From contig PVWP01000003.1 in assembly GCA_003003925.1 (NCBI GenBank), positions 186,001 to 250,000 of the forward strand: 64,000 bases of DNA, read 5' to 3'. The notes under the pieces were generated by a model. That model saw only the letters and a list, made by a program, of their open reading frames with translations, was not told where the DNA came from and did not search any database. Positions within the stretch are counted from its first letter, which is position 1; each line of letters begins with the position of its first letter. The translations under genes and the position numbers were made by a program. Source of the DNA: Aphanothece cf. minutissima CCALA 015 (GTDB lineage: Bacteria; Cyanobacteriota; Cyanobacteriia; PCC-6307; Cyanobiaceae). This document shows, one piece after another, positions 1 to 64,000 of this stretch.

Positions 1-1703
1 ACCATGTTCGCCGCCTCCTTGGCGGCCTGGGTGCCTGAGTTCATCGCCACGCCCACGTTCGCCTTGGCCAGGGCCGGGGCGTCGTTGGAGCCGTCGCCGG
101 TCATCGCCACGAGCTTGCCGAGCTTCTGCTCCCGGTCGATCACGGCGATCTTGTCCTCGGGGGTGGCCTCGGCGATGAAGTCGTCGACGCCGGCCTCCCG
201 GGCGATGACCCCCGCGGTGATCGGGTTGTCGCCGGTGAGCATCACGGTGCGGATCCCCATGCGGCGCAGCTGGTCGAAGCGCTCCCGGATGCCCGGCTTG
301 ATGATGTCCTTGAGGTAGATCACCCCCAGGATGTCGTTGCCCCGGCAGGCCGCCAGGGGGGTGCCTCCGAGCCTGGACACCTGCTCGTAGGCACCGTCGA
401 GGTCGTCGGGCACGGTGCCGCCCCGGGAGCGCACGAATCCCTTGATGGCGTCGACGGCCCCCTTGCGGAATTCGATCCCGCCGGGGTCGTCGCTGCCGCT
501 CATGCGGGTGCGGGCCGAGAACTCGAGACCCGTGGCCTGCTCGGCGGCGAAGGGCAGCACGGCGCCGCGCTGTTCCGCCAGCCGCACGATCGATCGCCCC
601 TCGGGGGTCTGGTCGAAGCAGCTGGCCGCCAGGGCCACCTCCGCCAGCTCCACCTCCCGGTGACCGCCCACCGGCAGGAACTCCTCCGCCAGCCGGTTGC
701 CGAGGGTGATGGTGCCGGTCTTGTCGAGCACCAGGGTGTTGATGTCGCCGCAGGCCTCCACGGCCCGGCCCGAGGTGGCGATGACGTTGAACTGGGCCAC
801 CCGGTCCATGCCGGCGATGCCGATGGCCGACAGCAGTCCGCCGATGGTGGTGGGGATCAGGGCCACCAGCAGCGCCACCAGGGTCACCACCGGGGTGGGT
901 TCCTTGAGGTAGCCGGCCAAGGGCGGCAGGGTGGCCACGGCGATCAGGAACACCTGGGTGAGCACCGCCAGCAGCACCGTCAGGGCGATCTCGTTGGGGG
1001 TCTTGGTGCGCTCGGCCCCCTCCACCAGGGCGATCATCCGGTCGATGAAGCCCTTGCCCGGATCGGCGCTGATGCGGATGGTGAGCTGGTCGGAGAGGAT
1101 CCGGGTGCCGCCCGTCACCGAGCTGGCCACGTCGGAGCCGGCCTCCTTGAGCACCGCCGCCGATTCGCCGGTGATCGCCGACTCATCCACCGAGGCGACC
1201 CCCTCGATCACCTCGCCGTCCGCCGGGATTGTGTCGCCGGCCGAGACCAGCACCACGTCGCCCTTGCGCAGGCTGGAGGAATCCACGGGCCGTTCGCCGC
1301 CGGCGGGATCGAGCAGCCGGGCCTGGGTGCGGGCCTGGGTGCGGCGCAGGGCATCGGCCTGGGCCTTGCCGCGGCCCTCCGCCAGGGCCTCGGCGAAGTT
1401 GGCGAACAGCAGCGTGGCCAGCAGGGTGAGGCTCACCAGGCCGTTGAACAGCCTGCCGCTGTCTTCGGCACCGTCGCCGAACAGATCGGGGCTCACGGTG
1501 GCCAGCAGGCAGACGACCGTGCCGCACCAGACCACGAACATCACCGGGTTGGCCGCGGCGGTGCGGGGATCGAGCTTCACGAACGCCTCCAGGACGGCGC
1601 GGCGCACCAGGCCCTTCCGGCGGGGCCGGGGCGTGTAGCGCCGCTGGTCGCGGCGGCCCCGCGGCATGCGGGGAAACAGGGTGCGGGCCGGCAGGGAGGT
1701 CAT
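1..1703 (-). CDS. kdpB: Potassium-transporting P-type ATPase subunit B (KdpB), partial
   Basis: Catalytic subunit of the high-affinity Kdp K+ pump in the plasma membrane. About 567 residues are visible; the C-terminus, about 115 residues by comparison with E. coli KdpB, lies left of the window. After a basic N-terminal stretch come the first membrane helices, the actuator motif TGES, a helix pair ending in IPTTIGG, the phosphorylation motif DKTGT (coded near 706-726), and the hinge [19 protein letters not shown]. The visible end reads [12 protein letters not shown], as in KdpB. The ATG at 1703 gives a full N-terminus. It follows kdpA by 74 bp on the same strand; kdpC would be expected outside the window. 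Confidence 0.96.
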
Positions 1704-1777
1704 CGGGGGGTGGAGCGGCGATGGGGATGGGCGGGGACGGACGGGAGCGCGGGCCTGGCGGAGCGGGGCCTGGGGAT

Positions 1778-3448
1778 TCAGGCCACCAGCAGCAGTCCGT
1801 CGGCGATCGGCCCGAGGGCGAGCACGGGGAAGAAGGTCAGGGCGCCGAGGATCACCAGCACCACCGCCAGCACCACCGTGAACAGGCTGGTGTCGGTGGC
1901 GAGGGTGCCGGGACCCGGCGGCAGCGCCGGCTTGCGGGCGTAGCCGTCGGCCAGCAGCACCAGGGCGGCGATCGGCAGGTAGCGTCCGCCCAGCAGGCTG
2001 AGGCTGGTGCTGAGGTTCCACCAGAGGCTGCCGTCCCCGAGACCCTCCAAGCCGCTGCCGTTGTTGGCCGCTGCGGAGGCGTACTCGTAGACCACCTGGC
2101 TGATGCCGTGGGGCCCGGGGTTGCTGATCCCCGTCAGGTCCGTGGCTCCGGCCATGGTGAACGCCGCGGGCAGCAGCACGAACACCGGGTGGATCAGCAG
2201 GATCAGGCTGCTCCACACCACCTCCGCCTTCTCCACCTTGCGGCCCAGGAATTCCGGGGTGCGGCCCACCATCAGCCCGGTGAGGAACACCGCCAGCACC
2301 ATGAACACCAGCAGGTAGGCGATGCCGGTGCCCTGGCCACCGAACAGCACCTGCAGGAACAGGTTGAACAGGGCCACCAGGTTGGAGAGCGGCAGCAGCG
2401 AATCCATGGCGCCGTTGACGGCCCCCGTCATCGAGCCGGTGGTGAGGACGGCCCAGAACGCCGTCAGCCCGGCTCCGAAGCGCAGCTCCTTGCCCTCCAG
2501 GTTGGGACCGCTGATCCAGGCCGCCAGGGCCGGGTTGCCCCCCTGCTCCGCCGCCATCGCCAGGGCGGAGCCGGTGGCGATCAGTGCCGTGACCAGCAGC
2601 AGCAGCAGGGTGCTCTGGCGGCGGTTGCCGAGGAAACGCCCGAAGGCGTCGATGCTGGCGGCCGGGATGGCCACCATCGCCCAGGTGCTCACCAGGTTGG
2701 TGAACCCGTCCGGGTTCTCGAAGGGGTGGGCGGAATTGGCCCCGTAGAAGCCGCCGCCGTTCTCACCCAGCTGCTTGATCGCCTCGAACAGGGCCACCGG
2801 GCCGCGGATCAGCAGCTGGCTGCCCCCCTCCAGGGTGGTGATCCGCAGGGGATCGGCCAGGGTCATCGGCACCCCGCAGAACAGCAGCGGCACGGCGAGC
2901 AGCAGGCTGCCGGGGATCAGCACCCGGGTGAGGGCACGGAGCAGCTGGCGGTGGAAGTTCCCCAGGGGCAGGCCGCACAGGCCGCGGATCACCGCGAAGC
3001 CCACCGCCAGGCCGCTGGCCGCCGAGACGAACATCAGGAACTGGATCACCCCCAGCTGGGCGAAGGTGCCCAGGGTCTGCTCCGGCACGTAGTGCTGCTG
3101 GTCGGTGTTGGTGAGAAACGAGAGGGTGGTGTGCAGGGCCAGGTCCCAGCGCAGGCCGGGCCAGCCCAGGGGGTTGAGCCAGGCGGGCTGGAAGGCCAGC
3201 AGCAGGAAGGCCAGGCCGCCGAAGCAGGCATTGGCCACCAGGAAGGGCTGCAGGTAGGCCCAGGCCGTGGCCGCCGGCTGGCCCCGGTCACCGATCCAGC
3301 GCAGCAGCGCCGTCTCCAGCGGCAGCAGCCAGGGGTCCCAGCCGGGCTGGGGGCGGTCATCGAAGACCTGCCAGAGGTGGCGGCCCAGGGGAAAGGCCGT
3401 GAGCACCGCCACCGCCAGGGTGATGGCGGCGAGGAACCAGGGGAGCAT
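1778..3448 (-). CDS. kdpA: Potassium-transporting ATPase K+-binding subunit A (KdpA)
   Basis: Membrane channel-like subunit that selects K+ and passes it to KdpB. 556 residues, the usual KdpA length. The K+ filter loops are recognisable: TNTDQQHY (residues 113-120), [19 protein letters not shown] (about 226-244), [16 protein letters not shown] and [20 protein letters not shown]. The reading frame runs 71 codons further upstream, but the ATG at 3448 gives the hydrophobic start MLPWFLAA that matches the family. First gene of the visible kdp operon. Kdp is patchily distributed in picocyanobacteria, so its presence is notable. No KdpDE genes or operator were seen in the window. Confidence 0.96.
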
Positions 3449-3546
3449 GGGCAGCGTGTCCTGCGGTGGCGCCCACCCTCCCGCCAACGGGGCGGCCGCC
3501 GCAACTGACGAATGGCAGGGTTGGAGCCAGCACAGTGACGGCCGCT

Positions 3547-3963
3547 TCAGGCGCCGCCGCAGCTGTGCTGGCTGTCCGGCAAGGTCCAGGTGCCGCCGGT
3601 GCGCAGGTTGCGGGCCCGGTAGACGCGGCCGCGCCCGTCGCCGCGGGGAGCCCCGCTGCAATCCGGCACGAAGCTCAGACAGAGCTCCACCGGATCCCCT
3701 TCCCGGCTGCTGTGGATCGCCGGCACCATGTCGTAGGAAACCTGGTAGCCCCCGTTGGTGTAGCTGACGGCGGAGCCGGAGCCGGCGATGGGGATCTGGA
3801 CGCCGTGGGCGTCAGCGGCACTCAGCCGGTAGAGGATCTCCCGGATGAACGTCGGGCTGCACGCGCCGAGGCGGCGGGGCAGGGGCGCGGCGGCGGCGGG
3901 GGCGACCGGCAGCAGCAGGGCGGCCGCCAGCAGGGCCGGCCAGCGGCGGCGGTTTCTGGCCAT
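3547..3963 (-). CDS. Small exported hypothetical protein
   Basis: 138 residues starting MARNRRRWPALLAAALLLP, a clear Sec signal peptide with a likely cleavage after an alanine run near residue 24. The mature part has four cysteines (GACSP, LCLSF, DCSG, HSCGG), which suggests two disulphides and a periplasmic or extracellular location. I do not recognise the family. The reading frame extends far upstream, but only this ATG at 3963 gives a signal peptide. It lies 98 bp upstream of kdpA on the same strand and could be cotranscribed with it; a functional link is not shown. Confidence 0.6.
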   Translation of the reverse strand: MARNRRRWPALLAAALLLPVAPAAAAPLPRRLGACSPTFIREILYRLSAADAHGVQIPIAGSGSAVSYTNGGYQVSYDMVPAIHSSREGDPVELCLSFVPDCSGAPRGDGRGRVYRARNLRTGGTWTLPDSQHSCGGA

Positions 3964-4015
3964 CAGCGCAACGGTCCCGGCGGTCCCCCGTTGGTAGGGC
4001 GCCCGCCGCGGCTTG

Positions 4016-4630
4016 TCAGCGGAGGCCACCGGCGGCCTGGCCCGCTGGCGGGGCGGAAGCCAGCAGGGCTTCGGCGGCTCGGCGGGCATCGGTGGCGGCC
4101 AGGGGAGTGCGCTGCAGGAAGGCCACCGCCAGGGCGCCTTCGAACAGCAACTGCAACTGGCGGGCCAGACCCTCCGGGTCGGCGACGGCGAGATCGCGGC
4201 AGAGACCCTCCAGGAGGTCGCGGCAACCCCCCTTGAAGGCCTCGGCCGCCTGCCGGGGCAGATCCTCAGCCTCGGGGTACTCGCTGGCGGCCTTGATGAA
4301 CAGGCAGCCATGGAACTGCGGCGAGCGCACCGCCTGCTCCAGCCAGTCGAACACCGCCAGCAGGCGCGCCCCGGGGTCCTCCGGCGCCGCGGCGATCCGC
4401 TTGGCCAGCCCCGCGGCGATGGCGTTGCTGCGGCGTTCCAGCACGGCGGCGATCAGCTCCTCCTTGGATCGGAAGTGCTTGTAGAGGGTCATCTTGGCCA
4501 CCCCGGCCTCGGCCAGCACCGTGTCGATGCCCACGGCCCGGTAGCCGTGGCGGGCGAAGAGCCCCTCAGCCGTGTCCAGCAGCGCGTCCCGCTTGGCGGA
4601 GGACCTGGTGGTGGCGCCGCTCGCTGGCAT
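4016..4630 (-). CDS. TetR/AcrR family transcriptional regulator
   Basis: 204 residues. The N-terminal TetR helix-turn-helix is clear: LLDTAEGLFARHGYRAVGI followed by VLAEAGVAKMTLYKHF and KEELIAAVL (about residues 17-65). The C-terminal ligand-binding domain contains FHGCLFIKAASEYP, typical of TetR proteins that control small detoxification operons. It is divergently transcribed from a glutathione transferase and an FMN-binding protein. The 121-bp gap holds two copies of a palindromic site that is the likely operator for both directions. Predicted to repress itself and the two genes; the ligand is unknown. Confidence 0.9.
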   Translation of the reverse strand: MPASGATTRSSAKRDALLDTAEGLFARHGYRAVGIDTVLAEAGVAKMTLYKHFRSKEELIAAVLERRSNAIAAGLAKRIAAAPEDPGARLLAVFDWLEQAVRSPQFHGCLFIKAASEYPEAEDLPRQAAEAFKGGCRDLLEGLCRDLAVADPEGLARQLQLLFEGALAVAFLQRTPLAATDARRAAEALLASAPPAGQAAGGLR

Positions 4631-4659
4631 GGAGTTCGCTGCTGTCCTCCCAATCTAGT

Positions 4660-4682
4660 GAGTAGACAGAAAGGTCTGCTAC
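4660..4682. promoter_or_regulatory. Candidate TetR operator, copy 1
   Basis: The site GAGTAGACAGA-AA-GGTCTGC lies 30 bp before the tetR start. The same word with a CC centre occurs at 4692-4712 on the other strand. Imperfect dyad symmetry and position between divergent genes fit a TetR-type operator. This is inference from sequence alone. Confidence 0.6.
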
Positions 4683-4691
4683 CTTTGGATG

Positions 4692-4712
4692 CGCAGACCG
4701 GTCTGTCTACTC
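4692..4712. promoter_or_regulatory. Candidate TetR operator, copy 2
   Basis: Contains the perfect 12-bp palindrome CAGACCGGTCTG (4694-4705) followed by TCTACTC. Read on the minus strand it is GAGTAGACAGACCGGTCTGC, nearly identical to the site at 4660. The outer 11-bp arms (4660-4670 and 4702-4712) are a perfect inverted repeat. It ends 39 bp before the preferred glutathione transferase start. Confidence 0.65.
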
Positions 4713-4751
4713 AGTCTGTCCGCATCCCCCGGCCCCCATCCCCTCGATCCG

Positions 4752-5357
4752 ATGCTCAAGCTCCACGGCCACGAACTCTCCGGCAACAGCTACAAGGTGC
4801 GCCTGCTCCTGGAACTGCTCGGGCTCGATTACGAGTGGGTCCGCGTCGATCTGATGGCCGGCGAGCACAAGGGGGAGGCCTTCCTTGCCCTCAATCCTTT
4901 CGGCCAGGTGCCCGTGCTCGAAGCAGACGGCCCCACCCTCGCCGATGCCCAGGCGATCCTCTTCTATCTGGCGGCCCGCCAGGGGGATGGCCAGTGGCTG
5001 CCCGCCGATCCCCTCGGCCAGGCCCGGGTGGTGCGCTGGCTCTCCACCGCCGCCGGTGAGGTGCGCCAGGGGCCGGAAAGTGCCCGGCTGCACCATCTGT
5101 TCGGCGTCAAGGCGATCCCCATCGAGCGGGCCACCGAGAAGGCCGCCTTCCTCCTCGACCAGCTGGAGCGGCACCTGGCCCACCGGCAGTGGCTGGAGCT
5201 GGAGCGCCCCACCATCGCCGACATCGCCGTGTTCCCCTACGTGGCCCTGGCCCCGGACGGCGGCATCGATCTGGCCCCCTATCCCAACGTTTCTGCCTGG
5301 ATCAGGCGGATCAAGGCGCTGCCGGGCTACGTGCCCATGAAGGGCCTGGAGGCCTGA
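4752..5357 (+). CDS. Glutathione S-transferase family protein
   Basis: 201 residues. The N-terminal thioredoxin-fold half starts MLKLHGHELSGNSYKVRLLL, with a serine/asparagine active-site region (residues 10-13), the cis-proline loop GQVPVLE and DAQAILFYLA. The C-terminal all-helical domain ends WIRRIKALPGYVPM. It probably conjugates or reduces electrophiles with glutathione in the cytoplasm. An in-frame ATG at 4689 exists but lies inside the operator region and adds residues foreign to the family, so 4752 is preferred. It is first in a two-gene unit controlled by the divergent TetR protein, which suggests inducible detoxification. Confidence 0.92.
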   Translation: MLKLHGHELSGNSYKVRLLLELLGLDYEWVRVDLMAGEHKGEAFLALNPFGQVPVLEADGPTLADAQAILFYLAARQGDGQWLPADPLGQARVVRWLSTAAGEVRQGPESARLHHLFGVKAIPIERATEKAAFLLDQLERHLAHRQWLELERPTIADIAVFPYVALAPDGGIDLAPYPNVSAWIRRIKALPGYVPMKGLEA

Positions 5358-5372
5358 ACGGAGCCATCCCCC

Positions 5373-5978
5373 ATGAGCCAGCACTACCTGCACCGCCATC
5401 TCACCCCCGCCGTGGGTGAGGCCCAGCTCCAGGCCTATGGCCAGAGCCAGGGCGTACCCCCGGCCCCGTCGTCCGATCGCCTCAGTGCCAGGGAGACCGC
5501 CTTCATCAGCGCCCGCGACAGCTTCTATCTGGCCAGCCTCACCGAAGCGGGTGCCCCCTACCTGCAGCACCGGGGCGGGCCGGTGGGCTTCTTGACGGTG
5601 CTCGATGAGCGCACCCTGGGGTTCGCCGATTACGGCGGCAATCGCCAGCTGCTCACTGCCGGCCATCTGCGCCGGGATCCGCGGGTGGCCCTGTTCCTGA
5701 TGGATTACCCCGCCCGTCGCCGGCTCAAGATCGACGGGGAAGCCGAGGTGGTGCCGCCCGCTGATGACCCCCGGCTGGCGGAGCAGCTGGGACCGCAGGC
5801 TGCCGGGGAGGTGGAGCGCCTCTTCCTCATCCGGGTGGAGGCCTTCGACTGGAACTGCCCCCAGTTCATCACTCCCCGGTTCACGGCCGCGGAGCTGGAA
5901 GCCCAGCTGCGGCCGTTGCAGGAGCGGATCGCTGCGCTGGAGGATGAGCTCCAGGGTCTGCGCCGGCACCCCTCATGA
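5373..5978 (+). CDS. Pyridoxamine 5'-phosphate oxidase-fold FMN-binding protein
   Basis: 201 residues of the split-barrel flavin-binding family related to PNPOx. Recognisable elements are FISARDSFYLASLTEAGAP, the QHRGGPVGFL strand, FADYGGNRQLLTAGHL and VALFLMDYPARRRLKIDGEA. The last 30 residues form a short heptad-like helix (ELEAQLRPLQERIAALEDEL). The enzyme activity is not predictable; relatives reduce flavin-linked substrates or bind FMN. It starts 15 bp after the glutathione transferase stop, so both are probably in one TetR-controlled operon. Confidence 0.85.
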   Translation: MSQHYLHRHLTPAVGEAQLQAYGQSQGVPPAPSSDRLSARETAFISARDSFYLASLTEAGAPYLQHRGGPVGFLTVLDERTLGFADYGGNRQLLTAGHLRRDPRVALFLMDYPARRRLKIDGEAEVVPPADDPRLAEQLGPQAAGEVERLFLIRVEAFDWNCPQFITPRFTAAELEAQLRPLQERIAALEDELQGLRRHPS

Positions 5979-5986
5979 CGACCCTT

Positions 5987-6364
5987 TCATGACGCTCCTT
6001 CCCCACCCCGCTGGGGAAAGGACACATCCAGCACCAGGCAGCCTTCCTCGCTGCGAAAAGGTCCATGCAGCTCCCCCGGCGGCCGGCTGGCGTAGTGCCC
6101 GCTCTCCAGCCAGATCCCGAAGGCCCCATCGAACAGGCGCCCGCTGACGATGAAGATCTCCTCGGGGAAGGGGTGGGCCTTGCCCCCGAAGGCGGTGGTG
6201 TCGGCCCCGGGCAGGAAGCGGGTGAGGCGGGTGATCTCCCCGGTGGCAGGATCCTCGCTGAGCACCAGCTCCTGCACCTGGCCCTCCAGCCCCTCCAGCC
6301 AGCGCCAGCGATGGGCCTGCTCCGGCGCCAGCGGATTCCAGTACGTGCTGGTGGTCTTGCTCAT
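5987..6364 (-). CDS. Cupin-domain protein (ChrR-like)
   Basis: 125 residues forming one cupin barrel: FGGKAHPFPEEIFIVSGRLFDG is the first cupin motif and ELHGPFRSEEGCLVLDV the second. The histidine in HPFPEE and the later HGP histidine could bind a metal. Substrate unknown; similar small cupins serve as sensors or dioxygenase-like enzymes. It overlaps the upstream hydrolase by 4 bp (ATGA), so the two are translationally coupled. Confidence 0.8.
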   Translation of the reverse strand: MSKTTSTYWNPLAPEQAHRWRWLEGLEGQVQELVLSEDPATGEITRLTRFLPGADTTAFGGKAHPFPEEIFIVSGRLFDGAFGIWLESGHYASRPPGELHGPFRSEEGCLVLDVSFPQRGGEGAS

Positions 6365-6981
6365 GGTGGGGTGAGGTGGGCGTCGATGAGCGGTGCCAGC
6401 CGCCCGGCGTGATGCAGGCCGAGATCATGGTCGCCGCCGTTGATCACGTGCAGACGGGCATCGGGCAACAGCATGGCCAGGCGCTCCCCCGCGGCCACCG
6501 GGCTGAACGGGTCGGCATCGCCCCAGAGCAGCAGGGTGGGTGCGGCGACCTCCGCCAAGTGCCCGGAGAGGTCGGTCGTTTCCGTGGCGAACCAGTCGGG
6601 GAGGTGGGACAGGCTGGTGCGGAAGCCGGCCCGCCAGTCGGCGGCCCCCAGCTCGGCCATCGGCAGGCCGCCGGAGGTGGCGGCCAGCACCAGATGTGTC
6701 ACCCAGCGGGGCCGGGCCAGGGCGGCCCGCAGGGCCAGCACCCCGCCCATCGACTGGGCGATCAGGGCGCAGGGGCGATCCAGCGGCTCCAGCACCAGGG
6801 TCAGCAGGTCGTCGAAGCCCTCCACCCCCGGCCGGGGCGGGGTGGCACCGAAGCCGGGCCAGCCCAGGTGCAGCCGCTCGGCGTGGCAGGCCAGCCGCTG
6901 CTCCAGGGGGCGCCAGAAGGCCGTGTCGCCCGAGGCGCCGGGGAGGAACAGCAGCCGCTCGGGCCGGCCGCTCACGGCCAA
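6361..6981 (-). CDS. Alpha/beta-hydrolase fold protein
   Basis: 206 residues. Oxyanion-hole region LFLPGASGDTAFWRPL; nucleophile elbow AQSMGG with Ser77; acid Asp157 in WGDADPF; catalytic His185 in NGGDHDL. The triad is complete, so it is probably an active esterase or similar enzyme; the substrate cannot be told. It lies between a POR-like dehydrogenase upstream (10 bp overlap) and a cupin downstream (ATGA overlap), all leftward. Confidence 0.88.
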   Translation of the reverse strand: MAVSGRPERLLFLPGASGDTAFWRPLEQRLACHAERLHLGWPGFGATPPRPGVEGFDDLLTLVLEPLDRPCALIAQSMGGVLALRAALARPRWVTHLVLAATSGGLPMAELGAADWRAGFRTSLSHLPDWFATETTDLSGHLAEVAAPTLLLWGDADPFSPVAAGERLAMLLPDARLHVINGGDHDLGLHHAGRLAPLIDAHLTPP

Positions 6982-7968
6982 TCCGCCCCCACCCCCACCA
7001 GGGACGCACTCGCCTCCCAGAGCCGCCGGGCCAGATCGGCGTCCTGGCCTTCGGCGCTGGTGGCGGTGGCCTCGAACACGTGCCGGCCCGGAGCCGTGAC
7101 GCGGTTGCGGTGGTAGGTGAAGCCGCTGGCGGCGTAGGCGTCATCGCTGGCCAGGGCGGCCAGCAGGGCCCCGGCGTTCTCGACGCTTTCGGTGAGGCGC
7201 AGCAGCGAGCGGGCCGCCAGGGCGAACAGCCTTTGGCCCAGCTCGTTGGACTGGCGGCTGTAGCGCCAGAAGCCGCCTGTGCTGGTGGGCGGGATCACCA
7301 GCCCGGGGCTCCAGGCCAGGACGGGCCAGGGTGTGCCCTGCGCCTCCAGCCGCTGGGCGAACTCGCGGGCGAACAGCACGTTGCAGAGCTTGCTGTCCTT
7401 GTAGGCCTTGTCGGCACTGAACGGAGCCGAGCCGTCCACCATCGTGGTGCCCTGGCCCGGCACCAGGCCCGCCAGCGCGCCCAGGCCCGCCGGCGCCCCC
7501 ACCTTGCCCCCCGCCGTGGTGGGGTCGTGCACCTCGCTGGCGGTGACCACCAGCCGCGGCGATCGGCCCGCCGCCAGCAGGGGCCGCAGCTGTTGCGCCA
7601 GCAGAAAATGGCCCAGATGGTTCACCCCGAAGCTGAGCTCATGGCCCTGGGCGGTGCGGCGCGGTTCGCTGGCGCCGGCGTACTGCAGGCCGGCGTTCAG
7701 CACGAGGGTGTCGATGGGGGTCCCCTGGGCCCGCAGGGCGGCGGCACAGGAGCGCACGCTCTCCAGATCCGCCAGGTCGCAGACCGAGGCGGCGGGGGGG
7801 GGTGCCGGTGCCGGCCCGCTCCAGCACCCGGCGTGCGGCCGCCTCGGCGCTGGCCCGGTCCCGGCAGGGCAGGGTGAGCCGGTGGCCGGCCCGGCAGAGG
7901 ATCACCGCCGCCTCAAAGCCGATGCCGGAATTGCCGCCGGTCAGGAGGATGTGGCGCGCTGCAGCCAA
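6972..7968 (-). pseudogene. POR-like short-chain dehydrogenase, frameshifted
   Basis: Two minus-strand reading frames together encode one SDR protein of about 331 residues. The 5' part (7968 down to about 7803) carries the NAD(P)-binding motif TGGNSGIGFEAA. The 3' part carries VCDLADLESVRS, NAGLQ and the catalytic YKDSK, as in light-dependent protochlorophyllide reductase and its relatives. The frames meet at a run of nine C (minus strand; 7794-7802). Removing one C would restore a continuous protein through the conserved CDLADLESVR strand. It may be a real pseudogene, a phase-variable tract or a sequencing error. Its function when intact is unclear; it resembles POR but could be a different reductase. 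Confidence 0.8.
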
Positions 7969-8066
7969 GGGCGGACTCCTGCGGGTGCCGGAAGGGTGCC
8001 GAGCGGGTCAAGGCTACGGAGGCCGGGCCCCGGGCCGCCGGCTCCGGGCTTGCCAGAGTGAGCTCG

Positions 8067-8453
8067 ATGTCCCGACTCCCGCGACGCTCGTTCCTGGCAC
8101 TGGCGGTGGCCGCGGGCCTGGCGGCGGCCATCGGCACCGGGGTGGCGTTCCGGGAGCACACCCGCAACGTCCTCACGGTCGTCAACAGGAGCGGTCGCAC
8201 GATCAGGTCCCTGCAGGTGTCCCTGCCCTGGGAGACGCTGAGGTTCGGGCCGATCGCTCCTGGGGAGACGGTCAGCCGCTCCTTCCGCATCGTCTCCGAT
8301 GCGAGTTTCGTGATCGAGGGCGAGCTGGCGGACGGCACCGGCCTGCGGGCCGAGGAGGGTTATGTCACCAACAGCCAGTACGGGGAAGGGGTCCGGATCG
8401 AGGTCGGACCCGGCGGCACGCTCAGCTTCAGCCAGGGGCGCCGGGGCCGGTGA
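8067..8453 (+). CDS. Exported hypothetical protein
   Basis: 128 residues from the ATG at 8067; a GTG at 8058 would add three. The N-terminus MSRLPRRSFLALAVAAGLAA is a signal peptide or anchor with a twin-arginine-like RRSFLAL. The rest is rich in beta-strand patterns (TVVNRSGRTIRSLQVSLP, SFRIVSDASFVIEGEL), resembling a small beta-sandwich. No family recognised. It is transcribed divergently from the frameshifted dehydrogenase. Confidence 0.55.
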   Translation: MSRLPRRSFLALAVAAGLAAAIGTGVAFREHTRNVLTVVNRSGRTIRSLQVSLPWETLRFGPIAPGETVSRSFRIVSDASFVIEGELADGTGLRAEEGYVTNSQYGEGVRIEVGPGGTLSFSQGRRGR

Positions 8454-8498
8454 CGGCGATGCCCTGGCCGTTCCATCGGGGAACGGGCGCGGCAGCGA

Positions 8499-9680
8499 TC
8501 AGAACAGCTTGAACAGGTTGAAGCCACCACCTTGGGGAGCCGGCGCCTCCTGGCCCGCGCCGGAGCCCGGATCGAGGCGCTCCATGCCGTCCCCCAGCAG
8601 CCGGGTGGCGGTGGAGCGGCGCTCCAGGCTGAGCCGCCAGGCGGGGCTGCCCTGGGGGCTGCTCAGCAGCAGGGTGTCGCCGTAGGCGGTGAAGCTCACC
8701 ATCGCCGCCCCCATGGCCGCCATGGCCTGGGCGCTCACCGTGCAGGTGGTGCGCTCCGGGGCCAGCAGCACGCCGCGCTGCACCAGCCGGGCCGCTTCCG
8801 GGGCCCGCAGGTCATCCGGCACGGCACTGTCGGCCATCGGCAGCTCGCTGGAGGTCCACATGACGATGTCGCCCTCCTGGCGACCCATGCCCGTGGCCGT
8901 CGCCTGGTAGCCGAGGGCGGTGGGGATGGTCGGCCAGCTCAGCCGCTGGGCGCCCCCGGCCGGGGTGCTCGTCAGCTTCACCGGGGCCAGGAAGTCGTGG
9001 CCGCTGCCCACCTGGAAGCGGATCTCCGGGGCGTAGTTGCCGGTCACCAGATGGGTCCCCACCAGGGAGGCCTGCGGCGGCACCGCGGGGGCCGCCTCGC
9101 CCGACGGCCAGCGGCCCGAGGTGCCCGTGGGGCCGGTGGCGGTTCCCAGCCGCTTCAGCCCCGACAGCACCTGGCGTCGCTGCTCCGTGGTCAGTCCCTG
9201 CAGGGTGATGATCTCGGGCTGGCCGGCGCCGGCGCTCTCGCCGCAACCGCGGAAGAGCAGCAGCCGGCCCTTGGCCTCGGGGATGTCCTCCTCCTTCCAC
9301 TCCCGGCCGAGCTGCCCGGGGCTGGCGGCTCCGCTCGTCAGCGGCAGGGCGGTCCCCATGGCCATGGCGGCCGGGATGCGGTGCTCGGCGTTGGGGTTGG
9401 CGGCGGTCTGCGGTGATTGCAGCCGCAGCTCCAGCTGGCGGCTGCTGGCGCCCATGGCCGGACGCCCCCCCAGCATCATCTGCAGCATGCCGGCGCCCCC
9501 CATCGCCCCCATCCCCGTCGTGGTGGTGGCCTCGATCGTGTAGGTGACGATCGGCGCCGGCGGCTTGGCGCCCGGTTTGGCCGCCGCCGCCAGGGCCGGC
9601 AGGGCTTGACCGGTGCCGAGCAGAAGAACGAGCGATGCGGCCGCCTGCCAGGACACCCGCGGAGCACCCATGACGTCCAT
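8499..9680 (-). CDS. Conserved exported protein of unknown function
   Basis: 393 residues from the ATG at 9680 (alternative 9671). A hydrophobic signal segment (QAAASLVLLLGTGQALPALA) is followed by a methionine/glycine-rich stretch with TGMGAMGGAGMLQMMLGG, then a mixed domain with FRGCGESAG and beta-rich repeats such as WPTIPTALGYQATATGMG. The combination of a YTIEATTTTGMGAM start and a central GCG motif recalls exported proteins annotated as hypothetical in proteobacteria, but I cannot name the family. Likely periplasmic. Divergent from the WbuC-type cupin with a 74-bp gap. Confidence 0.65.
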   Translation of the reverse strand: MDVMGAPRVSWQAAASLVLLLGTGQALPALAAAAKPGAKPPAPIVTYTIEATTTTGMGAMGGAGMLQMMLGGRPAMGASSRQLELRLQSPQTAANPNAEHRIPAAMAMGTALPLTSGAASPGQLGREWKEEDIPEAKGRLLLFRGCGESAGAGQPEIITLQGLTTEQRRQVLSGLKRLGTATGPTGTSGRWPSGEAAPAVPPQASLVGTHLVTGNYAPEIRFQVGSGHDFLAPVKLTSTPAGGAQRLSWPTIPTALGYQATATGMGRQEGDIVMWTSSELPMADSAVPDDLRAPEAARLVQRGVLLAPERTTCTVSAQAMAAMGAAMVSFTAYGDTLLLSSPQGSPAWRLSLERRSTATRLLGDGMERLDPGSGAGQEAPAPQGGGFNLFKLF

Positions 9681-9754
9681 GCCGTTGGAGGGACGCACAA
9701 TCTATGGGCCGCCGCCCCGGACAGGTAGACCCCGGGGCGCCCGCCGCCCCTGCG

Positions 9755-10291
9755 ATGGACTCCGCCGCCCCGTCCCCGCTCCAGCGCATCGACCAGGACC
9801 TCTTCGATGCGGTGGCCGCCGCCGCCGCCGGCTCCCCCCGCCGGCGCCGCAACCACAACTTCCACGCCCCCAGTGACCGGGTGCAGCGCTTTCTCAACGT
9901 GCTGCAGCCCGGCACCTACGTGCGGCCCCACCGCCATCGGCGCGCGCAGCCCGGCGACGGTTTCGAGTGCTTCCTCGTGCTGCAGGGGGCGGTGGGGCTG
10001 CTGCTGCTCGATGCCAAGGGACGGGTGCTGCAGCGGGAGCGGATCAGCGCCGCCGGCCCCCTGCGCGGCATCGAGCTGGCCGAGGGGGTCATCCACACCC
10101 TGGTGGCCCTCTCGCCCGATGCCGTGATGATGGAGATCAAGCAGGGGCCCTACGAGCCCGCCGCCGACAAGGACTTCCTGCCCGGATTCCCCCTCGAGGG
10201 AAGCGAGGCCGCCGCGGCGCAGGAGGCGGCCTGGCGGGCGCTGTTCGGGCCCGGGGACGACCACCTCTCCCCTGCCCACCCCCTCCCCTGA
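9755..10291 (+). CDS. WbuC-family cupin-fold metalloprotein
   Basis: 178 residues. The N-terminal segment HNFHAPSDRVQRFLNVLQPG and cupin motif YVRPHRHRRAQPGDGFECFL with the following VLQGAVGLLLLD are diagnostic of the WbuC family, found in O-antigen and polysaccharide gene clusters. The two histidines and the glutamate are probable metal ligands. In-frame sequence extends to 9704, but homology begins at the ATG at 9755. No sugar genes adjoin it here, so its role is unknown. Confidence 0.82.
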   Translation: MDSAAPSPLQRIDQDLFDAVAAAAAGSPRRRRNHNFHAPSDRVQRFLNVLQPGTYVRPHRHRRAQPGDGFECFLVLQGAVGLLLLDAKGRVLQRERISAAGPLRGIELAEGVIHTLVALSPDAVMMEIKQGPYEPAADKDFLPGFPLEGSEAAAAQEAAWRALFGPGDDHLSPAHPLP

Positions 10292-10315
10292 GCGCCCGGC
10301 CCCGGGCCAGGCCGT

Positions 10316-10903
10316 TCAGGCCAGATCGGCGCGGCGGCAGAAGCTGCAGTGGCCCCAGCGGGCCATCTCCCCGGCCGGCGCCGGCCGGCCGCAGGCGGGG
10401 CAGTCGGCCAGGCCGTGCACGTCGCAGCGGCTGGGATGGACGGCCCATACCTCCGCCTCGCTGAGGCTGCCGGGCGTTGCGGAGGCGCCGGGGTGGTGCT
10501 GCTGCACCCGCACGTCCCGGACGCTGAAGCCGGCGCCCCGCAGCGACCCCAGCAACTGGTGGCGGTTGTATTGCAGGGCCTGCAGCCAGGGCCCCGGCGC
10601 AGCGCCCACCGTCAGCAGGCCCCCCTGCAGCTGCAGGGGACGGCAGTGGGGGGCCAGCTGGGGCCCGGCGATCCGTGGCCAGTCCCGCCAAAGGGCGGCC
10701 AGATGGCCGTCGCGGCGCCACTCCTGCTGGAGGTTGTCCAGGCAGCTGGCCAGGGCACTGGCCGGCGGCCGGGCGGGCGGTATCAGCAGGGCGACGTTGC
10801 CCACCTGCCGGGTCTGCACCGCCTCGACGCGCTGGCGACGGGAGCTGCTGCGGGAGCTGCTTGGCTCGGAGGCGCGGCGCTGGCGGGACCGGGAAGGTTC
10901 CAT
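10316..10903 (-). CDS. DciA-like protein (DUF721) with C-terminal zinc-binding motif
   Basis: 195 residues. The first 35 are Arg/Ser-rich and probably disordered. Then comes a DUF721 core (LDNLQQEWRRDGHLAALWRDW to NRHQLLGSLRGAGFSVRDVRV) and a C-terminal pair of cysteine motifs, CPAC and CSFC, likely to bind one zinc. DUF721/DciA proteins load the replicative helicase DnaB in bacteria without DnaC, and cyanobacteria use this type. It converges with the WbuC gene, 24 bp apart. Confidence 0.82.
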   Translation of the reverse strand: MEPSRSRQRRASEPSSSRSSSRRQRVEAVQTRQVGNVALLIPPARPPASALASCLDNLQQEWRRDGHLAALWRDWPRIAGPQLAPHCRPLQLQGGLLTVGAAPGPWLQALQYNRHQLLGSLRGAGFSVRDVRVQQHHPGASATPGSLSEAEVWAVHPSRCDVHGLADCPACGRPAPAGEMARWGHCSFCRRADLA

Positions 10904-11016
10904 GAAGCCACGCTAAGGCGTGCTTCGGCCGGTGATGGAAACCCGTTCCCGGGTTGACGGGGCAGGCCGCTGGGCAAGGCTGGGACCCGGAGAACCTCCA
11001 TCCCCGGGGCATCGCC

Positions 11017-12078
11017 ATGGCCGGCTACTTCGACGATCCCACCCTGATCCGCCAGGTCCCGGTCCTCCGCGCCGCCTATTCCGACCGCACCGCCTGGCTG
11101 CTGGCGGAGATCGCCCGGCTGGTCTACGAGAAGCTTCCCGCCGAGATCCGGATCGACGAGCTCGTGCTCCGCATCCTCGAGTCGGCCCGCAGCCAGCGGG
11201 GGGAGTCGGTGGTGCGGGCCCTGGTGGCGGCCGCCATCGAGAACGGCCAGACGGTGGACGGGGTGGTGGTCTCGGCCCTGGAAAAGGCCGGCTTCGAACT
11301 GCTCGAGGGCATCGCCGTGCAGGGCAGCGAGGCGATCCTGGTCCGCCTGAACCTCCCCTCCGGCCGGGGGCCCGACGCCATGCTCGTGCTGGCCTTCCGG
11401 GGCACCCAGGTCACCAGCATCCACGACATCAGCGCCGATCTGCGGGCCCACCTGGTGGCGGCCCCCGGCGGCGGCCGGGCCCATGCCGGGTTCCTCGCCG
11501 CCTTCGACAAGGTGCGCGCCCCCCTGCAGGCCGCCCTGGCGCGCCATCCAGGTGCCCCCCTATACATCACCGGCCATTCCCTCGGCGGCGCCCTGGCCCT
11601 GGTGGCCACCCGCTACCTCGGCTCCGACAGCACCGGCGCCACCTACACCTTCGGCTGCCCCCGGGCCGGCGATGACGCTTTCTTCGCCCCGATCCGGACG
11701 CCCATCTACCGGATCGTCAATGCCGCCGACGGGGTGACCCGCATCCCCTTCGGCTACAGCCTGCTGATCCTGCTGAGTCTGATTCGGCTGATTCCCATCA
11801 ACGGCACCTTCCGGATCGCCGAGTTCCTGCGGCGGAACCTCTTCGGCTACACCCATGCCGGCAGCGTGGTGTTCCTCTCCGACGCCGCCAACCTCCCGGA
11901 TGACCAGCAGATCCCCTTCCGGGACCTGAAGGTGGTGATGAGCCCGGACGCGTTCTGGCGTTTCTGCGTCGTGGTCCGCCGCTTCCTGCTCACCAGGGGC
12001 AAGGCGGTGGTCGCCGACCATTGCATGGGCGACTACGCCCTCAAGCTGCAGGCCCACGCCCGGCGCCGCAACAGCTGA
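11017..12078 (+). CDS. Lipase class 3 family protein
   Basis: 353 residues. FRGTQVTSIHDISADL and HAGFLAAF precede the nucleophile elbow ITGHSLGGALA (Ser188). The acid is Asp238 in NAADGVTRIP, and His335 in DHCMGDY completes the fungal-type lipase triad. The region around residues 248-256 is hydrophobic (LLILLSLIRLI) and may insert into membranes. It probably hydrolyses glycerolipids. The ATG at 11017 is chosen because sequence before it is unrelated. No signal peptide, so it is likely cytoplasmic or membrane-associated. Confidence 0.88.
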   Translation: MAGYFDDPTLIRQVPVLRAAYSDRTAWLLAEIARLVYEKLPAEIRIDELVLRILESARSQRGESVVRALVAAAIENGQTVDGVVVSALEKAGFELLEGIAVQGSEAILVRLNLPSGRGPDAMLVLAFRGTQVTSIHDISADLRAHLVAAPGGGRAHAGFLAAFDKVRAPLQAALARHPGAPLYITGHSLGGALALVATRYLGSDSTGATYTFGCPRAGDDAFFAPIRTPIYRIVNAADGVTRIPFGYSLLILLSLIRLIPINGTFRIAEFLRRNLFGYTHAGSVVFLSDAANLPDDQQIPFRDLKVVMSPDAFWRFCVVVRRFLLTRGKAVVADHCMGDYALKLQAHARRRNS

Positions 12079-12179
12079 GGGCCCCAGGCTCGGGTGTGGG
12101 TGCGGCAATCCGCTGATCGCCGGGGAAGACCGGGTGGCCGGTTCTGGCTACGCTCGATTTCTGCACTGGCCCCGCCTCC

Positions 12180-12953
12180 ATGGGTTTCTTCGATCGGCTG
12201 AGCCGTCTTCTGCGCGCCAACCTCAACGATCTGGTGAGCAAGGCGGAGGATCCGGCCAAGATCCTCGACCAGTCCGTGGCCGACATGCAGGCCGACCTGG
12301 TCAAGCTGCGCCAAGCCGTGGCCACCGCCATCGCCAGCCAGAAGCGGCTGCAGAACCAGGCCGAGCAGGCCGAAGCCCAGGCCCGCACCTGGTATGAGCG
12401 GGCCGAGCTGGCCCTCAAGAAGGGGGAGGAGGACCTGGCCCGCGAGTCCCTCTCCCGCCGCAAGACCTACCAGGACACCGCCACCGCCCTCAACGCCCAG
12501 CTCAACGGCCAGGCCTCCCAGGTCGACACCCTCAAGCGCAGCCTCACCGCCCTCGAGGGCAAGATCGCCGAGGCCAAGACCAAGAAGGACATGCTCAAGG
12601 CCCGTGCCCAGGCGGCCCAGGCCCAGGAGCAGCTCCAGAACGCCGTGGGCAGCCTGAGCACCAACAGCTCGATGGCCGCCTTCGACCAGATGGAGGAGAA
12701 GGTGCTCAACATGGAGGCCCGCAGCCAGGCCGCCGCCGAGCTGGCCGGTGCCGATCTCGAAAGCCAGTTCGCCGCCCTCGAGGGCAGCGACGTCGATGAC
12801 GAACTGGCGGCCCTCAAGACCCGCCTCGAAGGCGGCAAGACCCCCATCTCCCTGCCCATGGAGGGCGGCCCGGCCCCCCAGCTGGAGCCGGTCAAGGTGG
12901 CCGAGGTGAACGCCGAGCTCGAGGAACTGCGCCAGTCCATCGACAAGCTCTGA
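12180..12953 (+). CDS. vipp1: Vipp1/PspA (IM30) family membrane-remodelling protein
   Basis: 257 residues starting MGFFDRLSRLLRANLNDLV, the amphipathic membrane-binding helix of the family. Long coiled-coil helices follow (residues about 25-215), then a linker with Pro/Gly and a C-terminal helix EVNAELEELRQSIDKL, which distinguishes thylakoid Vipp1 from bacterial PspA. It forms ESCRT-III-like rings needed for thylakoid biogenesis and membrane repair. The 101-bp upstream gap is enough for its own promoter. Confidence 0.93.
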   Translation: MGFFDRLSRLLRANLNDLVSKAEDPAKILDQSVADMQADLVKLRQAVATAIASQKRLQNQAEQAEAQARTWYERAELALKKGEEDLARESLSRRKTYQDTATALNAQLNGQASQVDTLKRSLTALEGKIAEAKTKKDMLKARAQAAQAQEQLQNAVGSLSTNSSMAAFDQMEEKVLNMEARSQAAAELAGADLESQFAALEGSDVDDELAALKTRLEGGKTPISLPMEGGPAPQLEPVKVAEVNAELEELRQSIDKL

Positions 12954-12988
12954 ATTCATACAATCGGGCCACCGCTGTCCCGACCGCC

Positions 12989-13339
12989 GTGCCCGCCGAC
13001 GTCGACTCCCCCGTCCTCGACCTCACCGATGCCACCTTCCAGGCCTCGGTCCTGGAGGTGCCGGGCCCGGTGCTGGTCGACGTCTGGGCTCCCTGGTGCG
13101 GCCCCTGCCGGCTGATGGCCCCCCTGATGACCTGGGCCGCCACGGCCTATGCCGACGCCCCCGGCGGCGCCCTCACCGTCGGCAAGCTGGAGGCCGACCC
13201 CAATCCCGTCAGCCGCGACAGCCTCAAGGTGCAGGGCCTCCCCACCCTGATCCTGTTCCGCGGCGGCCAGGAACTGGCCCGCCACGAAGGTGCCATGGCC
13301 CAGTCCCAGCTGAAGGCTTTCCTGGATGCCCATCTCTGA
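12989..13339 (+). CDS. Thioredoxin family protein
   Basis: 116 residues, GTG start. Active site WAPWCGPC with the redox cysteines at 37 and 40, and the cis-proline loop in VQGLPTLILF. A cytoplasmic dithiol reductant of the thioredoxin type; the region around ATAYADAPGG differs from classical TrxA, so it may be one of the divergent cyanobacterial isoforms. It overlaps the next gene by 14 bp. Confidence 0.92.
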   Translation: MPADVDSPVLDLTDATFQASVLEVPGPVLVDVWAPWCGPCRLMAPLMTWAATAYADAPGGALTVGKLEADPNPVSRDSLKVQGLPTLILFRGGQELARHEGAMAQSQLKAFLDAHL

Positions 13340-14537
13340 GCGCCTGTCGCGGCTCGGCAGCGGCGTCTTCGCCCGCAACGACCAGCGCAAGGCCGCCTAC
13401 AGCGCCCGGGCCGCCGCCGGCCACGGCCCGGATGGGGCGCCCCTGCCGCCGCTGCTGGATCTCTCCCTCGGCTCCACCGACCTCCAGCCGCCCGCTGTGG
13501 CCCTCGAGGCCATCGCCGCCGGCCTGAGCCGGCCCGAGAGCGCCTCCTACTGCCTGCATGCCGCCACCCTGCCCTTCCGGGAAGCGGTGGCGGCCTGGGC
13601 GCGGCGACGGTTCGACGTGGCCGTGGACCCGGAAACGGAGGTGCTGCTGCTGGTGGGCTCCCAGGAGGGCACCGCCCACCTGCCGCTGGCGGTGCTCAAC
13701 CCCGGCGATCGGGCCCTGCTGCTCGACCCCTACTACCCCTCCCATCGGGGGGGGCTGCATCTGGCCAGTGCCGAACCGGTGCTGCTGCCCCTCGACGCCG
13801 ACGCCGGCTGGCGGCCCGACTTCGACCGGCTGTCCCCCAGCCAGTGGCAGGACCTCTCGCTGATGGTGCTGGGCTTCCCCCACAACCCCACCGCCACCAC
13901 CGGAGAGCAGGCCTGGCTGGATGGGGCCGTGGAGCGGGCCCTGCGTCATGACGTGGTGCTCGCCCACGACAACCCCTACGTGGATCTGGCCCTGGAGGGG
14001 GAGGCCCCCGCCCTGCTGCGCCATCCCGACTGGCGCCGCTGCGGCATCGAGTTCTTCTCCTTCTCCAAGAGCTGGTGCCTGGGCGGCTACCGGCTGGCTT
14101 TCGCCATCGGCGCCGACGAGCTGATCACCGCCCTGCGCCAGCTCAAGGGGGTGGTGGATTTCAACCAGTCCCTGGCGTTGCAGGCCGGCGCCATCGCCGC
14201 CCTGGAGCAGGCCCCCCATTGGCCCCGGCAGTTGCGCGGCGTCTACCGCGAGCGCCGTGACCGCATGGCCGCCGCCCTCGAGGCCCAGGGCTGGCCGGTG
14301 CGCCTGCCGTCGATGGCCCTCTACCTGTGGCTGCAGATCCCCGCCGTGGCACGGGAGCGGGGTCTGGACTCGGAACGCTTCTGCGCCGCCCTGCTGGAGG
14401 GCACCGGCGTCTGCCTCACCCCCGGCAACGGCTTCGGCCCCGGCGGTGAGGGGTGGCAGCGGCTGGCCCTGGTGCACCCGGCCGGCGAGCTGGAGGCCGG
14501 TGCGGCCCGCATCGGCGACTGGCTGCGGCGGTTTTGA
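13326..14537 (+). CDS. Pyridoxal-phosphate aminotransferase, class I/II
   Basis: 403 residues. LSLGSTDLQPP near the N-terminus, PLAVLNPGDRALLLDPYYPS, the FPHNPTA loop, the AHDNPYVDL strand with the PLP-contacting Asp and Tyr, and SFSKSWCLGGYRLAF with PLP lysine Lys248. It resembles the LL-diaminopimelate/alanine aminotransferase group; the exact amino acid cannot be told. It starts inside the thioredoxin gene and overlaps the biotin ligase by 4 bp. Confidence 0.9.
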   Translation: MPISERLSRLGSGVFARNDQRKAAYSARAAAGHGPDGAPLPPLLDLSLGSTDLQPPAVALEAIAAGLSRPESASYCLHAATLPFREAVAAWARRRFDVAVDPETEVLLLVGSQEGTAHLPLAVLNPGDRALLLDPYYPSHRGGLHLASAEPVLLPLDADAGWRPDFDRLSPSQWQDLSLMVLGFPHNPTATTGEQAWLDGAVERALRHDVVLAHDNPYVDLALEGEAPALLRHPDWRRCGIEFFSFSKSWCLGGYRLAFAIGADELITALRQLKGVVDFNQSLALQAGAIAALEQAPHWPRQLRGVYRERRDRMAAALEAQGWPVRLPSMALYLWLQIPAVARERGLDSERFCAALLEGTGVCLTPGNGFGPGGEGWQRLALVHPAGELEAGAARIGDWLRRF

Positions 14538-15325
14538 TCGGCGCGATCGGGGCCCGGCGGCGGCGCCCCACGGCGGGCACGGAGGCCCCGCCGGAGCTGG
14601 CCCCCTGGCGGCTGCGGTGGCTGCCGGTGTGCGCCAGCACCGAAACGGAACTGGACCGCTGGCTGGCCCGGGATCCGCGGCTGGCCGGCGACAGGCCGCT
14701 GTTGGCCCCCCGGGCCGTGATCGCCCGCCGGCAGCGCTTCGGCCGCGGCCAGCAGGGCCGGCCCTGGTGTTCCCCGGCCGGGGGGGTCTGGCTCAGTGCG
14801 GCCCTGCCCTGGCCGGCGCAAGCGGCGACGGCCGCGGCCCCCGGCCTGGCGGTGGCGGTGGGACTCTGCCTGCGGCTGGAGGCCCGGGGCCTGCCGGTGC
14901 GGCTCAAGTGGCCCAACGACCTGCTGCTGCCCGGCGCGGGTGGCCCCCGGAAGCTGGCGGGCCTGCTGCCCCGTCTGCGGCTGCGGGGGGGCTCCTGCCG
15001 CTGGGCCCGGGTGGGGGTGGGGCTCAACGCCAGCAACCGGGCGCCTCAGGGTGGTGTGGCCCTGGCGGAGCTGCTGGGAGCCGGCTGTGCCGATCCCCGG
15101 CACTGGGTCGGGGAGGTGCTGGCGGCCCTGGAGTGGGCCATGGCCTGGGCCGGGCGGCCCCAGGAGGTCTGCCGGCAGGCGGAGCGGCGCCTGCATCTTC
15201 CCAATGGTCCGATCCACCTCGATGGCATCGACTGGTGGCCCGCCGGGCTGGCGGCCGACGGTGGCCTGCGCCTGGTGGCCGGCAGCGCCGAGCGGGTGCT
15301 GCACCGCGGCTTCGGCGCCGGATGA
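14534..15325 (+). CDS. birA: Biotin--[acetyl-CoA-carboxylase] ligase
   Basis: 263 residues from a TTG start in the TTGA overlap with the aminotransferase stop. Motifs: ARRQRFGRGQQGRPWCSP (biotinyl-5'-AMP binding loop, usually GRGRRGR), LKWPNDLLL, KLAGLL and VGVGLNAS. It has no N-terminal helix-turn-helix, so it is the monofunctional type that attaches biotin to the AccB subunit and does not act as repressor. The frame is open further upstream but would run deep into the previous gene. Confidence 0.87.
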   Translation: MIGAIGARRRRPTAGTEAPPELAPWRLRWLPVCASTETELDRWLARDPRLAGDRPLLAPRAVIARRQRFGRGQQGRPWCSPAGGVWLSAALPWPAQAATAAAPGLAVAVGLCLRLEARGLPVRLKWPNDLLLPGAGGPRKLAGLLPRLRLRGGSCRWARVGVGLNASNRAPQGGVALAELLGAGCADPRHWVGEVLAALEWAMAWAGRPQEVCRQAERRLHLPNGPIHLDGIDWWPAGLAADGGLRLVAGSAERVLHRGFGAG

Positions 15326-15348
15326 AGACCCCCCGTACACTGGTCTTC
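15324..15348 (+). terminator. Hairpin after the biotin ligase gene
   Basis: GAAGACC (15324-15330) and GGTCTTC (15342-15348) form a perfect 7-bp stem with an 11-nt loop, starting within the stop codon. There is no T run after it, so a terminator role is only possible; it could also be a regulatory dyad before the M23 peptidase gene. Confidence 0.3.
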
Positions 15349-15403
15349 GGCAATTCCGGCGCCGGGTCGTCCCCCTGCACGCCCCCCGGTGTCCCTCCCT
15401 GAC

Positions 15404-16669
15404 ATGGCTTCCCAGCCCCTCACCGTCCTGACGGCGCTCGGCGCCGGCGCTGCCGCCTCCTGGCTGGCCATGCCGCTGGTGCTCGCCCAGGCGGTTCCCG
15501 CCCTCGAGCCGGCGGATCAGGCGGCCCCGGCCCCGGCGCCGACGCCGGTGCAGCGTCCCTCGGTGCGGATCGCGGCGCCGGTGACCCGCCCCGAGTTCCA
15601 GACCCCGGTGCAGCCCCTGGCCCCCCCGCCCCCGGTCACCGGGGAAGCCCCCCCGGCCACCCTGCGGCCCGGAACGGCGGAGCGCCGGCCGGAGCCGCCC
15701 CGCCGCTTCGACGCCTCCCTCGATGCCCTGGTGCGGGAGGGGGTCGTCACCCCCGCCGAGCGGGTGCGGGTGCGCGGCTCGCTGCTGTCGCCGCAGGAGG
15801 CCGCCACCCGAACCCGGGCCTGCAGGGCCGGCGCCCTCTCGGCCCAGGAGTGCAGCACCGGCGTGATCATCATCGGCCGCGGCCGCAAGGATGGCCTCAG
15901 CGACGGCCTGGGCGAGGGGGATCTGGTGGCCGGGGGCCGCGGGGCCGGTTTCGGCGGCTTCGGCTTCGACGCCTCCCCCCTGCCGCCGATCACCGTGCCG
16001 GTCAGCGCCCTGCTCACCGGTGCCGGCGGCAGCTTCCGCCTCACCGACGTGTTCCGCGTCACCCCCCGACCCGCCCCGATCGTCGGCAACGGCAACCAGC
16101 GGCTGCTGTTCCCCCTGATCGGCTCGGCCGTCACCACCAGCGGCTTCGGCTATCGCCTGCATCCGGTCCTGGGCAGCTGGCTGATGCACGCCGGCCGTGA
16201 TCTGGCGGCGCCCGAGGGCACCCCGGTGGTGGCCGCCCTCTCCGGGCGCGTCGTCAGCAGCGGCCTGGCCGGCGGCTACGGCCTGGCGGTGGAGATCGAG
16301 CACGACCGGCCCCGGCGTCGCACCCTCTACGGCCACCTCTCCGAGCTCTACGTCAAGGACGGCGAGATGGTGCGCCAGGGCGAGGTGATCGGCCGGGTCG
16401 GCAGCACGGGCCTGAGCACCGGCCCCCACCTGCATTTCGAGCTGCGCCTGCCCCAGGACGGCGGCTGGGTGGCCACCGACCCCGGCGACCTCGATCCGGG
16501 CGGCGGCCTGTTCGCCGGCCTGGCCAGTGCCGACGGCAGCGGCCCCACCGACGCGGTGGCCCTGCTGATGGGTCAGCTGATCGCCACTCTGGAGCGTCCC
16601 CGCTCCCCGCTGCCCCTGCCCGGGGAGCGGCTGAGCGTGCCCCCCACCGCCCGCCCGACGCCGGGCTGA
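15404..16669 (+). CDS. M23-family (LytM-like) peptidoglycan endopeptidase
   Basis: 421 residues from the ATG at 15404 (a GTG at 15389 adds five). It has a signal peptide (about residues 1-30), then a Pro/Ala-rich linker to about residue 100, a middle region, and a C-terminal LytM domain. The domain contains GFGYRLHPV, HAGRDLAAP (His262 and Asp266) and the HLHFE motif (His342, His344), the expected zinc ligands. It likely cleaves peptide crosslinks in the periplasm, or acts as an activator. It converges with the ABC ATPase gene, 7 bp apart. Confidence 0.9.
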   Translation: MASQPLTVLTALGAGAAASWLAMPLVLAQAVPALEPADQAAPAPAPTPVQRPSVRIAAPVTRPEFQTPVQPLAPPPPVTGEAPPATLRPGTAERRPEPPRRFDASLDALVREGVVTPAERVRVRGSLLSPQEAATRTRACRAGALSAQECSTGVIIIGRGRKDGLSDGLGEGDLVAGGRGAGFGGFGFDASPLPPITVPVSALLTGAGGSFRLTDVFRVTPRPAPIVGNGNQRLLFPLIGSAVTTSGFGYRLHPVLGSWLMHAGRDLAAPEGTPVVAALSGRVVSSGLAGGYGLAVEIEHDRPRRRTLYGHLSELYVKDGEMVRQGEVIGRVGSTGLSTGPHLHFELRLPQDGGWVATDPGDLDPGGGLFAGLASADGSGPTDAVALLMGQLIATLERPRSPLPLPGERLSVPPTARPTPG

Positions 16670-16676
16670 GGGCGCC

Positions 16677-17360
16677 TCAGGCGCTGATGCGGCCGTCGCG
16701 GAAGTGCACCACCCGGTCGGCCCTGGCGCCCACCTCGGTTTCGTGGGTCACCAGCAGGATGGTGATCCCCTGGGCATTGAGATCGCCGAACAGGCTCAGC
16801 ACCTCCTCGGTGGTGTGGGAGTCGAGGGCACCGGTGGGCTCGTCGGCCAGCAGCATGGCCGGGTCGTTGATGATCGCCCGGGCAAGGGCCACCCGCTGCT
16901 GCTGGCCCCCGGAGAGCTGGTTGGGCTTGTTCTCCAGCCGGTGGGAGAGGCCCACCCGATCGAGGGCCGCCAGGGCCCGCCGTCGCCGCTCCTCCTTGGG
17001 GACACGGGCGTAGATCATCGGCAGCATCACGTTGTCGATCGCGCTCAGCTGGGGCAGCAGGTGGAACTGCTGGAAGACGAAGCCCAGCTGCTGGTTGCGC
17101 AGGTCGGCCAGTTCGTCGTCGTCGAGGCTGTCGACATCGGTGCCGTTGAGCCGGTAGCTGCCGGAGCTGGGACGGTCGAGGCAGCCGAGGATGTTCATCG
17201 CCGTGCTCTTGCCGGAGCCGCTGGCCCCCATCACCGCCAGGTAGTCGCCCTTCTGGACGATCAGGGAGAGGTCGTCGAGGGCGCGCACCTCGGTGTCGCC
17301 GCTGCCGTAGACCTTCGAGACGTGGACCAGCTCGGCCACCGGTGGGGGGAGGGACTCCAT
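16677..17360 (-). CDS. ABC transporter ATP-binding protein, MacB/DevA/LolD type
   Basis: 227 residues. Walker A GASGSGKST, Q-loop FVFQQFHLLPQLS, signature NQLSGGQQQRVALARA, Walker B MLLADEPTG with ALD, and switch histidine VTHE. The NVMLPMIYA region is typical of ATPases that pair with MacB/LolE-like permeases in tripartite export or lipoprotein transport. No permease adjoins it; the HlyD-type protein at the right end of the window is a possible partner type but is 46 kb away. Confidence 0.9.
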   Translation of the reverse strand: MESLPPPVAELVHVSKVYGSGDTEVRALDDLSLIVQKGDYLAVMGASGSGKSTAMNILGCLDRPSSGSYRLNGTDVDSLDDDELADLRNQQLGFVFQQFHLLPQLSAIDNVMLPMIYARVPKEERRRRALAALDRVGLSHRLENKPNQLSGGQQQRVALARAIINDPAMLLADEPTGALDSHTTEEVLSLFGDLNAQGITILLVTHETEVGARADRVVHFRDGRISA

Positions 17361-17391
17361 GGCCGCCAGGCTAGGGAAATCTGCCCCCGAC

Positions 17392-19008
17392 TCAGCCCAG
17401 CGGGGCGATGGCGCTGGCGGCGATGGCCTGCTGCAGGATCGGGGTGCCGGCCACGGTGGAGCTGGCCCAGTCGAACAGGGGGCTGGAGAGCACCCCGCCG
17501 ACGGCGGTGATCACGACACAGCCCACAAGCGCAGCCCGCAGGGGCTGCATGCCGGCCAGGTTCCAGGTGATGGCGGGATAGGCCTTGACCACATCGGAAG
17601 CCTCCTGGGGTTCCTTCACCACCATCATCTTGATCACCGAGATGTAGTAGTAGATCGACACCACGGAGGTGACCAGGCCCACCACGACGAGCAGGTACTG
17701 GTGGTCGGCCCAACCGGCGAAAAAGAGGTAGATCTTGCCGAAGAAGCCGAGCATCGGCGGGATGCCGCCGAGGGAGAGCAGGCAGAGACTCAGCCCCAGG
17801 GTGATCAGGGGATCCTTCTGATAGAGGCCGGCGTAGTCGGCGATGCGGTCGCTTCCGGTGCGGAGGGAGAAGAGGATGATGCAGGCGAACGCGCCCAGGT
17901 TCATGAACAGATAGGCGGCCATGTACAGCACCATCGCCGAGAAGCCGTCCTCGGTGCCGCAGACCAGGCCGATCATCACAAACCCCGCCTGGCCGATGGA
18001 GCTGTAGGCCAGCATCCGCTTCATCGAGGTCTGGGCCAGGGCGACCACGTTGCCCAGCACCATGCTCAACACCGCGAGCACGGTGAACAGGAATTTCCAC
18101 TGGGCATCGAAGCTCTCGAAGCAGCCCACCAGCAGCCGCACCGCCAGGGCGAAACCGGCCGCTTTCGAGCCCACCGACAGGAAGGCCACCACCGGGGTGG
18201 GGGACCCCTCATATACGTCGGGGGTCCACTGGTGGAAGGGCACGGCGGCGATCTTGAAGGCCACGGTGGCCAGCACGAACACCAGGGCCAGCGCCGTGAT
18301 CGGCGAGGCGCTGGTCTGCAGGGCCAGGCCGATGGTGGCCAGGCTGGTGGCACCGCCGCTGAGGCCGTAGAGGAGCGAGGCGCCGTAGAGGAACACCGCG
18401 GCGGCGGCCGATCCCACCAGCAGATACTTCAGGGCCGCCTCGGAGCTGCGGGCATCCCGCTTCATGTAGCCCGCCAGCAGATAGCTGGCGACCGAGAGGG
18501 TTTCCAGGGAAATGAAGATGCTGACCAGATCGGTGGAGCCGCACAGGAACATGGCCCCGAGGGTGGCGGCCAGCAGGATGGCGGCGTATTCGCCCATGGG
18601 CGTGCCGCTGCGCTCTACGTAGCGCCAGCTCAGCAGCAGGGAGATCAGGGTGGAGGCGGCCACCACCGCCCGGAAGGCGATGGCCAGGTTGTCGGCCAGG
18701 AAGGAGCCCAGGAAGGAGGGCTCCAGCGGACTGTTCCACTGCAGGGCCAGCAGCACCAGGGAGGCGCCCAGACCGCCGTAGCAGATGGGCGGCACCCAGC
18801 GGCTTGCGGCCTTCTCGCCGGCCAGGTCGACCACCAGACAGACCACCAGGGTCAGCAGCACGGCCGCCTCCGGCGCGATCGCCCCGGCGTTCAGCTGCAG
18901 GGCCAGGGCGCCGGTGCCCAGACCCGAGGCGATCGCATCGGCGGCGGAAGCGGCGGTGGTGGCGGCAGGGGTGACGGAGCTCGCTGCTGCCAGAAACAGG
19001 TCGGCCAC
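17392..19008 (-). CDS. ndhB: NAD(P)H-quinone oxidoreductase subunit 2 (NdhB)
   Basis: 538 residues from a GTG start whose product begins [10 protein letters not shown], as in picocyanobacterial NdhB. A proton-pumping antiporter-like membrane subunit of NDH-1 in thylakoids, used in respiration and cyclic electron flow. About 14 membrane helices are visible. Recognisable stretches are [66 protein letters not shown] and [16 protein letters not shown]. The frame is open upstream to 19314 but runs into the topA region, so the GTG is preferred. Divergent from topA, 121 bp apart. Confidence 0.95.
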
Positions 19009-19129
19009 AGGGTTCGGGTAGGCGCGCGATGTGGCGGACTGTAGCCGCCATCTGGAGGGGCGGTCTGGTGCCCGGATACCCGCCGGGCCCGTCGATGCGA
19101 TAAAGAAGGAAGCGGTATCGCGCCTTCCC

Positions 19130-21931
19130 GTGGCCCACACCCTGGTCATCGTCGAGAGCCCCACCAAGGCACGCACCATCCGGGCGTTCCTGCCCAAGAC
19201 CTTCCGGGTGGAGGCGTCGATGGGCCACGTGCGCGATCTCCCCAACAACGCCAGCGAGATTCCGGCCGCCCACAAGGGCGAGAAGTGGGCCAACCTCGGT
19301 GTCAACACCGCCAACGGCTTCGAACCCCTCTACGTGGTGCCGAAGGACAAGAAAAAGGTGGTGAAGGAGCTCAAGGACGCCCTCAAGGATGCCGACCAGC
19401 TGCTGCTGGCCACGGACGAGGACCGGGAAGGCGAGAGCATCAGCTGGCACCTGCTCCAGCTGCTCGGGCCGAAGGTGCCGGTGAAGCGGATGGTGTTCCA
19501 CGAGATCACCAAGGAGGCGATCGGCCGCGCCCTCGACCAGACCCGTGACCTGGACATGGAGCTGGTCCATGCCCAGGAGACCCGGCGCATCCTCGATCGC
19601 CTGGTGGGTTACACCCTCTCGCCCCTGCTGTGGAAGAAGGTCGCCTGGGGCCTCTCCGCCGGCCGCGTCCAGTCGGTGGCGGTGCGGCTGCTGGTGCAGC
19701 GCGAGCGGGCCCGTCGCGCCTTCCGCAGCGGCAGTTACTGGGATCTCAAGGCCCGTCTGGAGCAGACGGCCTCGCCTTTCGAGGCCAAGCTCACCCACGT
19801 GGGGGCCGAGCGCATCGCCGGCGGCTCCGATTTCGACGAGACCACCGGCGGCCTGAAGAGCGGCAGCAAGGTGAAGCTGCTCAGCGAGGCCGAGGCGGCC
19901 GCCCTCAAGGCCGCCGTGGAGACCTCCCCCTGGCGGGTGGCGGCGGTGGAGGAGAAGCCCACGGTGCGCAAGCCCGTGCCCCCCTTCACCACCAGCACCC
20001 TGCAGCAGGAGGCCAACCGGAAGCTGCGGCTCTCGGCCCGCGACACCATGCGCACGGCCCAGGCCCTCTACGAGCGGGGCTTCATCACTTACATGCGCAC
20101 CGACTCGGTGCACCTCTCCGACCAGGCCCTGACGGCGGCCCGCAACTGCGTCGGTGCCATGTATGGCAAGGAGTTCCTCAGCCCGGCGCCGCGCCAGTTC
20201 AGCACCAAGGCCCGCAACGCCCAGGAGGCCCACGAGGCGATCCGGCCCGCCGGCGAGAGCTTCCGCACGCCGAAGGACACCGGCCTCGACGGCCGCGACC
20301 TGGCGCTCTACGAACTGATCTGGAAGCGCACCGTGGCCAGCCAGATGGCCGATGCCCGCCTCACCCTGCTGGCCGTCGACATCGAGGCGGCGGGCGCCAC
20401 CTTCCGGGCCAGCGGCAAGCGCATCGACTTCGCCGGCTTCTTCCGTGCCTATGTGGAGGGAAGCGATGACCCCGATGCCGCGCTGGAGGGCCAGGAGGTG
20501 CTGCTGCCGTCGCTCGCCGTCGGTGACGCGCCCGTCTGCCGCGGCGTCGAGGCCCTCGGCCACCAGACCCAGCCCCCCGCCCGCTACAGCGAAGCGGCCC
20601 TGGTCAAGACCCTGGAGAAGGAGGGCATCGGCCGGCCCTCCACCTACGCCAGCATCATCGGCACCATCGTCGACCGGGGTTACGCCACCCTGCAGAACAA
20701 CTCCCTCACCCCCAGCTTCACGGCCTTCGCCGTGACGGCCCTGCTGGAGGAGCACTTCCCCGACCTGGTGGACACGGCCTTCACCTCGAAGATGGAGCAC
20801 ACCCTCGACGAGATCTCCACCGGCAAGGTGTCCTGGCTGCCCTACCTGGAGAACTTCTACAAGGGGGAGAAGGGCCTGGAGACCCAGGTGCAGCAGCGGG
20901 AGGGCGACATCGACCCCGGCATCTCCCGCACGGTGGTGCTGGAGGGCCTGCCCTGCGTGGTGCGCATCGGCCGCTTCGGCGCCTACCTGGAGACCAAGCG
21001 GGTGGCAGATGACGGTAGCGAGGAGCTGCTCAAGGCCACCCTGCCCCAGGAGATCACCCCGGCCGACCTCGACGCCGAGAAGGCGGAGCTGCTGCTGCGC
21101 CAGAAGGCCGAAGGGCCCGAGTCCCTCGGCGAGGACCCCGAGACCGGCGAGCAGGTGTACCTGCTGTTCGGCCAGTACGGCCCCTATGTCCAGCGCGGCC
21201 AGGTGAGCGAGGAGGTGCCCAAGCCCAAACGGGCCTCCCTGCCCAAGGGCGTCAAGCCCGAGGACCTCAGCCTCGAGGATGCCCTGGGGCTGCTGCGGCT
21301 GCCCCGCCACCTGGGGGAGCATCCCGACGGCGGCAAGGTGCAGGCCGGGCTGGGGCGCTTCGGTCCCTACGTGGTCCACGACAAGGGCAAGGGCGAGAAG
21401 GACTACCGCTCCCTCAAGGCCGAGGACGACGTGCTGGCCGTGGGGCTGAGCCGGGCCCTGGAGCTGCTGGCCATGCCCAAGAAGGGCCGCGGCGGCCGCA
21501 CGGCCCTGAAGGATCTGGGGGTGCCCGAAGGCTCCGAGGAGGCCATCCAGCTGTTCGACGGTCCCTACGGGCTCTACGTCAAGCAGGGCAAGGTGAACGC
21601 CTCCCTGCCGGAGGGCACCACCGCCGACACCCTCACCCTGGAGCAGGCGGTGGAGCTGCTGGCCGCCAAGGCCGCCAGCGGCAAGGGGGCGTCCCGCTCC
21701 CGGGCCGGCACCAAGGCCGCCGCCAAGCCCGCCGCCCGGAAGACCGCCGCCAAGACGGGAACCACCAAGGCTGGGACCGCCAAGACGGGAGCCGCCAAGG
21801 CCCCCTCCACCAGGGGCGCAGCCGCCAAGGCCGCAAGCACCACCACCGCCGCCAAGAAGCCCCCCGCCACCACCAAGTCCGGTCGCCTGCGGGCCAGCGC
21901 CGTGCGGGTGATCAAGCCCGCGGCCAGCTGA
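19130..21931 (+). CDS. topA: DNA topoisomerase I (type IA)
   Basis: 933 residues from a GTG start giving [17 protein letters not shown], the TOPRIM start. The acidic TOPRIM motif is in TDEDREGE, and the catalytic tyrosine is Tyr321 in [10 protein letters not shown]. The strand-passage core ends near residue 600. Repeated TOPRIM-C-terminal domains follow, each with a GRFGAYLE or YGPYVQRG type motif; no zinc fingers. The last 85 residues are a Lys/Ala/Thr-rich basic tail. It relaxes negative supercoils. Overlaps the next gene by one base. Confidence 0.96.
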
Positions 21932-22464
21932 TGGCCCATCCCCGCCCCCCCCTCTCGCTGGCGGGACCCCTGCTGACCCTGTCCCTGCTGCTCTCCGCCT
22001 GCGGCGGCACCTCCTTCGGCGACGCCCTGTCCCGCAGTTTCTCCCGTGCCCCGGCGACCCCCGCCGCCCCGGCCGCCCCCGCCCGCACCACCGCCCCGGC
22101 CCCGCCGGCCTCCTCCCCGGCCGCCCCCACCCCTGCGGCTGCCAGGCAGCCCCCGGCGAGTGGAGCGACCCCGCCGCCCCGCCCGGCGGCCGGCGCCACC
22201 GGGGCCACCGGGGCCACCCCGGCGCCGCCCCTGGCCCCGGCCGTCCGGCCGGCCCCCTACCGCGTCACCATCCGGCTGCCCCAGGCGGATCCCTCCGCCC
22301 CCGCCGAGGTGGTCACCAAGGCCCTGCGGGCCGCCGGCGTGCCCTTCGAGGTGGAGACGATCGAGCGCATGCCCCCGGCCGGCTCCGGGGCCGCCGAGAC
22401 CCCCGCGGGCGCCGCCAACGGCACCGCCCCCGCCACCTCCCGACCGGCGCCGGCGCCGCGCTGA
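21931..22464 (+). CDS. Proline/alanine-rich lipoprotein, unknown function
   Basis: 177 residues. The signal peptide ends in lipobox LLSAC, predicting a lipidated cysteine at 24. A long disordered stretch of Pro, Ala and Thr follows (about residues 40-108). A short conserved-looking domain YRVTIRLPQADPSAPAEVV and ALRAAGVPFEVETIERM then resembles a small alpha/beta fold, and a disordered tail ends the protein. The ATG overlaps the topA stop (TGATG), so it is coupled to topA. Likely a membrane-anchored periplasmic protein; family not recognised. Confidence 0.65.
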   Translation: MAHPRPPLSLAGPLLTLSLLLSACGGTSFGDALSRSFSRAPATPAAPAAPARTTAPAPPASSPAAPTPAAARQPPASGATPPPRPAAGATGATGATPAPPLAPAVRPAPYRVTIRLPQADPSAPAEVVTKALRAAGVPFEVETIERMPPAGSGAAETPAGAANGTAPATSRPAPAPR

Positions 22465-22468
22465 CCCG

Positions 22469-23125
22469 ATGACCCCTCCCCTCCGGCGCCAGCTGAGCCA
22501 CCGCCAGGCGCGCCAGCTGATGGACACCGCCTACCTGGCGGCCGCCACCGCCCTGCTCTGGGTGGCGCTCTATTACCTGCCGGTGGGCAGTCCCCTGTTC
22601 CGCCTCGCCCTGCCTTTGCCCCTGGCCCTGCTGCAGCTGCGCCATGGCTGGCGCTGCGCCGTGGAGGGCGTGGTGGTGACGACCCTGCTGCTGGTGGCCC
22701 TGATGGGGCCGATCCGCGGGCCCCTGGTGCTGTTCCCCTACGGCCTGCTCTCCCTCTGGCTGGGCTGGGGCTGGCGCCGCCGCAGCAGCTGGTGGCTCAC
22801 CCTGGGGGTGGGGGGCCTGATCGGCGCCGCCGGCTTCCTGGTGCGGGTGGCCGTGCTCTCGGTGCTGGTGGGGGAAAACCTCTGGGTGGTGATCACCACC
22901 GCTGCGGCCAACCTGCTCGACCGCCTGGCGGGGGTGGTGGGTCTGGCGGGCGGCTTCGACCTCGACCAGGTGCAGGTCGCGGCCCTGCTGCTGGTGCTGC
23001 TTCAGAACCTGATCGTGGTGCTGGCGCTGCATGCCGTCGCCTACTGGATCTTCCCCCGGCTCGACCAGCCGATCAGTGAGCCGCCGCCGGCCCTGCGTGG
23101 CCTGGTGGCCCTCGACCCCCTTTGA
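22469..23125 (+). CDS. DUF2232-like integral membrane protein
   Basis: 218 residues with about six hydrophobic helices (YLAAATALLWVALYYLP, LRHGWRCAVEGVVVTTLLLV, LTLGVGGLIGAAGFLVRV, VAALLLVLLQNLIVVLALH). Topology and length fit cyanobacterial DUF2232 proteins, distantly like the substrate-binding membrane component of vitamin transporters. It starts 4 bp after the lipoprotein stop and overlaps cobT by 3 bp. Function unknown; adjacency to cobT may hint at cobamide metabolism, but that is inference. Confidence 0.72.
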   Translation: MTPPLRRQLSHRQARQLMDTAYLAAATALLWVALYYLPVGSPLFRLALPLPLALLQLRHGWRCAVEGVVVTTLLLVALMGPIRGPLVLFPYGLLSLWLGWGWRRRSSWWLTLGVGGLIGAAGFLVRVAVLSVLVGENLWVVITTAAANLLDRLAGVVGLAGGFDLDQVQVAALLLVLLQNLIVVLALHAVAYWIFPRLDQPISEPPPALRGLVALDPL

Positions 23126-24273
23126 GCCAGCCGGGGCGGATCACCGGCTCCGCCGCCGCCGCCGAGGCCTGGGTCCGGCCCTGGCGCCAGGGGTGGCGTG
23201 ACGCGGAGGTGCTGGTCCTGCTGGCGGGCACCGCCACGGCCGCCGTGCCCGGCATCTCCGCCGCCGGCGCCACCCCCGCCTCCCGCCGCCGCACGGCGGC
23301 GGCCGACGCCGAACTGCTGGTGCTGGGACCCGCCGGGGAGCGCCCCCATGCCCTGCCGCCCCTGCCCGCCGGGGTGTCCCCCGCCCTGATCAGCCACGTG
23401 GTGCTGCGGGAGCTGGGCCTGGTTTCCCTCGTGGTCGACCTGGGCTGCCCGGTGGCCCCGGCGGTGGCTCACCTGCGGCTGCCGGGGCCGGCGGGGGCCG
23501 GACCGGCCCGCTGCCTGAGCGGGGGCGCGGCCCTCGACCCGGGGCGGCTGGAGGCCCTGCTGGCTCTGGGCCGGCGCTGGGGCGAGCGCCTGGCGCCGGG
23601 GGGGCGCCCCCTGCTGCTGGCGGAATGCGTGCCCGGGGGCACCAGCACGGCCCTGGCGGTGCTGAGCGGGCTGGGGGTGGCGGCCGACGGGCTGGTGAGC
23701 GGCAGCCTGCGCCACCCTGACCACGGCCGCAAGGCGGCCCTGGTGGCCCGGGGGCTGGCGGCGGCCGGCCTGGAGGGCGGCGACGGCGGTGCCGCCCGGG
23801 TGGCCGCCGCCGTGGGGGATCCGATGCAGCCCCTGGCGGCCGCCATGGTGCTGGCGGCCGCCGCCGCCGGCCGGCCGGTGCTGCTGGCGGGCGGCAGCCA
23901 GATGGCGGCGGTGCTGGCCCTGGCCCTGGCCCTGGCGCCCCCCTCCCTGCGCCCGGCGGTCGCCGCCGCCGCGGCCGTGGGCACGACCGCCTGGGTGGCC
24001 CAGGAGGCCGGCAGCGACCTGGCCCTGCTGCTGCAGCGCATCGGCGAGCGCTGGGGGGTGGAGCCCCTGGCCTTCGCGGCCGACCTGCGCTTCCCCGATC
24101 CCTGCCACCCGGCCCTGGCCGCCTACGAGCGCGGCTATGTGAAGGAGGGCGTGGGGGCGGGGGGCCTGGCCCTGCTCTGGCAGCTCAGCGGCCGCTCCGC
24201 CCCGGCCCTCGCCCGCCTCTGCGACCAGGCCTGCGCCACCCTGCTGGGGCCGCCGCCGCCTACGGTCCGCTAG
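23122..24273 (+). CDS. cobT: CobT-like nicotinate-nucleotide:DMB phosphoribosyltransferase family protein
   Basis: 383 residues starting at TTG in a TTGA overlap with the DUF2232 stop. Contains LLLAECVPGGTSTALAVL, GDPMQPLAAAMVLAA, VLLAGGSQMAAVLALAL and VKEGVGAGG, whose Glu342 lines up with the catalytic glutamate of CobT. It joins the lower base to the nucleotide loop in cobamide synthesis; cyanobacteria attach adenine instead of dimethylbenzimidazole (pseudocobalamin). The N-terminal 40 residues are alanine-rich and poorly conserved. Confidence 0.85.
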   Translation: MSQPGRITGSAAAAEAWVRPWRQGWRDAEVLVLLAGTATAAVPGISAAGATPASRRRTAAADAELLVLGPAGERPHALPPLPAGVSPALISHVVLRELGLVSLVVDLGCPVAPAVAHLRLPGPAGAGPARCLSGGAALDPGRLEALLALGRRWGERLAPGGRPLLLAECVPGGTSTALAVLSGLGVAADGLVSGSLRHPDHGRKAALVARGLAAAGLEGGDGGAARVAAAVGDPMQPLAAAMVLAAAAAGRPVLLAGGSQMAAVLALALALAPPSLRPAVAAAAAVGTTAWVAQEAGSDLALLLQRIGERWGVEPLAFAADLRFPDPCHPALAAYERGYVKEGVGAGGLALLWQLSGRSAPALARLCDQACATLLGPPPPTVR

Positions 24274-25296
24274 ATGGGTGCCCCCTTCCCCCCACCGTCG
24301 ACCCCAGGCCTCAGCCGCCGCACCCTGCTGCGTCTCGGCGCCGCCTCCGCCCTCACCCTGCTGGCCGGCTGCGACCGCCAGGAGACGCTGCTGCTGGCCA
24401 GCCGCGGCGACCTGCCCACCGCCTGGGCCCGGCGCCTGCCGAACCCCTGGCGCAGCCAGCTCCTGGAGGATCCCGCCCAGGTGCTGGCCCGGGCGTCCGC
24501 CGCCCGGACGGGCCTGCTGCAGCTCAGTGACGGCTGGGCCGCCGAACTCAGGCCCGCCGACCTGCAGCCCATCGGCACCCAGGCCCTGATCGAGCGGCTG
24601 ACGCCACTGGCGGCCCCGCTGGCCCGGCTCCATGGCCCCGCCGGCGCCGCTCCGGTGGCCTTCCCCTGGTCCTACGGCCCCTGGGTCCTGGTGCTGCGCA
24701 GCCGCCCCGACCTGGCCCGGCGCCGGGCCGAGGGCTGGGATCTGCTGCTCGACCCCAGCCTGGCCGGTCGGCTGGTGCTGCCCTCCTCCCCCCGGGTGAC
24801 GATCGCCCTGGTCGGGGAGGACCCGGAGCGCCTGCGGCGGCTGCGGCGGGCCGCTCTGGCCTATGACGAGAGGGACGGGCTCAGCCTGCTGCTCACCGGT
24901 GAGGCCGAGGCCGCCGTGCTGCCCCGCCAGCGGGTGGTGGGCCTGCTGCGCCGGGATCCCCGGCTGCAGGTGCTGCTGCCCGAGAGCGGCTCCCCCCTCA
25001 CCTGGAACCTGCTGCTGCGGCCAGCCGGCCCCCATCCGGAGCCCCCCCTGGAGTGGTTGGGGGAGGCCCTGGAGCCCCCCCTGCTGCCGGCCCTGCTGGC
25101 GGGGGGCTGGGTGCCCCCCCTGCCCAGGGACCAGCTGCAGCGGGCCCTGGCCGACTTCCCGGCGGCCGTCGCCGCCCTGCTGCTGCCCCCCCAGCCGGTG
25201 CTGGAGCGGTGCTTCAGCCTGGCGCCCCTCACCGCCGTCGAGCGGGCGGCGCTGCAGCGGCTCTGGGATGGGGCCGCCCCGGCGCCCGCCGCCTGA
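24274..25296 (+). CDS. Tat-exported lipoprotein, periplasmic binding protein-like
   Basis: 340 residues. The signal has twin arginines and a lipobox: SRRTLLRLGAASALTLLAGC, lipidated Cys33. The mature part resembles a spermidine/putrescine-type solute-binding fold: FPWSYGPWVLVLRSRPDL, WDLLLDPSLAGRLVLPSS, SLLLTGEAEAAVLP and SPLTWNLLLR. No ABC permease genes adjoin it. The ATG immediately follows the cobT stop, so it is the last gene of the topA-lipoprotein-DUF2232-cobT series. Ligand unknown. Confidence 0.75.
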   Translation: MGAPFPPPSTPGLSRRTLLRLGAASALTLLAGCDRQETLLLASRGDLPTAWARRLPNPWRSQLLEDPAQVLARASAARTGLLQLSDGWAAELRPADLQPIGTQALIERLTPLAAPLARLHGPAGAAPVAFPWSYGPWVLVLRSRPDLARRRAEGWDLLLDPSLAGRLVLPSSPRVTIALVGEDPERLRRLRRAALAYDERDGLSLLLTGEAEAAVLPRQRVVGLLRRDPRLQVLLPESGSPLTWNLLLRPAGPHPEPPLEWLGEALEPPLLPALLAGGWVPPLPRDQLQRALADFPAAVAALLLPPQPVLERCFSLAPLTAVERAALQRLWDGAAPAPAA

Positions 25297-25323
25297 TCCG
25301 CCCGGGCACCCATCCGAGCCGGC

Positions 25324-26511
25324 TCAGCCCCACAGGCGCCGCCGCGGGGCGGCCGCCAGCCGGCGATGGGTGTCCGCCAGCAGGTCCGGGATGGGCAGCT
25401 GCAGCGGGCAGCGCGGCAGACAGTCGCCGCAGCGGCCGCAGGCGGCGGCATCCACCGCCTCCCACCAGTGGCCGGCCCGGCCGATCAGGTTGTAGCGCTC
25501 CGTGGCGAAGGGCTCCATGCCATGGCCCACCGCCAGGTTGCGCAGCCGCAGCAGGGCCGGGATCGGCACGGCGTTGGGGCAGGGGAGGCACTGGCGGCAC
25601 TGGCCGCAGCGGTCGGCCCCGAGCCGTTGCCGGCCGGCCGCCTCCAGGCGGGCCAGGGCCGCCGCCAGCTCCCGCCCTGCGGCGCCCGTGGCCTGGGCCG
25701 TCGCGGTGGCACCGGCGTCGGCCAGGTGCACTGCCCAGGCAAGATCCTCCGGCACGGCGGCCCCCAGGGTGAGGGTGCTGATCCCCTCGGCCAGCAGAAA
25801 GCGGTAGGCCAGCTCCAGCGGCGCGAAAGGGGTGCAGTCGGCGACCAGTTCGGGGGGAGGGTCATGGAGGCGGCCGCCCTTGTCGGCCGGGGAGATGGCC
25901 ATCACGCCGATGCCCGCCGCCAGGGCGGCCCGGGCCAGGGGCAGCCGCTCCCGGTCGAACAGATGCACGTGCAGGCTGCAGAAGCCGAAGCGGCCGCTGG
26001 CCAGGGCCGCCTCGATCAGGGCGGTGTCGCCATGGCTGCTGAAGCCCACCTGACCCACCAGCCCCTCCTCCGTGGCCCAGGCCAGCAGGTCGGCCCCCGG
26101 CCCCGAGAGGGCCCAGGCCAGATGCTCCGGCCGGTTGAGGCCGTGCACCGCCAGGTTGTCGAGCCGCTCGACCCCCAGTCGCCGCAGGCAGGCCCGCAGC
26201 TGGGCCCGGCCGTCGTCCGGCTCCGGCCCCGGCAGCAGCTTGCTGGTCAGCACCAGGGAGGCACGGGCGGCGGGGTCCCGCTCCCCCAGCCGCGCCAGGG
26301 CCCGGCCGAGGAAGGCCTCGGCCGGGCCGTAGGCGGGGGCCGTCTCGATGTGGTTGATGCCCGCCGCCAGGGCCGCATCCAGCACCGCCTCCATCAGCGC
26401 CGGGGACTCCAGGGCCCGCATCGTGCCGAGGGTGAAGGCCGAGACCGGCCGGCCCTGTCCGAAGGGGCGGCGTGCCGCCGCCAGCGGCGCCGCCGGCAGC
26501 TCAGAGGCCAG
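25324..26511 (-). CDS. Aldo/keto reductase with two C-terminal iron-sulphur motifs
   Basis: 395 residues if started at CTG 26511; the first ATG, at 26421, would drop the conserved first strand (RRPFGQGRPVSAFTLGTM). AKR barrel: HIETAPAYGPAE (Tyr and an Asp-to-Glu variant), LTSKL (Lys) and LAVHGLNRP (His), a near-complete AKR tetrad. The C-terminal region has CGQCRQCLPCP and CGRCGDCLPRCP, two probable [4Fe-4S] sites. This puts it in the ferredoxin-type AKR family, substrate unknown. The CTG has a GAGGGGGG upstream at good spacing. Lies just downstream of the DUF151 gene, 11 bp overlap. Confidence 0.85.
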   Translation of the reverse strand: MASELPAAPLAAARRPFGQGRPVSAFTLGTMRALESPALMEAVLDAALAAGINHIETAPAYGPAEAFLGRALARLGERDPAARASLVLTSKLLPGPEPDDGRAQLRACLRRLGVERLDNLAVHGLNRPEHLAWALSGPGADLLAWATEEGLVGQVGFSSHGDTALIEAALASGRFGFCSLHVHLFDRERLPLARAALAAGIGVMAISPADKGGRLHDPPPELVADCTPFAPLELAYRFLLAEGISTLTLGAAVPEDLAWAVHLADAGATATAQATGAAGRELAAALARLEAAGRQRLGADRCGQCRQCLPCPNAVPIPALLRLRNLAVGHGMEPFATERYNLIGRAGHWWEAVDAAACGRCGDCLPRCPLQLPIPDLLADTHRRLAAAPRRRLWG

Positions 26512-27052
26512 GGCTGCCCCCCTCGGGGCCGTCCTCCGGGCCCGGATCGGCCTCGGCGACGGTGCGGCCGATGTGGCGGATCAGGTCGGCCGGGGTGGTG
26601 CGGTCCAGGAAGCGGCGGAAATCCTCCTGGTCCTCGGCATCGGCCTCCGCATCCACGGGAATCGAGGCATCGGCGACCACCTCCTCCAGCATCCAGATGC
26701 CGCTGTCGGTGCGCAGGGCCAGGGCGATGGCGTCGCTGGGCCGGGCGTCCAGTTCGAGGGGCCGGTCGCTGCCATTGCTGAGCTTGAGCACGGCCCGGAA
26801 GGTGTTGTCCTCGATGGTGTGGATGATCACCCGCTCCAGCCGCAGGCCGCCGGCCTCCAGCAGGCTGGCCATCAGGTCGTGGCTGAGGGGCCGGGGTGGC
26901 CGCTCCCGGTTGAGGCCCGAGAGGATGTTCTGGGCCTGGGCCTGGTCGATCCAGATCGGCACCTGCCGGCGGCCGGATGGGTCCCGCAGCAGCACGATCG
27001 GACTGCGGCTGGCCGCATCCAGGGCGATCCCGGCGACACGCATTTCAACCAT
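26501..27052 (-). CDS. Bifunctional nuclease family protein (DUF151)
   Basis: 183 residues. VEMRVAGIALDAASRSPIVLLRD, PIWIDQAQAQNIL, RPLSHDLMASLLEAGGLRLERV and ARPSDAIALALRTD are the diagnostic DUF151 stretches. Related proteins have RNase/DNase activity or bind nucleic acid; in cyanobacteria the role is not settled. The acidic C-terminus (DAEADAEDQED) may be disordered. Divergent from ribE with a 69-bp gap. Confidence 0.88.
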   Translation of the reverse strand: MVEMRVAGIALDAASRSPIVLLRDPSGRRQVPIWIDQAQAQNILSGLNRERPPRPLSHDLMASLLEAGGLRLERVIIHTIEDNTFRAVLKLSNGSDRPLELDARPSDAIALALRTDSGIWMLEEVVADASIPVDAEADAEDQEDFRRFLDRTTPADLIRHIGRTVAEADPGPEDGPEGGSPGL

Positions 27053-27121
27053 GGTCGGGCCCGTTCCTCGCGCGTGTTGGTCCCCGTGAAACGATTATGG
27101 CCAGTGCCGCCGCCTCAGGGG

Positions 27122-27760
27122 ATGTTCACCGGACTGGTGCAGGCCATCGGCAGGCTGGAGCGGAGTCCGGCCGGGGTGCGGGTGCGCACCGACCTCGGCC
27201 CCCTGGCCCTGGGGGACAGCGTCGCCGTTGACGGGGTCTGTCTGACGGTGGCCGAGCGCCTGGCCGATGGCTTCCGGGCCGACGTCAGCGCGGAGACCCT
27301 GGGCCGCAGCACCCTGGCCGAGCGGGCCGCCAGCGGCGGCCGGGTCAATCTGGAACCGGCCCTGCGCCTGGCCGACCGGCTCGGGGGCCACCTGGTCAGC
27401 GGTCACGTCGATGGCCTGGGCGAGATCACCGCCATCGAGCGACAGCCTGGTTCCTGGCGCCTGGAGGTGGCCTGGCTGGATCCGGCCTATGGGCGCTACG
27501 TGTGCGAGAAGGCGAGCGTGGCCCTCGACGGCATCAGCCTCACGGTGGCGGGCTGCGAGCCCGACGGCAGCCGCTTCTGGATCGCGGTGATTCCCACCAC
27601 CTGGACCGGCACCACCCTGGCGGAGCGCCGGGTGGGGGACCGGGTCAATCTGGAGGCCGACCTGCTGGCCAAGTACACCGAGCGGCTGCTGCGGCCGGCG
27701 GCGGCGGCGCCCCAGGCCACCCTCTCCTCCACCTGGCTGGCGGAGCACGGCTGGGGCTAG
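27122..27760 (+). CDS. ribE: Riboflavin synthase, alpha subunit
   Basis: 212 residues made of two lumazine-binding repeats. It begins MFTGLVQAIGRL, then DSVAVDGVCLTV, GGHLVSGHVDGLGEI and, in the second repeat, VALDGISLTVAG and FWIAVIPTT. It converts two 6,7-dimethyl-8-ribityllumazines to riboflavin. The symbol ribC is used in some genomes. It could have its own promoter in the 69-bp gap to DUF151; I see no FMN riboswitch there. Confidence 0.95.
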   Translation: MFTGLVQAIGRLERSPAGVRVRTDLGPLALGDSVAVDGVCLTVAERLADGFRADVSAETLGRSTLAERAASGGRVNLEPALRLADRLGGHLVSGHVDGLGEITAIERQPGSWRLEVAWLDPAYGRYVCEKASVALDGISLTVAGCEPDGSRFWIAVIPTTWTGTTLAERRVGDRVNLEADLLAKYTERLLRPAAAAPQATLSSTWLAEHGWG

Positions 27761-27763
27761 GCC

Positions 27764-27779
27764 GCCGGCGCTTGCCGGC
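27764..27779 (+). terminator. Short hairpin after ribE
   Basis: GCCGGC-GCTT-GCCGGC, a perfect 6-bp stem four bases after the ribE stop. No T run follows, so the terminator role is uncertain. Confidence 0.3.
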
Positions 27780-27876
27780 CGGGGCCCATCCGCTGCGGCC
27801 CTCCCTCAGGGGTGCTGCAACACATCAAGCGCCGTTGTCAGTGGCGGGCTGTCTTGTCACGCTGGCGACAGCGCGA

Positions 27877-28476
27877 ATGGCGATGATGCTCTCTCCAGAT
27901 GCCCCCTCCTCCCGTCAGGCCATGGGGACGGCCCTGCGCGCCTTCACCCTGGCCGAAGGGGTGATGCTGATCGTGCTGGGGGTGCTGGCCCTGGTCTTTC
28001 CCGTGCTGGCCTCCAAGTGGGTCACCGCCGTGGTGGCCATCGCCTTCCTGGTGGGGGGGCTGGTGGGCTGGATCAGTTCCCTGCTGCGCTCCCCGGGCCT
28101 GAGCCGGGCGATCACCTTCTGGCGCCTGGTGACCTCCACCCTGTTCCTGGTGCTGGGGGTGTGGATGATCCAGCAGATGGCGGCCGGTCCGGCGGCGGCG
28201 GCCATCCCGATGGCGGGCCTGGCCCTGGCCATCGGCGTGGTGTTCGTGGTGGAGGGGATGGTGGAGGTCCTGGTGGCGACCTCCCACCGTCACATCCCCG
28301 GCTGGCGCTGGGGACTGCTGAACGGCCTGGTCACCCTTGCCCTGGGGCTGCTGATCCTCACCATGAAGTTCTGGAGTCTGCTCTGGGTGGTGGGCACCCT
28401 GGTGGGCATCAGCTTTCTGTTCAGCGGCATCGATCTGCTGCGCTTCAGCGCCAGCTTCCACCCCGAGCAGGACTGA
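27877..28476 (+). CDS. HdeD-like (DUF308) membrane protein
   Basis: 199 residues with six predicted helices in three pairs, e.g. LAEGVMLIVLGVLALVFP, VVAIAFLVGGLVGWI and ALAIGVVFVVEGMVEVLVAT. The repeated LxLG-ALxxP and Gly-rich helix pattern is that of the HdeD acid-resistance membrane protein family, common in cyanobacteria. Function not established. Gap of 116 bp to ribE without an obvious promoter. Confidence 0.8.
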   Translation: MAMMLSPDAPSSRQAMGTALRAFTLAEGVMLIVLGVLALVFPVLASKWVTAVVAIAFLVGGLVGWISSLLRSPGLSRAITFWRLVTSTLFLVLGVWMIQQMAAGPAAAAIPMAGLALAIGVVFVVEGMVEVLVATSHRHIPGWRWGLLNGLVTLALGLLILTMKFWSLLWVVGTLVGISFLFSGIDLLRFSASFHPEQD

Positions 28477-28497
28477 GGGCCGGAACAGGACCGGTGG

Positions 28498-28512
28498 CGC
28501 TGGGGGCCAGCG
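28498..28512. terminator. Possible bidirectional hairpin
   Basis: CGCTGG-GGG-CCAGCG between the HdeD-like gene (+) and cyAbrB (-). A perfect 6-bp stem with a 3-nt loop at a convergent gene boundary; no T run. Confidence 0.3.
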
Positions 28513-28519
28513 GCGGTGC

Positions 28520-28948
28520 TCAGGACGGGCCGTCGGTGCTGGCGCCATCGAGGGGCAGCAGCCAGATCGAACCGGTCTCCTTGTGGATCTCGATGCGGAA
28601 CTCCTGGCCGGGCTCCAGCCCCATGCGCCGGGTGTAGGCCTGGCCGATCAGCAGGTTGCCGTTGCCGTGGACCCGGGTGCGGAACTCGGCCTGGCGCCCC
28701 TTGCCCACCCCGGCCGAGCCGCCGCCGCCGCTGCTCGACGGGGTGGCGTAGCCCTTGGCGGCCACCAGGGCGCGATAGAAGTTCTTCCGCAGCACCCGAC
28801 CGCTCGGACCCACGTAGCCGCAGGCTCGGGCGATCTGCTCCTCGGGCCGGTTGCTGAGGGAACGGGCCCGCTCCAGCAGGGCCTGGCCCTCCAGCATGAC
28901 GGTGCTGGCCGAACGGTCCTCGTTGACTGGTCCTTTCTGGGCACCCAT
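28520..28948 (-). CDS. cyAbrB-type transcriptional regulator
   Basis: 142 residues. The N-terminal cyAbrB-specific region is EGQALLERARSLSNRPEEQI and CGYVGPSGRVLRKNFYRALVAA. The C-terminal swapped-hairpin DNA-binding domain is GNGNLLIGQAYTRRMGLEPG and EFRIEIHK. cyAbrB proteins are global regulators of carbon and nitrogen metabolism in cyanobacteria. It lies 70 bp after ctaE on the same strand, so it may be cotranscribed with the terminal oxidase genes. Confidence 0.9.
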   Translation of the reverse strand: MGAQKGPVNEDRSASTVMLEGQALLERARSLSNRPEEQIARACGYVGPSGRVLRKNFYRALVAAKGYATPSSSGGGGSAGVGKGRQAEFRTRVHGNGNLLIGQAYTRRMGLEPGQEFRIEIHKETGSIWLLPLDGASTDGPS

Positions 28949-29018
28949 CAGCCGGTCCGACGGAGACGTCTTGATTGATTGTGCCGATGATTGTGGTGAT
29001 CGGGCAACAGTCAGCGAA

Positions 29019-29627
29019 TCAGAGCAGGTAAAGAATCCCGTAAAGCACCACCCAGATGCCGTCGACGAAATGCCAGTAGAGCTCGGCGGCCTCCAGGCCG
29101 AAGGGGGTGGTGCTGGTGACGCGGCCGCCGTTGCGGGTCTGCACCCAGACCAGCAGGATGCAGATCACCCCCAGGGTGACGTGCAGGCCGTGGAAGCCCG
29201 TCAGGGCATAGAAGGTGCTGGCGAAGAGGTTGTCGGTGAGGCCGAAGGGAAGGGTGAAGTACTCCACCATCTGGCCGGCCAGAAACGCCGCCCCCAGGGC
29301 TGCGGTGAGCAGCAGCCAGTTCCGGCAGGGCCCCATCCGCCCCAGCAGCAGATTGCGGCCGGAGCGATGGAAGGTGTAGCTGCTCACCAGCAGCAGCATG
29401 GTGTTGATCGATGGCAGCAGCAGTTCCAGCTCGTAGGTGGAGCCCGCCGGCAGGGGATTGACCGCCCGGAAGGTGAGATAGGCGGCGAAGAAGCCGGCGA
29501 AGGTCATGCCGTCGGCCACCAGGAAGGTGGCCAGGCCGAAGAGCCGCAGGTCGGCATGGCCGCCGTGGGCCTCGGCGGCGGCCGCTTCGGCGGCGGTGGC
29601 GCTGCTGCTGGTGGCGAGGCTGGTCAT
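29019..29627 (-). CDS. ctaE: Cytochrome c oxidase subunit III
   Basis: 202 residues, about five transmembrane helices. LRLFGLATFLVADGMTFAGF opens the core; YALTGFHGLHVTLGVICILL and ELYWHFVDGIWVVLYGILYL close it, matching the usual subunit III ending. It stabilises subunit I. It is third in the leftward ctaC-ctaD-ctaE series, 49 bp after ctaD. Confidence 0.95.
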   Translation of the reverse strand: MTSLATSSSATAAEAAAAEAHGGHADLRLFGLATFLVADGMTFAGFFAAYLTFRAVNPLPAGSTYELELLLPSINTMLLLVSSYTFHRSGRNLLLGRMGPCRNWLLLTAALGAAFLAGQMVEYFTLPFGLTDNLFASTFYALTGFHGLHVTLGVICILLVWVQTRNGGRVTSTTPFGLEAAELYWHFVDGIWVVLYGILYLL

Positions 29628-29676
29628 GGGCGGGCCGACGGGGGAAGGGGAGGTGGGGACGGCAGGGCGGAGACGG

Positions 29677-31344
29677 TCAGCGGCGGCCAGCGCCCGTCCA
29701 GAGGTCGCGGCCGGTGGCGGCCTCGAGGCTCAGGGTGTCCTCGTCGACGCCGTAACCGTAGGGGTGCTGCACCAGAGGCGCCTCACCGACCCAGTTCTCC
29801 ACCGGCGGCGGTGAAGAGGTGAGCCATTCCGGGGTGAGAGCATTCCAGGGGTTGTCGCCGGCTTCGCGGCCGCGGAAGGCGCTCACGATCACGTTGTAGA
29901 GGAACGGCAGGCTGCTGACCGCCATCAGCAGGGCGCCCACACTGCTGATCTGGTTGAGGGTGGTGAAGCTGGGGTCGTACTCCGCCACCCGCCGCGGCAT
30001 GCCGTTGAGGCCCAGCCAGTGCTGGGGGGCGAAACAGAGGTTGAAGCCCACGAAGGTGAGCAGGAAATGCAGCCGGCCCAGATCCTCATCCAGCATCCTG
30101 CCGGTGAACTTCGGATACCAGTGGTAGACCGAGGCGAAGATCACGAACACCGTGCCGCCGTAGACGATGTAGTGGAAGTGGCCCACGACGAAATAGGTGT
30201 CGTGGACGTGGATGTCGAAGGGAACCTGGGCCAGGGCGACACCGGTGATGCCGCCGAAGACGAAATTGACGATGAAGGCGCAGGAAAACAGCATGGCGCT
30301 GTTGAGGGCCAGCTTGCCGCCCCAGAGGGTGGCCAGCCAGTTGAAGAATTTGATGCCGGTGGGAACGGCGATGAAGGAGGTGGCGATCGTGAAGAACAGG
30401 CGCATCCAGGGGGGGGTGCCGCTGGTGAACATGTGGTGGGCCCAGACCACCAGGCCCAGCACCACGATCGCCAGGATCGAATACACCATGGTGGTGTAGC
30501 CGAAGAGGGGCTTGCGGGAGTGGATCGGCAGGATCTCACTCACCAGGCCGAAGGCCGGCAGCACCATGATGTACACGGCCGGGTGGGAATAGAACCAGAA
30601 GAGGTGCTGGTAGACCACCACGTTCCCGCCCATGGCGGGGTTGAAGAAGCCCGTGTGGGCGACGATGTCGAAGCTCAGCAGCAGCAGGGTGCCGGCCAGG
30701 ACGGGGGTGGAGAGCACCACCAGGATGCTGGTGCCGAGCATCGCCCAGCAGTACATGGGCAGCTGCATCAGCTTCAGGCCGGGGCGGCGCAGCTTCAGCA
30801 CGGTGGCGATGAAGTTGATGCCGCCGAAGATCGAGCTGCCCCCCAGAAGCAGCACACTGACGATCCAGACGACCTGGCCCAGGGCCGGCGTGGTGATGCT
30901 CAGGGGTGGGTAGGCCGTCCAGCCGGACTGGGCCGCCCCGGTGATGAAGTAGCTGCCGATCAGCAGGATCCCCGCCGGCGGAATCATCCAGAAGGCCACG
31001 GCATTGAGCCTGGGGAAGGCCATGTCCCTGGCGCCCACATAAAAGGGAATCAGGTAGTTGCCGAAGGCACCGTTCACCACCGGCACGATCCACAGGAAGA
31101 TCATCACCGTGCCGTGGAGGGTGAGCACTTCGTTGTAGGTTTCGCGGCTGACGAAATCCGAGATCGGGCTGGCCAGCTCGGCGCGGATCACGCCGGCCAG
31201 GGCGCCGCCGATGAAATAGAAGAGGAAGCCGGTCACCAGGTACTGCAGCCCGATCACCTTATGATCCAGGCTGAAACTGAAGTAGCGCAGCCAGCCCTGG
31301 GGCTGGAGGCTCTCCTGGAAGTCGTTGGGGGAGGCGACGGTCAT
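29677..31344 (-). CDS. ctaD: Cytochrome c oxidase subunit I (aa3 type)
   Basis: 555 residues, 12 transmembrane helices. Binds haem a, haem a3 and CuB; reduces O2 to water and pumps protons. Visible motifs are WFYSHPAVYIMVLPAFG (CuB His plus the Tyr-Ser variant that replaces the D-channel glutamate in A2-type oxidases), VWAHHMFTSG (two CuB His) and GHFHYIVYGGTVF (haem ligands). ATG at 31344 gives MTVASPNDFQ. It is the respiratory terminal oxidase shared by plasma and thylakoid membranes. Confidence 0.97.
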   Translation of the reverse strand: MTVASPNDFQESLQPQGWLRYFSFSLDHKVIGLQYLVTGFLFYFIGGALAGVIRAELASPISDFVSRETYNEVLTLHGTVMIFLWIVPVVNGAFGNYLIPFYVGARDMAFPRLNAVAFWMIPPAGILLIGSYFITGAAQSGWTAYPPLSITTPALGQVVWIVSVLLLGGSSIFGGINFIATVLKLRRPGLKLMQLPMYCWAMLGTSILVVLSTPVLAGTLLLLSFDIVAHTGFFNPAMGGNVVVYQHLFWFYSHPAVYIMVLPAFGLVSEILPIHSRKPLFGYTTMVYSILAIVVLGLVVWAHHMFTSGTPPWMRLFFTIATSFIAVPTGIKFFNWLATLWGGKLALNSAMLFSCAFIVNFVFGGITGVALAQVPFDIHVHDTYFVVGHFHYIVYGGTVFVIFASVYHWYPKFTGRMLDEDLGRLHFLLTFVGFNLCFAPQHWLGLNGMPRRVAEYDPSFTTLNQISSVGALLMAVSSLPFLYNVIVSAFRGREAGDNPWNALTPEWLTSSPPPVENWVGEAPLVQHPYGYGVDEDTLSLEAATGRDLWTGAGRR

Positions 31345-31386
31345 CGGGCGATGGGTGCGGGCGGTGTCGGGTTCAGGGTCGGGATG

Positions 31387-32280
31387 TCAGGCGGTGGGGT
31401 GGCCCGCGGCGCTGGCCACCGTGGCGGCGACGGGACTGTTCTTCTGCAGCCAGGCGTCGTAGGCATCCGGCTCGTGCACCACCACGGTGGAGCGCATGCC
31501 GCCGTGGTAAGGCCCGCAGAGCTCGGCGCAGATGATCGGGTAGCTGCCCGCCTTGGTGGGGGTGAAGGTGAGCACGGTGGGCTGGCCAGGGATCACGTCC
31601 TGCTTGAGCCGGAACTGGGGCACCCAGAAGGCGTGGATCACGTCGTTGGCCTTCATGCGCAGCTCCACCGGCCGGCCGTTGGGCACATGCAGCTCACCGC
31701 TGATGATGTCGCCTTCCGGGTAATGGAAGATGAAGGCGAACTGCATCGCCGTCACCTCCACCGGCAGGACATTGGTTTCCCCGGCCGCCGTGCCGATGCC
31801 GCCCCAGACCCGGGGGGCCTTCAGGGGATCCGTGGCAGCGAGGGAGGGGTCCGCCGCGGTGACGGACGCCTCCATCGTTTCCATCGCCGGCATCCGGTGC
31901 ATGGCGGAGTGGTCGTTGAGGCTGCTCATGCCCCCCATGCGCTCGTAGATGTCGTAGCTGTAGATGCCGACGAACAGCACCACGACCGCGGGGATCGCCG
32001 TCCAGACGATCTCAAGCAGGAGATTTCCCTCGATCGCCAGGCCGTCGGTGTGGTCGCCGCTGCGGCGGCGGAAGCGCACCAGGCTGAACACCACGAGGCC
32101 GACGATGCCCAGGAACAGGATCGTGCCGATGCTGAACAGCACCCGGAACAGGGAGTCGTAGACAGGCGCGTTGGCGCTGGCGTCCAGAGGCAGAAGGTTG
32201 ACGTTGGTCCCCACCCACAGGCCGGTGAGCACGAGTGCCATGCCCACCAGCAGGGTGACCAGGGAAGAGGGAATGGGCAC
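31387..32280 (-). CDS. ctaC: Cytochrome c oxidase subunit II
   Basis: 297 residues. Two N-terminal membrane helices (LVTLLVGMALVLTGLWVG; FSIGTILFLGIVGLVVFSL), then a periplasmic/lumenal cupredoxin domain. CuA ligands Cys251, Glu253, Cys255, His259 and Met262 are all present in CAELCGPYHGGM; the remaining His is in VIHAFWVPQF. It accepts electrons from cytochrome c6 or plastocyanin. First gene of the leftward oxidase operon; its upstream gap contains copy 1 of the duplicated regulatory cassette. Confidence 0.96.
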   Translation of the reverse strand: MPIPSSLVTLLVGMALVLTGLWVGTNVNLLPLDASANAPVYDSLFRVLFSIGTILFLGIVGLVVFSLVRFRRRSGDHTDGLAIEGNLLLEIVWTAIPAVVVLFVGIYSYDIYERMGGMSSLNDHSAMHRMPAMETMEASVTAADPSLAATDPLKAPRVWGGIGTAAGETNVLPVEVTAMQFAFIFHYPEGDIISGELHVPNGRPVELRMKANDVIHAFWVPQFRLKQDVIPGQPTVLTFTPTKAGSYPIICAELCGPYHGGMRSTVVVHEPDAYDAWLQKNSPVAATVASAAGHPTA

Positions 32281-32614
32281 AGCGACGGCGGGGGACGGCG
32301 TTTCGGGAGGGTGGAAGCCCTGGGGCCAGCACTCCTAGGGCCAACAGCTTATGGACGGCCGTTCGCGCGCCGCGCGTTCGTTGTAACCAGAGAAGCAATT
32401 TCGTAGAAATTTCACATTCACAGCGGACGATGTGCTGATTCGCACATCTTTCAACGCCGCCAACTTCCCTGGCTTTCAAGCCGCCCGCCCGGGCCCGGGC
32501 CGGCGGCCACTGCGACCATGGAGCGCACCCACGCCCGGCTGCGGTGCGAGCGGCCGCCGGAAGGCCGACATTCCGGGGGCCCCACGCCCCTGGCCGTCCT
32601 TGAGCGGAGCTGCG
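32281..32614. promoter_or_regulatory. Divergent intergenic region between ctaC and the channel-like gene
   Basis: 334 bp without a supported gene. It holds cassette copy 1 (32358-32454). The rest is GC-rich: left of the cassette is the ctaC leader, and right of it (32455-32614) is a 160-bp leader for the channel-like gene with a GC-rich stretch at about 32480-32510. No small gene or riboswitch was recognised. Confidence 0.7.
32358..32454 (+). repeat. Duplicated regulatory cassette, copy 1
   Basis: Its core 32376-32454 (79 bp) matches 33501-33579 with only four mismatches; similarity fades out about 20 bp further upstream and some bases downstream. It contains two dyads. AATTTC-GTA-GAAATT (32397-32411) is a perfect palindrome with a 3-bp centre. 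GATGTGC-TGATTC-GCACATC (32429-32448) has perfect 7-bp arms. The latter is close to the CRP-family consensus TGTGA-N6-TCACA. It lies between ctaC and the channel-like gene, so it can serve either direction. Confidence 0.85.
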
Positions 32615-33388
32615 ATGCCCTTCACCCACGAGCAGATCCAGAGGCTCCGCCACCGCCATCGCGGCTACATCCTCACCCTCGCCAGCGAGGTGCTGCTGAT
32701 CCTGCTGCTGCCGTTCTGCCAGTCGCACGCCTGGCTGCTCTCGCTGCTGCTGATCGGCCTGGCGGTGGTGCTCATCACCACGGTGACGCGCTACTCGCCC
32801 CTGATCAGCACCCGGCCACTGCTGTACGGGCTCGGGGGCCTGGCGCTCGCCCTGGAGGGGGTGTGGCATCTGGCCCTGGCCTTCGATCCACCGCTGGGGC
32901 GCCTGGTCACGGTGCCCCATGTGATCGCCTGGCTCCTGTTCTTCCTGGTGGCTCTGGTCCGCAAGGTGAAGACCCTGGTCCGTGAGCCCTTCGTGACGCT
33001 GGCCGTGGTGATGGGGGCCACCTCCGGCTATCTGCTGGTGGGCATCGCCGGCGGCGTGATGCTGGTGGCCCTGTGGGTGCTGCACCCGGGCGCCTACGAC
33101 CTCTCCGCCCTGCCGGTGCTTCAGGACCCCAACGCTGACGCCGTGGCGATGGCGCCGGCGCTGATGGCCGCGTCCTTCATGATCCTGACCTCCGTGGGAT
33201 CGGCGGTGCTCCGCAGCAGCGACGTGACCGGGCAGGTGATCACCGTGGTGATCACCATCTCGGGGCAGCTGTACATCGCCATCCTCATTGCCCTGATCCT
33301 GGGCCGCTTCCATCGCAGGCCCGGCAACGGACGGGCCTGGCCGCCGTCCCGGTCCCATCGGGAGGGCCATCCGCCTTCTAGCCGCTGA
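32615..33388 (+). CDS. Ion-channel-like membrane protein with degenerate selectivity filter
   Basis: 257 residues, about six transmembrane helices: VLLILLLPFCQSHAWLLSLL, LLIGLAVVLITTVT, LLYGLGGLALALEGV, VIAWLLFFLVALV and others. The last third resembles the pore module of two-helix potassium channels: FMILTSVGSAVLRSSDVTGQ then ISGQLYIAILIALILG, the usual GQLYLAILIARLVG ending of cyanobacterial channels. However, the filter reads TSVGSA (residues 192-197) instead of T-x-GYG. It sits inside the cytochrome oxidase locus between two copies of a regulatory cassette. Function unknown; K+ selectivity should be lost. Confidence 0.7.
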   Translation: MPFTHEQIQRLRHRHRGYILTLASEVLLILLLPFCQSHAWLLSLLLIGLAVVLITTVTRYSPLISTRPLLYGLGGLALALEGVWHLALAFDPPLGRLVTVPHVIAWLLFFLVALVRKVKTLVREPFVTLAVVMGATSGYLLVGIAGGVMLVALWVLHPGAYDLSALPVLQDPNADAVAMAPALMAASFMILTSVGSAVLRSSDVTGQVITVVITISGQLYIAILIALILGRFHRRPGNGRAWPPSRSHREGHPPSSR

Positions 33389-33440
33389 GCCGGGATCGGT
33401 GGAGGCCCCTCCTCCCCGTGCGTCGGGACGGATCCGGTGT

Positions 33441-33481
33441 CTGCCCCCTGCCGTAGCGGTCATCACCATGGCAGGGGGCAG
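33441..33481. terminator. Strong hairpin between channel-like gene and ctaA
   Basis: CTGCCCCCTGCC (33441-33452) and GGCAGGGGGCAG (33470-33481) form a perfect 12-bp stem with a 17-nt loop, 52 bp after the channel-like gene stop. No T run follows. It could end that transcript or insulate the cassette upstream of ctaA. Confidence 0.5.
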
Positions 33482-33483
33482 GC

Positions 33484-33579
33484 CCGTTCGGGCGCCGTGG
33501 GTTCGTTGTAGCCAGAGAAGCAATTTCGGAGAAATTTCACATTCACTTCGGACGATGTGCTGATTCGCACATCTTTCAA
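33484..33579 (+). repeat. Duplicated regulatory cassette, copy 2
   Basis: Second copy of the cassette, same orientation, ending 37 bp before the ctaA start. AATTTC-GGA-GAAATT lies at 33522-33536 and GATGTGC-TGATTC-GCACATC at 33554-33573. Both dyads are conserved exactly in their arms while bases outside change, which is expected if a protein binds them. Probably the ctaA-ctaB operon control region. Confidence 0.85.
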
Positions 33580-33616
33580 GTCCCGCTAACTTGGGCAACC
33601 GGAAGAGCATTCATTC

Positions 33617-34582
33617 ATGGCCGTGGCGCCGTCCGCGCAACCCCTGCCCCCGCTCCGGTCCGCCGCCGGGGAGAGCTGGCCCGTGCGCCTGGTGCCCGTG
33701 CTCACCGCCCACCTCGTCGTCGCCCTGGTGGCCCTGGTGGCCATCGGCGGCGCCACCCGTGTGATGCAGGCCGGTCTGGCCTGTCCGGACTGGCCCCTCT
33801 GCTACGGCGTGCTCTGGCCGGGCCGCCAGTGGAACCTGCAGGTGTTTCTGGAGTGGTTCCACCGCCTCGACGCCTTCCTGGTGGGCGTGGCCCTGCTGCT
33901 CCTGTTCGCCCTCAGCCTGCGGTTCCGCTCGCGCTTCCCGCTCTGGCTGCCCTGGAGCGCCGGTCTGGCGCTCGGCCTGGTGGCCGTCCAGGGCGGCCTC
34001 GGGGCCCTCACCGTGCTCAGCCAGCTGGCCGCCCCCACCGTCACCCTGCATCTGGCCACGGCCCTCAGCCTGGTGTTGCTGCTGAGCGCCATGCACCAGG
34101 GGCTGGAGCGCCCTGCCGCCGCCTCGGCCGCTCCGGCGGCCGGCGAGCTGCCGCCCTGGTGGTTCCCCCTCCCCGTGCTGGCCGCCCTGCTGGTGGGCGG
34201 CCAGTGCCTGCTGGGCGCGGCCATGGCCAGCCGCTGGGCCGCCCCGCTCTGCCTGCAGGCCGGGGAGGGCTGCCGCTGGCTGCTGCTGCACCGGCAGGGG
34301 GCCTATCCGGCGGCGGTGGCAGTGCTCCTGCTGGCCGCCGCCTCCCTGGCCCTGCCTGCCGGCCTCGGCCGGGCCAGGGGACTGGCTTTCGCCGCCGCCG
34401 GTTTGGTGGTGGTCCAGGTGGTCCTCGGGGTGCTCACCCTGCGTCTCCAGCTCGCCGTCCCTGCCATCACGATCGCCCACCAGCTCACCGCCGCCCTGCT
34501 GGTGGGGGTGCTGGGTGGGCTCTGGGGACTCGCGTTCCCTTCCCCTTCCGTTTCTGTCCGTCCCGAGGTGGCCCATGGTTAG
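33617..34582 (+). CDS. ctaA: Haem A synthase (COX15/CtaA)
   Basis: 321 residues, eight membrane helices in two similar halves. [21 protein letters not shown] is near the N-terminus, and four conserved haem-binding histidines appear in [27 protein letters not shown] and TIAHQLTAA. It hydroxylates the C8 methyl of haem O to form haem A for subunit I. ATG at 33617 follows cassette copy 2. Overlaps ctaB by 8 bp. Confidence 0.94.
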
Positions 34583-35570
34583 TGTCAGCGCCGTGGCGTC
34601 CATCGCCGCTCCCTCCGCGCCGGCGGCGATCCGGCCCTCGGTGAAGCTCCCGGCCTGGCTGGAGGTGGCCAAGCCCCGGCTGATTCCCCTGCTGCTCGCC
34701 ACCACGGTGGGCGGCATGGCCCTCACCGCCGCCTGGCCGCTCGACCCGGTGCGCCTGCTCTGCACCCTGGTGGGCGGTTCGATGGCCTCGGCCGCCGCCG
34801 GGGTCCTCAACTGCCTCTGGGAGCAGGAACTCGACGGCCGCATGCAGCGCACCAGCCGCCGTGCCCTGCCCTCGGGCCGCCTGGCCCAGCGCCAGGCCTT
34901 CGGCCTCGCGGTGGCCCTCACCGTTGGCTCGGTGCTGGTGCTCGTCCTGGGGGTCAACGCCCTGGCCGCCTCCCTGGCCCTGCTGGGGCTGTGCAGCTAC
35001 GTGCTGCTCTACACGGCCCTGCTCAAGCCCCGCACCACCCAGAACATCGTCATCGGCGGCATGGCCGGGGCGATCCCGCCCCTGGTGGGCGCGGCGGCCG
35101 CCACCGGCCACCTGGGCTGGAGCAGCTGGTGGCTGTTCAGCCTGGTGATGGTCTGGACCCCGGCCCATTTCTGGGCCCTGGCCCTGCTGCTGCACGAGGA
35201 CTACCGCTCCGTGGGCATTCCGATGCTGCCGGTGGTGAAGGGGCTGACGGTCACGGCCCGGGCCATCGGCCGCTACAGCTGGGCCACGGTGGCCCTGAGC
35301 CTGGCCGGGGTGGTCGCCCTCCCCAGCGGCGGCTGGCTCTACGGCCTGCTGGTGCTCCCCTTCAACGCCCGGCTCCTGCAGCTAAGCACCAGCCTGTCGG
35401 AGGACCCCGGCGATCCCCGCCGGGCCCGCAGCCTGTTCCGCTGGTCGATCTTCTACCTGTTCGGCATCTGTCTGCTGCTGGTGCTGGCGCGCACGCCCCT
35501 CGCCAGTGCCGTCCACCCGGCCGCCCTGCTGGCCGCCGCCCTCCATCTGGCACCGGCTGCGGCTGCCTAG
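34575..35570 (+). CDS. ctaB: Protohaem IX farnesyltransferase (haem O synthase)
   Basis: 331 residues of the UbiA superfamily with about nine membrane helices. The first prenyl-diphosphate site is [20 protein letters not shown]; the second region is [36 protein letters not shown] is the typical N-terminal helix. It makes haem O from haem B and farnesyl diphosphate, supplying CtaA. An upstream ATG at 34515 lies deep in ctaA; 34575 gives the normal length. Confidence 0.95.
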
Positions 35571-35608
35571 ATTGGCCTGGATTCCAGCCCTTCGCGATTG
35601 ATCCCGGC

Positions 35609-36631
35609 TTGATCGAGCTCGAGCACCTCAGCAAGCGTTTCGGTGGCCGCAAGGTTGCCCCCGTGCAGGCCCTCGACGACCTCTCCCTCAGCGTGCCGGC
35701 GGGTTCCCTTTACGGTCTGCTGGGGCCCAACGGCGCCGGCAAGACGACCGCCCTGCGCATCCTCTGCACCCTGCTGGCGCCCGATGCCGGCCAGGTCCGG
35801 GTGGCGGGGGTGGACGCCCTGGCCGAGCCCCGCGCCGTCCGGCGCCTGCTCGGCTACGTGGCCCAGGAGGTGGCCATCGACAAGATCCTCACGGGTCGGG
35901 AGCTGCTCCATCTCCAGGCCGCCCTGCATCACATGGGGGCCGCCGACCGTCTGGAGCGCACCGCCGAACTGATCGAGCTGCTCGCCATGGGGGAGTGGAT
36001 CGACCGCCGCTGCGGCGGCTACTCCGGCGGCATGCGCCGGCGTCTGGATCTGGCCGCCGGCCTGCTGCACCGCCCCAGGGTGCTGGTGCTCGATGAACCC
36101 ACCGTCGGCCTCGACATCGAGAGCCGCGCCACCATCTGGCAGGTGCTGCGCCAGCTGCGGGACCAGGGCACCACGGTGCTGCTCAGCAGCCACTACCTCG
36201 AGGAGGTGGATGCCCTCGCCGACCGCCTGGCCATCATCGACGGCGGCCGGGTGATCGCCGAAGGCACCCCCGCCGCCCTCAAGGGCGCCCTCGGTGGCGA
36301 CCGGGTGACGCTGCGGGTGCGGGAGTTCAGCGACGAGCAGGAGGCGAGCCGGGTGCGCGACCTGCTCCAGGCCTGCCGCGGTGTCCGCCAGGTGGTGGTC
36401 AACCGGGCCCAGGGCTATTCCCTCAACCTGGTGGTGGAGGACAGCGGTGTGGTGGAGACCCTGCGGCAGCAGCTGGCCGAGGCCCAGCTGCCGGTGTTCG
36501 CCCTGGCCCAGAGCCGTCCCAGCCTCGATGACGTCTACCTTCAGGCCACCGGCCGCACCCTGAGTGACGCGGAACTCTCCGTGGCCGGTCGCCGCGACCT
36601 CAAGGAGGAACGCAAGCAGTCGATGCGATGA
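35609..36631 (+). CDS. ABC transporter ATP-binding protein (ABC-2 type)
   Basis: 340 residues from a TTG start giving LIELEHLSKRFG. Walker A GPNGAGKTT, Q-loop YVAQEV, signature YSGGMRRRLDLA, Walker B VLVLDEPTVGLD and switch SSHYLEEV. The C-terminal 90 residues carry the DUF4162-like extension with FALAQSRPSLDDVYLQATG. Followed by its permease. The pair is of the daunorubicin/NodI export type; substrate unknown. Placement after ctaAB may mean cotranscription. Confidence 0.9.
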   Translation: MIELEHLSKRFGGRKVAPVQALDDLSLSVPAGSLYGLLGPNGAGKTTALRILCTLLAPDAGQVRVAGVDALAEPRAVRRLLGYVAQEVAIDKILTGRELLHLQAALHHMGAADRLERTAELIELLAMGEWIDRRCGGYSGGMRRRLDLAAGLLHRPRVLVLDEPTVGLDIESRATIWQVLRQLRDQGTTVLLSSHYLEEVDALADRLAIIDGGRVIAEGTPAALKGALGGDRVTLRVREFSDEQEASRVRDLLQACRGVRQVVVNRAQGYSLNLVVEDSGVVETLRQQLAEAQLPVFALAQSRPSLDDVYLQATGRTLSDAELSVAGRRDLKEERKQSMR

Positions 36632-36650
36632 CCCGCACCCCCCCATCCCC

Positions 36651-37514
36651 ATGACCAGCGCCAGCCCCTCCCTGACCCCCCTGCCCGCCGCCAGCGGTGA
36701 ACCGTCGGCCCTGGCCGAGATCACCCAGGAGACGCTCGCCCTCACCCGCCGGTTGTTCGTCCAGCTGGCCCGGCGTCCCTCCACCCTGGTGGCGGGCGTG
36801 CTGCAGCCGCTGATCTGGCTGGTGCTGTTCGGGGCCCTGTTCGCCAACGCTCCGGAGGGTCTGCTCCCCGGCGGCCTCAGCTACGGCCGCTTCCTGGGGG
36901 CCGGGGTGATCGTGTTCACGGCCTTCAGCGCCGCCCTCAATGCCGGTCTGCCGGTGATGTTCGACCGGGAGTTCGGATTTCTCAACCGCCTGCTGGTGGC
37001 GCCGTTGCGCTCCCGCAGCTCGATCGTCTTCGCCTCGGTGCTCTACATCACCAGCCTGAGCCTGGTGCAGAGTCTGGCGATCATGGGCACCGCAGCCCTG
37101 CTGGGCTACGGCTGGCCCGGTGGGGCGGGGTTGCTGCTGGTGCTGGTCACCCTGCTGCTGCTCGTCTTCGCCGTCACCGCCCTCAGCCTCGGCCTGGCCT
37201 TCGCCCTGCCGGGTCACATCGAGCTGATCGCGGTGATCTTCGTGGCCAACCTGCCGCTCCTGTTCGCCAGCACCGCCCTGGCCCCGATTTCCTTCATGCC
37301 CCCCTGGCTGGGCTGGCTGGCGGCCCTGAATCCCCTTACCTTCGCGATTGAACCGATCCGCGCCGCCTACGCGGGATCCTTCCACCTCACCGATGTGGTG
37401 CTGGTGGCCCCCTACGGATCCCTCTCGGCCCTCACCTGCCTGGCCATCCTGGCGGGGCTGGCCGCCGGTCTGTTCCTGCTGATCCGCCCGATGCTGGATC
37501 GCAAGCTCACCTGA
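36651..37514 (+). CDS. ABC-2 type transporter permease
   Basis: 287 residues, six transmembrane helices. Recognisable are QPLIWLVLFGALFAN, YGRFLGAGVIVFTAFSAALN, FDREFGFLNRLLVAPLRS (the cytoplasmic coupling region of NodJ/DrrB-type permeases) and NPLTFAIEPIRAAY. It partners the ATPase 19 bp upstream. Exported substrate not predictable. Confidence 0.9.
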   Translation: MTSASPSLTPLPAASGEPSALAEITQETLALTRRLFVQLARRPSTLVAGVLQPLIWLVLFGALFANAPEGLLPGGLSYGRFLGAGVIVFTAFSAALNAGLPVMFDREFGFLNRLLVAPLRSRSSIVFASVLYITSLSLVQSLAIMGTAALLGYGWPGGAGLLLVLVTLLLLVFAVTALSLGLAFALPGHIELIAVIFVANLPLLFASTALAPISFMPPWLGWLAALNPLTFAIEPIRAAYAGSFHLTDVVLVAPYGSLSALTCLAILAGLAAGLFLLIRPMLDRKLT

Positions 37515-37525
37515 CGCCCCGCCCC

Positions 37526-38116
37526 GTGTCCCTGCCGTCCCCCCGTCCAGAGCTTTCCCAGCTGCTGCTCGAAGCCATCCGCCGCAGGGATGCCGCCACC
37601 GTCGCCCGCCTCACCGGCCAGTGGGCCCACCGCCATGGGGTGACCTCCCTGGAGAGCTTCCGCACCGGCAGCGTGGTGGCCGAGGCGGGCTGGGAGGCCG
37701 GCGACTGGCTGCTGCAGCACATGGACGCGGCCATGGCCCCCGCCAGCGTGACCATGGCCGAGGCTTTCGCCGCCCTGGAAGATTCCTTCGCCGGCCCGCC
37801 GCCGCCCACTCCGACCCCGCCCGTCCCGGCCGCGACCACGGCTTTCCCCACCGCGATCACGCCCGTCCCCAGCCCGATGGTCCCCAGCCCGGTCACCCCC
37901 ATCAGGGTCGTCGCCGTGGCGAAAGCCCCCCTCACGGACGCCATCGAGCCGCCCCTCCCCGCCCCCGTGGCCGAGGCCGAAGGGACCGCCGGCCTGTCGG
38001 ACGTCATCGCCCTGCACCCCCTCACCCCGAGCACCTCGCCGGCCCCGGCGCCCCCCACCCTGGCCGACCTGCGCTGCTGGCTCTCCGCGGCGCCGCAGCA
38101 TCGACGCGCCAGCTGA
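37526..38116 (+). CDS. Hypothetical protein with proline-rich linker
   Basis: 196 residues, GTG start. The first 90 residues are helical and look folded (ELSQLLLEAIRRRDAATVARL; SLESFRTGSVVAEAGWEAGDW). Residues about 90-140 are Pro/Thr/Ala-rich and probably disordered. The last part contains a short helix TLADLRCWLSAAP. No known family. It begins 11 bp after the permease stop and may be the last gene of that unit. Confidence 0.55.
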   Translation: MSLPSPRPELSQLLLEAIRRRDAATVARLTGQWAHRHGVTSLESFRTGSVVAEAGWEAGDWLLQHMDAAMAPASVTMAEAFAALEDSFAGPPPPTPTPPVPAATTAFPTAITPVPSPMVPSPVTPIRVVAVAKAPLTDAIEPPLPAPVAEAEGTAGLSDVIALHPLTPSTSPAPAPPTLADLRCWLSAAPQHRRAS

Positions 38117-38140
38117 TCCCCGACACCCACTGCCGCCCCG

Positions 38141-38845
38141 ATGGCGTCTTCCCGTCCCCTGCCTGAACGGGCCGCCCTCGGCGGTCGACTGATCGTCTCG
38201 GTGCAGGCACCGGAGGGTTCCCCGATGCGCGATCCGGCCGTGATCGCGGCGATGGCGGAGGCCAGCCTGCTCCAGGGGGCCGCCGGCGTGCGGCTGGAAA
38301 GCCCCGAGCACATCGGCGCGGTGCGGCGCCGCTGCCCCGACGCCCTGATCGTCGGTCTCTGGAAGCGCACGTTTCCCGGCAGCCCGGTGTACATCACCCC
38401 CGGCTGGGAGGAGATCCGTGCCGTCTGGGCGGCGGGAGCCGATGTGGTGGCCATCGATGCCACCGAGCGCCCCAGGCCCGACGGCCAGGAGCTGGAGGCG
38501 CTGATCGTGCGTGCCAGCCAGGAGCTGGGGGCCCCGCTGATGGCGGATGTGGACAGCGTGGCGAACGGGCTGCGGGCGGCGACCCTGGGCTGCCAGTGGG
38601 TGGGTACCACCCTCTACGGCTACACCGAAGCCACCGCCGCGCAGCCGCCACCGGCCTGGGACCTGCTGGGCCCCCTGCGCCGCGAGCTGCCCGAAGCGGT
38701 GGCCCTGGTCTGCGAGGGGGGCATCGCCTCGAAGCAGGAGGCGACCCGCGCCCTCGCCTGTGGGGCCGATGCCGTGGTGGTGGGGACGGCGATCACGGGT
38801 GTGGACCTGCAGGTGGCCGCCTACGTAAAGGCCATGGCCGGCTGA
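38141..38845 (+). CDS. nanE: N-acetylmannosamine-6-phosphate 2-epimerase
   Basis: 234 residues, TIM barrel. LIVSVQAPEGSPMRDP opens the barrel, and VGLWKR holds the region of the catalytic lysine. GADVVAIDATERPRP, LMADVDSVANGLRAA and GGIASKQEATRALACGADAVVVGTAI are typical NanE stretches. It interconverts ManNAc-6-P and GlcNAc-6-P. No other sialic-acid genes are nearby, so it may serve cell-wall or surface polysaccharide recycling. Convergent with groEL. Confidence 0.88.
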   Translation: MASSRPLPERAALGGRLIVSVQAPEGSPMRDPAVIAAMAEASLLQGAAGVRLESPEHIGAVRRRCPDALIVGLWKRTFPGSPVYITPGWEEIRAVWAAGADVVAIDATERPRPDGQELEALIVRASQELGAPLMADVDSVANGLRAATLGCQWVGTTLYGYTEATAAQPPPAWDLLGPLRRELPEAVALVCEGGIASKQEATRALACGADAVVVGTAITGVDLQVAAYVKAMAG

Positions 38846-38868
38846 GCCTCAGCCCAACCGGCCCGTGC

Positions 38869-38882
38869 GAGCCCCCCGGGGC

Positions 38883-38884
<2 letters not shown>
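38869..38884. terminator. Hairpin at the nanE/groEL convergence
   Basis: GAGCCC-CCCG-GGGCTC, overlapping the groEL stop codon on the minus strand. A perfect 6-bp stem between two converging genes; no T run, so only a candidate. Confidence 0.35.
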
Positions 38885-42886
<4,002 letters not shown>

Positions 42887-42895
42887 CGGCGTGGC

Positions 42896-43738
42896 TCAGC
42901 CCAGGCCCAGGGCCCTGAGCACGTCGTTGCAGGGGAGGTCACGCAGGTGGCCATCGGAACCCAGTCCTTGTACTCCGTCGCGCACCGGAAGGCTGTCGCT
43001 GCTGCGACCCAGGGCCACCACCGGCGTGCCGCTGAGCAGGGCCAGTTCGATCGTCACCGGATCGCTGGCCAGCACCACGTCACTGGCGGCCACCAGGGCG
43101 GCCCGGCCGGGGATCTCGGCCGCCGTGGCCGGCGGCAACTGCTGGCTGCGCAGGCCGGGGAGGCTGGCGGCGATGCGGCCGGGGAGCTCCTGCCAGGCCG
43201 CCTCGGGCCAGTCGCCGGGGCGGCCGGAGGGGGCCAGCAGCAGCATGGGCCCGTCGCCGGCCGGCAGCGCGGCCATGGCTTCGTCGAGGGCGGTTCGGGG
43301 GAGGGCCAGGCGGAAAGCGGCGGCCTCCAGCCGCACCCCGATCGGCCGCAGGTAGGCCTCAAGGGCCTGGGCCGGCCAGAGACCCTGGGGCACCTGCACC
43401 TTCTCGGTGGCGGAGAAGCCCCCGGCCGCCATCCGGTTGGGGATGTGGCTCATCGAGAGCATCAGGTCGACCTGACGGCCGGCCGCCAGATTGATGCAGG
43501 CCTGGAAATCGGGCTCTCGCACCGACCCCAGCAGGTTGGCCCAGTCGGCCAGGGTGGCGTCGCCGAAGTTGAAGGGGATCACCTTCTCCACCGCCGGCAG
43601 CAGCTTCCAGAGAGCGGCCAGCGTCGGGTGGCAGACCACCTGCATCTGGAACCGGAGCTGTTCGGCGGTGGCCGCCACGGCCGGAAGCGCCTGCAGCTGG
43701 CTGGCGCCGTCGCCCGGGATCAGAAACAGTGCGCGCAT
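42896..43738 (-). CDS. Glycosyltransferase family 9-like protein
   Basis: 280 residues. N-terminal Rossmann start [21 protein letters not shown] and [14 protein letters not shown] strands as in ADP-heptose transferases. C-terminal domain: [20 protein letters not shown] and [27 protein letters not shown], the nucleotide-sugar half. The usual heptosyltransferase Asp/Glu signature is partly blurred, so the substrate is unclear. Same strand as, and 9 bp from, the K+ channel gene. Confidence 0.75.
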
Positions 43739-43817
43739 CGGGCGTTCGGTCGGGCGGGCCTCGCGGCCTGATTGTATGGAGAGGACTCCAGTGTTCCGCC
43801 CGGGCGGCCCATCGCTT

Positions 43818-44525
43818 GTGCATTTGCTGATCGCCGCCGCCGGCAGCGGGCGCCGCATGGGTGCCGCCACCAACAAGCTGCTGCTGCCCCTGGCCGGACG
43901 CCCCGTTCTGGCCTGGACGCTGGACGCCGCCCTGGCCTGCGGGGCCATCCGCTGGATCGGGGTGATGGGCCGGCCGGAGGACGAGGCGGCGATCGGCGCC
44001 ATCCTGGCCGCGGCGGAGCCCCGGCGGTCCCTGGCCCAGCCGGTGGCCTGGATCGTCGGCGGCGACACCCGCCAGGAGTCGGTGCGGCTGGGCCTGGCAG
44101 CCCTGCCGGCGGATGCCGAGGCGGTGCTGATCCATGACGGCGCCCGTTGCCTGGCGGAACCGGACCTGCTGGAGCGCTGCGCCACGGCCCTGAAGGAGGC
44201 GATGGCCGAGGGGGCCGGCATCATCGCCGCCACCCCCGTCACCGACACCATCAAGCAGGTGGATGGCCGCGGCGTGATCACCGCCACCCCCGAACGCAGC
44301 GGCCTGTGGGCGGCCCAGACCCCCCAGGGGTTTGGGGTGGCCCAGCTGCGGGAGGCCCACGGGCGGGCCGAGCGCGAGGGCTGGAGCGTCACCGATGACG
44401 CGGCGCTATATGAACGCCTGGGGCTGCCGGTGCGGGTGCTGGAGGCGCCCCCCTCCAACATCAAGCTCACCACCCGTTTCGATCTCACCATCGCCAGCGC
44501 CGTGCTGGCGGCCCGCGCTGCCTGA
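43818..44525 (+). CDS. ispD: 2-C-methyl-D-erythritol 4-phosphate cytidylyltransferase
   Basis: 235 residues from a GTG start giving [15 protein letters not shown]; an ATG at 43776 would add 14 residues unlike homologues. Motifs: GSGRRMG with [16 protein letters not shown] (CTP binding), [31 protein letters not shown] and TDDAALYE. It makes CDP-ME in the MEP isoprenoid pathway, which supplies chlorophyll phytol, carotenoids and quinone tails. Confidence 0.94.
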
Positions 44526-44533
44526 GCTCGCCG

Positions 44534-45598
44534 ATGGACAGCCCCACCCAGATCGAAACGATCGCCACCCGCTGGCAGGGGTCCTTCCACAACCGATGCC
44601 AGGTGGCCGCGAACGTGGCCAGGGGCGGCCCGGCAGCGCCCGAGCTCACCCGGGAGCTGCGCACCCTGGAGGTGGAGCGGCTGCAGGCGCCCCAACTGGG
44701 GGTGGTGGTGCTCTATTTCCAGGAATCCCGGGCCAGGGCCCCCCAGCTGGCCCACCGCCAGCGGGTGGTGGTGCTGCGTCAGGATCCGGACCGCGGCGCT
44801 GTCCGGGCCGAGCAGCTGTTCTTCCGCGGCGGACCCACCTACGACCGCCCGCCCCTGGCGGCCTCCCTGGTGCAGGAGCTGGGCCCGGAGGCCTTCGACC
44901 GCCATCCGGGCTGCGACCTCTTTTTCGAGGCGGAGCCGGCCCTCGACCGCTTCCGCGCCCGCATGGATCCGGGCGCCTGCCGCTATCGGCATCCCCAGGA
45001 CGGGGAGGTCTGCGCCGAGTTCGAGATGCTGCTCCATCCCGACCAGCTCTGGTACCGGGACCGCAGCCTGCGGCTGGCCGACGGGTCGGTGCGGGGCGAG
45101 GTCGACGGCTTCAGCTGGCTGCTGTTCGACCGGGCGGCGGGAGCGGCCGAGCTGCCGGCCCTGGTGGGGCAGCAGGGGGTGTGGCGCGGCAGCTTCCGCC
45201 GCTACGACGCCGGCGGCGGCCTGCTCGACACCTTCCCCAGCCTGGTCACCATCCGGGTGTTCCAGGAAGCGGGCCACTGGCGCTATCACCAGACCAACCT
45301 GCTGGGCCCCGAGAACGCTCCGCTGCGGCGCATCGAGGCCCGGGGCGAGATCCACTCCGGCCGGGTGTGGTTCGCCAGCGAGCGCTACCGGGGCTGGGCC
45401 ATGGATCTGCCGGGGGAGCAGCCCGCCGCCGGCAGCCTGCTGGTGATGCACCCCCACGACCCCGCCGACCCCGAGGTGCACGAGATCATCAGCTGCAGCC
45501 CCGATGGCCGCCGCCGCTGGCGGGTGGCCCAGATGCTGAAGGAGGGCTGCCTGGTGGGGCGCACCGCCATCGACGAGGAGAGGCTCACGGGCGACTGA
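44534..45598 (+). CDS. CpcT/CpeT-like and DUF3598-like two-domain protein
   Basis: 354 residues. The N-terminal half (about 1-205) has the order of features seen in CpcT/CpeT bilin lyases: WQGSFHNRCQ, VVLYFQESR, AEQLFF, then HPGCDLFFE and FEMLLHPDQLWYRDRS. The C-terminal half (about 212-350) reads GVWRGSFRRYDAGGGLLDTF, HYQTN-like RYHQTNLL, and EIISCSPDGRRRWRVAQML, resembling DUF3598, a lipocalin-like fold. Both domains are beta-barrels linked to phycobilin handling; true activity is unknown. Its end overlaps the LD-carboxypeptidase gene by 14 bp (convergent). Confidence 0.65.
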   Translation: MDSPTQIETIATRWQGSFHNRCQVAANVARGGPAAPELTRELRTLEVERLQAPQLGVVVLYFQESRARAPQLAHRQRVVVLRQDPDRGAVRAEQLFFRGGPTYDRPPLAASLVQELGPEAFDRHPGCDLFFEAEPALDRFRARMDPGACRYRHPQDGEVCAEFEMLLHPDQLWYRDRSLRLADGSVRGEVDGFSWLLFDRAAGAAELPALVGQQGVWRGSFRRYDAGGGLLDTFPSLVTIRVFQEAGHWRYHQTNLLGPENAPLRRIEARGEIHSGRVWFASERYRGWAMDLPGEQPAAGSLLVMHPHDPADPEVHEIISCSPDGRRRWRVAQMLKEGCLVGRTAIDEERLTGD

Positions 45599-46544
45599 CG
45601 CTCCCCCCGGCACCATCGATGAGGCTCAGCCGGCCGCGGTCGGCGTCGAGGCGGGCGCGCACCCCCAGGGGCAGGGCGGCATTGACGTCGCCGTGGCCCA
45701 CCGGCAGGCCGGCCAGCACCGGGATCCCCAGATCGGCCGTGCGCTCCCGGAGCACCTGCTCCAGGCTGAAGCGGTTGGCGTCGCCTTCGGGGTCGGTGGG
45801 ATCGTCACAGCCCTCGAAGCTGCCGAAGCCAAGGCCCCCCAGGCGCTGCAGGGCACCGCAGAGGCGCCAGTGGGTGAGCATCCGCTCGATCCGGTAGGGG
45901 GCCTCCCCCACGTCCTCGAGGATCAGGATCGCCCCGTCCAGGTCCGGCAGGTGCGGGGTGCCCAGCAGGTGGGTCGCCACCGTGAGGTTGGCGGCCAGCA
46001 GGGGTCCTTCGGCCTGGCCGCCCACCCAGCTCTCCCCCGCCAGATCGGCCAGGGGCTCGCCGAACAGCAGGGCCCGCAGCCGCTCCCGGCTCCAGGCCGG
46101 TTCGGCGGCCAGGGTGGTGAGCAGGGGCCCGTGGATGGCGCCCCCCTGGCCCGTCGCCAGCCGGTGCCACAGCAGGGACGTGACATCGGAGAAGCCCAGC
46201 AGCCAGCCCCCGGCCGTCTCCAGGGGGCGCTCCAGCAGCCGCGCCGATCCCCAGCCCCCCCGCACGCAGGCCAGCAGGGCCGCCGGCTGCCCCGGAGCGG
46301 CCTCCGGCTGCAGATCGCCGGCCCGTTCGGCGTCCCGACCCGCCAGGTAGCCCCAGCGGCGCGCGGGCAGCCGGGCGGGATCGTCATCCAGCGCCAGGCC
46401 CCAGCCGGCCAGCACCGCCAGGCCCGCCTGCAGCCGCTCCAGATCGGCCAGGGCGGAGCTGGCGGCCACCAGCCGCACCCGGTCGCCCGGACGCAGGGCC
46501 GGCGGCTGGTGGGGCGGTGGCGGCTGGGGCGCTGCGGCGGCCAT
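45585..46544 (-). CDS. LD-carboxypeptidase family protein (S66)
   Basis: 319 residues. RPGDRVRLVAASSALADLERL is the N-terminal start. ACVRGGWGSARLL and LLGFSDVTSLLWHRL (nucleophile Ser) form the active-site side, and ILILEDVGEAPYRIERMLTHW gives the Glu. PVLAGLPVGHGDVNAALPLG carries the catalytic His. It cleaves the terminal D-Ala of murein tetrapeptides for recycling. It follows ubiA by 5 bp. Confidence 0.9.
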   Translation of the reverse strand: MAAAAPQPPPPHQPPALRPGDRVRLVAASSALADLERLQAGLAVLAGWGLALDDDPARLPARRWGYLAGRDAERAGDLQPEAAPGQPAALLACVRGGWGSARLLERPLETAGGWLLGFSDVTSLLWHRLATGQGGAIHGPLLTTLAAEPAWSRERLRALLFGEPLADLAGESWVGGQAEGPLLAANLTVATHLLGTPHLPDLDGAILILEDVGEAPYRIERMLTHWRLCGALQRLGGLGFGSFEGCDDPTDPEGDANRFSLEQVLRERTADLGIPVLAGLPVGHGDVNAALPLGVRARLDADRGRLSLIDGAGGSVSRP

Positions 46545-46549
46545 GGCGG

Positions 46550-47464
46550 TCAGGCGGCGGTGGAGAGCACCACCGCCAGCAGCAGCAGGGCACCAAGCCA
46601 CACCTGCACCGCGAAATGCCTTCCGTAGGCGCTGCGGGGCAGGTCGGGGCGGCGCAGCTGGGCCGCCTGCTGCTGCATGGCCAGGGCCGCGACGGCCCAG
46701 GGCAGCCAGAATGGCAGCCCCGCCCGCCCCTGCAGCAGTACCGCCAGGGCGAGGGCGGCGCAGGTGAGCCCGTAGCAGAGCGCCACCGCCAGGGGCGCCC
46801 TGGCCCCCAGGCTCAGGGCGCTGCTGCGCACCCCAAGGCGCCGGTCGTCCTCCCGGTCGCTCATCGCATACACGGTGTCGAAGCCGAAGGTCCAGCTCAC
46901 CGCCGCCAGCCAGGTGAGCACCAGGGGCCACCCCCCCAGGTTGCCCTGCAGGCCCCCCTGGGCGGCCGCCCAGGGCAGCAGCACGGCGAAGCCCCAGCAG
47001 AGGGCCAGCACCAGCTGGGGATAGGCGAACCAGCGCTTGGCGGAGGGGTAGAGGAGCACCAGCGGCAGTGTCGCCAGGGCCAGGCCCACACACAGCACCC
47101 GGCTGGCGGCGGGCAGGGCCAGCAGGGCCGCCAGCGCCACCACCAGGCAGAGCAGCAGCAGCACCGTCGCCGTGCCCACCCCGAGGCGGCCATCGGCCAG
47201 GGGGCGGTGGCGGGTGCGCTCCACCAGGGGATCGATGCGCCGGTCCCAGAGGTCGTTGGCCACGCAGCCGGCGCCGCTCACCGCCAGGCCCCCCAGCACG
47301 ATCCAGGCCACCAGCAGGGCCGGTGGCGGCACGGCCGGCCCCAGCCAGAGGGCCCAGCCGGCGGGGATCAGCAGGATCAGCCGGCCGCTGGGCTTGTGCC
47401 AGCGCAGCAGCTCGAGCCAGGCCGGAGCGCGGCCGGGGGCCATCGGGACGTTCACCGCGGGCAA
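46550..47464 (-). CDS. ubiA: 4-hydroxybenzoate polyprenyltransferase family protein
   Basis: 304 residues (an ATG at 47443 would shorten it by seven), about eight membrane helices. First Asp motif GCVANDLWDRRIDPLVERT; second around FGFDTVYAMSDREDDRRLG. It attaches a solanesyl-type tail to 4-hydroxybenzoate, an early step of cyanobacterial plastoquinone synthesis. It stands upstream of the LD-carboxypeptidase gene and divergent from ppx. Confidence 0.9.
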   Translation of the reverse strand: MPAVNVPMAPGRAPAWLELLRWHKPSGRLILLIPAGWALWLGPAVPPPALLVAWIVLGGLAVSGAGCVANDLWDRRIDPLVERTRHRPLADGRLGVGTATVLLLLCLVVALAALLALPAASRVLCVGLALATLPLVLLYPSAKRWFAYPQLVLALCWGFAVLLPWAAAQGGLQGNLGGWPLVLTWLAAVSWTFGFDTVYAMSDREDDRRLGVRSSALSLGARAPLAVALCYGLTCAALALAVLLQGRAGLPFWLPWAVAALAMQQQAAQLRRPDLPRSAYGRHFAVQVWLGALLLLAVVLSTAA

Positions 47465-47572
47465 CGGTCGGGTGGCGGCACCCTATCCAACTCCTGACGG
47501 TGACGTTCCAGCGGCCGATCCGGAGCGTCGCCCGGTGGCAAAGTGGCGCCGCCGCCGCCCGGGCCGACCCCC

Positions 47573-49240
47573 ATGCCCCCGATCCCCGATCCGGCGTCCG
47601 CCGCGTTGGCTTCGGTTCCCGCCACCACCCCCGGAGGGGAACGGCGGGTGGCGGCCATCGACATCGGCACCAATTCCATCCACCTGCTGGTGGCGGCGAT
47701 CGATCCGGCCCTCGGCAGCTTCTCGGTGGTGGTGGCGGAGAAGTCCACCACCCGGCTGGGGGAGAGGGATCCGGAAACCGGGGACCTCACCCCGGAGGCG
47801 ATCGAGCGCGCCTTCCTCACCCTGCGCCACTGCCGGGACCTGGCCACCAGCCACGGGGTGGAGCAGATCGTCACCGCCGCCACCAGCGCGGTGCGGGAGG
47901 CCCCGAACGGCCGTTCCTTCCTGCAGGGCCTCCAGGACCAGCTGGGACTGGCCGTGGATCTGGTCAGCGGGCCCGAAGAGGCCCGGCTGATCTACCTGGG
48001 GGTGCTCTCGGGCCTCTCCTTCGGCGACCAGCCCTATTTCATCCTCGACATCGGCGGCGGCTCCACCGAGCTGGTGCTCGCCGACGGCCGCGATGCCCGG
48101 GCCCTGACCAGCACCCGCATCGGCGCGGTGCGCCTGCAGCGGGAGTTCTGCCGGGAGGATCCCCTGACGCCGGCCCGACGGGGCTTCCTCGAGGCCTACA
48201 TCCAGGGGGCGATGGATCCGGCCGTCGCCGAGGTGAAGCGGGAGCTGCGGCCGGGGGAGAAGCCCGTCCTGGTGGCCACCAGCGGCACCGCCATGGCGAT
48301 GGCGGCCCTGGCCTCCGCCCAGGACCCCAATCCACCCCTGAAGCTTGACGGCTACCGCCTCGGCCGGGCCCGGCTGGACGAGATCGTCGAGCGGCTGGTG
48401 GCCATGACCCCGGACCAGCGCCGGGCCCTCACCGCCATCAACGAGCGCCGGGCCGAGATCATCGTCCCGGGCGCCCTGATCCTCCAGACCACCATGGAGA
48501 TCCTCCAGGTCCGGGAGTTGGTGGTCTGCGAGCGGGCCCTGCGGGAGGGCCTGATCGTCGACTGGATGCTGCGCAACGGCCTGCTGGTCGACCGGTTCAC
48601 CTTCCAGAGCACGATCCGCCGCCGCACCGTGCTGCACCTGGCCCGCACCTACGGGGTGGACACGGACCGGGCCGCCCGGGTGGCCAGCCACGCCCTGAGC
48701 CTCTACGACCAGACCCGGGGGCTGCTGCACGACGACGACGGCGAGGGCCGCGCCCTGCTCTGGGCGGCGGCCCAGCTGCACGCCTGCGGCAAGCACGTCA
48801 ACATCGCCGCTTACCACAAGCACACCTGGTACCTGATCCGCCATGGGGAGCTGCTGGGGTACTCCGAGACCGAGCACCTGATGGTGGCGGCGATCGCCCG
48901 CTACCACCGGCGCAGCCTGCCCAAGAAGCGTCATGAGTCGTGGCAGCTGATCGAAGCCGGCCAGCACCGCCACACCGTTTTCACGATGGCCCTGCTGCTG
49001 CGGCTGGCCGCCGCCCTCGATCGCCGGCCTGCCCCCGGCATCGCGGCGATCACCGTGTCTGCGGACACCGACCGGGCCCTTCAGCCCCGTGGCTTCACCA
49101 TCGGTCTGCAGGCCGGGCCGCCGGCCGTCGGCGAGCCTCCCCTGGATCTCAGCCTGGAGGAGTGGAGCCTGCGCTCGTGCGCGGATCTGGTGCTGGAGGC
49201 CACGGGCCTGCGGCTCACGGTGCGGCAGGCGTCGCCCTGA
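47573..49240 (+). CDS. ppx: Exopolyphosphatase/guanosine pentaphosphatase (Ppx/GppA)
   Basis: 555 residues from the ATG at 47573. Actin-like ATPase fold: VAAIDIGTNSIHLLVAA, ATSAVREAPNG, LDIGGGSTELVLA and ATSGTAMAMAAL. The C-terminal HD-type domain has LLWAAAQLHACGKHVN and HLMVAAIARYHRR. It removes terminal phosphate from polyphosphate and/or pppGpp. Its last 26 bp overlap the convergent RodZ-like gene. Confidence 0.93.
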   Translation: MPPIPDPASAALASVPATTPGGERRVAAIDIGTNSIHLLVAAIDPALGSFSVVVAEKSTTRLGERDPETGDLTPEAIERAFLTLRHCRDLATSHGVEQIVTAATSAVREAPNGRSFLQGLQDQLGLAVDLVSGPEEARLIYLGVLSGLSFGDQPYFILDIGGGSTELVLADGRDARALTSTRIGAVRLQREFCREDPLTPARRGFLEAYIQGAMDPAVAEVKRELRPGEKPVLVATSGTAMAMAALASAQDPNPPLKLDGYRLGRARLDEIVERLVAMTPDQRRALTAINERRAEIIVPGALILQTTMEILQVRELVVCERALREGLIVDWMLRNGLLVDRFTFQSTIRRRTVLHLARTYGVDTDRAARVASHALSLYDQTRGLLHDDDGEGRALLWAAAQLHACGKHVNIAAYHKHTWYLIRHGELLGYSETEHLMVAAIARYHRRSLPKKRHESWQLIEAGQHRHTVFTMALLLRLAAALDRRPAPGIAAITVSADTDRALQPRGFTIGLQAGPPAVGEPPLDLSLEEWSLRSCADLVLEATGLRLTVRQASP

Positions 49241-50000
49241 AGGTTCGCCACACCACCTGATCGATCCTGCCGAGGGTCTGGGGGGGCAGGGTGCCGGCGC
49301 TGGCCGTCACCAGGTCGGGCCGGCCGGCCAGGACCCGCAGGCCGCTGTCCAGGGGGAAGCGCTTCGCGCCGGTGAAGGTGCCGCGGAAGAGGGTCTCGCC
49401 GGCGGCGGTGCGCACCTCCAGCCAGCTGGGCTGGCGGCTCTCCAGCAGCAGCTGATCCGGGGCCGGCCGGGGTGTTGCTGGGGCAGGGGCCGGTGCAGCG
49501 GGCTGGCCGGAGGCGGTGGCCTGGCCGGGGGATGGCGCCGCTGTCGGGACCCCGGCGGCCATCGGGACAGGGAGCCGGCCCTGCAGGGCCGCCACCGCGA
49601 CGGCACCGCCGCCCAGGAGGACCAGGACCGCCCACAGCCAGCCCGGGGGGCCGCTGCGGCGGGCGGGGGCGGGCGGGGTCCGGAGCTTTCGCTGCAGGGG
49701 GGGCCTGGCGACAGGGCTGCGCCCCAGGCGCATCAGCCGGCTCTGCTGCAGGTCGCTGATCTGCTGGCTCACGTCGATGCCCAGGGTGCCCGCCACCCTC
49801 TTGGCCTGGGCCACCACGAACACCGCTTCCGGCAGGTGCCGGTGGTCGCCGGTCTCGAGGGCCGCCAGCTGTTCGGTTCCAAGCCGCAGGCGGTCGGCCA
49901 GGTCTTCCAGGCTCAGGCCCTGCTCACGTCGGGCGGCGGCGAGCCGTTCACCGAGCTGCACGAGTTCCGGGATCGGAGTGCTCCAGTCCTCTGCGGCCAT
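49215..50000 (-). CDS. RodZ-like helix-turn-helix membrane protein
   Basis: 261 residues. N-terminal Xre-type HTH: LGERLAAARREQGLSLEDLA through LRLGTEQLAALETGDHRHLP. A single transmembrane helix follows (WLWAVLVLLGGGAVAVAALQ, about residues 120-140), then a Pro/Ala-rich linker and a DUF4115-like C-terminal domain SWLEVRTAAGETLFRGTF. RodZ links MreB to cell shape in rods; this could be its cyanobacterial counterpart. ATG at 50000 is chosen over an upstream start in unrelated sequence. Confidence 0.82.
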   Translation of the reverse strand: MAAEDWSTPIPELVQLGERLAAARREQGLSLEDLADRLRLGTEQLAALETGDHRHLPEAVFVVAQAKRVAGTLGIDVSQQISDLQQSRLMRLGRSPVARPPLQRKLRTPPAPARRSGPPGWLWAVLVLLGGGAVAVAALQGRLPVPMAAGVPTAAPSPGQATASGQPAAPAPAPATPRPAPDQLLLESRQPSWLEVRTAAGETLFRGTFTGAKRFPLDSGLRVLAGRPDLVTASAGTLPPQTLGRIDQVVWRTFRATPAAP

Positions 50001-50134
50001 GGTCGCGGCAGGAGATTCGGGCAAGGGCAGGGTCTCCTGAAGCGCTGCGTAGCCAGCAGTATGACGAGCGGGCCCGATGGCGACCAGCACCCGCTGGCGG
50101 GGAACTTACCGGTGGAGAAACCGGAAGAAAGACA

Positions 50135-50206
<72 letters not shown>

Positions 50207-50326
50207 GTCGTTGCGGCCGACACCCTTGCGACGCTGAAAGTGGTTCTTTCGGCGGCTGAGGGTTCCGACCCGGCCCTGTGGCCAGAACCCTCCTACACGG
50301 TCGCCGAACTCACTGTCAAATGCCGG
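50207..50326. other. Gap with a structured hairpin
   Basis: 120 bp without a gene. GAGGGTTC (50258-50265) and GAACCCTC (50285-50292) form a perfect 8-bp stem around an inner GGCC/GGCC pair. It sits just after the end of the leftward lipoprotein gene, so it may be its terminator; no T run. Confidence 0.35.
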
Positions 50327-50980
50327 TCAGCCGCTGCAGCCGGCAGTCACCCGTCCGACCGCCACCGGGTCGAATTCGATGCTCGCCGGCCCGGTGAACA
50401 GATCCGGCTGCAGGTCCCTCAGGGCCATGGCCTCCCGGTTGAGGCGGTCCTGGGCGGCGTCGATGCGGGCCTCACGCCGCTGGCGCCAGCGGGCCCGCTC
50501 GGCGGCCACCTGCTGCTCCCAGGCGCCGAGGGCCTCCTCGTAGCGTTCGCGGTCGAGCCGCTGGTCCTCGGGGCGGTAGCGGGATTCGCGGCCGGCATCC
50601 AGGGGCTGGGGGGGCGCCACGCTGGGGTGGAAGGGGCTGTTGCGGGCCGCCGCCAGCTCCTGTTCGGTGCGGCGCAGGGACTCCATCAGGGTGGTGACGG
50701 TTCGCTGGCGCCGGCGGCAGGCCTCGAGGGCCGCGCGCCGGGAGGCGGCCGCCTTCTCCGTCGCCGCCCGCTCCTTCGCCAGGCTGCGATCGCTGTCGGG
50801 CAGGCAGCGGACGTAGATCAGGGCCGCGCTGACCGGATTGCCCGCGGCGGCGCTGAGCCGGCGGCAGCGCTCCCGGCCGGCCTCACTCACCCCGGCCCCC
50901 TGACAGCCGCCGGCCAGCAGGGTCAGGCCCAGCAGCACCGGCAGCAGCGGCCGGCATCGGCTTCCATGGGAACTGGCCAT
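50327..50980 (-). CDS. Coiled-coil lipoprotein, unknown function
   Basis: 217 residues from the ATG at 50980. Signal peptide with lipobox LLAGGC. The mature part has CRRLSAAAGNPVSAALIYVRC, then long Arg/Glu/Ala-rich helical segments (about residues 70-110 and 140-190). It is probably anchored in a membrane with a periplasmic helical domain. An alternative start at 51007 adds nine residues. No family recognised. Confidence 0.6.
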   Translation of the reverse strand: MASSHGSRCRPLLPVLLGLTLLAGGCQGAGVSEAGRERCRRLSAAAGNPVSAALIYVRCLPDSDRSLAKERAATEKAAASRRAALEACRRRQRTVTTLMESLRRTEQELAAARNSPFHPSVAPPQPLDAGRESRYRPEDQRLDRERYEEALGAWEQQVAAERARWRQRREARIDAAQDRLNREAMALRDLQPDLFTGPASIEFDPVAVGRVTAGCSG

Positions 50981-51061
50981 CGCCCTCGAAACGCCCCTCG
51001 CGGACACCGACCCCCATTGTCGCCACCGCCCCGGCGCTCCGATGCCCGAGCCAGCCGCCCC

Positions 51062-51643
51062 CTACGGCGGCACCCGCATCGCCCGGAAGGTGAGGTTGAC
51101 CCGTGGGGCGTCCACCTTCAGCCGCCGCGGCAGCTGGTGCTGCCAGTGCCGCTGGGTGGGCGGGTCCATCAGCAGCAGGTCCCCGTGGCCCAGGTCCACC
51201 GCCAGGGTCGGGGCCGTACCCCGTTGGCGGGGGCGGAAGCGGAGGGTGCGGCTGGCCCCCAGGCTGAGGGAAGCGATCGGGGCCTCCGGATCGAGCTCAG
51301 CCTCGTCATCGGCGTGCCAGCCCATGGCATCGCGGCCGTCGCGGTAGAGATTCAGCAGCAGGGAGTGGAACGGCCGGTCCGCGGCCGCCGCCACACGGCG
51401 GCGGATGGCGGCGGTCAGGGGGGTCCAGGGCTCGATGGTGTTCTCCAGGCCCGCGTAGCGGTAGCCGCAGCCCGGATCCGCCATCCAGCAGGTGAGGCGG
51501 GGCATGGGATGGCGGCGGCCGAAGACGGTGACGGACTCCTGCTTCCAGGGCACCTCCTGCAGCAGGGTCCGCAGCCAGCCATCGGCCTCGGCGGCGCCCA
51601 CCCAGCCCCGCCAGTGGCGCAGGCAGGGGGCCGCTGGCGTCAC
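51062..51643 (-). CDS. alkB: AlkB-like 2-oxoglutarate/Fe(II) dioxygenase
   Basis: 193 residues from a GTG in a GTGA overlap with the cobM stop. Iron-binding WHADDEAEL (His and Asp) and the later histidine in QRHWQHQLP; arginines of the 2OG site in VNLTFRAMRV. N-terminal substrate region FGRRHPMPRLTCWMADPG and FHSLLLNLYRDGRDAMGW. It repairs alkylated DNA or RNA bases. It is the last gene of the petC-petA-lgt-cobM-alkB series. Confidence 0.9.
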   Translation of the reverse strand: MTPAAPCLRHWRGWVGAAEADGWLRTLLQEVPWKQESVTVFGRRHPMPRLTCWMADPGCGYRYAGLENTIEPWTPLTAAIRRRVAAAADRPFHSLLLNLYRDGRDAMGWHADDEAELDPEAPIASLSLGASRTLRFRPRQRGTAPTLAVDLGHGDLLLMDPPTQRHWQHQLPRRLKVDAPRVNLTFRAMRVPP

Positions 51644-52404
51644 TCCGCTCCGCCGCGGAACAGGTGGTTGTGGCTGGCGGAATAGAGCAGGGAGCGGGCC
51701 CCACCGGCGTCCCGCAGGGCCGGACTGACCACGTAGAGGGTGGTGCGGATCAGGTTCCGCTCGCGGCTGACCCGGGCCATCGCCTCCAGGGGCACCACCG
51801 TGAGCCACTGGTCGGGCCAGCTGACCCGGTAGCCGATGGCCACGGGGGTGTCGGCCGGGTAGTGCTGCAGCAATTCCCCCTGCACCTCCTCCACATGGCG
51901 GGCGCTGAGATAGAGGCACAGGGAGGCCTGCAGGGCGGCGAGCCGGGCCAGGGATTCCCGCTCCGGCACGCCGGTGCGCCCGCCCGCCCGGCTCAGCACG
52001 ATCGTCTGCACCCGGCCGGGGATGGTCAGCTCGGCCCCCAGGGCGGCGGCGGTGGCCTGGTAGGCGCTCAGGCCCGGCACCACCTCCACAGCGAGGCCGG
52101 CATCGGCCAGGCGGCAGATCTGCTCCTGCAGGGCGCCGTACAGGCAGGGATCACCGTCATGGAGGCGCACCACCCGCTGTCCCGCCCTGGCCCGCTCCAG
52201 CACCACGGCCATCACCTCCTCGAGGGTGAGGGTGCTGGTGCGGACGCTTTCGCAGTCCGGCGGCGCCAGGGCGGCGATCTGGGGATTCACCAGGGAATCG
52301 GTCCACACCAGCACCTGGGCCGCCTCGATCGCCCGGGCGGCCCGGAGGGTGAGCAGGTCCGGGGCGCCAGGGCCGGCTCCCACGATCTGGACAGTGGCGG
52401 TCAT
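51640..52404 (-). CDS. cobM: Precorrin-4 C11-methyltransferase
   Basis: 254 residues, tetrapyrrole methyltransferase fold. [20 protein letters not shown] (SAM loop), [25 protein letters not shown] and [19 protein letters not shown] are diagnostic of CobM/CbiF. Acts in corrin ring synthesis for (pseudo)cobalamin. It overlaps lgt by 4 bp (ATGA) and alkB by 4 bp (GTGA). Confidence 0.93.
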
Positions 52405-53261
52405 GCGGTCAGGCCGGAGGGGTCGGGGAGGGGACGCCGGAAGCGGTAGAGCCAGAGCAGTCCAGCCCCCCCCAGCAGGATCAGCAGCAGGCTCATCAGC
52501 TGGGCCATGCGCAGGCCGCCGCTGCAGAAGGGGGGCTGGGAGAACAGGCAGAGGGGATCGAGCCGCAGCCCCTCGATCCAGACGCGGCCGCTGCTGTAGG
52601 CCATCAGATAGATGCAGCTCAGGGCACCGGGCGGCAGCCGCAGGCGGCCGCTGCCGCCGAGGCGGAACAGGATCAGCAGCAGGGCGCAGACCCCCAGATT
52701 CCAGAGCGACTCGTACAGGAAGGTGGGGTGGAAGGAGGCCTGCTCCAGGAACTCAGGCGGCCGGTTGGCCATGGGAATGGTCAGGGCCCAGGGGAGGTTG
52801 GTGGGCAGGCCGAAGGCCTCGGAGTTGAAGAAATTGCCCCAGCGGCCGATCGCCTGGCCCAGGGCCACGGCGGGCACGAGCACATCCAGCAGGGGCCAGA
52901 ACGCCTGCCGGCGCCAGCGGCAGAAGAGGACCGTCACCAGCGCTCCGCCGATCAGGGCGCCGTGGATGGCGATGCCGCCGCGCCAGATGGCGAAGGCATC
53001 GAGCCAGTCGTTGCGGTACTGGCGCCATTCCAGGGCCACGTAGTAAAGGCGGGCACCGACGACGGCCCCCAGCACCATCAGGGGCAGCAGGTCGGCGATC
53101 AGGGCCGGGTCGATGCCCCGCTGGCGGCCCAGCCGGGTGGCCAGCAGCAGGCCCAGCAGCACCGCCAGGGCGATGAGCAGGCCGTACCAGCGAACGGAAA
53201 CGGGACCCAGCTGAAAGATCAGGGGTCCCGGGGACGTGAAGAGGCCGAGAGGAAGGCTCAG
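52401..53261 (-). CDS. lgt: Prolipoprotein diacylglyceryl transferase
   Basis: 286 residues if translation starts at CTG 53261, in a CTGA overlap with the petA stop; GGAGGG precedes it by three bases. The conserved N-terminus [12 protein letters not shown] and [12 protein letters not shown] lies upstream of the first GTG (53162), which would lose the first membrane helix. The core has [15 protein letters not shown] (His), [14 protein letters not shown] and HPTFLYES. It transfers diacylglycerol to the lipobox cysteine of lipoproteins, such as those predicted in this window. Confidence 0.92.
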
Positions 53262-54199
53262 AAGCCCTCCGCCGCCTGGACCTTCTCCACCTGGCGCTTC
53301 TTGAGCACCAGCATGATCTGGGCCAGGGCCACGGCGGCGAAGAAGGCCAGCAGCCCGTAGATGCGCACGGGGTTCTGAAGCACCACTTCGGCGTCGATCT
53401 GGCCGAAGCCACCGACGTTGGGGTCGTTGGTGATCGGGGTGCCGGCCTCGACGGCGTCGCCGACGGCGACGGTGAGGGTGGGTCCGGCGGGAACCGTCTC
53501 GGTGACGGCGCCGCCGGCGCCGGTGATCTCCACCACGGTGGCACCGTTGGCATCGGTGCTGATGGCGCTCACCGTGCCGGCCGCCGGGGCGGTGTACACG
53601 GCGTTGTTGGTCTTCTCACCCTCGGGGGTCACCTGGCCGCGGCCCCGGTTGGCCCCCACGTGCACCTGGTACTTGCCGAAGTGGATGGCGCTGTCGGTGG
53701 CCGGGTCGGGGGAAAGGATCGGGAAGACGATCTCCTGGTGCTGGTCACCGGGGAGCGGGCCCACCAGGAGGATGTTGGGCTGGTCGTCGCTGTACTGGGT
53801 GTAGTAGACGCCGGCGGTTTCCTCCTTGAGCTCATCGCTGAGGCGGTCCTGCGGAGCCAGCGTGAACCCGTCGGGGAGCATCACCACCGCGCCGACGTTG
53901 AGACCGGTGGGGCTGCCGTTGCCCGAGACCTGCTGCACCGAAGTGTCGTAGGGGATCTCGACCACCGCCTTGAACACCGTGTCGGGGAACACAGCCTGGG
54001 GCACCTCCACCCGGGTGGGCTTCTTGGCCAGGTGGCAGTTGGCGCAGACGATCTTGCCCGTGGCCTCACGCGGATTGGCGTAGTTCTGCTGGGCCCAGAA
54101 GGGGTAGGCCCAGCTGGGGCTGGCCCCCAGGAGCACCACACCCAGCGAGAGGCTGAGGGTGAGCAGGGTGCCGAACAGGGGGGAGAGGAAGCGGCGCAT
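53258..54199 (-). CDS. petA: Cytochrome f
   Basis: 313 residues. The Sec signal peptide ends SWA, giving mature N-terminal Tyr (YPFWAQQ), the unusual haem axial ligand. The haem site CANCH follows at about residue 53. Lumenal domain motifs are [10 protein letters not shown] and [17 protein letters not shown]; a C-terminal anchor helix precedes KKRQVEKVQ. It passes electrons from the Rieske centre to plastocyanin or c6. Second gene of petCA, 56 bp after petC. Confidence 0.97.
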
Positions 54200-54255
54200 G
54201 GGGGTGTGAGGTGGCGGGCGTCGGGGGGGAAACGGGGAGAGAAATCAGGCGCCGA

Positions 54256-54816
54256 TCAGGCCCACCAGGCCTTTTCGCCCGTGCGGAAGTCGGTCTCGGT
54301 CCACTGGCTGAGGAACACGTTGTCGTTCTCGACACTCACGTGGGCCAGGGCCAGGGAGAGGGGCGCCGGGCCGCGCACCACCTTGCCGGTGGCGTCGTAC
54401 TGGCTGCCGTGGCAAGGGCAGATGAACTTGTTGGCGCCGCTGTTCCAGGGCACCACGCAGCCCAGGTGGGTGCAGATGGCGTTGATGCCGTAGTCGCCGA
54501 TGGCCTCGCCGCCCTCGACCAGCAGGTAGGTGGGGTCTCCCTTGAGGCCCTGCACCAGGCTGCGGTCACCCTCTTTGTGGGTGGCCAGCCAGCCGGTGGC
54601 GGTGACGTTGTTGCCCAGCTCGTCCTTGGCGGTGACACCCCCGCCACTGCCCGCGGCCCTGGGGGGGATGAAGTAGTTGACGACCGGGTAGAGGGCACCC
54701 AGGGCCACCCCCGTGACGGAGCCGAAGGTCAGCAGGTTCATGAACTGGCGGCGGCCCATGCCGGGCACATCACCAGAGGCACCGCCGTTCGAGGAGGCCG
54801 CAGGGATCTGGGTCAT
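54256..54816 (-). CDS. petC: Rieske iron-sulphur protein of cytochrome b6f
   Basis: 186 residues. Twin-arginine-like [20 protein letters not shown] acts as signal-anchor. Cluster motifs CTHLGC and CPCHGSQY supply the two Cys and two His ligands, with disulphide cysteines in each loop. Transfers electrons from plastoquinol to cytochrome f. ATG at 54816 with a short N-terminal Ala/Ser/Gly-rich extension. Confidence 0.97.
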
Positions 54817-54853
54817 AGGGAACGGCGCGGTGTGACCGATTGACGTGGCGCCC

Positions 54854-54859
54854 ATTATG
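54854..54859 (-). promoter_or_regulatory. Possible -10 element for petC
   Basis: CATAAT on the minus strand, 38 bp upstream of the petC ATG, in an otherwise GC-rich divergent gap. No clear -35 box, so it is a weak promoter call. Confidence 0.35.
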
Positions 54860-54942
54860 AACCTTGCCCTTCCCGCCCCGGGTCCGAGCCGCACCCGGCC
54901 GAGGCCGGCTGCAACATGCTGTTGTGGAGTGCCCCGCCCGCC

Positions 54943-55272
54943 ATGACCTCACCGGAACCGCTGCGGCGGGAGGAGCTGCTGGAGCTGCTGCGCAGCCGCT
55001 GGCAGGCCTCCTATGACCTGCAGCTGGTCCAGCGCCGCGGCCGCCTCTATCTGCACGTGATGTGGGGCTACCTCGAGCAGCAGTCGTTTCCGCTCACCCC
55101 CGAGGCCTACGAAGAGCACCTGGAGGAGCTGGTGGGCTCCCTCAACGGCCTCGGGGTGGCGGCCCAGGTGCGCCAGTGGCTCCGCACCACCACCGACAAA
55201 CCCCGGCTGGGCAAGGCCCTGTCCCTGCCCCTGGAGCTGCCGGCGGGGCGCGCCAGCGAGTTCATGCTCTGA
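54943..55272 (+). CDS. DUF3067 family protein
   Basis: 109 residues, a single small alpha/beta domain. [21 protein letters not shown] and [21 protein letters not shown] are typical; it ends [23 protein letters not shown]3067 genes are conserved next to petC in cyanobacteria and plant relatives exist; the function is not settled. An in-frame ATG at 54916 is less likely than 54943. Confidence 0.85.
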
Positions 55273-55293
55273 TCCCGGAGGGTCGCCGGCGGT

Positions 55294-56052
55294 TCAGGCG
55301 GAGGGGGACGGGGAGGGCCGCAGCCCCTCGGCCAGGGCCACCAGGGCCACCCCCAGCAGGTAGAGCGCCGTGATCGCGCCGGTGAGCAGCAGCATCGTGA
55401 TCGGGTCGGTGGAGGGGGTCAGCACCGCCCCGGCCAGGGCCGCCACCAGCACCACCCAGCGCCAGGCGCCCAGCATGGTGCGCCAGTCGATCAGCCCCAG
55501 GGCGCCCAGCAGCAGCTGCAGCACCGGCAGCTGGAAGGCCAGGGCCGTGGCCACCATCAGCAGCAGCACGAAGTCGAGGTAGCGCTCGATCGACCAGATC
55601 GGCTCCACCACGTCGGCCCCGTAGGACACCAGGAAGCGCAGGGCCGCCGGCACCAGGGCCCACCAGGCGAAGGCCAGACCGGCGGCGAACAGCACGGTGG
55701 AGCCGGCGACGGCGGGAGCCACCAGCCGCCGCTCCCGCCGGGTCAGCCCCGGCAGCACGAAGGCCAGGATCTCGAAGATCACGTAGGGCAGGGCCAGGGT
55801 GAGCCCCGCATAGCCGGCCACCTTCAGCGACACGAACAGGAATTCGCCCGGGGCCAGCTGCAGGAAGCGGATCCCCTCCGCCGGCACCTCCAGCAGCCGC
55901 ACCAGGGGCCGCACCGCCAGCAGGCAGGCGGCGGCCCCGACCACCACCGCCAGCAGGCTGCGGAGCACGCGCCGGCGGAGCTCCTCAAGGTGCTCCACCA
56001 GGCTCATGTGCACCTCGCCGGGGAATGTGTCCTCGGGGATGGGGTCGCTCAT
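55294..56052 (-). CDS. tatC: Sec-independent translocase subunit TatC
   Basis: 252 residues with six membrane helices. MSLVEHLEELRRRVLRSLLAV is the conserved N-terminal signature; LALPYVIFEILAFVLPGLTRRERR and ALAFQLPVLQLLLGALGLIDW follow. It recognises twin-arginine precursors in thylakoid and plasma membranes; candidates in this window include PetC and the Tat-type lipoprotein. Overlaps the Rqc2 gene by 4 bp. Confidence 0.96.
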   Translation of the reverse strand: MSDPIPEDTFPGEVHMSLVEHLEELRRRVLRSLLAVVVGAAACLLAVRPLVRLLEVPAEGIRFLQLAPGEFLFVSLKVAGYAGLTLALPYVIFEILAFVLPGLTRRERRLVAPAVAGSTVLFAAGLAFAWWALVPAALRFLVSYGADVVEPIWSIERYLDFVLLLMVATALAFQLPVLQLLLGALGLIDWRTMLGAWRWVVLVAALAGAVLTPSTDPITMLLLTGAITALYLLGVALVALAEGLRPSPSPSA

Positions 56053-57722
56053 GGCTGTTCCGTTCCCGGCAGCCTAGGGGGCGCGGTCAGGAGACCAGCG
56101 GCCCGCTCGGGCACCGCCCACAGGACCTCGCCCCCCCGATGGCGCACCGTGCCGGGGCCGGCGCCGGCGATGCGCTGCAGATCCGTGGTCGGCACCATCA
56201 CCACCGGCACCCGGCCGTTGGCCCTCCCGCGGCTGAAGTGGGCCGCCAGGTCGGCCGCCTCCCGCAGGTCCGCCTCGCCCGGGGTGCCCTCCGAGCCCTT
56301 CAGCACCACGTGGCTGCCCGGACACTCCTGGGCATGGAACCAGAGGTCGCCGCGCCGGGCCTGCTGCAGGCTGATCCATTCGTTCTGGCGGTGGTTACGA
56401 CCCACCTGCAGCCGCAGGCCGCCGCTGCTGCGCAGCTCCAGCGGGGCCGGCGCGGCGCCGGCCGCCCCCCGTCGCACCCGCCGGGACGGCCCCGGCCCCT
56501 GGCCGTCCCGGGCGGGCAGCAGGACGGGCAGGTCCTCCTCCACGGCGGCGAGCTGGGCCCCGTTCTCCGCCTGTTCCAGAAAGGTGAGGCTGGCTTCGAT
56601 GGCGGCCAGCCGCTGCTGGTGCAGCTCCAGCCGCGGGGTGATCGCGGCGACGGAGCGGCGCAGCTTGCGGGCCCGGCGGTACAGCCGCTGGGCTTCGTCG
56701 ATCTCCTCCCGCGACGGCGACGGCAGGCTGAGCAGGCCGTCCGCCTGGCGCTGCATCGCCTCGCTGCCGGGCACGGCCGCCAGCAGGCTCTGCTGCTGCT
56801 CGGCGTTGCGGCGCTCCCGGGCCGCGGCGTTCAGCAGCCGCTGCCGCAGGCTCGCCCGCCGCTGCTCCAGCTCCCGGTGCCCGAGGCGATCGGCGTAGTA
56901 CCCCGCCAGCCCCCGGTTGATCGTCCAGTCGTCGTCGGCCGGCGGACCTTCGGGGTCCCAGCAGCGGTAGTCGCTGGGGCCGCCCCAGCCCAGCTGGAAA
57001 CGCTCCTCGGCCACCGTCTCCAGCCAGAGCCGCCAGCGTTGCCAGAGCCGCTGCCAGGCCTCCTCCTCCAGGCTCTGCACGGGCCGGGCCAGCGCGTCCT
57101 GCGCCAGCTGGCGGGCCAGGGCCGGGCCGATCCCCTGGTAGGCGCCCATCAGGGCCTCGCCGACCGTCTGGGGCAGCAGGCCCAGGCGCCGCCGCCAGGA
57201 GGCGACCTCCTCCTCCAGCCGGGGCGGTTCACCGGCCATGGGCGGTGGCGGCTGGTAGGGGTCGCCGGTGCCGATCGGCCGCAGCCGCGACCGGTCCTGG
57301 CGCACCTGGCGGGCCAGGGCGATCACCCGCTGTTCTTCGTCGATCAGGAACAGGTTGCTGTGGCGCCCCATCAGCTCCAGCACCAGCTGCCTCCGGATCG
57401 GTTCGCCGGGTCTGGGGGCGAAGCCCAGGGCCACCACCCGCTCCCAGCCCTGCTGCTCCAGGCTCACCAGGGCCAGACCGCGCAGGCCGTGCTGCAGCTG
57501 CTGGGCCAGGGTGCTGCCCTCGCCCTGCTTCAGGGGTGGTTCCACCACCAGCAGGCGCGGCGCCTCCGCCAGCCAGCTGAGCTCCAGCCAGAGGGTGCCC
57601 CGCAGGCTGCGCAGGCCCAGCTGCAGGCGGTGGGCGTCGGGCTGCTGGGCCTTCTCGAAACGGCTGGGCAGCAGGCCGCGGCGCATCTCGGCCAGTACAG
57701 CGCGCAGGCTGGTCACATCCAT
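56049..57722 (-). CDS. NFACT/Rqc2 (RqcH) family protein
   Basis: 557 residues from an ATG giving [23 protein letters not shown]-terminal FbpA-like NFACT domain, central coiled coil (about residues 260-410), then the NFACT-R domain with [20 protein letters not shown] and [20 protein letters not shown]. In bacteria RqcH adds alanine tails to peptides on stalled 50S ribosomes. A frame-extending ATG at 57749 is less conserved. ATGA overlap with tatC. Confidence 0.93.
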
Positions 57723-57811
57723 GGCCTGGATGGACGGGGTTGGGGCCATCGCCTCCTCTGTCGCTTCCCGATGCGGTCCACCCCTACTGTGCGCCCCAGC
57801 GCCAGCGATCC

Positions 57812-58387
57812 ATGGACTCCCCCCCCTCCAGCGGCCGGCTCACAGTGATCACTGGCCCCAGCGGGGTGGGCAAGGGGACCCTGGTGGCCCTGCTGCTGCA
57901 GCGGCACCCCGCCCTGTGGCTGTCCGTCTCGGCCACCACCCGTTCGCCCCGGCCCGGGGAGAGCGACGGCCAGCACTACGTCTTCCTGACGCGTCCCGAC
58001 TTCGAGGCCCGGGTGGCCGGCGGGGGCTTCCTGGAGTGGGCCGAGTTCGCCGGCCACCTCTACGGCACCCCCCGGGCCCCTGTGGAGGCCCAGCTGGTCC
58101 TGGGGCGGCCGGTGCTGCTGGAGATCGAGCTGGAGGGGGCCCGCCAGGTGCGTCGCACCTTCCCCGCGGCCTTCCAGGTGCTGATAAAGCCGCCCAGCTT
58201 CGAGGAGCTGGAGCGCCGCATCCGCGGCCGCGGCACCGACAGCGAGGAGGCCATCCAGCGGCGGCTGGCGCGGGCCCGCGAGGAACTCACCGCCGAAGCG
58301 GAATTCGATGCCGTGCTGGTGAACGCCGACCTCGACATGGCCCTGCAGGAGCTGGAGCGGCTGCTGGGGCTGGCCGACGCCGACTGA
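57812..58387 (+). CDS. gmk: Guanylate kinase
   Basis: 191 residues. P-loop [35 protein letters not shown] (GMP binding), [15 protein letters not shown] and [14 protein letters not shown]. Phosphorylates GMP to GDP. ATG at 57812; divergent from the Rqc2 gene. Confidence 0.96.
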
Positions 58388-58398
58388 AGACAGCCATG

Positions 58399-58425
58399 AA
58401 AAAAGCGGCCCGTTCAAGGGCCGCT
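58399..58425 (-). terminator. Rho-independent terminator of psaFJ
   Basis: On the minus strand AGCGGCCC and GGGCCGCT form a perfect 8-bp stem with a 6-nt loop, followed directly by six T (plus strand A run 58399-58404). It lies 31 bp after psaJ; gmk converges on it from the other side. Confidence 0.85.
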
Positions 58426-58455
58426 GGCGGGGATGCATCCGACCGGATCCGGTCT

Positions 58456-58569
58456 TCAGGGGTGGATGATCAGATCCGGGAAGAAGCGGAAGATCTCAAT
58501 CGTGATGCCGGCGGTCAGGGTGAACCAGACGGCGGCCACGACGGGAGCGGTGGAGAGGAATTTCTTCAT
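58456..58569 (-). CDS. psaJ: Photosystem I subunit IX (PsaJ)
   Basis: 37 residues: [16 protein letters not shown], then [13 protein letters not shown] and the end PDLIIHP. One transmembrane helix; it matches PsaJ closely in length and sequence. It helps hold PsaF in photosystem I. It starts 12 bp after psaF, in the usual psaFJ operon, and is followed by a strong terminator. Confidence 0.96.
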
Positions 58570-58581
58570 GGCTCTTGCGTA

Positions 58582-59091
58582 TCAGCGGGGGGAAACGGTG
58601 ACTTTGGAGTCGGATTCCACCAGAGCTCCGCTGGTGAACTCCTTGAGGGCCGCCAGGGGCCAGACGGCCGCTGCCAGGGTGGTCTTGAAGGCCAGGGGCA
58701 GATCGATCTGGATTTCGCGCATGGTGGCGTCCTTGCTGCCGCGGACGGCGATCAGGTAGCCGCGACCGGCCCAGCCGATCGTGCCGGCGATGTACAGGAA
58801 GAGCAGGCCGGGGATGGTGAAGTCACCGGCGTGGCTCCAGCGGCCGTCGGTGATCAGGTGGGGCAGGCCATCGGTGCCGCAGAGGGCCTGGCCGTAGTAG
58901 GCGAAACGGGCCTTGGCCTGATCCGTGCTGGCAGCGGCGGCGCGCTGCTGGAAGCGGGGGGTCTCGCTGCAGGGGGTGAGTCCGCCGATGTCGGCCCGGG
59001 CCGAGGGGGCGAAGCCGAACAGCAGGAACACGGACGCCACCAGGGCGAAGGCCCGGATGGCGAAGGAACGACTGGAGAGAAGACGGCGCAT
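58582..59091 (-). CDS. psaF: Photosystem I subunit III (PsaF)
   Basis: 169 residues. Signal peptide ending ARA, mature start DIGGLTPCSETPRFQQRA, the two conserved lumenal cysteines (TPCSE; ALCGTDGLPHL), DFTIPGLLFLYIAGTIGWAGR spanning the membrane, and KFKTT-like AFKTTLAAAVWPLAALKEF. It helps dock plastocyanin or c6. ATG at 59091; divergent from tsaD as in other picocyanobacteria. Confidence 0.96.
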   Translation of the reverse strand: MRRLLSSRSFAIRAFALVASVFLLFGFAPSARADIGGLTPCSETPRFQQRAAAASTDQAKARFAYYGQALCGTDGLPHLITDGRWSHAGDFTIPGLLFLYIAGTIGWAGRGYLIAVRGSKDATMREIQIDLPLAFKTTLAAAVWPLAALKEFTSGALVESDSKVTVSPR

Positions 59092-59164
59092 GGAGAGGGG
59101 CCGCGGGGGAACTGCCGCGGGGCAGGATGGCTCGTGCGGACAGTAGGGGAGCTCTTCCGGGAGC

Positions 59165-60220
59165 ATGCGCACGGTTCTGGCCCTCGAAACAAGTTGTGAC
59201 GAGTCAGCGGCGGCGATCGTGGCCGGTCGGCGGGTCCTGGCGGGGGCCGTCGCCTCCCAGATGGAGGAGCACGCCCGCTGGGGCGGGGTGGTGCCGGAGA
59301 TCGCCTCGCGCCGCCACGTGGAGGCGCTGCCGGCCCTGATCGCCCGGGTGCTGGAGGAAAGCGGCGTGGCCATGGCCGACCTCGACGCCGTCGCCGCCAC
59401 GGTGGCCCCCGGCCTGGCCGGGGCCCTGCTGGTGGGGTCGGTCACGGCCCGCACCCTGGCCCGGTTGCATGGCAAGCCCTTCCTGGGGGTGCACCACCTG
59501 GAGGGGCACCTCTGCTCGGTGCACCTGGGCGATCCCCTGCCGGAGGGTCCGTACCTGGTGCTGCTGGTCAGCGGTGGCCACACCGAGCTGATCCGCGTCG
59601 ATGGCCCCGGTGCCTACACCCGCCTGGGCCGCAGTCGCGACGATGCGGCCGGTGAATGCTTCGACAAGGTGGCCCGGCTGCTCGGGCTGGGCTACCCGGG
59701 CGGACCGGCGATCGAGGCGGCGGCGGCCGGCGGCGACCCCGGCCGTTTCCGCTTTCCCAAGGGGAGGGTCTCCCGTCCCGAGGGGGGCTTCCACCCCTAC
59801 GACTTCAGCTTCAGCGGCCTCAAGACGGCGGTGCTGCGCCAGGTGCAGCGGCTTGCCGCCGAGGGCGCTCCCTTGCCGGTGGCCGACCTGGCGGCGAGCT
59901 TCGAGCAGGGGGTGGCCGAAGTGCTGGTGGAGCGCAGCTGCCGCTGCGCTGTCGACGCGGGCCTGGAGACGGTGGTGCTGGTGGGGGGCGTGGCCGCCAA
60001 CCGACGCCTGCGCCGCCTGATGGCGGAGGCCACCGCCGCCCGCGGCCTGTGCTGGCGCGTCGCGCCCCTGGCTTACTGCACCGACAACGCCGCCATGGTG
60101 GGCCTGGCGGCGATCGAGCGGCTCGAGGCCGGGGGGCACAGCGGGATCAGCCTGGGGGTGGCCCCCCGGCTCCCCCTGGAGCTGGCCGGAGGGCTCTATG
60201 CGCCACAGCCCCCCTTTTGA
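59165..60220 (+). CDS. tsaD: tRNA N6-adenosine threonylcarbamoyltransferase
   Basis: 351 residues, ASKHA fold. [18 protein letters not shown] start, metal-binding [44 protein letters not shown] and [11 protein letters not shown]. It forms t6A at position 37 of ANN-decoding tRNAs. Often called gcp. Confidence 0.96.
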
Positions 60221-60258
60221 TGCCCCTATGGTGAGAAGGTCGCCCTAGGTCTGGCCCG

Positions 60259-60456
60259 ATGGCCCCCGCGAATCCCCTGCCCCTCGAGCAGGTCGAATCC
60301 TCCCTCAGCGACACGGAACCCGTGTCCCAGCAGGAGCTCAACGCCTGGCGGCGGGGGTTCACCCCCCAGGCCGAGATCTGGAATGGCCGTCTGGCCATGC
60401 TCGGGCTTTCCGTCGGGCTGGGTGTATTGCTGCTGGTGCGGCTGGTGGGAGGCTGA
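60259..60456 (+). CDS. High-light-inducible protein (HLIP)
   Basis: 65 residues with one transmembrane helix. The chlorophyll-binding motif AEIWNGRLAMLGLSVGL (Glu, Asn and Arg) identifies a one-helix Lhc-like protein. It protects photosystems or chlorophyll synthesis under excess light. It lies 38 bp after tsaD, so it may have its own promoter. Confidence 0.93.
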   Translation: MAPANPLPLEQVESSLSDTEPVSQQELNAWRRGFTPQAEIWNGRLAMLGLSVGLGVLLLVRLVGG

Positions 60457-60463
60457 GGTCCTG

Positions 60464-60484
60464 CCCGGCCCCCGGCCGGGATTT
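60464..60484 (+). terminator. Terminator after the HLIP gene
   Basis: CCCGGCC-CCC-GGCCGGG, a perfect 7-bp stem with a 3-nt loop, followed by ATTT. It lies 8 bp after the HLIP stop and before the end of the convergent PilT gene. Confidence 0.55.
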
Positions 60485-60490
60485 GCCGGC

Positions 60491-61651
60491 TCAGGTTCGA
60501 CCCCGCAGCGTCTGGGCCAGCTCGCCGGGTCTGAGGCTGGCGGCTAGGGCCTCCTCGGCATGAACCCTGCCGGAAGAGACCAGATTCGCCAGGTACTGGT
60601 TGGAGGTGATCATGCCGTCAAAGCCGCTGCGGGCCATGATCGCCTCGATCTCATCAAGATTGGCCCGCAGGATGTAGTCCTTGCAGGCATCGGTGTTGAT
60701 GAAGACGTCGTGATAGGAGGCCCTTTTGCCATCCACCGTCTTGATCAGGCCCTGGGAAATCACCCCCAGGAGCGAGTCGGCCACCGAACGCCGGACGATC
60801 TCCTGTTCGTCGGGGGGATACATGCCCAGCATCCGCTCGACGGAACGCACCGCCGAGTTGGTGTGCAGGGTTCCCAGCAGCAGGTGTCCGGTCTGGGAGG
60901 CTTCGATCGCGGTGGTGAGGGTGTCCTGGTCACGGATCTCCCCCACCAGGATCACGTCGGGATCTTCCCGCAGGGCGGCGCGGAGGGCGGTCTTGAAGTG
61001 GCGGGTGTGGCTGCCCAGTTCCCGCTGGCGGATCAGGGACTGGCGGCTCTGATGCACGAATTCCACCGGATCCTCGATGGTGAGGATGTGGCGCTTCATC
61101 GTGCGGTTGATGTGGTCGATCACCGCCGCCAGGGTGGTGCTCTTGCCTGACCCCGTCGGGCCGGTGACCAGCAGCATGCCCTTGGGACGCTGGGCCAGAT
61201 CCTTGAGCACCGGCGGCAGATTGAGCTCGTCGATGGTGGGAATGGCCTGGGGAATCAACCGCAGGACCATCGCCGGGCCCTGAAGGGATTCGAGCAGGTT
61301 GATGCGCACCCGCACGAAGCCGAAGGCGAAGGAGCCGTCGTATTCCTTCTGCTGGAAGAAACGATCGATCTGGGCCGGCTCCAGGATCTCCCGCAGCCAG
61401 TCGCGGAAGGTGTTGCCATCGGTCACGCCCAGGCCGGCCAGGATCATGTCGCCGCGGCTGCGGAACCGGGGCTCCTCCCCGACGCCGAGGTGGATGTCGG
61501 AGAAGTTGCGCTCGAAGGCCACCCGAACGATCTGCTCCAGGGTCGGCGGGGGTCCACCCTCCGCCGACATCGGCATCGCCTCGGCGAAAAGGGAGCCCCT
61601 GGGCTGAACGCCCACGGGGGGCGGTGGCGGTGGCGGGTGGGACTGGGACAT
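60491..61651 (-). CDS. pilT: PilT-like type IV pilus ATPase
   Basis: 386 residues. A proline-rich N-terminus (seven Pro in a row) precedes the T2SS ATPase core. Walker A TGPTGSGKSTT (Lys170), HILTIEDPVEFVH, REDPDVILVGEIRDQDT (Walker B) and TGHLLLGTLHTNSAV follow. It depolymerises pilins for retraction. The classical AIRNLIRE motif of PilT is not clear, so it may be a PilT2/PilU-type paralogue. ATG at 61651. Confidence 0.87.
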   Translation of the reverse strand: MSQSHPPPPPPPVGVQPRGSLFAEAMPMSAEGGPPPTLEQIVRVAFERNFSDIHLGVGEEPRFRSRGDMILAGLGVTDGNTFRDWLREILEPAQIDRFFQQKEYDGSFAFGFVRVRINLLESLQGPAMVLRLIPQAIPTIDELNLPPVLKDLAQRPKGMLLVTGPTGSGKSTTLAAVIDHINRTMKRHILTIEDPVEFVHQSRQSLIRQRELGSHTRHFKTALRAALREDPDVILVGEIRDQDTLTTAIEASQTGHLLLGTLHTNSAVRSVERMLGMYPPDEQEIVRRSVADSLLGVISQGLIKTVDGKRASYHDVFINTDACKDYILRANLDEIEAIMARSGFDGMITSNQYLANLVSSGRVHAEEALAASLRPGELAQTLRGRT

Positions 61652-61879
61652 CAAGGAACGCGGCTGGAGCGCGGGGCGATCCCGCTGGTGAAATCCGTTG
61701 AGCGAATCCGCGTCGGGCGGATCCGCTGAGACCTGGGCGAATGCGCCGAAGGCTGTGTCGCTCCGGGCCGGATCCTAGGGGCGGATTTCGATCTGTGGAC
61801 ACGGGGCCGAGCGGTGCCGCGCAGGGCGGGGGAAGCGCTGAACCCGGGCTGCCTAGGATCCTCCGACCCGCGTCGGCCC
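61652..61879. other. Intergenic region pilT/wecB with 10-bp inverted repeat
   Basis: 228 bp between divergent genes. GGATCCTAGG (61770-61779) and CCTAGGATCC (61852-61861) are perfect inverted copies 72 bp apart; the second ends 18 bp before the wecB start. A regulator-binding role is possible. Confidence 0.4.
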
Positions 61880-63016
61880 GTGTCCCCACAGCCTCTGGTC
61901 AGCATCGTTCTGGGCACACGCCCCGAGGCCATCAAGCTGGCTCCGGTGATCCTGGCCTTCCAGCGGTCGCCGGACTTCCGCACCCGCGTTGTCCTCACGG
62001 GACAGCACCGCGAGATGGTCACCCAGGTGATGCACCTGTTCGGGCTGGCCGCCGACCATGACCTGGCGCTGATGGCCCCGAAGCAGACCCTCACCCACGT
62101 CACCTGCGCGGCCCTGCAGGGACTGAAGCAGGAGTTCGAGTCGCACCGCCCCGATCTTGTGCTGGTGCAGGGCGACACCACCACCGCCTTCGCCAGCGCC
62201 CTGGCCGCCTTCTACGAGCAGATCCCGGTCGGCCATGTGGAGGCGGGCCTGCGCACCGGCGACCTGCTCGACCCCTTCCCCGAGGAAGCCAACCGCCGCC
62301 TGATCTCCCAGCTGGCCCGCCTGCACTTCGCCCCCACGGCCCAGTCGGCGGCGAACCTGCGGGCCTCGGGTGTGGTGGGCGAGATCCTCACCACCGGCAA
62401 CACGGTCATTGATGCCCTGCTGCTGATGGCCCGCTCCGCCCCCGACTGGGACCTGCCCGGCCTCGACTGGCAGAAGCAGCGGGTGCTGCTGGCCACCGTG
62501 CACCGCCGCGAAAACTGGGGCGAGCGCCTCCAGGACATCGGCCGGGGCTTCCTGGCCCTGCTCGACCGCTTCCCCGACACCGCCCTGCTGCTGCCGCTGC
62601 ACCGCAACCCCACGGTGCGGGAGCCCCTGCAGGCCCTGCTCGGCTCCCACCCCCGCGCCTTCCTGATCGAGCCGCTCGACTACGACCGGCTGGTGGCGGC
62701 GATGCGGGGCTGCACGCTGCTGCTCACCGATTCGGGCGGTCTGCAGGAGGAGGCCCCCGCCCTGGGCAAGCCCGTGCTGGTGCTGCGCCGCACCACCGAG
62801 CGACCCGAAGCGGTGGCGGCGGGCACGGCGAAACTGATCGGCACCGACAGCGACGCGATCCTCAGCGAGGCCAGCCGGCTCCTGGAGGACCCACAGGCCT
62901 ACGGGGCCATGGCCCAGGCCCACAATCCGTTCGGTGACGGGGCGGCCAGCGGCCGGATCGTGGAGGCGGCCCGCCGCTTCCTGGGCCTGGCCCCCCTCAA
63001 GGCAAGCGGCTCCTAG
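61880..63016 (+). CDS. wecB: UDP-N-acetylglucosamine 2-epimerase (non-hydrolysing)
   Basis: 378 residues from a GTG start giving VSPQPLVSIVLGTRPEAIKL. Motifs: TGQHREMV, LVQGDTTTAFASALAAFY, GHVEAGLRTGDLLDPFPEE, ANRRLISQLA, TVHRRENWGERL and TDSGGLQEEAPALGKPVLVL with the R-x-x-TERPEA region. It makes UDP-ManNAc for surface polysaccharide. The frame is open upstream to 61814 but the sequence there is unconserved. Confidence 0.93.
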   Translation: MSPQPLVSIVLGTRPEAIKLAPVILAFQRSPDFRTRVVLTGQHREMVTQVMHLFGLAADHDLALMAPKQTLTHVTCAALQGLKQEFESHRPDLVLVQGDTTTAFASALAAFYEQIPVGHVEAGLRTGDLLDPFPEEANRRLISQLARLHFAPTAQSAANLRASGVVGEILTTGNTVIDALLLMARSAPDWDLPGLDWQKQRVLLATVHRRENWGERLQDIGRGFLALLDRFPDTALLLPLHRNPTVREPLQALLGSHPRAFLIEPLDYDRLVAAMRGCTLLLTDSGGLQEEAPALGKPVLVLRRTTERPEAVAAGTAKLIGTDSDAILSEASRLLEDPQAYGAMAQAHNPFGDGAASGRIVEAARRFLGLAPLKASGS

Positions 63017-64000
63017 GGGCGCTTCTTGGCCCAGGGGGGCAGATCGATGAACACCCGGGTGCCGCTCTCCAGGCCCGAGAGGATCTGGGTGTCCTTGCCG
63101 CTGCTGGCGCCGAGCTCCACGGGCTGGAAGGTGGGCTCCTGGCCCTTGCCCACCAGCAGCACCCCCGGCCGGCCGTCCTCCGTGACGATGGCGACGGTGG
63201 GCACCACGGTCCGGGCCTGAAGGGTGCCGGTCTGGAAGTCGATGTCGGCGGTCATGCCGATGCGCAGTTCCGGGGCCGGATCGGTCAGCTGCAGCTTCAC
63301 TTCGAAGGAGGTGACGTTGTTGGTCTTCACCGCCCGCGGGGCGATCTGGCGCACGGTGGCCTGGAAGCGACGGTCGGGGAAGGCATCGACGCGCACGCTG
63401 GCGGGCAGTCCCACCCGCAGACGGCCGATGTCGCTCTCGGGCACCTTGGCGACCACCTCCAGCCCTTCCGAGAGCTCCACGATCGAGGAGCTGGTGGCGC
63501 CGGCGGTGGCCGACGCGGTGGTGGTGGGGGTGACGAAGGCGCCCGGTTCGGCGTAGCGCTGGCTGATCACCCCATCGAAGGGGGCCCGCACGATCAGTTC
63601 GTCCTTCTCCACCATGCGCTGCCTCAGCCGTTGCCGGGCGGCGGCGGTGGCCAGGCGCCGCACCTCCGCCTCCGAGCGGAAGCGGTTCATGGTGTCGAGG
63701 CTGATGGCCCCCTGGCGGAACAGGGGTTCGTTGCGGCGCAGCTCGCTGTCGCTGCGGCGCTGTTCCGACTCCGCCGACTGCACGTTGGCCTGCAGTTCCA
63801 TCAGCCGGTCGCGCAGGTCGCCGTCATCCATCAGGGCCAGGGGCTGGCCCCGGCGCACCGTGTCGCCCTCGTCGACCATCAGCTCCAGCAGCACCCCCTG
63901 GCGCTTGGGGCTGACATTCACCCGCTTGACGGCATCGAGCTCGCCGCTGGCGGTGATCACCCCGGGCAGGGAGCCCTCGCGGGCCACCACGGTGAAGGGG
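63013..64000 (-). CDS. HlyD-family periplasmic adaptor, partial
   Basis: About 329 residues visible; the N-terminus with its membrane anchor lies to the right of the window. Biotinyl-lipoyl-like VSPKRQGVLLELMVDEGDTV, hairpin helices with NVQSAESEQRRSDSELRRN, ELIVRAPFDGVISQRYAEPG, and a beta-barrel part with VVAKVPESDIGRLRVGLPA. Acts as adaptor in tripartite export (MacA/DevB class). It overlaps the wecB stop by 4 bp in the palindrome CTAG. Confidence 0.88.
   Translation of the reverse strand, partial: PFTVVAREGSLPGVITASGELDAVKRVNVSPKRQGVLLELMVDEGDTVRRGQPLALMDDGDLRDRLMELQANVQSAESEQRRSDSELRRNEPLFRQGAISLDTMNRFRSEAEVRRLATAAARQRLRQRMVEKDELIVRAPFDGVISQRYAEPGAFVTPTTTASATAGATSSSIVELSEGLEVVAKVPESDIGRLRVGLPASVRVDAFPDRRFQATVRQIAPRAVKTNNVTSFEVKLQLTDPAPELRIGMTADIDFQTGTLQARTVVPTVAIVTEDGRPGVLLVGKGQEPTFQPVELGASSGKDTQILSGLESGTRVFIDLPPWAKKRP

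Follow-up and report, generated by a model that had tools for sequence, protein, structure and literature searches.

Probable duplication of the divergent ctaC/ctaA promoter region around an inserted gene in Aphanothece cf. minutissima and related genomes

Divergent cta regions and the repeat of the window

The products of the cyanobacterial operons ctaCDE (oxidase subunits) and ctaAB (haem a synthesis) must be made together, and the closest known arrangement sets these two operons back to back with a control region between them. Among 29 ctaC loci taken from across the class, ctaC and ctaA are divergent in 15, with no ctaA within reach in the other 14. Beyond cta loci, two further systems offer a comparison. 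The first is the CRP/FNR-type operator, TGTGA-N6-TCACA, a two-fold symmetric site. The second is the duplication-degeneration-complementation model, under which duplicates retain different halves of an ancestral two-part function. The locus described here has the same two operons as the common divergent arrangement; it differs in that the region between them is duplicated around a gene, with each copy short of one promoter-like half, and in the presence of two dyad patterns, neither of which is found in the 15 distant divergent ctaC/ctaA intergenic regions. A literature search of open-licence papers found no duplicated cta promoter.

The window, i.e., the whole stretch of 64,000 nucleotides from Aphanothece cf. 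minutissima CCALA 015 that was analysed, carries the only ctaC locus of this genome (one match), and its features are collected in Table 1. The space between the two operons holds an additional open frame flanked by a direct repeat, the two copies of which are identical at 89 of 96 bases overall and at 75 of the 79 bases of a core that begins at position 32376 of copy 1; from start to start they are 1125 bases apart. Thus, the duplicated palindromic element that the earlier note had reported from the letters alone is real, and its two dyads show no mismatch in either copy. A genome-wide search (3.2 Mb, 17 contigs) returned no third copy and otherwise only two 14-base matches. The earlier note makes no mention of the open frame between the copies. 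It had also placed all four core changes outside the dyads; they do lie outside the dyad arms, but one of them falls in the N3 of dyad 1, and since chance would keep four changes off the 26 arm bases with a probability of 0.19, the argument from the two copies is a weak one.

Dyad 1 is above chance in the window (two matches at up to two mismatches against 0.05 expected) and has no other match in the CCALA 015 genome at up to one mismatch. Dyad 2 is not above chance in the window at up to three mismatches (two matches, both exact, against 4.5 expected); searched as an 18-mer at up to one mismatch across the 3.2 Mb genome, it returned the two copies and one place with a single mismatch. In copy 2, dyad 2 ends 13 bases before the candidate -10 box of ctaA. 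The ctaB frame was translated from 34563 for its match to the UbiA family.

Table 1. Features of the cta locus, in window coordinates
Feature	Position	Strand	Basis or distribution
ctaE, oxidase subunit III	29019..29627	-	COX3
ctaD, oxidase subunit I	29677..31344	-	COX1
ctaC, oxidase subunit II	31387..32280	-	COX2_TM, COX2
Candidate ctaC -10, TAAGCT, inside AGCTTATGG (32346-32354)	32346..32351	-	Copy 1 and single copies; lost in copy 2
Copy 1	32359..32454		Flanked by ctaC (minus) and by the inserted open frame (plus); 93% repeat, aligned with 11 other copies 1
Dyad 1 of copy 1, AATTTC-N3-GAAATT	32397..32411		Exact in 7/12 copies 1
TTTCACATT, copy 1, overlapping dyad 1	32410..32418	+	Found in 29/29 copies
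Dyad 2 of copy 1, GATGTGC-N6-GCACATC	32429..32448		Exact in 10/12 copies 1
Probable inserted gene between the copies, 257-residue protein	32615..33388	+	Open frame; absent from the cta locus of one-copy genomes
Copy 2	33484..33579		Directly before ctaA; repeat match and alignment of copies
Dyad 1 of copy 2, AATTTC-N3-GAAATT	33522..33536		Exact in 10/12 copies 2
TTTCACATT, copy 2	33535..33543	+	Found in 29/29 copies
Dyad 2 of copy 2, GATGTGC-N6-GCACATC	33554..33573		Exact in 12/12 copies 2
Candidate ctaA -10, TAACTT, inside CGCTAACTTG (33584-33593)	33587..33592	+	Copy 2 and single copies; lost in copy 1
ctaA, haem a synthase family	33617..34582	+	COX15-CtaA
ctaB, haem o synthase candidate, UbiA family	34575..35570	+	UbiA; ATG start picked by eye

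One-copy and two-copy loci and the loss of opposite motifs

We searched 60 genomes for the element, and 27 of them, CCALA 015 included, gave matches at E<=1. The 14 genomes with matches of at least 71 bases were kept, and the 13 with matches of 15-32 bases were left out. Three further genomes (L037, L041 and L043) were obtained from a wider collection comprising the best 80 of at least 487 confirmed loci, which brought the total to 17, a genome present in both collections being counted once. As an outgroup we used 68 loci of the same collection (L047-L114); motif counts were made on 64 outgroup intergenic regions, four of the 68 loci being left out for lack of a ctaC match. One outgroup locus, L114, is titled as a Bifidobacterium breve MAG and carries a picocyanobacterial cta locus; its label or bin is probably wrong.

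In 12 of the 17 genomes, which belong to a group of Cyanobium-type cyanobacteria and include CCALA 015 and, for example, Cyanobium sp. N.Huapi 1H5, two copies flank the inserted gene or its remnant. The other five have a single copy and no inserted gene at the locus, with ctaC and ctaA back to back, and in all five of these insert-free relatives the element lies between the two divergent genes. Its distance from the matched ctaC start is 64 or 65 bases in four of them and 106 in G014 (L046), and from ctaA 37 to 41 bases. The element is thus kept upstream of cta genes in all 17 genomes, so that the proposal of the earlier note does not fall through lack of conservation in sister genomes. A regulatory-looking element does stand before both ctaCDE and ctaAB as that note had it, but not as a cassette placed at two promoters: on comparison of these sequences, the repeat is the ctaC/ctaA intergenic region itself, a single divergent region that was duplicated, rather than a cassette recruited twice.

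The core is flanked by two -10-like motifs, one toward each cta gene, and both are conserved in the single copies. The ctaC-side motif, AGCTTATGG, is present in 12/12 copies 1, 5/5 single copies and 0/12 copies 2, and the ctaA-side motif, CGCTAACTTG, in 0/12 copies 1, 5/5 single copies and 12/12 copies 2. The mean identity to the single-copy majority is 1.00 in copy 1 versus 0.33 in copy 2 for AGCTTATGG and 0.60 versus 1.00 for CGCTAACTTG; in the dyads both copies reach 0.94 to 1.00. Each copy thus retains what the other has lost, and the single copies retain both. As the two-copy genomes descend from one event, 12/12 does not stand for 12 independent losses; the weight rests on the retained halves having stayed whole in each of the 12 lineages in which the opposite halves disappeared.

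The motifs themselves are old. A motif similar to that on the ctaC side occurs in 55 of the 64 outgroup intergenics (from the best 80 of at least 487 loci) against 10.5 in base shuffles, and the ctaA-side pattern GCTA[ACG][CG]TT in 41 of the same 64 against 1.5, counts to be read with the patterns having been picked after reading the sequences and the shuffles preserving base content only. We infer TAAGCT (on the minus strand) and TAACTT to be the -10 boxes of ctaC and ctaA, respectively.

We consider the following account probable. A gene would have been inserted between the back-to-back ctaC and ctaA, leaving the intergenic stretch duplicated on either side of it; each copy would then have lost the promoter-like motif facing away from its cta gene and become one-way, and a single regulator, by prediction an activator, would bind the common core of both copies. 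With the whole core on each side, ctaCDE and ctaAB would stay under common control despite their separation by 1.1 kb, and one regulator acting on both copies would keep the subunits and haem a synthesis in step. As in the duplication-degeneration-complementation model, the copies retain different halves; here, the unit is a bacterial divergent promoter region and not a gene, and the occasion would be an insertion between two genes. The locus shows how, in a bacterium, a divergent promoter can tolerate the arrival of a gene, with both operons likely remaining under the same site. It also amounts to a natural promoter dissection, in which the 12 two-copy and five one-copy genomes suggest which bases are needed by ctaC, by ctaA and by both.

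The common core and its candidate regulators

Among the 12 two-copy genomes the mean pairwise identity of the core is 0.88 for copies 1 and 0.91 for copies 2, against 0.78 for the third codon positions of five cta genes in the same genomes. In all 29 copies together, variable cells number 15 of 754 in the dyad arms and 121 of 1363 elsewhere in the core. Exact dyad 2 is found in 26 of the 29 copies, including four of the five single ones, and exact dyad 1 in 22, including all five (for copies 1 and 2 see Table 1); there is more dyad wear in copy 1 than in copy 2. In G002, which has a diverged insert (76%, see below), dyad 2 of copy 1 is damaged. The dyads retained in copy 1 suggest that ctaC also needs the core, a retention that the greater wear of this copy makes less certain for both dyads. 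Copy 1 could serve the inserted gene as well; in G022 the insert is broken, yet both copies stand, so that the insert cannot be the sole reason for keeping them.

Dyad 2 has counterparts in the outgroup. Sites resembling it occur in 11 of the 64 outgroup intergenics (from the best 80 of at least 487 loci), against a shuffled mean of 0.00, in the form of GATGTGCGGGATCGCTCATC or similar imperfect dyads; eight of them are followed by TANNTT, at a gap of 13 bases in seven and of 21 in one. These counterparts and their identical 13-base gap suggest that dyad 2 and its spacing to ctaA likely predate the duplication. For dyad 1, the 64 outgroup intergenics (again from the best 80 of at least 487 loci) hold no clear counterpart. 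The perfect form of dyad 2 is found, among the best 80 of at least 487 loci, in the present group and on one far contig, L084. There, on a contig labelled Prochlorococcus, GATGTGC-N6-GCACATC lies between ctaC and ctaA inside a longer palindrome, GTGATGTGC...GCACATCAC, at 24 bases from a TACGTT motif: the dyad is the same and the spacing different. The ctaC/ctaA gaps of L078, L086, L090 and L097 contain near-perfect palindromes of another form (e.g., GTGAGGGAACCCTCAC), perhaps diverged versions of the dyad site.

Five candidate hexamers for the ctaC -35 were scored by hand, and the best of them matches TTGACA at two of six positions. The -35 place of ctaA holds a single -35-like hexamer, TTCGCA (33564-33569), which matches at four of six, has a 17-base spacer and lies inside dyad 2; TTCGCA-17-TAACTT is thus a fair weak promoter. 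A scan for sigma-70 promoters with both hexamers near consensus returned none, which says little with only 0.1 expected by chance. Given the poor -35 hexamers of ctaC and the middling one of ctaA, transcription would depend on an activator; this expectation of the scan and the fair weak promoter at ctaA mean that the hexamers argue only weakly for a core-binding activator over a repressor, and a repressor covering the ctaA -35 may be the alternative. In the activator model, dyad 2 would occupy the -35 position of ctaA, and dyad 1 and TTTCACATT would stand about 60-75 bases upstream of both predicted starts; seen from ctaC, copy 1 would present dyad 1 at ~65 and dyad 2 at ~100 bases upstream of the predicted start.

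In the ten genomes searched (10 of the 17), the exact dyad 2 18-mer is found only at the cta locus, with 0 to 3 single-mismatch matches per genome in other places, against 0 to 1 for a reversed control. The duplicated core points to one regulator in common for the operons at the only ctaC locus of the genome, with RpaA and a dedicated, undescribed protein as the candidates. In the latter case a regulator specific here to the cta locus would read the core, its operator having been duplicated rather than cut, with the copies made one-way and the insert behaving as a cassette that leaves without a trace; we offer this fuller version as a tentative possibility.

It is conceivable, but in our judgement doubtful, that the core is instead a target of RpaA (an OmpR-family regulator of clock output), with a site around TTTCACATT and the dyads incidental. 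RpaA is the nearest published control of ctaAB and ctaCDE: a table in a 2026 review names both as RpaA targets in PCC 7942 (PMC13421787), and an eLife paper assigns the oxidase genes of that strain to the Early cluster of dusk genes (PMC5785211). Moreover, among the core motifs counted, TTTCACATT alone occurs in every copy, and several outgroups (from the best 80 of at least 487 loci) have, on inspection by eye, similar letters 18-19 bases ahead of dyad 2. Against this reading, variation in the dyad arms is lower than in the remainder of the core as a whole. The HLR1 pattern of the related RpaB, given as KTTACAWW-N2-KTTACAWW in the same review (PMC13421787), also has no match in the window at up to three mismatches. 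An RpaA motif matrix is used in another study (PMC10805033). In PMC4182526 the name ctaA denotes a copper ATPase, and that paper is hence not relevant here.

The proposal that dyad 2 serves in both copies as the site of a CRP/FNR-family regulator, with the duplication having brought the cta genes into its regulon, is unlikely. Dyad 2 is likewise two-fold symmetric with N6 spacing and TGTG...CACA ends, and the genome encodes five CRP-family proteins over the family cut-off. Its half-site, however, is TGTGC and not TGTGA, so that each copy is two mismatches away from TGTGA-N6-TCACA, and this operator is not enriched in the window (six matches at up to two mismatches, two of them being dyad 2, against 10.5 expected). 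An Arg-Glu pair in the CRP-family recognition helix reads GTGA; by eye, the helices of the five proteins read TRVT in four and ARGT in one, with no Arg-Glu. Furthermore, the outgroup versions of the site are imperfect, and its exact form is confined to one locus in ten genomes, unlike the site of a global regulator. The dyad 2 site likely predates the duplication, which would thus not have recruited anything. The assignment of dyad 2 to the CRP/FNR type in the earlier note is therefore not upheld.

The NtcA promoter pattern is GTA-N8-TAC, and its sole exact match in the window, at 38604, lies outside the element. That the dyads act as RNA hairpins (an attenuator or leader element) and not as DNA sites is very improbable: dyad 2 does fold into a hairpin of 7 bp (z -4.5 over 27 bases), as any perfect dyad of this length would, but neither copy 2 plus its leader (z -1.4) nor the minus strand of copy 1 (z -0.4) clearly exceeds shuffles in stability, the region 31500-35000 has no Rfam match up to E 1, and, given the inferred -10 boxes, the core would lie upstream of both starts.

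Order of events and the inserted gene

A tree was built from five cta genes in 31 rows, of which 14 were drawn from the 68 outgroup loci, using 5142 of 5562 columns. The row of G012 lacks ctaD, ctaE and most of ctaC; the tree program warned of uneven base make-up in ten of the 31 rows and of a single long branch, which belongs to an outgroup. All insert-free, the pair of G014 and G027 and the 14 outgroups fall outside a clade of 15 genomes with 100/100 support. This clade consists of the 12 two-copy and three one-copy genomes, the latter being nested among the former (G009; Synechococcus sp. CCY 0621 with G004). A clade of the twelve two-copy genomes alone was rejected (AU p 4e-8), and so was one uniting the five one-copy genomes. 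Three changes are needed, which would most simply be one duplication together with the insertion, and two excisions. Recombination between the direct repeats would offer a route by which the inserted gene could be removed precisely, and the tree suggests two such losses.

In the nested one-copy genomes, the letters on the ctaC side are mostly like the copy 1 of their neighbours and those on the ctaA side mostly like copy 2, with some exceptions. Such letters fit excision and plain inheritance alike, and it is the tree that carries the claim of excision. The identity of the core within a genome is 0.90 and does not stand out from the means between genomes (0.88 to 0.91), and hence there is no strong sign of gene conversion (concerted evolution). 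We give very little credence to the two-copy state being older than the whole group, with every one-copy genome a product of excision. Three one-copy genomes do look like excision products on the tree, but neither an insert nor a second copy occurs in G014, in G027 or in any of the 68 outgroup loci (from the best 80 of at least 487), and the distant loci either have ctaC and ctaA divergent or, as noted above, no ctaA within reach.

The extra gene between the copies is thus probably an insertion. Its product is hydrophobic by eye and is predicted to be a membrane protein; no Pfam family scored over its cut-off, and a comparison with solved structures gave no match up to E 5. A relative of the gene stands at the same place in the other two-copy genomes. 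It is full-length, with 87.5 to 93.8% identity, in eight of them (including Cruz8D1 at 89%), is matched over residues 1-239 at 93% in G025, and has diverged in G002, where residues 5-254 match at 76%. In G022 the gene is shortened and split into two frames; the other 11 two-copy genomes have an open frame of at least 270 codons. Elsewhere in the genus, relatives of the inserted protein are found at 50-55% identity, and many further ones exist, listed without gene context. In L137, L138 and L140, the relatives (53-55%) adjoin, by eye, a valS-like frame or fragments of valS, which makes this a possible source locus.
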